Origin: a virus
DNA: 22,259 bases
Strand: one strand, 5' to 3'
Virus record (IMG/VR): IMGVR_UViG_3300008262_000441
Location: 1 to 22,259 of that record
The translations under genes were made by a program, and so were the position numbers. Shown piece by piece: positions 1-22,259 of this stretch; positions within the stretch are counted from its first letter, which is position 1; the number at the start of each line of letters is the position of its first letter. Below the pieces are notes generated by a model, which did not search any database, was not told the DNA's origin, and saw only the letters and a list, made by a program, of their open reading frames with translations.

Positions 1-950
1 ATGTCTTCTATTTCTTGGTGCCAGATAGGAAAGTGAACTGTAGCAGAACCACCTCTGATGCCGTTTTGAGTGCAGCATCGGACAGTTGCCTCAAACTTCT
101 TAAGGAAGGGGACAACGCCTGTGTGTTGTACCTCTCCACCTCGGATTTTAGCGTTGATACCACGGATTCTACCCGCGTTGATACCGATACCAGCCCTTTG
201 TGCGACATATTTACCAATAGCCATATCGCTGCTAAAGATACTATCGAGGGTGTCATCAACATCAACGAGAACACAAGATGCATATTGACGAAGTGGGGTT
301 CGCACTCCTGCCATAATCGGTGTTGGGATGTTGATTTTGTGCTTGCTGATTGCGTCATAATACTTCTTAACGTAATCTAAACGTGTTTCTTTTGGATATT
401 TTGAGAAGATAGTAGCGGCAATCAAAAGGTACATAAATTGTGGCGTCTCATAGAGAGCACCAGAACTCCTATCCTGAACTAGATACTTATCAACTACTTG
501 ACGAAGACCTGCATAAGTGAACAGATAATCACGCTCATGGTCAATAAAAGATTGAAGTCTATCAAACTCCTCATCATTATAAAGGTCAAGAATTTCTGCA
601 TCATACACTCCTCTACCAACACAACGCTCTACGTGTTGCTTGACAGTTGGACACTCGTGCATACGACCGAACAACTGCTTGCGGAGAGCGAACAGAAGGA
701 GGCGAGCAGCAACGAACTGATAGTTGGGGTGGTCGAGGTCAATCAAATCGCTTGCAGAGCGAATTAGAATCTCCTGAACCTCTGCCGTGGTAATGCCATC
801 ATAAAATTGGATACCAGACTGCATTTCAACTTGAGATGCGGATACTCCTGCCAGGTCCTTACAAGCCTCCTCAACCATCAAATGAAGTTTATTCAAGTCA
901 AGACTTTCAATCGACCCGTTTCTTTTAATAACCTTTGTTCCGTTGCTCAT
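1..950 (-). CDS. nrdA: Ribonucleoside-diphosphate reductase, class I large (alpha) subunit, cut by left edge
   Basis: Reduces ribonucleotides to deoxyribonucleotides with NrdB, supplying dNTPs for phage replication. The start and 316 residues are visible; the rest lies beyond the window. An ATP-cone-like N-terminal domain (about residues 6-95, beginning VIKRNGSIESLDLNKL) is followed by the catalytic core with ETPQFMYLLIA (168-178) and TPLRQYASCVLVDVDDTLDS (218-237). C226 in the latter matches the redox cysteine of NrdA. Further on are the conserved GINAGRIR (256-263) and GGSATVHFPIWH. The ATG at 950-948 overlaps the primase stop as ATGA, so the two are translationally coupled. T4-like cyanophages normally carry nrdA with nrdB close by; nrdB would be further left. 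No frameshift is seen in the visible part. Confidence 0.96.
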   Translation of the reverse strand, partial: MSNGTKVIKRNGSIESLDLNKLHLMVEEACKDLAGVSASQVEMQSGIQFYDGITTAEVQEILIRSASDLIDLDHPNYQFVAARLLLFALRKQLFGRMHECPTVKQHVERCVGRGVYDAEILDLYNDEEFDRLQSFIDHERDYLFTYAGLRQVVDKYLVQDRSSGALYETPQFMYLLIAATIFSKYPKETRLDYVKKYYDAISKHKINIPTPIMAGVRTPLRQYASCVLVDVDDTLDSIFSSDMAIGKYVAQRAGIGINAGRIRGINAKIRGGEVQHTGVVPFLKKFEATVRCCTQNGIRGGSATVHFPIWHQEIED

Positions 951-1918
951 ACTTTCTTCCATTCGTTAAACTTTACTTTTGCTTCTAAACCTGAGTGTGT
1001 ATTTGATTTTAACACATCCATAACATTAAGTCCAGCAATAACCATATCATTAATATCTTTTTGTTGGATATTTCTTGGCCAAATAACTACCTCTTCTCCA
1101 CGATCAATTGTCTTTGAGATTCTGTTGATAATTTCTCTATTTCGTGGTTCGTTATCATAAACCCAAACAACCCGATTAAAACCGAAATTACTGATATCAG
1201 CATCAGCTCCACACATAGCAATTGAGTTGCGAACGAACGTGCTGTCAAATGGCCCTTCGGTAACATAAACGGTTTCATTTTTTTTAATAGTATTAAGTCC
1301 ATAAATTTTTGGAGCATTCTCACTCAACATCACGGTAATATATTTAACAGACTTTGGAATGAGTGATCTTCCTTGGAACCCAATAAGATTATGGTCAAAA
1401 TCATATAATGGTATAACTATACGCGATTCCTCATTGTCAGTGCTAGAAAAGGTTTGTTTTTGACTGTTTACCCACTCTTTAAATTTGTGTGCAAAATAAA
1501 ACTTTTCTGGATCGAGTTTTCTATTTTCCAAATATGACTTTGCAACATTATTTGTTGATGCTTTTGGTAAGTCTAATTTTTTAGAAAAGGATGGTTTAGA
1601 GAATTCAAATTTTGGTTCTTCTACAACAAAGTTCTTACCAGTATATCCTTCCTTAAACTTCTCTAGAGTATATTGCTTATGAAGTACTGGATCTAGTTCT
1701 TTGAGGAAATTATTAAAAGATAAACTTGCTCCACAATTATGACACTTAAAGTTCGTATTCACCTTTACGGCGTACAAATATCCCCGTGCCTTGCTTTTAT
1801 TTTTTTGAGAATCTCCACAAAGAGGACAACGGAAGTTGTAGAGATCCGATTTTACCCTCTTAAATTTTTGTAGGCGTGACGAAACTAATCCAATGTACTT
1901 GGAATCAATCAAATCCAT
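947..1918 (-). CDS. 61: DNA primase, T4 gp61 type
   Basis: Synthesises RNA primers for lagging-strand replication as the partner of helicase gp41. The 323-residue protein has an N-terminal zinc-binding module with CPLC (C31, C34) and CHNC (C59, C62). The TOPRIM core follows: VYVTEGPFDS with E221 and D225, then VVWVYDNEPRN with D255 and E257, then KDINDM near 288-292. The length is close to T4 gp61 (about 340 residues). Its stop overlaps the nrdA start by four bases (ATGA). In T4, gp41 and gp61 are adjacent; here they are about 7 kb apart, separated by tRNAs and a structural cassette. The upstream sequence shows no strong ribosome binding site. The identification rests on zinc finger plus TOPRIM plus context and is firm. 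Confidence 0.94.
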   Translation of the reverse strand: MDLIDSKYIGLVSSRLQKFKRVKSDLYNFRCPLCGDSQKNKSKARGYLYAVKVNTNFKCHNCGASLSFNNFLKELDPVLHKQYTLEKFKEGYTGKNFVVEEPKFEFSKPSFSKKLDLPKASTNNVAKSYLENRKLDPEKFYFAHKFKEWVNSQKQTFSSTDNEESRIVIPLYDFDHNLIGFQGRSLIPKSVKYITVMLSENAPKIYGLNTIKKNETVYVTEGPFDSTFVRNSIAMCGADADISNFGFNRVVWVYDNEPRNREIINRISKTIDRGEEVVIWPRNIQQKDINDMVIAGLNVMDVLKSNTHSGLEAKVKFNEWKKV

Positions 1919-1928
1919 TATGAAGGCA

Positions 1929-2372
1929 CTATTTTGCTCTTTCTATTCTAATCTGTTCTGAGTCTGGTGTCAAGACATCCACCACCATACTTGACTGTGA
2001 AAATGCGAATGAAACTATTACTAAAGCACCTACAACTAACCAACGAAACTTTGTTACGTCATCAACCTTTTTATCTACTGTCTCTATGCGACCATCTATC
2101 TTTTTTTCTAATGATTCAAATCTTTCGATTACTCTATTATGCTCTTCGGTATTTTTATCTTCCATCAATCGAATTCTACTAAAAATTACTTCATCATTCT
2201 TATTATTATTGTCCAATTTTTCCTCATGAACTGCCAACATCTTTGATATGTTTTGACTCGTTTGTCCCATTATCTGAATGGCCTCATCTATTTTTTTCAT
2301 CATAGCCTCATAGGAAGTAAGACGTTCTTCAAGAACTGCAATTTTTGTTTCGTTGGATGATTTGCTAAACAT
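1929..2372 (-). CDS. Coiled-coil protein with one C-terminal membrane segment, function unknown
   Basis: From the ATG at 2372-2370 this is 147 residues. A TTG at 2411 would add 13 residues (FRGNTNLIQIKK side), but ATG is preferred because no ribosome binding site favours the TTG. Residues about 8-105 are charged and heptad-like (LEERLTSYEAMMKKIDEAIQ, later FESLEKKIDGRIETVDKKVD), predicting a long coiled coil. Then comes one hydrophobic segment (WLVVGALVIVSFAFS) and a short polar tail. This architecture, a coiled coil ending in one membrane helix, resembles XhlA-type lysis accessory proteins and also spanin- or tape-associated proteins; the sequence alone does not decide. It lies 10 bases upstream of gp61. 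No catalytic motif is visible. Confidence 0.72.
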   Translation of the reverse strand: MFSKSSNETKIAVLEERLTSYEAMMKKIDEAIQIMGQTSQNISKMLAVHEEKLDNNNKNDEVIFSRIRLMEDKNTEEHNRVIERFESLEKKIDGRIETVDKKVDDVTKFRWLVVGALVIVSFAFSQSSMVVDVLTPDSEQIRIERAK

Positions 2373-2435
2373 TTTTTTTATTTGTATAAGATTTGTATTC
2401 CCACGAAACAAATGCTTTAGAGATTTTATTAATAT

Positions 2436-2648
2436 TTATTTTTTCTTCGACTTGGTTTTTTGAATATTTTTACGATATGCAACAGGAAGTCTTCGCATTA
2501 TCTTGGATCGCCCATCAAGAAGATTATCATAACCAGCAACAGGACCTTTAGGATCCGCTGAAGAAGTGAATCCACCAGATCCGACTACCATACCACCTTC
2601 CTCTTTTAGTGAGCGAACAATATTAATTAATTTTTCTAACTTATCCAT
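2436..2648 (-). CDS. Small basic-tailed protein, conserved-looking, function unknown
   Basis: From ATG 2648-2646 the protein has 70 residues. A GTG at 2675 would give 79 residues, but the ATG overlaps the upstream stop by one base (TAATG), which favours it. It begins with a short amphipathic helix (MDKLEKLINIVRSLKEEGG), followed by a glycine/proline-rich middle (TSSADPKGPVAGYDNLL) and a strongly basic end (RRLPVAYRKNIQKTKSKKK). Small proteins with the DP.GPVAGYD pattern occur in marine T4-like phages next to structural genes, by my recollection; I cannot name a function. The basic tail could contact nucleic acid or another virion protein. Confidence 0.66.
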   Translation of the reverse strand: MDKLEKLINIVRSLKEEGGMVVGSGGFTSSADPKGPVAGYDNLLDGRSKIMRRLPVAYRKNIQKTKSKKK

Positions 2649-3019
2649 TAAATTGATTGCAATTGAGATAGGCACTCAGAATCTTCCTGAATATCATGAA
2701 TATTAGTTTTTGGATATTCCGGAATACGATTCAAAAATATTAAAAAACTTTTTATTATTGGCCAAAGATCTTGTTCCAAATTATAAAATAAAAGTGGAAT
2801 AGTGGCATCATTAAAAACATTAAATAGCAAAGTTAAATGATTCAAAATTAAATGAATTTTTAAGACGCCAGTATTCTTATACCTTTTAAGTAGTCTTTTT
2901 ATATATTTTATTCTTTTTAAATCGTCCTCAAAATCTTCCTTAGTTACTGACTGAGGATTATCATAGAATTTTATAGCAAAAAGCATATAATTGCTTTCGT
3001 TCAATTCATCAAATCTCAT
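2648..3019 (-). CDS. Conserved cyanophage protein of unknown function
   Basis: A 123-residue protein beginning MRFDELNESNYMLFAIKFYDNPQ. It is mostly alpha-helical by composition, with a basic stretch (DDLKRIKYIKRLLKRYKNTG, about 30-50) followed by KIHLILNHLTLLFNVFND, then LFYNLEQDLWPIIKSFLIFLNRIPE. I recognise this arrangement (helix, KRIKYIKRLLKRY, LNHLT.L.NVF, WP.IKSFL..L) as a widespread small family in T4-like cyanophages and pelagiphages, without known biochemical role. It starts four bases after the Ig-like structural gene and overlaps the next gene by one base, so it is in the same transcript. The protein has no signal peptide. AT content is high, as in its neighbours. Confidence 0.8.
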   Translation of the reverse strand: MRFDELNESNYMLFAIKFYDNPQSVTKEDFEDDLKRIKYIKRLLKRYKNTGVLKIHLILNHLTLLFNVFNDATIPLLFYNLEQDLWPIIKSFLIFLNRIPEYPKTNIHDIQEDSECLSQLQSI

Positions 3020-3023
3020 ATTA

Positions 3024-3860
3024 TCATGCAGTTACTGTGAGTTTGATTGGGCTAGAAGTTGCGGTTGCTCCACCATCGGCAGTAACAACAACACGATAGT
3101 TGTAGTTATTGTTACCAGTTGTTGCATTAGTAATTGAAGTACTGATTCCAGTTGCTCCAGAAATATTGTTATAAACAACGCCATTAGCAGTTGTGGACTT
3201 CTGCCACTGGTATGAAAGAACTGTATCTGGATAAGAAGAAGCAGAAACAGTTAGCGTTACGGTTGTTCCAACTCCAACTGCTGCACTAGGAGATGCTGTT
3301 ACTCCAGCAATAGTGATTCTAAAGTCGGGAAGAATAGTATCATCTAAAGCATCACCAGCAGCAGTATATGATGAAGTTCCTGTAGTGATACCCGAGAAGG
3401 CAACTAGAGTTTCCGATTTAACTCTTAGATTTCCATTGGTATCATTATAAGTTTTAATTCCAACCCATCCAGCATGAGTTACGGCATATTGAGTATCAAC
3501 TGCTGCAGATGCTTCATAAACATCAACACCATAAACCTTATTATCAGATGATGTAGAAGTTCTAGAATAATTAGAATCCTGCATTAGATATACAGGTTTT
3601 TGTGACATAGTATAAGCAACTCCCGAAATCGTGGTATTCAGAAGGAATTGCGTACTTGCGATTGATATTACAGTTTCCGAAGTGACGGCAGAAACAACTG
3701 CCTCACCAAAAGTTCCACCAGCACCAACAGTAATTACGGTTCCAGTAGTAATTCCAGCTGATCTAAATGATGTTCCAGTTCCAGTAACAGTCTTATTTGC
3801 AAGACTAACTACTACTGTACCAGGAGAATAAATACCGTCTGATTTTCCCCAGAGTGCCAT
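3024..3860 (-). CDS. Virion structural protein with C-terminal Ig-like domain
   Basis: A 278-residue, Thr/Ser/Gly/Val-rich, nearly all-beta protein. Residues 1-90 form a beta-rich N-terminal part with TVTGTGTSF and repeated short strands. Residues about 108-155 contain YGVDVYEASAAVDTQYAVTHAGWVGIK, a block I associate with cyanophage virion proteins. Residues about 185-278 form an immunoglobulin-like domain of the bacterial Ig type, with the core Trp in YQWQKS (219) and the terminal strand YRVVVTADGG...IKLTV. Ig-like domains in T4-like phages decorate the capsid (Hoc) or tail and are thought to bind surface carbohydrates. A perfect late-promoter box (TATAAATA) 34 bases upstream supports late expression. 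Capsid decoration or tail accessory are both possible. Confidence 0.84.
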   Translation of the reverse strand: MALWGKSDGIYSPGTVVVSLANKTVTGTGTSFRSAGITTGTVITVGAGGTFGEAVVSAVTSETVISIASTQFLLNTTISGVAYTMSQKPVYLMQDSNYSRTSTSSDNKVYGVDVYEASAAVDTQYAVTHAGWVGIKTYNDTNGNLRVKSETLVAFSGITTGTSSYTAAGDALDDTILPDFRITIAGVTASPSAAVGVGTTVTLTVSASSYPDTVLSYQWQKSTTANGVVYNNISGATGISTSITNATTGNNNYNYRVVVTADGGATATSSPIKLTVTA

Positions 3861-3893
3861 TCTTTTTACCTATAAAGTTCTTTATTATAATGA

Positions 3894-3901
3894 TATTTAT
3901 A
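3894..3901 (-). promoter_or_regulatory. T4-type late promoter box TATAAATA
   Basis: A perfect match to the T4 late consensus on the minus strand, 34 bases before the ATG of the Ig-like virion gene. T4 late promoters need only this octamer and are read by RNA polymerase carrying gp55 with gp33 and the gp45 clamp. It directly follows the T-run of the preceding terminator and shares bases with it. Confidence 0.78.
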
Positions 3902-3933
3902 AAAAAAGGAGACCTTGATATTCAGGTCTCCTT
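3901..3933 (-). terminator. Intrinsic terminator after the 61-residue membrane protein gene
   Basis: On the minus strand a 9-bp perfect stem (AAGGAGACC with GGTCTCCTT), a 10-base loop and a run of seven Ts. It lies 20 bases after the stop of the upstream gene. Its T-run merges into the late promoter of the next gene. Confidence 0.9.
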
Positions 3934-3952
3934 TATATTAACTTAACTTAAT

Positions 3953-4138
3953 TCAGGGAGTAGGGTCTTGTGCTCCCTTATCCTTTAATACCTTTTGTAC
4001 TTGAAGAAGAACAAATGATACAAGTCCGTTTGATTTGACTTGTGGAACCGCTCCTAAAAGTTCGGAAACGATCAAAAGAATGGTGGCAAGTGCGGCTTCG
4101 TTAGCCATAATCCAAGCCCAAATAAGTCCTACAGACAT
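3953..4138 (-). CDS. Small one-helix membrane protein, possible holin-like or virion protein
   Basis: 61 residues with a hydrophobic N-terminal half (GLIWAWIMANEAALATILLIVSELLGAV, about 4-31) that can span the membrane once, then an amphipathic stretch (VSFVLLQVQKVLKDKG) and a Pro-rich end. The start is well supported: GAGG sits seven bases before the ATG. A late-promoter-like box (CCTAAATA) lies about 29 bases upstream, so expression is probably late. An intrinsic terminator follows directly, making this a single-gene unit. Similar short proteins occur in T4-like cyanophages, by my recollection, without assigned function. Size, membrane helix and late expression fit a holin-like role, but no family signature proves it. 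Confidence 0.76.
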   Translation of the reverse strand: MSVGLIWAWIMANEAALATILLIVSELLGAVPQVKSNGLVSFVLLQVQKVLKDKGAQDPTP

Positions 4139-4166
4139 AATTTACCTCGTGTGAAGAGTTCTGTCT

Positions 4167-4174
4167 TATTTAGG
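4167..4174 (-). promoter_or_regulatory. Late-promoter-like box CCTAAATA
   Basis: Minus-strand octamer differing from TATAAATA only in its first two bases, 29 bases before the ATG of the 61-residue membrane protein. Same position relative to a start as the other late boxes in the structural cassette. It sits just after the stop of the upstream 510-residue gene. Confidence 0.5.
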
Positions 4175-4176
4175 AA

Positions 4177-5709
4177 TTATCTGCCTTTATTTCTTGCTTC
4201 TCTTGCTAGGTTTCTTGCTAATTGTGCTTTAGCTTTTTTTGCAGATGCTTCTGCTGCTGCATCTTCTTCCTTTTTTTGTTGCGGTGTAGCAGAACCCCTA
4301 TAACGGTTTCTTCCATCATTTCTATCTCTTCCACCAAGACTTCTAAATTCACCTCTCTCCTCATCAACTAATTCACCTTCTGGTTCATAAGACATTCCTA
4401 GTTGATTTAGTTTCTTTACCTGCCTGTTCTTCATTGCCTCAGCAGATTTTTTCGCCCCACCAATTGCTTTCAAACCAAGGGCACCTGCTCCTGCTGCCAA
4501 ACCAGCTCTTAATGCCAGTCCGCCAAATGGACCCAGTTCATCAATCTGCTCACCTTCGGGTTCATAAGATGCCTTAATTCCCATTAGACCAAGAGAAGTT
4601 CTTGCACGATCCTTCATAGTTTTCATCTGTCTTGGATCTATCTCCTTTCCAGATTTTTTATCAGAATCACACGACATTTCTTCCTTTACTTTTTCAGGAA
4701 GACCCTCGTGCTTAGTTTTGGCAAAATCACGAAGTTTTTTCTCACCCATCTTTGCCATCTTTTTAACTTCTTCACTTGCATCAGGCATATCACCTCTCAA
4801 ATAAGCAAGTGCCATTCCCGCAAGTTGCTGTTGATTTTGACTTGCTGCCTTCTCCTGAAGAGAATGAACCTTACTCAAAAATCTTTCGTAGGAACTTTCC
4901 TGAACCTTCATTTCAGGATAAACTTCACACTTATTCTTTTTATTCCCCTTCAGTACATCAATTTTTTCATCGCCCTTTTTGTTTTTTTTTACTTCACCAA
5001 TAAATTCAACTTCCTCTTTACGAGTTGCAATTGCACCTCCGACTGCTTCTCTTCTCTTCTTAAGGTAAGAATCTTGCTTATCAACCTTACCATCATTATT
5101 AACATCAGAATCTTCCTTACCTACAGGGTCCAATCCCTTACCAGAAGTTGCTTTTGCAGTCTGCTCTCCCTGTTTCTTCTCACCTTCATATGGAGTTCCA
5201 TATTCAGTCATTTCAACTGACTTAATATTTGAATTTGAACGAAGTTGGTTAATTTTTTCACGAGTTGCATAACGAACATATGATCTACCAGTATTCTTAT
5301 CAGTAACTCTTACTTTATATTTTCTCTCATCCATTTCTGCAAGTGTATTCAGATATTCGGATGATACAATTATACTTTCATCCTCTTTCTTTTCCACAAA
5401 TACTTTAAATAAAGAATTTGATAGACTTTCTGCAACCATATCATCAATACCCTGCAGATAATCTTCCCCCAGTAACATTTGCTTTGCTCTCAATTTAACT
5501 GGAGCAGGAGCACTTGATTTCTGAAGTTGTTGAAGATATGCCCTTTGAACAGACGCAGGATCGGTCTTTCCACCTTTAAAGGTCTGTTTTACTTTATATC
5601 TGGTGTCATAGGCAAGTTGTCTTGCCTGTTTTTCAATTTTTTCTTTGGCACCAGCAGGACCAGCAGCAACAGGAGCGGGTGCTTCTTCAAAAATTTCTTT
5701 ATTATTCAT
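4177..5709 (-). CDS. Large low-complexity structural-type protein with EF-hand/dockerin-like loop
   Basis: 510 residues, highly charged, rich in Lys, Glu, Ala and Gln. An Ala/Pro-rich start (1-22) leads to a helical basic region. Residues about 131-170 form a small ordered block (YKVRVTDKNTGRSYVRYATREKINQLR). Residues 202-213 (DVNNDGKVDKQD) are a textbook calcium-binding loop of the EF-hand or dockerin type with D202, N204, D206, D210 and D213. Residues 323-340 (KKLRDFAKTKHEGLPEK) match a motif I recall from several marine-phage proteins. A near repeat SYEPEGEQIDE (381-391) and SYEPEGELVDE (440-450) flanks a Gly/Ala-rich segment that could be membrane-active. A late box (CATAAATA) precedes it by 37 bases. 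Large repeat-bearing proteins like this are usually virion components in cyanophages; the role here is inferred. Confidence 0.78.
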   Translation of the reverse strand: MNNKEIFEEAPAPVAAGPAGAKEKIEKQARQLAYDTRYKVKQTFKGGKTDPASVQRAYLQQLQKSSAPAPVKLRAKQMLLGEDYLQGIDDMVAESLSNSLFKVFVEKKEDESIIVSSEYLNTLAEMDERKYKVRVTDKNTGRSYVRYATREKINQLRSNSNIKSVEMTEYGTPYEGEKKQGEQTAKATSGKGLDPVGKEDSDVNNDGKVDKQDSYLKKRREAVGGAIATRKEEVEFIGEVKKNKKGDEKIDVLKGNKKNKCEVYPEMKVQESSYERFLSKVHSLQEKAASQNQQQLAGMALAYLRGDMPDASEEVKKMAKMGEKKLRDFAKTKHEGLPEKVKEEMSCDSDKKSGKEIDPRQMKTMKDRARTSLGLMGIKASYEPEGEQIDELGPFGGLALRAGLAAGAGALGLKAIGGAKKSAEAMKNRQVKKLNQLGMSYEPEGELVDEERGEFRSLGGRDRNDGRNRYRGSATPQQKKEEDAAAEASAKKAKAQLARNLAREARNKGR

Positions 5710-5728
5710 TGGAAGATTCTTTTAATAC

Positions 5729-6973
5729 TTACTTTTTCCTATTCTTATTTATGAATGACTGAATTTTCTCTTTAGCAGAAAGTCCCTGAACATACTCTCG
5801 ATAAGAATCGGTTCCAACTTCTCTTTGATTTGCAGGAACACCTGAAACATTCGTAACCTTTTCCATAACATCTTTAATCCAAGATTTGAACATAATATTA
5901 TCTTCGGTAACACAAATTAGATAATTAGTTCCACGACGAATAATACGTCCAACTAATCCAGTGTTAAGATTTTCTACCAACTGCCCAACAGTGAAAATCT
6001 TTTCAGTAACGTAATTCTCACGAAGATTTTTCCAATCAAATTTGGGAGCAATCTGCCAGACTTCAACTACTTCATCCTTAATTCCCATTGATTGGCGAAC
6101 CATATTAAATATTTCCATTGCTCTCTTTCTTGGAAGTTCTGGGGGCATTCCAGAGCGGAAAGTTTTAAAATCATTCTCTGCTACGGCAAGTCTCATTCTT
6201 GATGCAGAAAGACCTTCAACACCTTCAGAATCTGGGTCTCTATCACCAGCAGATACTACCTCAATATTATCAAATTGATACAGGTTATTGTTATAACTAT
6301 TTGCAAGTTTGTCAAATTCCTTGACTCTATCGGCACCACCAACAATTCTTACATTAGCATATCCATCATTGTGCGCCTTTTTAAGAACATCAAAGATCGT
6401 TTTAGTGTTCCCATCATTCACAATTCTTTCACTGTGATTTGGGAACATCTGTCTCATTATTGATACTTTTGTATCGGCATCCAATGGATTTTTCTTTTTA
6501 TCCTGACTACGTGAGGGGACAATCATATAATCACTACCCTCCTGCTCGGCAGAAGCAGCAGCGGTGTCCATAAGTTGAAGGTGCCCCAAGTGAGGAGGAT
6601 TGAAGCGGCCAAAAGCAATTGTAAGAGTTCCCTTCGTCTTTTCTACTGGTAAGAAGTTTTGTGGGGGTGCTTCTTGTGCTGCTGCCTGCTGCTCAGGGGG
6701 AGCCTGCTGTTCTGGTGGAACCTGCTGTTGCTGAAGGGCAGGATCTACAAAATTTGGATCAGAAATATTTTTTTCTTTTGGAGTTTGTGCTGGATCTTTT
6801 CCAGGAGTATTTTGCCTCTTATTGAAGAAGACTAACCTCCCCTTTTCAGTTTTCGCCACAAATTCACCATCCTTATACCAACCTCCGTGTCCATCACCTT
6901 TAAGGTTCATACGGGCAGCTTGTTGGGATGCAGTTGAGGTTACTTCGGATAAAAACTGGAAAAATGATTTCAT
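5729..6973 (-). CDS. Fusion protein with HxGH nucleotidyltransferase (NadM/cytidylyltransferase-like) domain
   Basis: 414 residues. The N-terminus (1-55) holds GDGHGGWYKDGEFVAKTEKGRLVFFNKR, a small domain I recall from other marine-phage virion-region proteins. Residues 60-108 form a Pro/Gln linker. Residues about 115-265 are a nucleotidyltransferase core: FGRFNPPHLGH (121-131) gives the HxGH signature (H128, H131), VGGADR (211-216) is a conserved strand-turn, and SASRMR (256-261) corresponds to the ISxTxxR motif. Such enzymes move a nucleotidyl group onto a phosphate, as in NAD or CoA synthesis. The C-terminus (about 330-395) has GLVGRIIRRGTNYLICVTEDNIMFKSWIKDV, a marine-phage block. The gene lies in the late cassette, so it may be packaged or act on virion assembly rather than plain metabolism. 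The substrate is unknown. Confidence 0.85.
   Translation of the reverse strand: MKSFFQFLSEVTSTASQQAARMNLKGDGHGGWYKDGEFVAKTEKGRLVFFNKRQNTPGKDPAQTPKEKNISDPNFVDPALQQQQVPPEQQAPPEQQAAAQEAPPQNFLPVEKTKGTLTIAFGRFNPPHLGHLQLMDTAAASAEQEGSDYMIVPSRSQDKKKNPLDADTKVSIMRQMFPNHSERIVNDGNTKTIFDVLKKAHNDGYANVRIVGGADRVKEFDKLANSYNNNLYQFDNIEVVSAGDRDPDSEGVEGLSASRMRLAVAENDFKTFRSGMPPELPRKRAMEIFNMVRQSMGIKDEVVEVWQIAPKFDWKNLRENYVTEKIFTVGQLVENLNTGLVGRIIRRGTNYLICVTEDNIMFKSWIKDVMEKVTNVSGVPANQREVGTDSYREYVQGLSAKEKIQSFINKNRKK
5746..5753 (-). promoter_or_regulatory. Late-promoter-like box CATAAATA
   Basis: One mismatch to TATAAATA on the minus strand, 37 bases before the ATG of the 510-residue gene. It lies inside the last codons of the nucleotidyltransferase gene. 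Confidence 0.6.
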
Positions 6974-7215
6974 TTGTTGGTATTTCTTTTCTTACAAAGT
7001 TCAATTGTTATTATATTTTTATTTACAATAATGTACTGTAATGCACTTTGTCTAATCTTAATATATTTATCCTTTATCGATTGCTGTTTAGTTTGTTTGA
7101 TTTTATCTTCTATTTTGGCGTAAAAATATGCTAAAAAATTTTCAAAAGTTTTATCGGAAGAAACTTTTATAAATTCTTTTACAATTGGGTTTAAAAAATA
7201 TTTAACTTCTCTCAT
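6970..7215 (-). CDS. Small hypothetical protein
   Basis: 81 residues, Lys- and Ile-rich and mostly helical (MREVKYFLNPIVKEFIKVSSDKTFENFLAYFYAKIEDKIKQ...). I do not recognise it. It is tightly packed: its ATG overlaps the stop of the upstream 368-residue gene, and its own stop overlaps the next ATG (ATGA), which supports it as a real coupled gene. It is among the most AT-rich genes here. There is no membrane segment or metal-binding motif. Given the position it probably belongs to the late structural cassette as a chaperone, adaptor or minor virion protein, but that is context only. Confidence 0.7.
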   Translation of the reverse strand: MREVKYFLNPIVKEFIKVSSDKTFENFLAYFYAKIEDKIKQTKQQSIKDKYIKIRQSALQYIIVNKNIITIELCKKRNTNK

Positions 7216-8318
7216 ACTCCAATATTATTTAATTTGGGGTCAAAGTCATTTGGTTGATAAAATATCTTATCAGTTTCAATCATCAATTTCATTTCCTTAA
7301 TTTCTGCAGATTCAGGTCCAATAATGCTAGAACGATTTTTAAATCTTAAGTAAAAAAGTGGTTTATTTAATTCTGAAATATAGAATTGAATTTTTTCTCC
7401 CGTTTTCCTAACCTCTAGGTCTGGATATCTTTCTTGAAGAGCATTAATATACTGTGGACTAGATTCTTTGATTATCCTAGGAGAAATGCTCACAACTTGG
7501 GCATAATCTGATCCAAATGCAGAATTTTTAAGTAACTGCCAGGCAAGTTGCGATCCAACTCTTCCACTAGCAGAAAATTTTTGATTCATTCCTTTTAAAA
7601 CTGCATCATATAATTTTTTAGTATAAACAACTTTTTGATATTTTTGTTGTGGGGATCTGGCAACCTCATCAAGGAATTGATAATCTCTTGGATTTATACC
7701 AAGATTAAAAGTTTCAGAAACTCTTAATAATGATTTATGAGGACTTTCATTAGATAAAGTTTTACTTGGTGTTGTTCCTGCTTTCAGAGAAAAATTTAAG
7801 TTCTGATTTGAAAGAGCGGGTTTTCCATTGATCATAATAGTGACCATAACATCACCCTTAATATCACCACCGGTTTGTTCTCCGGCAACACCATCAGCAA
7901 TTACATCAATTTTAACAACGTCTGGTTTTTGATTTAATAGATATTCATTTTTAGCTTCCGTTAATAGTTTCTTATATCTTGCAGCATTTTGAACTACAGA
8001 TCCTATTAGTCTTTGTATTACACTTTCTTTTGTATTTTCAAAATATTTTTTACCATAGGCACTTCCCGCCTCACCTAATTTCAGATTAACAACCAAATTA
8101 ACCTCAACATTATCAACTGCATATTTCCCTATTCTCTGCTTTCCCCTAAACAACCTCTTCTTAAAAGATCCAGTATTAAAATTAATTTGTCTTCTAATTG
8201 AATTAACTTGCCCTGCGGTTAATTGCCTACTCGGCAGATCACTTTCACATAAAATCAATCCAATAGCAATGGCAAATATACCCTCCATTACTGATCCAAG
8301 ATTTACTGCCTTCGACAT
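7212..8318 (-). CDS. Conserved phage protein with possible PD-(D/E)XK nuclease-like core
   Basis: 368 residues, first gene of the late cassette. An N-terminal helix (SVMEGIFAIAIGLILCE, 9-25) carries E12. Residues 150-181 read GGDIKGDVMVTI, then a turn, then LNFSLKAG. That is acidic D152 and D156 followed by a strand ending in S177-L-K179. An alpha-helical Glu, then an Asp strand, then a xxK strand followed by a small residue is the usual layout of PD-(D/E)XK nucleases, including restriction enzymes. The rest (about 200-368) is mixed alpha/beta with no known signature. The match is by eye and could be chance; a structural protein without enzyme activity is the alternative. A late-like box (ACTAAATA) lies 28 bases upstream and overlaps the end of tRNA-Leu. 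Confidence 0.7.
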   Translation of the reverse strand: MSKAVNLGSVMEGIFAIAIGLILCESDLPSRQLTAGQVNSIRRQINFNTGSFKKRLFRGKQRIGKYAVDNVEVNLVVNLKLGEAGSAYGKKYFENTKESVIQRLIGSVVQNAARYKKLLTEAKNEYLLNQKPDVVKIDVIADGVAGEQTGGDIKGDVMVTIMINGKPALSNQNLNFSLKAGTTPSKTLSNESPHKSLLRVSETFNLGINPRDYQFLDEVARSPQQKYQKVVYTKKLYDAVLKGMNQKFSASGRVGSQLAWQLLKNSAFGSDYAQVVSISPRIIKESSPQYINALQERYPDLEVRKTGEKIQFYISELNKPLFYLRFKNRSSIIGPESAEIKEMKLMIETDKIFYQPNDFDPKLNNIGV

Positions 8319-8345
8319 TGGAAATTACAGTCTTATATTATAAGG

Positions 8346-8353
8346 TATTTAGT
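8346..8353 (-). promoter_or_regulatory. Late-promoter-like box ACTAAATA
   Basis: Minus-strand octamer 28 bases before the ATG of the 368-residue gene, sharing TAAATA with the other late boxes. It begins on the last base of tRNA-Leu. A TATAAT at 8342-8337, inside a CTTATA-A-TATAAG palindrome, is an alternative element but has no -35 partner. Confidence 0.42.
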
Positions 8354-8433
8354 GCCCAAGAGAGGACTCGAACCTCCACATCTTACGATATATGCTCCTA
8401 AGGCATACGTGGCTACCATTACACCACTTGGGC
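8353..8433 (-). tRNA. tRNA-Leu (anticodon UAG)
   Basis: 81 bases without CCA. Acceptor arm GCCCAAG pairs with CTTGGGC, discriminator A. D arm GTG-loop-CAC, anticodon stem TATGC/GCATA with loop CTTAGGA (anticodon TAG at 8400-8398), and a long variable arm with an ATC-GTAA-GAT mini-stem as expected for class II tRNA-Leu. T arm GGAGG-TTCGAGT-CCTCT. The CCA tail is not encoded. It would read CUA and possibly other CUN codons. Confidence 0.95.
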
Positions 8434-8437
8434 AGAG

Positions 8438-8510
8438 TGGAGAATAGCGGACTCGAACCGCTGACATCCTGCTTGCAAAGCAGGCGCTCTACCAACTGAG
8501 CTAATTCCCC
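8438..8510 (-). tRNA. tRNA-Ala (anticodon UGC)
   Basis: 73 bases without CCA. Acceptor GGGGAAT pairs with ATTCTCC (one G-U), D arm GCTCAGTTGGTAGAGC, anticodon stem CCTGC/GCAGG with loop TTTGCAA (anticodon TGC at 8477-8475), T arm AGCGG-TTCGAGT-CCGCT, discriminator A. It is four bases upstream of tRNA-Leu, so both probably come from one precursor. CCA is not encoded. Confidence 0.96.
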
Positions 8511-8530
8511 AATAAAACCCCGAAGGGTTA
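8511..8530 (-). terminator. Short UUCG-tetraloop hairpin with T-rich tail
   Basis: Minus strand AACCC-TTCG-GGGTT followed by TTATT. The five-base-pair stem with a very stable UUCG loop lies between the stop of the 58-residue gene and tRNA-Ala. It may end early transcripts or mark a processing boundary for the tRNAs; the stem is short, so termination may be partial. Confidence 0.55.
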
Positions 8531-8535
8531 TTTAT

Positions 8536-8712
8536 TCATTCTAATGCAGAACCAATTTTTTCATCAAGATCTACAATTACAGAACGAATATCAGAAATAC
8601 GAGGAGGAACAGAAACCTCATCATAAGTATAACCTTTCTGATTTTCAAAAAGAATTTGACGAACTGCAGCGGCAGTACGCACGTCCATTTTAATAGATAC
8701 GGATTTAGTCAT
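8536..8712 (-). CDS. 58-residue hypothetical protein downstream of mazG
   Basis: Starts with ATG 8712-8710, overlapping the mazG stop by one base (TGATG), and runs MTKSVSIKMDVRTAAAVRQILFENQ...DEKIGSALE to TGA at 8538-8536. The tight coupling and the clean, charged, soluble composition support a real gene. The sequence suggests a short strand, then a helix (VRTAAAVRQILFENQKGY), then a second helix (RISDIRSVIVDLDEKIGSAL). That layout could suit a small DNA-binding or regulatory protein, but I do not recognise the family. A UUCG hairpin follows six bases after the stop. Confidence 0.75.
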   Translation of the reverse strand: MTKSVSIKMDVRTAAAVRQILFENQKGYTYDEVSVPPRISDIRSVIVDLDEKIGSALE

Positions 8713-9122
8713 CAGATGTCTCCCTCTTCACGATTTTCACTATAATACACATCAAAGAACCCATCAGGATAACGCTTCATCAGTTTATCAATATTAGTTT
8801 GAATCACTTCATCAAAAGAAACTTCAAGAGCAATACACGCCTGAGCAACATACCACATAGTATCACCGAGTTCTTTGATAAGGTGAGTACGGGTTTCATC
8901 ATTCCAGGATTTGCCTTGGAAGACCATTTTCTTTACAATCTCCATAAACTCACCACCTTCAGCATTAATACCAACAGCGGCAGTCAGAAGACGTTCAATA
9001 TTAGCACCTTTCTCATCCAACTGAACCATACGGTCAGAAAGAGCAAGGAAATCTTTGGATGCATCAGAAGTTACGGCATCCACAAAGTTTTGATATTTAT
9101 CAAAGTCAACTCGTTGTGTCAT
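8712..9122 (-). CDS. mazG: MazG-family nucleotide pyrophosphohydrolase
   Basis: 136 residues, about the size of a single MazG domain. All-alpha MazG enzymes hydrolyse (d)NTPs to NMP and pyrophosphate. The metal-binding motifs are visible: EGGEFMEIVKK (E55, E58, E61) and KELGDTMWYVAQ (E84, D87), followed by the typical NIDKLMKRYPDGF tail. mazG is a hallmark of marine cyanophages, where it was first proposed to alter host (p)ppGpp and later shown to prefer dGTP/dCTP-type substrates, consistent with recycling the host genome. Here it sits directly after helicase gp41 with a four-base ATGA overlap, so it is coexpressed with replication genes. The physiological substrate cannot be read from sequence. 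Confidence 0.94.
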   Translation of the reverse strand: MTQRVDFDKYQNFVDAVTSDASKDFLALSDRMVQLDEKGANIERLLTAAVGINAEGGEFMEIVKKMVFQGKSWNDETRTHLIKELGDTMWYVAQACIALEVSFDEVIQTNIDKLMKRYPDGFFDVYYSENREEGDI

Positions 9123-10498
9123 GAAAATTTAAATCCCTCAAATGATTTTTTTGGTTTCTTTTCTTCGTAATTATACTCCTCTTCTTGCCCACTGTCAAGT
9201 ATGTCTTTTTGAGCAGACTGCTCGCAATCATAAAGACGCATTTTAGCACGGTCAATACCAATCACAAACTTCTTGTTCATTGTAGGATCATTATAACGAT
9301 TCTTAAGTTGTTTAACTAAAATCTGACCCAACTCTTCCAACTCTTCAGTGCTAATAAGGGCAAACATAAGATCAGCAGTAGCAGGAAGACCAAAGGATTC
9401 ACTAGTATCAGTAAGTTCAACATCAGAGTTCCCATAACCACTACGGGTAGTCTGGGTAGCAGAGACAATGGGAACATTGAATTCCACTGCCAGACCGCGA
9501 AGTTCTTCAGCAATTGCCTTGATATATGAATAAGAATTGACAGACATATTTCCCCTATACCTAGAGGAAGCACAAATATTAAGGTAGTCGATAAAAATAA
9601 TATCAGGTCTAAATGATTTCTTAAGAGCAAGTTCATTTAAAAGTGCCTTAAAATGACCACTATGAGCAGAAGCAGTCGGATATTCTTTAATTATAAGAGA
9701 ACCCTGAGTCTTCTTGGCAATATTATTGACCTTATTCTCAAACATTGCACGAGGCAAATCTTCTAACTGTTGAATAGGAACATTCAATAAGTTTGCATCA
9801 ATTCGTTCAGCAATTTTCTCTTCTGCCATCTCCATTGTAATGTAGAGAACGTTCCTGCCCTGGAGCAAGACGGAGCTAGCAACATGGCACATGAATAAAG
9901 ACTTCCCGACGCCTGTACCAGCAAGAGCGATATTAAGAGTTTTGTTAGGGAGGCCACCTTTCGTGATTTTATTAAAGTAATCGAGATCAAATTCAATTTT
10001 TTCTTCCTTTCTGTGATAGTACTCATACCTTTCCTCATAGTTCAGTAAATAATCGTGTCCAATATTATTATCAAAAGATACTGCTAATGCATCAGAGAGA
10101 ATATGTGGAATTGCATCTCTACCCTTTGCATCATCTTTACCATCAGCAATATGTATAGATTCCATAAGAGCAAGATAAATTGCTCTGTCCCGACACCACT
10201 TCTCGGTAATATCTAATACCCACTGTTTATCTACTGGTAAATTATTGAGATTTGGAAGTAATTCTCCAATATCCTTATTTTCAGATTCTGTTAAATCTCT
10301 ACGATTTTCAATTTCAATTGATAATGCTTCAATAGTGATTGAAGAACTATATTTAACTATGAATTTAACAACTTCTTCAAATACAACTTTCTCTACTCTT
10401 TGTTGAAAATATTCTGGTTGTATAAATGGAATAACTTTTCTAGCATAATCTTCGTTGTATATCAGGTTTCTTAAAATTGTTAATTCAAGTCTTTCCAT
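9119..10498 (-). CDS. 41: Replicative DNA helicase, T4 gp41 / DnaB type
   Basis: 459 residues, close to T4 gp41 (475). Unwinds DNA at the fork as a hexamer and recruits primase gp61. An N-terminal helical domain (1-110) is followed by a RecA-like motor with Walker A AGTGVGKS (193-200), the DnaB-type NVLYITMEMAEEKIAERI (216-233), Walker B PDIIFIDYLNIC (about 295-306) and VPIVSATQTTRSGYG carrying the sensing Gln. The C-terminus KKPKKSFEGFKFS is a charged tail, a likely contact for partner proteins. It overlaps the upstream 2OG oxygenase by one base (TAATG) and mazG by four, placing it in the gp43-uvsX-gp41-mazG transcript. No missing motif seen. Confidence 0.97.
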   Translation of the reverse strand: MERLELTILRNLIYNEDYARKVIPFIQPEYFQQRVEKVVFEEVVKFIVKYSSSITIEALSIEIENRRDLTESENKDIGELLPNLNNLPVDKQWVLDITEKWCRDRAIYLALMESIHIADGKDDAKGRDAIPHILSDALAVSFDNNIGHDYLLNYEERYEYYHRKEEKIEFDLDYFNKITKGGLPNKTLNIALAGTGVGKSLFMCHVASSVLLQGRNVLYITMEMAEEKIAERIDANLLNVPIQQLEDLPRAMFENKVNNIAKKTQGSLIIKEYPTASAHSGHFKALLNELALKKSFRPDIIFIDYLNICASSRYRGNMSVNSYSYIKAIAEELRGLAVEFNVPIVSATQTTRSGYGNSDVELTDTSESFGLPATADLMFALISTEELEELGQILVKQLKNRYNDPTMNKKFVIGIDRAKMRLYDCEQSAQKDILDSGQEEEYNYEEKKPKKSFEGFKFS

Positions 10499-11055
10499 TA
10501 TTTGTAGTGTAAATATGTACTCAAAAGGTATTTTGGATTACTAATTGGGGGATTTCCTTTATGGGGAAACATCCATAGAGGAGGAAAAATAACCATTGTC
10601 CCTTGCTTTGGAGCAATGGTTAAATCTTTAAAGATAGTTTCTCCACCAGATTCAACATCATTTAAATACCAAAAAAATGAAAGAAATCTTCTAGATGAAG
10701 CATAATCTGTAACATCAACGTGAGTATCAAATCTATCAATACCATCACAGTTATACTTTTTTATTCTAAATTGCTCAAATGCATGAGATTCTGGAAATAC
10801 TCTTCCATCAATAAACTCATAATATCTATCTCGATAATGAAAAACAGTCTGTATTAAAAAATTATGAACGTTTTGGCTATCTTGAGAATATTCCCTTTGT
10901 TCAGTCAAGTTAATCTGAGAAAAATTAGGTTTTCCATCTAAATCATACCGTTCTAGTTTTTCAGTATTATTTTCATAAAAACCAATCAAAAACTCACATA
11001 TATCCTTAGTAAGAACGTTTTCATGAATATGAACAAAATCTAAAAGATTATCCAT
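10498..11055 (-). CDS. 2OG-Fe(II) oxygenase (prolyl 4-hydroxylase type)
   Basis: 185 residues from ATG 11055; a TTG at 11076 would add seven residues but overlaps uvsX more deeply, so ATG is preferred. The double-stranded beta-helix fold shows the iron triad H112-x-D114 ([10 protein letters not shown]) and H165 (WMFPHKGNP), then K175 ([12 protein letters not shown]) as the likely 2-oxoglutarate ligand, as in prolyl hydroxylases. [13 protein letters not shown] is the conserved strand-turn between them. These enzymes use O2 and 2-oxoglutarate to hydroxylate protein or nucleic acid. They are common in marine cyanophages and of unknown substrate. It lies between uvsX and gp41, overlapping uvsX by eight bases, so it is expressed with replication genes. 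Confidence 0.92.
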
Positions 11056-12049
11056 AAGAAAATTCGCCTTTGGCAATTACATCAAGTTTTTCCATTACCT
11101 CATCGGTAAAATATTTTTCGGGATTTTTGAGAATTTCTTTGGCATAGATTTTCTTCCCATCAATCTCATAACGACCTGCTACATTCTTCCAGAGTCCACC
11201 AATCTCACCAAGTTCCAAAAGACCGTAATAACGATCAAGGCCGCGCTCATCATAATACAAACGGACTTCAACATCTTGATTCTCCTTGCTTAAACGTGAT
11301 TTGTGAGTCTTTGCCTTGATAATGTTTCCGATGACATCTGTTCCATCTTTTTCTTTTTTCTTGCTGAGATAAATGATAGTAGAAGCGGCATACTTAAGAC
11401 CACTGCCACCACCCATCTCTTTTGTAGGAACGTAAGAGCCAATAACATCGTAGGTATGGTTAGTAACAATCATAGGAATTTTTGCTTGACCTAATTTGAG
11501 GGTAAGCATACGGAATGCACCTTTAATCAGTTGAGATTTGGTCATGTCCCGAACTTCCTTATCATTCAGTGCATCATTAATCTCCTTACTGGTGGAAAGC
11601 ATCCCTAAAGAGTCTAGCACAAACATACAGGGACTGCGTTCTCCTTCGGGTTTCTTCATATAGAGATCAACTGCCTTAAGTGCCTTACCACGGAACTCTT
11701 CAACGGTTACTACATTGACAACCACCAGACGAGTTGTGTCAATTCCCCTGCTCTCCAGAAGGGATTTGGTGATTGCTGCTTCAGTATCAAAATACAAACA
11801 ATATCCAGTAGGATTATTGTCAAGAAAATTTTTAACGACGGCAAGAGAGAAGAAAGTTTTACCAGTAGAACTCTCACCTGCGATTGCAGTAATCTTATTC
11901 CCAGATACACCACCAAATATACTGCCGGATACAAGAGCATTGAAAATGTACGAACCTGTGTCCACAAAAGTTTCGGTTTCATCAATCTCTGAGGCAAGTT
12001 GGGTGTATTCTCCACCAATTTCTTTTACAATATCTTTAAGGAAGTCCAT
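11048..12049 (-). CDS. uvsX: UvsX recombinase (RecA-like)
   Basis: 333 residues. Strand-exchange protein needed for recombination-dependent replication and repair in T4-like phages. Walker A GESSTGKT (58-65), Walker [11 protein letters not shown], the L1/L2 region with [29 protein letters not shown], and an acidic-basic C-terminus are all present in order. It is somewhat shorter than T4 UvsX (391), mainly in the C-terminal part, as is usual in cyanophages. The ATG overlaps the gp43 stop by one base (TAATG), a tight polymerase-recombinase pair. No inactivating change is visible. Confidence 0.97.
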
Positions 12050-14550
12050 TAGGCAAAAAATGAATCAAGGTTTACGGTTTTTTCTACTTTCCAACCAATC
12101 GCATCAAGTATAGATTTAAGTGGTTCTAAGAAACTCTTCTCAAATTGTAGTTCATAATCAATGTATTTGTCAAGACCAAGCTCCTTAGGAAAATCTGAAA
12201 TAAAGGAAATTACATTTTCCTGAATAATATTTGGTTTCTTTAAATATACAAATTTAAGTTTTTCACCATTATTAATAAGGGAATACTTATTAGTCAGTTT
12301 ATTTTCTTTAATATAATGATTGAAAAGCAGTGCTCCACGAATATGAATTGGAGTTCCTTTCACATAAATGTCAGAAGAAGAACGATACTTACGAACGTCA
12401 GATGCTGTTCTGGGGAAAGAAATTTCTTCTGGGGGAAGAGATTTAAACTTTTGACGGCAATTGTCAATGAAGTCTATTACTTCATCCTCAGTTCCACTCA
12501 TCATCAGTTTTAGAGCATCCTTAATCATTTGGCGACAAGGAGCAGGAGTTGATGATTTAACCGCTTCAATACCCATCATCTTAAGTTTGGGTTCGGTGTA
12601 TCGCACACCTTCACTGTCCCAAACATTCAGAATATAACGCTTCTTGGCAGTCCAGATTCCACGGTCGGCAATATTCTCCCGCTTCATTTGCATCTTTTGA
12701 TCATATGCATTTACATAGTCAGCCAGTTCTTGGTAGCAACCTTCAATATACTTTTCAAGTTCCACCTTACAGATCTTATCAAGGAACGAAACAACGCTTT
12801 CAGTAGTTTTCTCTCTTCCCTGGTATACAGTTTCAACCAAAGGACCCATATTAAGATAAATGGAATCAGTATCAGAAGCAATAACATAATCAATACCCTT
12901 AGTTTTAAGAACTTTGTTTAGATAAGAGTTCATCTTCTCTTCAATCCAACGAATGGCAACCTGACCCGAAAGAGTGATTGCCTCAGCATTTGCTAGTTTG
13001 AAATAACGGAAATACTGATTTCCAATGGCACCATAAGCAGAGTTAAGAGAAATCTTTTTTGCCATTTGGATGTTGTTACATCTTGCAATTTCTTTCTCAA
13101 GTTCTTTTGATTTTTTCTTCTCATATGCCTTCTTTGCCTCAATCATTTTCTTCTTGTAGATAACTCGGTCGTTATACATTTTTTCCATAAGTTCTGGAAG
13201 AAATCCACGAATATCCTTACGATACATTGCACCATTAGGACAGACCGCATAATCCTTATACATTTCAAAAGTAAGTTCCTGATTGAGAATCTTATCCACA
13301 GTCACGCTGGGATGCCTTTCATCAACAAGAGTTTCTGGACTTACATTGAATTGCATAATCAAGTGTGGATAAAGACTATTAAGGTCAAAGTTAACCACAT
13401 ACTCATAAACACCAGGAATTGGTTCCTTTACATAAGCACCGGCATATTTTGCATCTTTATCAGTTTTTTCCTTTGGGGGAATAACAATATTGCGCTTTTT
13501 AAGATAGTTATAGATGATTGTATCCCACATTCTTACCTGAAAGAATACATCAGCATAATTAACCTTAGCATCATATGCCATAGTCAATGCCAGTTCAATT
13601 AGTTTCATCTTGTCTTCCAAACGGTCAACAAGTTCCACGTCGATGATGTTATATTCTACAAACTTTTGCCAACCTTTAGTATAGAAATCTTTAAAAGTAT
13701 CAAACTCAGAGTGGTCAAGTTTTTTCTGTCCAAGTTCCACATTAGCAATATGGTCTAGGCGATAAGATTCCTGATTAGTATAAGTAAACTTCTTATAAAG
13801 GTCCAAATAATCAAGTTGAGTAATTCCACCAACATCGTAAGAAATATGCTTTCTTCCGGAAATATAAACTTCATCCTCAGTAACAAGACCCCAAGGAGAC
13901 ATACGCTTCATAAGTTTTTCACCTAGAACGCGGTCAATACGTCTAACAAGATAAGGAATGTCATACAACTGAATGTTCCATCCAGTCACAACTTCGGGAG
14001 CATTTTCTTCAATCATCCACCAACTAATGAAATCATTCAACAAATCATATTCGGTAGAAAATTGACGATAGGTTACGTTCTTCTGACGATTGGTATATGG
14101 ACCCAATCCCCAGGTACGAATTTTCTTAGTTGTATAGTCTTGAATTGTAATGAGAAGTACTTCTTCGGCGGCACTTTCTACATCAGGGAATCCATTTTCA
14201 GATGCAACCTCAATATCCAAAGTCATCAATTTGATTTTACTAATATCAAATTTAATTTCATCTTCGGGATATTTTTCGGAAATATATTGATAGATGTACC
14301 TAGTATTTCCGTAGATTGAGAATCCTTCTACACCATCATATTTTTTAATAAAATCCCTACAATCTCTAACAGAACCAGGATTAATTGGTTCAACATACTC
14401 ACCTTGGAGAGTTGCGTATTTGGTTTCTTTTTTAGACGGAACAAAAAGGGTTGGAGAAAACTTCTCACGGGTCATAAAGTGATTACCATCTTCATAACCG
14501 CGAACCAAGAAGTGGTCCCCAACCATTTGTACGTTTGTATAAAATCTCAT
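12049..14550 (-). CDS. 43: DNA polymerase, family B, T4 gp43 type
   Basis: 833 residues. Replicative polymerase with 3'-5' proofreading. Exonuclease motifs: LDIEVAS (D112, E114), [11 protein letters not shown] (191-201, D197) and [12 protein letters not shown] (300-311, D304). Polymerase motifs: [14 protein letters not shown] (D389); [18 protein letters not shown] (498-514); [12 protein letters not shown] (D560, D562). All catalytic residues are intact and the order is canonical. It is shorter than T4 gp43 (898), as in other cyanophages. The C-terminal tail (NLDSFFA) resembles a clamp-binding motif with two aromatic residues at the very end, consistent with docking on gp45. It overlaps a small upstream gene by one base (TGATG). 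Confidence 0.98.
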
Positions 14551-14804
14551 CAGGCAGACAATTCAATATACTTTTTAATAATTTCTTTTTTTGGATCCAC
14601 TATGGTGAGAATATCACTAGATTTAATTAGTATTTCTCTTTGTTCTGTTGTTGGTGGCCAAGGAACTAGTTCATGATTATCATCATACTCAAAGGGATTA
14701 ATTAATTTGCAATCAGGTTCTCCAACATCGCCCATCAATTCTTCAATTTCAGTAATTAGAACAACATCAACATTTAAAATGATACACTTAATTTGATTTG
14801 TCAT
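14550..14804 (-). CDS. Small protein, paralogue of the next gene upstream
   Basis: 84 residues. It aligns by eye with the neighbouring 105-residue protein: a start of the form IKCIILNVDVVLITEIEELMG against IKLALLKSGELLICDAKELVS, and a shared end SSDILTIVDPKKEIIKKYIEL against PTDWVVTMVEPVQDLKKMYEDKV. The middle is short and proline-bearing (LVPWPPTTEQ). A beta-rich core with a strand-turn-strand opening and a final helix is suggested, loosely like an Sm-type barrel. The stop overlaps the gp43 ATG (TGATG), so it is translationally coupled to the polymerase. This family precedes gp43 in cyanophages, by my recollection. Function unknown. Confidence 0.76.
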   Translation of the reverse strand: MTNQIKCIILNVDVVLITEIEELMGDVGEPDCKLINPFEYDDNHELVPWPPTTEQREILIKSSDILTIVDPKKEIIKKYIELSA

Positions 14805-15105
14805 TTACTTTATCCTCATACATTTTTTTCAGATCTTGAACCGGTTCAACCATAGTTACTACCCAATCTGTTGGGACTGGTATATTTTCTTCAGAAGTTA
14901 GTAGAATCCATGGAGATAATGTTATTTCAACAGTTTTACTACTAACATCTACCTCTAGGTCTTCAGAAAGAACTACCGGAGTATTAGTTTTAACTCTATG
15001 TGGTTTAGTAAACAAATAACTCACAATTTTCTCATCAGAGACTAGTTCTTTAGCATCACAAATGAGTAATTCTCCAGATTTCAATAATGCTAGTTTTATC
15101 GACAT
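14788..15105 (-). CDS. Conserved small cyanophage protein upstream of gp43, function unknown
   Basis: 105 residues from ATG 15105. An earlier ATG at 15117 is possible, but GGAG lies seven bases before the second ATG and within the first codons of the longer form, so the shorter start is preferred. It begins MSIKLALLKSGELLICDAKELV and ends VPTDWVVTMVEPVQDLKKMYEDKVNDK, with PWILLTSEENIPVP between. LKSGE...D...L opening and a closing helix suggest a small beta-barrel, perhaps Sm-like, but this is only by pattern. It overlaps its paralogue by 17 bases. It is the first gene behind a strong promoter built into the hsp20 terminator. Confidence 0.82.
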   Translation of the reverse strand: MSIKLALLKSGELLICDAKELVSDEKIVSYLFTKPHRVKTNTPVVLSEDLEVDVSSKTVEITLSPWILLTSEENIPVPTDWVVTMVEPVQDLKKMYEDKVNDKSN

Positions 15106-15135
15106 TTTAAACTCCATACATCTAGTCGTTCATCA

Positions 15136-15164
15136 ATTATAGCAAAAAAATGGGGAGGCGTCAA
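15136..15164 (-). promoter_or_regulatory. Strong sigma70-type promoter inside the hsp20 terminator
   Basis: Minus strand -35 TTGACG (15164-15159), 17-base spacer, -10 TATAAT (15141-15136) preceded by TGC, an extended -10. The -35 lies in the descending arm of the terminator hairpin and its T-run is part of the spacer. Transcription would start near 15129 and reach the 105-residue gene, its paralogue and gp43. Confidence 0.85.
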
Positions 15165-15187
15165 CTGGATTTTGCCAGTTGCCTCCC
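15144..15187 (-). terminator. Intrinsic terminator after hsp20
   Basis: Minus strand GGGAGGCAACTGG, loop CAAAAT, then CCAGTTGACGCCTCCC, with a two-base bulge, followed by CATTTTTTT. About 13 base pairs and GC-rich, 24 bases after the hsp20 stop. The stem carries the -35 of the next promoter. Confidence 0.9.
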
Positions 15188-15211
15188 TGCGGCGACGATA
15201 TTCAAATATAT

Positions 15212-15646
15212 TTATAGATAATCCTTGCGACTATGATGTTCTGGAACTATCTTTCCTAATCGAATGGTAAGTAATCCATCTTCAAAGATGACTTCTCGGA
15301 CTTCTGTGTCGTCTGAGAGAGTCCATGCCCTTTTGAAACTTCGTTGAGCCAAACCCTTGTGGATAAACGTCCTATCCGATTCAGTATCTGATTTTTGCCC
15401 TTCGATAAAAAGTTTTCCATACTCTGTGAAGACATTTACTTCCTCCTTTTTGAATCCCGCAAGCGCAATCTCTAAATGAGATTCTACATTATTTACCTGA
15501 ATTAGATTGTAAGGTGGATAATTGTTTGTAGTTTCGTGAAGATTAAATAGACGATCAAAATATTCGTCCATTCCAATACTATTACGTGTAATCCTATCCA
15601 TCAAGGTAGGAAGATCCGCAGCAGAATATCGCGTAATGTTAGTCAT
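15212..15646 (-). CDS. hsp20: Small heat-shock protein, Hsp20 / alpha-crystallin family
   Basis: 144 residues. ATP-independent holdase chaperone. The alpha-crystallin domain spans about 45-135: YNLIQVNNVESHLEIALAGFKKEEVNVFTEYGKLFIEGQK, then FIHKGLAQRSFKRAWTLSDDTEVREVIFEDGLLTIRL, with the conserved A-G-F/K and GLLTI.L signatures. N-terminal arm (1-44) includes MDEYFDRLF. The start has a strong ribosome binding site, AAGGAG, eight bases before the ATG. hsp20 next to gp43 is a signature of T4-like cyanophages, thought to guard scaffold or host proteins. It is a single-gene unit: promoter TATAAT upstream, terminator directly downstream. A UUCG-loop hairpin marks the 5' end of its message. Confidence 0.97.
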   Translation of the reverse strand: MTNITRYSAADLPTLMDRITRNSIGMDEYFDRLFNLHETTNNYPPYNLIQVNNVESHLEIALAGFKKEEVNVFTEYGKLFIEGQKSDTESDRTFIHKGLAQRSFKRAWTLSDDTEVREVIFEDGLLTIRLGKIVPEHHSRKDYL

Positions 15647-15682
15647 TATGGTAGCTCCTTTTTAAGCGAGTTTGTGTTTTGT

Positions 15683-15699
15683 GGACCCCGAAGGCGTCC
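15683..15699 (-). other. UUCG-loop hairpin at the 5' end of the hsp20 mRNA
   Basis: Minus strand GGACGCC-TTCG-GGGTCC with one bulged G. It begins six bases after the TATAAT, where transcription should start, so it would cap the 5' end of the message. A stabilising leader is likely; it leaves the ribosome binding site free. Confidence 0.6.
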
Positions 15700-15704
15700 T
15701 TACT

Positions 15705-15710
15705 ATTATA
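15705..15710 (-). promoter_or_regulatory. -10 element of the hsp20 promoter
   Basis: Perfect TATAAT, about 60 bases before the hsp20 ATG. No good -35: the 17-base position reads CCCTTT at the terminator end. It may need an activator or be weaker than the two neighbouring promoters. Confidence 0.55.
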
Positions 15711-15724
15711 TATCAGTTAATAAT

Positions 15725-15748
15725 AAAAAAGGGAGTGTTGAACTCCCC
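15725..15748 (-). terminator. Intrinsic terminator after the ParB-like gene
   Basis: Minus strand GGGAGT-TCAAC-ACTCCC followed by six Ts. Six-base-pair stem, 17 bases after the stop. It closes the ParB-like unit just before the hsp20 promoter. Confidence 0.86.
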
Positions 15749-15764
15749 ACTTTATTATTCGGTT

Positions 15765-16781
15765 TTACGAAACGCAACTAGTAGTATCAATATTGAAAAG
15801 TTTATTTAAATTAGAAACTTTATCATCTTTATATTTTTTGGCTGTTTTTTTCCACTCATTTCCAATCCTTTTTACAGTTTTGTCATCCATCCACTTATCA
15901 ATATAATATAAGCACCAAGAAACCAATTCTTGAAATTGAGAAAATCTTGTGCCCTTTTCTGGGAAAAAATTATTCTCTTTCCATTCTTCAATAATTGTAG
16001 TAATTCCATCATATGTGTCTGGCATCGTGTTTGATTTCTTTTTATCAAGACGTTGAAGCCCTTCTATCAAAAGATCATTTTTAGTGCCGTATTTTTTAAG
16101 TGACATGAGAGCGGCACAAATCCAAGTTTGATTCCAATTAGAATCTATCGTAATTAAAGAATCTAAAGATTTAATTTCTTCAATAAAATTAAATGTCTGT
16201 CCAGGAATAACTTCTGGAGAGGTTACTTGGCTAGTATAAGTTTCTGGATAGAAACAATTAGATGCCATATTTAATGCTGTAATAATTTGACCCTTTCTAA
16301 ATTTTTTAGAAAGAGGTTCATAATTAAACATTCCAGTTATAATACCGTAAAACTTCTCTTGATTTGCTTCTGTAGCACTAATAGAATCAAATGTATTATA
16401 ACATTTACGAATCCTTTCAAAGGATTCGAAGGAAAATTCAATAACAAGAACATCTTTGGGAATGTGGTTGCTTCCTCCGTTTACCCAATTCATAGCTCGT
16501 GTATTGGAATCTACCCTAAACTTCGATCCCTTCTTATATTTTTTTCCTCTAACTATATCATCATTTAACAATTTACATACAAAAACAACAGCATGTTCTG
16601 TAATGAATTCGGAAAGATATTTTTTTGCTTTATTCAATCTCCCTTCAGTATCTCTCTGACAAAATACTTCTTCAAGTTCAGAATATTCTGAGTAAGTCAT
16701 CCAATACGAAGTAAGTGTATTAGATTCTTTGATGGGAATAAAAGGTACTATATCACCCATACTATTTTTAATTACTTTCAT
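15765..16781 (-). CDS. ParB/sulfiredoxin-like phage protein with DSNTR motif
   Basis: 338 residues. Residues about 40-100 read CQRDTEGRLNKAKKYLSEFITEH, VVFVCKLLNDD, KKYKKGSKFRVDSNTRAMNW. This resembles ParB-like nuclease-fold proteins, whose usual motif is (V/I)DGNTR; here Gly is replaced by Ser (D91-S-N-T-R95). CYNTFDSISATEAN (127-140) follows, as in related phage proteins. The C-terminal half (about 165-330) is helical with many Trp (WNQTWICAALMSLKKYG; IIEEWKENNF; WCLYYIDKW) and no clear family. Possible roles are DNA or CTP binding or a degenerate nuclease. GAGG sits eight bases before the ATG. It has its own strong promoter and its own terminator between regA and hsp20, which looks like an added single-gene unit. 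Confidence 0.75.
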   Translation of the reverse strand: MKVIKNSMGDIVPFIPIKESNTLTSYWMTYSEYSELEEVFCQRDTEGRLNKAKKYLSEFITEHAVVFVCKLLNDDIVRGKKYKKGSKFRVDSNTRAMNWVNGGSNHIPKDVLVIEFSFESFERIRKCYNTFDSISATEANQEKFYGIITGMFNYEPLSKKFRKGQIITALNMASNCFYPETYTSQVTSPEVIPGQTFNFIEEIKSLDSLITIDSNWNQTWICAALMSLKKYGTKNDLLIEGLQRLDKKKSNTMPDTYDGITTIIEEWKENNFFPEKGTRFSQFQELVSWCLYYIDKWMDDKTVKRIGNEWKKTAKKYKDDKVSNLNKLFNIDTTSCVS

Positions 16782-16837
16782 TTTAAATCCTCTAAATCTA
16801 CCACTTCCAAAAGCAGGTTGTGGGAGGTTACTAAGAA

Positions 16838-16866
16838 ATTATATAATAAAAAAAGACCCCTGTCAA
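16838..16866 (-). promoter_or_regulatory. Perfect sigma70-type promoter with -35 in a terminator loop
   Basis: Minus strand TTGACA (16866-16861), 17-base spacer, TATAAT (16843-16838): both boxes match consensus at optimal spacing. The -35 is exactly the six-base loop of the regA terminator. Transcription would start near 16831, giving a leader of about 50 bases to the ParB-like gene. Confidence 0.93.
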
Positions 16867-16873
16867 GGGGTCT
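16848..16873 (-). terminator. Intrinsic terminator after regA
   Basis: Minus strand AGACCCC, loop TTGACA, GGGGTCT and then a run of six to seven Ts. Perfect seven-base-pair stem four bases after the regA stop. The loop doubles as the -35 of the next promoter. Confidence 0.94.
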
Positions 16874-16877
16874 GATA

Positions 16878-17318
16878 CTATTCAGTTTCTTCTACCTTTT
16901 TCTTTTTTGCGCCAATATTATACTTGGTCTCCAGAATCCAATCCCCTTTGTCCTTATATGACAATACTTTAATCTGATTAAGGGGAGCAATGTCTTGAAT
17001 TTTTGTGACATCCACAATAGTAACAAGACCCCAATCAGCGATTAATTGGGCAATACGATTACGACGCTGAACATCATTTACGGTTAGATTGGCGTGTTTA
17101 CCGTCCAGAGCAAATAGTTCTTTAAAATGCACCAGATAGTATCTACCTTGCTTATGAAGAATATGGCAAGATTGATAGATTTTCTTTTCCTTTCTTGAAG
17201 CAACTCCGATACGAGTCAAAGTTTCACGAACTTTTAAGAAGTCATCTGGTTCATTCAGAATAACTTCAACCATTTGGTCGGGCGTCCACTTTACTTCAGG
17301 TTCTTGAACGACACTCAT
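16878..17318 (-). CDS. regA: RegA translational repressor of early genes
   Basis: 146 residues. In T4 RegA binds the start region of early mRNAs, including its own and those of gp44 and gp45, and blocks translation. The core matches T4 RegA closely by eye: DDFLKVRETLTRIGVASRKEKKIYQSCHILHKQGRYYLVHFKELFALDG (25-73), then RRNRIAQLIADWGLVTIVD and a final WILETKYNIG. It is longer than T4 RegA (122), with an extra 15-residue start (MSVVQEPEVKWTPDQ) and a Lys/Glu tail. It overlaps gp62 by four bases, the T4 order of regA and 62. A strong terminator ends this transcript directly afterwards. Confidence 0.96.
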   Translation of the reverse strand: MSVVQEPEVKWTPDQMVEVILNEPDDFLKVRETLTRIGVASRKEKKIYQSCHILHKQGRYYLVHFKELFALDGKHANLTVNDVQRRNRIAQLIADWGLVTIVDVTKIQDIAPLNQIKVLSYKDKGDWILETKYNIGAKKKKVEETE

Positions 17319-17695
17319 TTTGTTCCTCCAGTTTCAAATTTCGATTTAATAAATGTTAGTTGTTCTTTGGTAAGAATCCTCAAAGCCTGCTGTGCCTTTT
17401 CATTACTATATCCATAATAACGTTTGACAATATCAAGATCTTTGATTGTATCTTTACGGAGCCAAGGAGAAAATCTCTTCTTAACCCTCAGAGTATTTAT
17501 AAAAAAGTCATATTGCATTTTCTTTGGGAGGAAATGATACTGATTCATTTCATTCGCAAACATAATACAATCAAGATGTCCGGAAAGACACCGATTGATA
17601 ATATAGGGAGCATATTCCTTCTCAACCGAAGGATCTTCATCAATCAGATTTTTCTTCGTTTGATTGATTGAATTTAACCAGTCCTTCAATTCCAT
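17315..17695 (-). CDS. 62: Clamp-loader small subunit gp62
   Basis: 126 residues, shorter than T4 gp62 (187) but typical of cyanophages, as far as I recall. Forms the clamp loader with four copies of gp44 and opens the gp45 ring. No ATPase motif is expected. The sequence ELKDWLNSINQTKKNLIDEDPSVEKEYAPYIINRCLSGHLDCIMFANEMN, then FINTLRVKKRFSPWLRKD and VKRYYGYSNEKAQQALRIL, is the pattern I know from cyanophage gp62. Position right before regA matches T4. The ATG lies inside the Dam-like gene (56-base overlap). Unlike T4 it is not next to gp44: about 1.6 kb of accessory genes lies between them. Confidence 0.92.
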   Translation of the reverse strand: MELKDWLNSINQTKKNLIDEDPSVEKEYAPYIINRCLSGHLDCIMFANEMNQYHFLPKKMQYDFFINTLRVKKRFSPWLRKDTIKDLDIVKRYYGYSNEKAQQALRILTKEQLTFIKSKFETGGTK

Positions 17696-18290
17696 AATTA
17701 AAAAGCAGCAGTTCTTTACGTTGTTTCTGGTCTCTCATATATTCACCGACCGAACGCATCGTATAAGTCAAATCAAACTCGGCAGCGTTCCAGTTCTTGA
17801 ATCTATCCTTTACTAGTTGATCAGAATTATAACTCACTAATTGATCCATATTGTTAGCATCACAATCAGCAGCGAACTTATCGTGATCAAATCCTTTGTG
17901 CATTGATCCCTTGTTCCCATAGAGATTATCCTTAATGTCATAAGGAGGATCGAGATACATAAAAGCACCCATATTCCCATCCATCAGATAATCATAGGAG
18001 TAATTAGTTATACGCCAGTTCTCAATCAGTTTAGAATACTCTGGCAACTTTTCAATTCCTCTAATGCTGAAGTTATTGTTAGATGCCTGAGGAGAAAAAG
18101 AAGAACTTGCAGTGAGACCACTAAAGGAACACTTATTGACAATATAAAATCTAACTGCCCGCTCAAAATCTCCAGTATTAGGATCGTTCAGGATAGTTTT
18201 AGAGATGTCAAACAATCCCCTCGCAGAATCCGGATCAGGACAGGCACTCTTAAAATGTAAGAGGTGATCCTTGAGTTCTGTCCCAAACAT
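17640..18290 (-). CDS. N-terminally truncated Dam-like adenine methylase, probable remnant
   Basis: 216 residues from ATG 18290. It matches the middle and C-terminal parts of phage Dam methylases: NKCSFSGLTASSSFSPQASNNNFS (52-75), the catalytic DPPY (114-117) in MYLDPPYDIKDNLYG, and DLTYTMRSVGEYMRDQKQRKELLL. The homologous reading frame continues upstream of the ATG (IPNDLYSPLVIFWQQLQ) to a stop at 18356, but the first part of the enzyme, with the SAM-binding PGGK and FxGxG motifs, is absent. The space is taken by the preceding 69-residue gene. Without that part SAM binding should fail, so this is likely a decaying gene. The end (GLVKFNQSNEEKSD) runs 56 bases into gp62, perhaps because the old stop was lost. 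Confidence 0.82.
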   Translation of the reverse strand: MFGTELKDHLLHFKSACPDPDSARGLFDISKTILNDPNTGDFERAVRFYIVNKCSFSGLTASSSFSPQASNNNFSIRGIEKLPEYSKLIENWRITNYSYDYLMDGNMGAFMYLDPPYDIKDNLYGNKGSMHKGFDHDKFAADCDANNMDQLVSYNSDQLVKDRFKNWNAAEFDLTYTMRSVGEYMRDQKQRKELLLFNYGIEGLVKFNQSNEEKSD

Positions 18291-18353
18291 CTGGAGTTGC
18301 TGCCAGAAGATTACAAGAGGCGAATAGAGGTCATTCGGTATCTTAGGGGAGTT

Positions 18354-18563
18354 TTAAGAGATTTCATAATCAGGTTTGTTGTACTTCAAATATTCCCAGA
18401 ATGTAAGTTTCATTTCCTTATGAGTCATACCACAATGTTTTGCGGCAGCAGGAAGAGTCATTTTAGCACGAAATAATGCCTCATTTGCTTCCTTTACATT
18501 CTCGGGAGTAGTTTTAATAGGAATTTCTTTTAGGTCCTTGTATGAGATTTTATAAGGGTTCAT
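18354..18563 (-). CDS. Small helix-turn-helix-like protein
   Basis: 69 residues: MNPYKISYKDLKEIPIKTTPENVKEANEALFRAKMTLPAAAKHCGMTHKEMKLTFWEYLKYNKPDYEIS. The segment FRAKMTLPAAAKHCGMTHKEMKLTFWEYLKY (about 31-61) looks like a helix-turn-helix with AAAKHCGMT as the turn, and resembles small cyanophage proteins I recall with the ending MTH.EMKLTF.EYLKY. A regulator or DNA-binding accessory role is possible but unproven. It starts 11 bases after the upstream oxygenase. Its TAA stop is in the same frame as the downstream Dam remnant, so only that stop separates them. Confidence 0.75.
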   Translation of the reverse strand: MNPYKISYKDLKEIPIKTTPENVKEANEALFRAKMTLPAAAKHCGMTHKEMKLTFWEYLKYNKPDYEIS

Positions 18564-18574
18564 TATAATTTATT

Positions 18575-19096
18575 TTACTTGTTATGTTGTAAAAAAGTAG
18601 CAACTATAACTACTCTTCTTTCAGTTAATGGAGTTTGCATATAATGTTCTATATTTCCATCAAACATTATAACATCATCCTCTTTTGGATCATACTCAGA
18701 ATCACCAACAATTGTCTTACCTCCAGAATTAGTTAAGTAAACCAAAATATTAGAATGTTGATAAGTATGATCTACGTGTGGAAATGTGTATTCTGGTGCT
18801 CCTTTAGGGGAGACAGAATTAGCGTTTACCCTAAAAAATGTACTAACTTCTATTTCATTAAAACTTAAAATTTCCAATAAACCCTGACAAACAAACTCAG
18901 TATAGTTAGAGTTTACCATAGGAAATTTAGTAATAGTACCTTCTGGTCTTCCCAAAAAACTGTGAGCAAGAAAACTAATATTATCTTTACCAAGAGTTGT
19001 AGATGGATAATAATTCCACGTAAAATCTCCAGATAATATAATTTGCTTTATTTCTTGATAAAATTTAGTTTTTGGATTTTTTAATTTATTAATCAC
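18575..19096 (-). CDS. 2OG-Fe(II) oxygenase, second in the window
   Basis: 173 residues, GTG start overlapping the upstream stop (GTGA). The jelly-roll core shows the iron triad: H107-x-D109 in TFPHVDHTYQHS, H151 in GNIEHYMQTP, and R160 or R161 (TERRVVIVATF) as the 2-oxoglutarate ligand. NILVYLTNSGGKTIVGDSEYDPKEDDVIMFDG fills the expected strands between. It differs from the gp41-adjacent oxygenase in length and in using Arg rather than Lys, so the two are separate acquisitions or distant paralogues. The substrate is unknown; protein or nucleic-acid hydroxylation are the usual options. It sits in the accessory block that splits gp44 from gp62. Confidence 0.9.
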   Translation of the reverse strand: MINKLKNPKTKFYQEIKQIILSGDFTWNYYPSTTLGKDNISFLAHSFLGRPEGTITKFPMVNSNYTEFVCQGLLEILSFNEIEVSTFFRVNANSVSPKGAPEYTFPHVDHTYQHSNILVYLTNSGGKTIVGDSEYDPKEDDVIMFDGNIEHYMQTPLTERRVVIVATFLQHNK

Positions 19097-19284
19097 TCTA
19101 GGTCCTCGGTTAATTCAAATTCTTCAAATTGATCAGAAGATACTTCATGTTGCCCATCAATAAGATACCAATGATGTCCAGCACGTTCACCAAGATACTT
19201 CATCTGGTCTTCTGCAAATATATTCTCTCTCATTGCTGCTTGAATCTTATAATGAATCAATTCTTCTTTACTTGGCACTTTCAT
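19093..19284 (-). CDS. 63-residue hypothetical protein between gp44 and the 2OG oxygenase
   Basis: MKVPSKEELIHYKIQAAMRENIFAEDQMKYLGERAGHHWYLIDGQHEVSSDQFEEFELTEDLE. An N-terminal helix is followed by a short beta section (HHWYLIDGQHEVSS) and an acidic tail. I do not recognise a named family. It is packed at both ends: its ATG overlaps the gp44 stop (ATGA) and its stop overlaps the next GTG start. That coupling and normal composition support a real gene. Confidence 0.75.
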   Translation of the reverse strand: MKVPSKEELIHYKIQAAMRENIFAEDQMKYLGERAGHHWYLIDGQHEVSSDQFEEFELTEDLE

Positions 19285-20222
19285 TTGAATTCACACTCCA
19301 CCATAATTTCCGTCAAACAGGCAAGAAGATTAATCTCTTGGTCGGCAACAAAAGCAGACTGGTATTGATACTTTGCCACAATCAAGACCGCAGCGGCAAT
19401 AGAAGGACCATCAAGAACCTCATACAAAGAATCATAGATGCGACGCAAAATAAGATTAATGTCATTATCCAAGTTGGCAACAACCCACTTACGAACTTCG
19501 GCAAAGTTCTTTTCTTTTAGGTTCTTATTCAGTTCATTTACAGAGATGTCCGAGAAAGATGCAAGAATTCCAGAGTCGATTTCTCCTCCAACCGAATATC
19601 GCTGACATTCGTTGGTGACTCTTCGGAAATCTGGGAAGTGCTTGTTAATGAGTTCTGCAAGGACTTTCGGATCATATCGGACGCCCTCCGCATCCAAGAT
19701 GTTTTGTAGACGCTTGAAGAAGAGTCCCGCCAACTGGATTTTTTCCTTCCCTTTGATGGCAAATTCGATGACGGCACATCGGGAGTGGAGGGGTTCGATA
19801 ATCTTGTTCTTGTAGTTGCAGGTAAAGATGAATCGGCAATTACCAGCAAATTCCTCAATAAACGCCCTAAGGAGGAGTTGTACGTCATTCCCCGTGTTAT
19901 CTGCCTCGTCAATGATAATGACTTTGTGTTTAGCATCTGACGAAAGTGAGACGGTCGAAGCGAAGTTTTTCGCATTGTTTCGGACAGTATCGAGGAATCT
20001 ACCCTCGTCGGATCCGTTGATGACATAACAATCTACTCCCAATTCATTACACAATGCCTTTGCCACGGTGGTTTTTCCTACACCAGCAGGACCACACAGA
20101 AGCAAGTTGGGCAATTCGCCACTATTTAGAAAATCCTGAAACGACTTTTTAGTTTGTTCAGGAAGAATACAATCTTCAATTGTTTTGGGGCGATATTTTT
20201 CGCACCACAGAAAATCACTCAT
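19281..20222 (-). CDS. 44: Clamp-loader large subunit gp44, AAA+ ATPase
   Basis: 313 residues from ATG 20222 (a TTG at 20228 would add two residues). Opens and loads the gp45 clamp using ATP together with gp62. Walker A CGPAGVGKTT (43-52), Walker B VIIIDEADN (101-109, DEAD box 105-108), and the arginine-finger motif SRC (147-149) in EPLHSRCAVIEF are intact. The N-terminal WCEKYRPKTIEDCILP is the RFC-type start. Length matches T4 gp44 (319). It follows the 169-residue gene after six bases. T4 places 62 directly after 44; here accessory genes intervene. Confidence 0.97.
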   Translation of the reverse strand: MSDFLWCEKYRPKTIEDCILPEQTKKSFQDFLNSGELPNLLLCGPAGVGKTTVAKALCNELGVDCYVINGSDEGRFLDTVRNNAKNFASTVSLSSDAKHKVIIIDEADNTGNDVQLLLRAFIEEFAGNCRFIFTCNYKNKIIEPLHSRCAVIEFAIKGKEKIQLAGLFFKRLQNILDAEGVRYDPKVLAELINKHFPDFRRVTNECQRYSVGGEIDSGILASFSDISVNELNKNLKEKNFAEVRKWVVANLDNDINLILRRIYDSLYEVLDGPSIAAAVLIVAKYQYQSAFVADQEINLLACLTEIMVECEFK

Positions 20223-20228
20223 AATCAA

Positions 20229-20738
20229 TCAAATCCATTCAGGTTTTCGTTGTGGCATACGGAGATAATTATTGCTAACCCAAGGTTTGGATGCAATATA
20301 CATCTTGTAAGCAGTAAAAGTGTCAATGCTTGTGTCAAATTTATATTCATCAGGCATAGCACGGGCAAATGGTGTCACATTAGTAATCTTTCCCTTTGGA
20401 AACAAATAGTATGCATCCAGAAGGGTATTATAGCACGAATGGGTCTTACCATATCGCAAAGTATATTCATCACAAAGATTCATACCCCACTTAATCAACC
20501 AGTAGGCATTATCAATGGTCTTTGCCGCCCATTGAGTGCAGGGATGATTACGGAAGGCACCTTTCTCTGTACTGTAAGGAGTTCCATCTGACTTTGGAAG
20601 AGTACCATAGTTATGATACCACTTAGAAGCAACAATAGAAAGCATTTGACAGCATTCAAGTGGCATTTTTACTATATGTTTGTCGGGAAGAACAATCGCA
20701 GATTCTGCAGGAAATTCATTTGTGACAAAGATATTCAT
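20229..20738 (-). CDS. Conserved phage protein with HPCTQWA motif, function unknown
   Basis: 169 residues: MNIFVTNEFPAESAIVLPDKHIVKMPLECCQMLSIV... The pattern (short strand, then DKHIVKM.LE..QMLS helix, FRNHPCTQWAAKTIDNAYWLIKWGMNLCDEYTLRYGKTHSCYN) is one I recall from many T4-like and marine phages. Some databases place such proteins near pyrimidine-dimer glycosylase-type folds, but no catalytic residue can be assigned here, so I leave it unnamed. It lies between the zincin-like protein and gp44, inside the replication operon. The conserved NHPCT, W and RYGKTH residues are the ones to test. Start is ATG 20738, two bases after the upstream gene. Confidence 0.82.
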   Translation of the reverse strand: MNIFVTNEFPAESAIVLPDKHIVKMPLECCQMLSIVASKWYHNYGTLPKSDGTPYSTEKGAFRNHPCTQWAAKTIDNAYWLIKWGMNLCDEYTLRYGKTHSCYNTLLDAYYLFPKGKITNVTPFARAMPDEYKFDTSIDTFTAYKMYIASKPWVSNNYLRMPQRKPEWI

Positions 20739-20740
20739 AA

Positions 20741-21148
20741 TTAAAAGCAGTATTTTTTAAGATGATAAAGAACTTCTTCGGGTTTATCTTCCAGATAATA
20801 TGCTTCTGTCTCATAAACAGCATAAGAACCGGTTGCTTTTACTGAATTCATAACATCAGTCAATTTGTATTGATCCAAAGAAGCCGATACACCTAGTTTA
20901 CCACGCTTACACGCTTGAGCAACGTGAACTGCCTCGTGATAGACAGTTTCATTAACATAGTGTTTAACGGGACTAATGGTGTTCTTAATATTATCCAGAC
21001 AAATTACAAAATCCGGAGATTTGAGAACACCAAAGAATTGTTTATTCCTACAAATAGGAGCATTTTCTCTAACATTATAATTTTTTAGCATAATTTTGCT
21101 AATAATTTCCTGACCAGCAGGAGTCAAATAGAGTAGAAATTCCATCAT
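20741..21148 (-). CDS. Zincin-like putative metalloprotease (HExxH)
   Basis: 135 residues from ATG 21148, overlapping the gp45 stop; a second ATG at 21145 and a far TTG at 21187 are alternatives. The motif VYHEAVHVAQACK (70-81) is HEAVH, an HExxH zinc site with H71, E72 and H75. A Glu-rich helix YETEAYYLED (112-121) follows after about 40 residues and can supply the third ligand, as in gluzincins and small phage peptidases. LTPAGQEIISKIM starts the protein. No signal peptide, so it should act in the cytoplasm. The target is unknown. It is translationally coupled to the sliding clamp. Confidence 0.82.
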   Translation of the reverse strand: MMEFLLYLTPAGQEIISKIMLKNYNVRENAPICRNKQFFGVLKSPDFVICLDNIKNTISPVKHYVNETVYHEAVHVAQACKRGKLGVSASLDQYKLTDVMNSVKATGSYAVYETEAYYLEDKPEEVLYHLKKYCF

Positions 21149-21813
21149 CCAAAAGTCGAATCGGGTTCCAGAGCAATATAATAGCAAAGATTAAATTTGC
21201 TGTTAGTGAATTGTGACAGAAGTTTAGAAGAAACTACCACATCATAGGCACCAGAGACAATCTTACTGATGTTCTCAACCTTAAAGTTGAAAGTGAATTG
21301 CTCATTAGTTTCACCAACGATGATGGAGTATTCATTAGAAGTATCATTCTTCTTATCACGAACCACCAGACGAATCACGCCAGCATCACCAATTGCAGAA
21401 ATATCGGGCAATTGATAGACCGCTGCTGCTTTCACCAGTTTCTCCAGAGAACCGGTTTCAAGTTGGAAACACACGTCTTCAGAAGGCAGTTTGATTTCTT
21501 TCTCAGGAGGAGAAATAATCACATTTGGGTCGGCATAGAAATACTTCACCCGCCGCTTACCTTCACGAATAGTAATATAAGAATCCTCGGTAAAATCAAG
21601 ATCAGGGTCCTGATGCAGACTCAGACCATTCAGAAACTGGTTCAAGTCGTAAATTGCAAAATTACGGGGGAACTCTTCACTAATCTCCGCTTCTGCCAGA
21701 ATGTTCTTGGCAATAGAGATTGTGCGAAGTTTATTACCTTGCTTGACAAGAATAGACTGATTAATACCAGCAAAGTTCTTGAGAAGAGTCAGGGTATTAT
21801 CAGAGAGTTTCAT
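21145..21813 (-). CDS. 45: Sliding clamp gp45
   Basis: 222 residues from ATG 21813, where the sequence MKLSDNTLTLLKNFAGINQSILVKQGN aligns with T4 gp45 MKLSKDTTALLKNFA. An ATG at 21834 would add seven residues (MKLKENT) and is possible from spacing. The trimeric ring tethers gp43 and, in T4, activates late transcription. FAIYDLNQFLNGLSLHQDPDLDF and IIVGETNEQFTFNFKVENISKIVSGAYDVVVSS, and the end YYIALEPDSTFG, match the family; T4 ends with VVALEADSTHDF. The length is close to T4 (228). It follows the DUF3310-like gene with a short gap. Confidence 0.95.
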   Translation of the reverse strand: MKLSDNTLTLLKNFAGINQSILVKQGNKLRTISIAKNILAEAEISEEFPRNFAIYDLNQFLNGLSLHQDPDLDFTEDSYITIREGKRRVKYFYADPNVIISPPEKEIKLPSEDVCFQLETGSLEKLVKAAAVYQLPDISAIGDAGVIRLVVRDKKNDTSNEYSIIVGETNEQFTFNFKVENISKIVSGAYDVVVSSKLLSQFTNSKFNLCYYIALEPDSTFG

Positions 21814-21839
21814 AGTGTTTTCTTTCAATTTCATAATAA

Positions 21840-22217
21840 TCAACGGGTGAATTCGGAGAGTCCATTGTCTTTGCGAGTATAATGCCCGTCAAAGTGAAGC
21901 AGTAGCATAGCATAGTGAATGACTTTCATCAAGTCACGCTTGTTACGCCCATCCTTATCACCATAACGGGAACCGTACTTCAGGATGTTTGCCTGACAGA
22001 AACCTGCTGCCAGTTTCTTTGCTGCCATCAGGTCAATGGTCTGGATATCGGCATAACCATCACTATCACCACAATAATGCCCGTGATAGGTAGTGGTCAC
22101 ATAATCCTCAACATCTTTCAGGATTTTATCTTCGTTGTATTTCCAAAGATGATTTTTTGATTCACTCATAGTAATTTTGTATTCAACTAGGTTTTGTTCG
22201 TCTTCAGGTCCAAACAT
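21840..22217 (-). CDS. DUF3310-like phage protein (start uncertain)
   Basis: 125 residues from ATG 22217; 109 from ATG 22169 (MSESKNHLWKYNEDKILKDVEDYV), which fits homologues better by my memory. The domain is IQTIDLMAAKKLAAGFCQANILKYGSRYGDKDGRNKRDLMKVIHYAMLLLH: Q..D, FC.AN..KY..R.G.K.G...DL.K..HY is the DUF3310 signature, seen in many phages including T7 gene 1.7-type nucleotide kinases. A nucleotide-related role is suggested by that relation only. It is the first gene in the window behind a TATAAT and a GC-rich hairpin; its stop (TGA at 21842) lies next to gp45. The short upstream frame at 22204-22233 overlaps its start. Confidence 0.8.
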   Translation of the reverse strand: MFGPEDEQNLVEYKITMSESKNHLWKYNEDKILKDVEDYVTTTYHGHYCGDSDGYADIQTIDLMAAKKLAAGFCQANILKYGSRYGDKDGRNKRDLMKVIHYAMLLLHFDGHYTRKDNGLSEFTR

Positions 22218-22233
22218 AAAGGGGGAAAGTCAT
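22204..22233 (-). other. Short upstream frame MTFPLYVWT with its own ribosome binding site
   Basis: GGAGG lies six bases before this ATG, a better site than either start of the DUF3310-like gene. The nine-codon frame ends in TGA at 22206 and covers the ATG at 22217 in another frame. It may be a leader or a chance frame. Confidence 0.35.
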
Positions 22234-22246
22234 AATTAACCTCCCC
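22221..22246 (-). other. GC-rich hairpin at the 5' end of the leader
   Basis: Minus strand GGGGGAGG and CCCCC can pair around an AT-rich loop (22246-22242 with 22225-22221), right after the TATAAT. It would hide the GGAGG. The T-run after it is poor, so it looks more like a leader element than a terminator. Confidence 0.4.
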
Positions 22247-22248
22247 CA

Positions 22249-22257
22249 ATTATATCA
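22249..22257 (-). promoter_or_regulatory. Extended -10 promoter element for the gp45 operon
   Basis: TGATATAAT on the minus strand: TGn joined to a perfect TATAAT, at the right edge of the window. The -35 region lies outside. It would start transcription near 22242 and read DUF3310-like, gp45 and gp44 genes. Confidence 0.6.
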
Positions 22258-22259
22258 GA

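Follow-up and report, generated by a model that had tools for sequence, protein, structure and literature searches.

T4-like phages are known to carry composite promoter-terminators, termed PeSLs (promoter-early stem-loop), for which a lower density has been noted in the cyanophage S-PM2 (PMC4503421). Here we analyzed a virus record of 22,259 bp (the window) that belongs to a T4-like cyanophage. Among named phages, Synechococcus phage S-SRM01 was the closest to it, with 45% of the window aligning at 79% identity. PeSL cassettes of T4-type phages, the subject of Arbiol et al. 2010 (doi 10.1093/gbe/evq006) and Comeau et al. 2014 (doi 10.1093/gbe/evu129), reportedly occur in several copies within a genome and border genes that have been exchanged; recombination between copies and measurable promoter and terminator activity are also counted among the marks of the class. 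The element that lies behind regA in the window resembles PeSLs in being compact and intergenic, with a sigma-70-like promoter and a stem-loop terminator, in recurring within cyanophage genomes, 12 of the 13 scanned having one to eight copies each, and in its placement at the edges of exchanged genes.

Comparison with other T4-like phages revealed differences in how the two signals are arranged. In RB49, strong promoters near a terminator have their −35 box 0-39 nt behind the stem (11 cases) and never inside it, so that the promoter is a separate unit behind the terminator, whereas the cyanophage −35 box is the hairpin apex and both signals therefore share the same bases. KVP40 carries elements that combine a terminator with a −10 box, such as GGGTTGACTACGGTCAGCCC-TTTCTTG-TATTAT (six such sites, on one strand, with the −10 box at 7 nt past the stem), and these are similar in having TTGAC within the terminator hairpin. 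In KVP40, however, TTGAC belongs to the 5' arm and pairs with GTCA in the opposite arm, or else TTGC takes its place, whereas in cyanophages TTGAC forms the apex. The ordinary intrinsic terminators of T4-like phages share the GC-rich stem and U-tract, but their UUCG loops, which are the commonest in cyanophages too, hold no promoter box. Judged by sequence, the element is best read as a cyanophage variant of the T4-type PeSLs that would insulate one transcription unit and start the next at cassette joints. Because the RB49 promoter follows the stem and the KVP40 TTGAC sits in the 5' arm, nesting of the −35 box in the loop appears, as far as we checked, to be new, although Comeau et al. 2014 may already describe this loop-nested form.

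Anatomy of the element behind regA

Genes on the minus strand run from the clamp loader through regA, a 338-aa ORF, hsp20 and two small ORFs to DNA polymerase. regA (16878-17318, minus strand; PHROG 242, E 2e-63; Pfam PF01818), which encodes a translational repressor and ends with a stop codon at 16880-16878, is the gene whose transcript would be expected to stop at the hairpin. The 338-aa ORF (15765-16781, minus strand) matched PHROG 2615, of unknown function, and a Pfam search of it returned no domain; this is the gene expected to be under the control of the nested promoter. hsp20 occupies 15212-15646 on the minus strand and is found directly behind regA in 54 of 79 relatives.

The whole element, AGACCCCTTGACAGGGGTCTTTTTTTATTATATAAT (16873-16838, minus strand), starts 4 nt past the regA stop codon and reads directly as AGACCCC-TTGACA-GGGGTCT-TTTTTTATTA-TATAAT. 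The perfect −35 box TTGACA (16866-16861) is separated from the perfect −10 box TATAAT (16843-16838) by a 17-nt spacer (16860-16844) that consists of the 3' stem arm and the T-tract of the terminator. Both consensus boxes and their 17-nt spacing, as claimed in the initial annotation, were thus read directly, and the promoter scan scored the element 12/12 with a spacer of 17, in agreement with the host sigma-70 (SigA) pattern of TTGACA, 17 +/- 1 and TATAAT. A transcript start would be expected near 16831.

A terminator scan returned the identical hairpin, AGACCCCT-TGAC-AGGGGTCT (16873-16854, minus strand), with stem arms at 16873-16866 and 16861-16854 and a T-run that extends through 16848. The GC-rich stem, short loop and U-tract directly behind it are those of an intrinsic (Rho-independent) terminator. 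Folding of a 76-nt RNA gave -22.2 kcal/mol (z -3.6), a stability equaled by none of 200 shuffles, and the hairpin by itself gave -12.7 kcal/mol. The predicted fold allows the first T and the last A of TTGACA to pair with each other, which would give an RNA with an 8-bp stem and a UGAC loop. Accordingly, the stem-loop of the initial annotation is borne out by the sequence, and its six-base loop is the hexamer as counted without this pairing, corresponding to the predicted loop UGAC plus the closing U-A pair.

Recurrence, covariation and spacing in cyanophages

To gauge chance, we used 150 dinucleotide shuffles of the window, which yielded one composite at a promoter score of at least 9/12 and none at 11 or above; the real window holds one at 12/12. 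This corresponds to about 0.007 composites per shuffled window, in agreement with the earlier claim that chance would rarely give both boxes together with the stem. We also scanned 16 T4-like phage genomes (13 cyanophages plus T4, RB49 and KVP40), fetched as 20-kb pieces, with one fixed composite definition applied to the 13 cyanophage genomes and all controls. The enrichment over shuffled sequence that had been proposed as a check in T4-like cyanophages was observed, with 32, 23 and 12 composites at scores of at least 9, 10 and 11 in the 13 genomes compared to 0.4, 0 and 0 in their shuffles. At the same scores, a reversed −35 box gave 3, 1 and 0 and wrong spacings gave 1-8, 0-1 and 0. The reverse-complement box TGTCAA proved a weaker control than expected (18, 10 and 2), because cyanophage terminators in general often have a −10 box behind them, with a peak 7-10 nt behind the stem. 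Part of the composite excess is therefore a habit of placing a −10 box behind a terminator rather than a property of TTGACA itself. Twelve of the 13 cyanophage genomes carry one to eight composites each, the window fragment carries one, and none was found in S-CRM01, the other genome of the 13.

The contribution of TTGACA was evident from the loops. TTGAC was present in 18 of 429 cyanophage terminator loops, making it the third commonest pentamer behind two of the UUCG type, compared to 0 of 142 terminator loops of T4, RB49 and KVP40. A −10 box (4/6 or better) was found at 16-18 nt in 15 of the 18 TTGAC-loop terminators as opposed to 78 of the 411 others (Fisher p 2e-8); the remaining three TTGAC loops lack one.

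The class is also widespread in IMG/VR as well as in cyanophage genomes, and we reject the idea that the element in the window is unique. The pattern CCC-TTGACA-GGG-N12-16-TATAAT matched at least 119 stretches, compared to 5 for an identical stem with a TGTCAA loop, and the opposite stem GGG-TTGACA-CCC matched at least 120, indicating that two stem types of opposite polarity carry one common loop. The control in which TAATAT replaced the −10 box was uninformative, many of its matches being TATAATAT shifted by two bases. In cellular genomes, a stricter pattern gave 13 matches, mostly in Firmicutes assemblies; no match had a title that names a cyanobacterium.

Because TTGACA, TATAAT and the inner three pairs were fixed in the patterns with which the covariation sets were fetched, these sets inform only on the outer pairs and the spacing. 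Among the matches listed, T-tail sites of the first set were paired at stem pairs 4-6 in 91-97% of cases compared to 42-53% after permutation, using C-G, A-T, G-C and T-A pairs, and those of the opposite-polarity set were paired at the outer positions in 94-98% compared to 72-85%. Covariation in the listed T-tail group reached about 7 pairs, whereas in listed sites without a T-tail no covariation was seen past pair 5, where pairing was at chance. All 86 T-tail sites listed had a spacing of 16-18 nt (19, 64 and 3 at 16, 17 and 18 nt, respectively), and none had the spacings of 15 and 19 that the pattern permitted. For all 78 T-tail loci listed, the best protein match among the 16 reference genomes was to a T4-like cyanophage and not to T4, RB49 or KVP40. 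These counts (78 loci, 35 and 47 distinct stems, 86 spacings) refer to distinct sequence contexts and represent samples rather than totals, and related phages among them are not independent. That the stem covaries while TTGACA and the 16-18-nt spacing are kept supports the proposal, made for the window, that the two functions constrain each other.

Gene borders and the regA 3' end

Where elements of named phages were looked up, they lay between the stop codon of one gene and the start of the following same-strand gene, with one exception in S-SKS1 (22766), where the annotated downstream start overlaps the element. These included elements between pstS and hli in Bellamy, between a porin gene and a small ORF in S-SRM01, between a baseplate gene and psbA and between an ORF and hli in S-SKS1, between an ORF and hli03 in S-PM2, and between an ORF and a restriction endonuclease gene in P-SSM4. 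The P-SSM2 element at regA (142791-142813) has a hairpin that shares bases with the regA stop, and an element of S-SM2 lies ahead of hli.

The gene behind regA was variable among 80 regA loci from IMG/VR, 79 of which had usable flanks. No composite was found at regA in the 54 loci with hsp20 within 300 nt, compared to 6 of the 25 others (p about 6e-4, a hand estimate from the counts), and the window falls among the loci without hsp20 directly next to regA. Directly behind the PHROG 2615 ORF is AAAACCGAATAA (15766-15755, minus strand), a copy of the last codons of regA that is likely an insertion scar. The identical sequence, followed by the ancestral terminator, lies behind different ORFs in five other loci (L004, L031, L063, L082 and L388) and in S-SKS1 (82081-82092). 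In the window, the type of terminator usually found right behind regA instead follows the inserted ORF, ahead of hsp20 (15748-15730, minus strand). We conclude that the regA 3' end is a recurrent insertion site. In the usual regA-hsp20 arrangement (loci L003-L079), this terminator has TATAAT about 15 nt behind the stem and no recognizable −35 box.

In L388 the element AGACCCCTTGACAGGGGTCT, with T as its outermost base, stands ahead of the PHROG 2615 ORF, and in L038 the ORF that follows it is a different one. PHROG 2615 relatives adjoin psbA in S-RIM8 and purM in ACG-2014d. The ORF at the equivalent place in RN05-S is ParB-like and shows no homology to the PHROG 2615 ORF. The scar, the usual terminator, the shared element and the PHROG 2615 relatives elsewhere fit a gene cassette that was brought in with its own stop-start element. 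Together with the regA counts, the different ORFs of L388 and L038 place the composite at boundaries of genes that were gained, lost or swapped.

Possible working of the element, alternative readings and other promoters

It is improbable that the element is a terminator only, in which TTGACA would be favored as an RNA loop, for stability or as a protein site such as that of RegA, and the −10 box would be incidental AT-rich sequence behind the T-run. The predicted fold, which closes the outer pair of TTGACA and leaves a small UGAC loop, and the three TTGAC loops that lack a −10 box are consistent with such a role. On the other hand, the −10 box goes together with the TTGAC loop (15 of 18 compared to 78 of 411) and, among the matches listed, stands at 16-18 nt and mostly at 17; moreover, RegA does not easily explain elements beside psbA, hli or porin genes. 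Slightly less probable still is a promoter whose inverted repeat is a feature of the DNA, for example an operator around the −35 box, that causes no termination. Phage promoters of a separate group, in which CCC/GGG flanks TTGACA and no T-tail is present (60 distinct contexts listed), could be taken in its favor. However, it is the listed stems with a T-tail that covary to about 7 pairs, whereas those without one are at chance past pair 5, and the elements lie directly behind stop codons.

It is hardly credible that a terminator and a promoter, both strong, met at one site by chance. These genomes have many perfect promoters and many terminators, but the expected 0.007 composites per shuffled window and the recurrence of composites over the 13 genomes, 32 compared to 0.4, argue against coincidence.

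We therefore regard it as very probable that the element is a nested terminator-promoter that ends the clamp-loader/regA transcript, starts the next unit and marks an inserted cassette. The original suggestion that a single element stops one transcript and begins another is the best-supported reading given the enrichment, the position between genes and the covariation, with both activities predicted. Polymerase leaving the clamp-loader/regA operon would make the RNA hairpin and stop at the U-tract (about 16853-16848). The double-stranded form of the same element would be a consensus host sigma-70 promoter with its −35 box at the hairpin apex, from which host RNA polymerase with the primary sigma factor would start near 16831, presumably early, into the PHROG 2615 ORF. 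Placed at the left border of a cassette that was inserted between regA and hsp20, the element would render that cassette transcriptionally independent.

Since the T-tract is the promoter spacer, termination and initiation would not be able to occupy the site simultaneously. More tentatively, the two may be coupled as a switch, with a terminating polymerase covering the promoter and a promoter-bound one blocking the terminator, and the shared 36 bp may act as a seam for cassette exchange. Because its promoter spacer is terminator arm plus U-tract, the element offers a natural test of interference between termination and initiation. By packing a stop and a start into a short unit that can travel with a gene, the design would help explain how cyanophages gain genes without upsetting neighboring operons, and elements adjoin psbA, hli and pstS. 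The arrangement can also serve as a simple pattern with which to look for borders of transcription units in cyanophage genomes.

The window holds another sigma-70 promoter that scores 12/12, TTGACAGTGGGCAAGAAGAGGAGTATAAT (9198-9170, minus strand), which has no terminator, and perfect promoters alone are thus not rare in these phages. This promoter lies within the end of a gp41-like helicase gene, ahead of mazG, and close relatives of its sequence were found in DSL-LC03, S-T4 and Bellamy. Another set of phage contigs (L100, L101, L109, L118, L129, L145 and others) carries TTGACAGGGCCCAAAATTATGTGTTATAATTTTGGCGC, a promoter that lacks a T-tail and whose −10 box is enclosed by a palindrome; it often occurs as two copies per contig and looks like a repeated operator. 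Perfect promoters with an inverted-repeat spacer, for example TTGACA-GGGGATCGGTGATCCCC-TATAAT, were observed in RB49 (115005 and 121708), Syn9 (18628) and S-T4 (71618).
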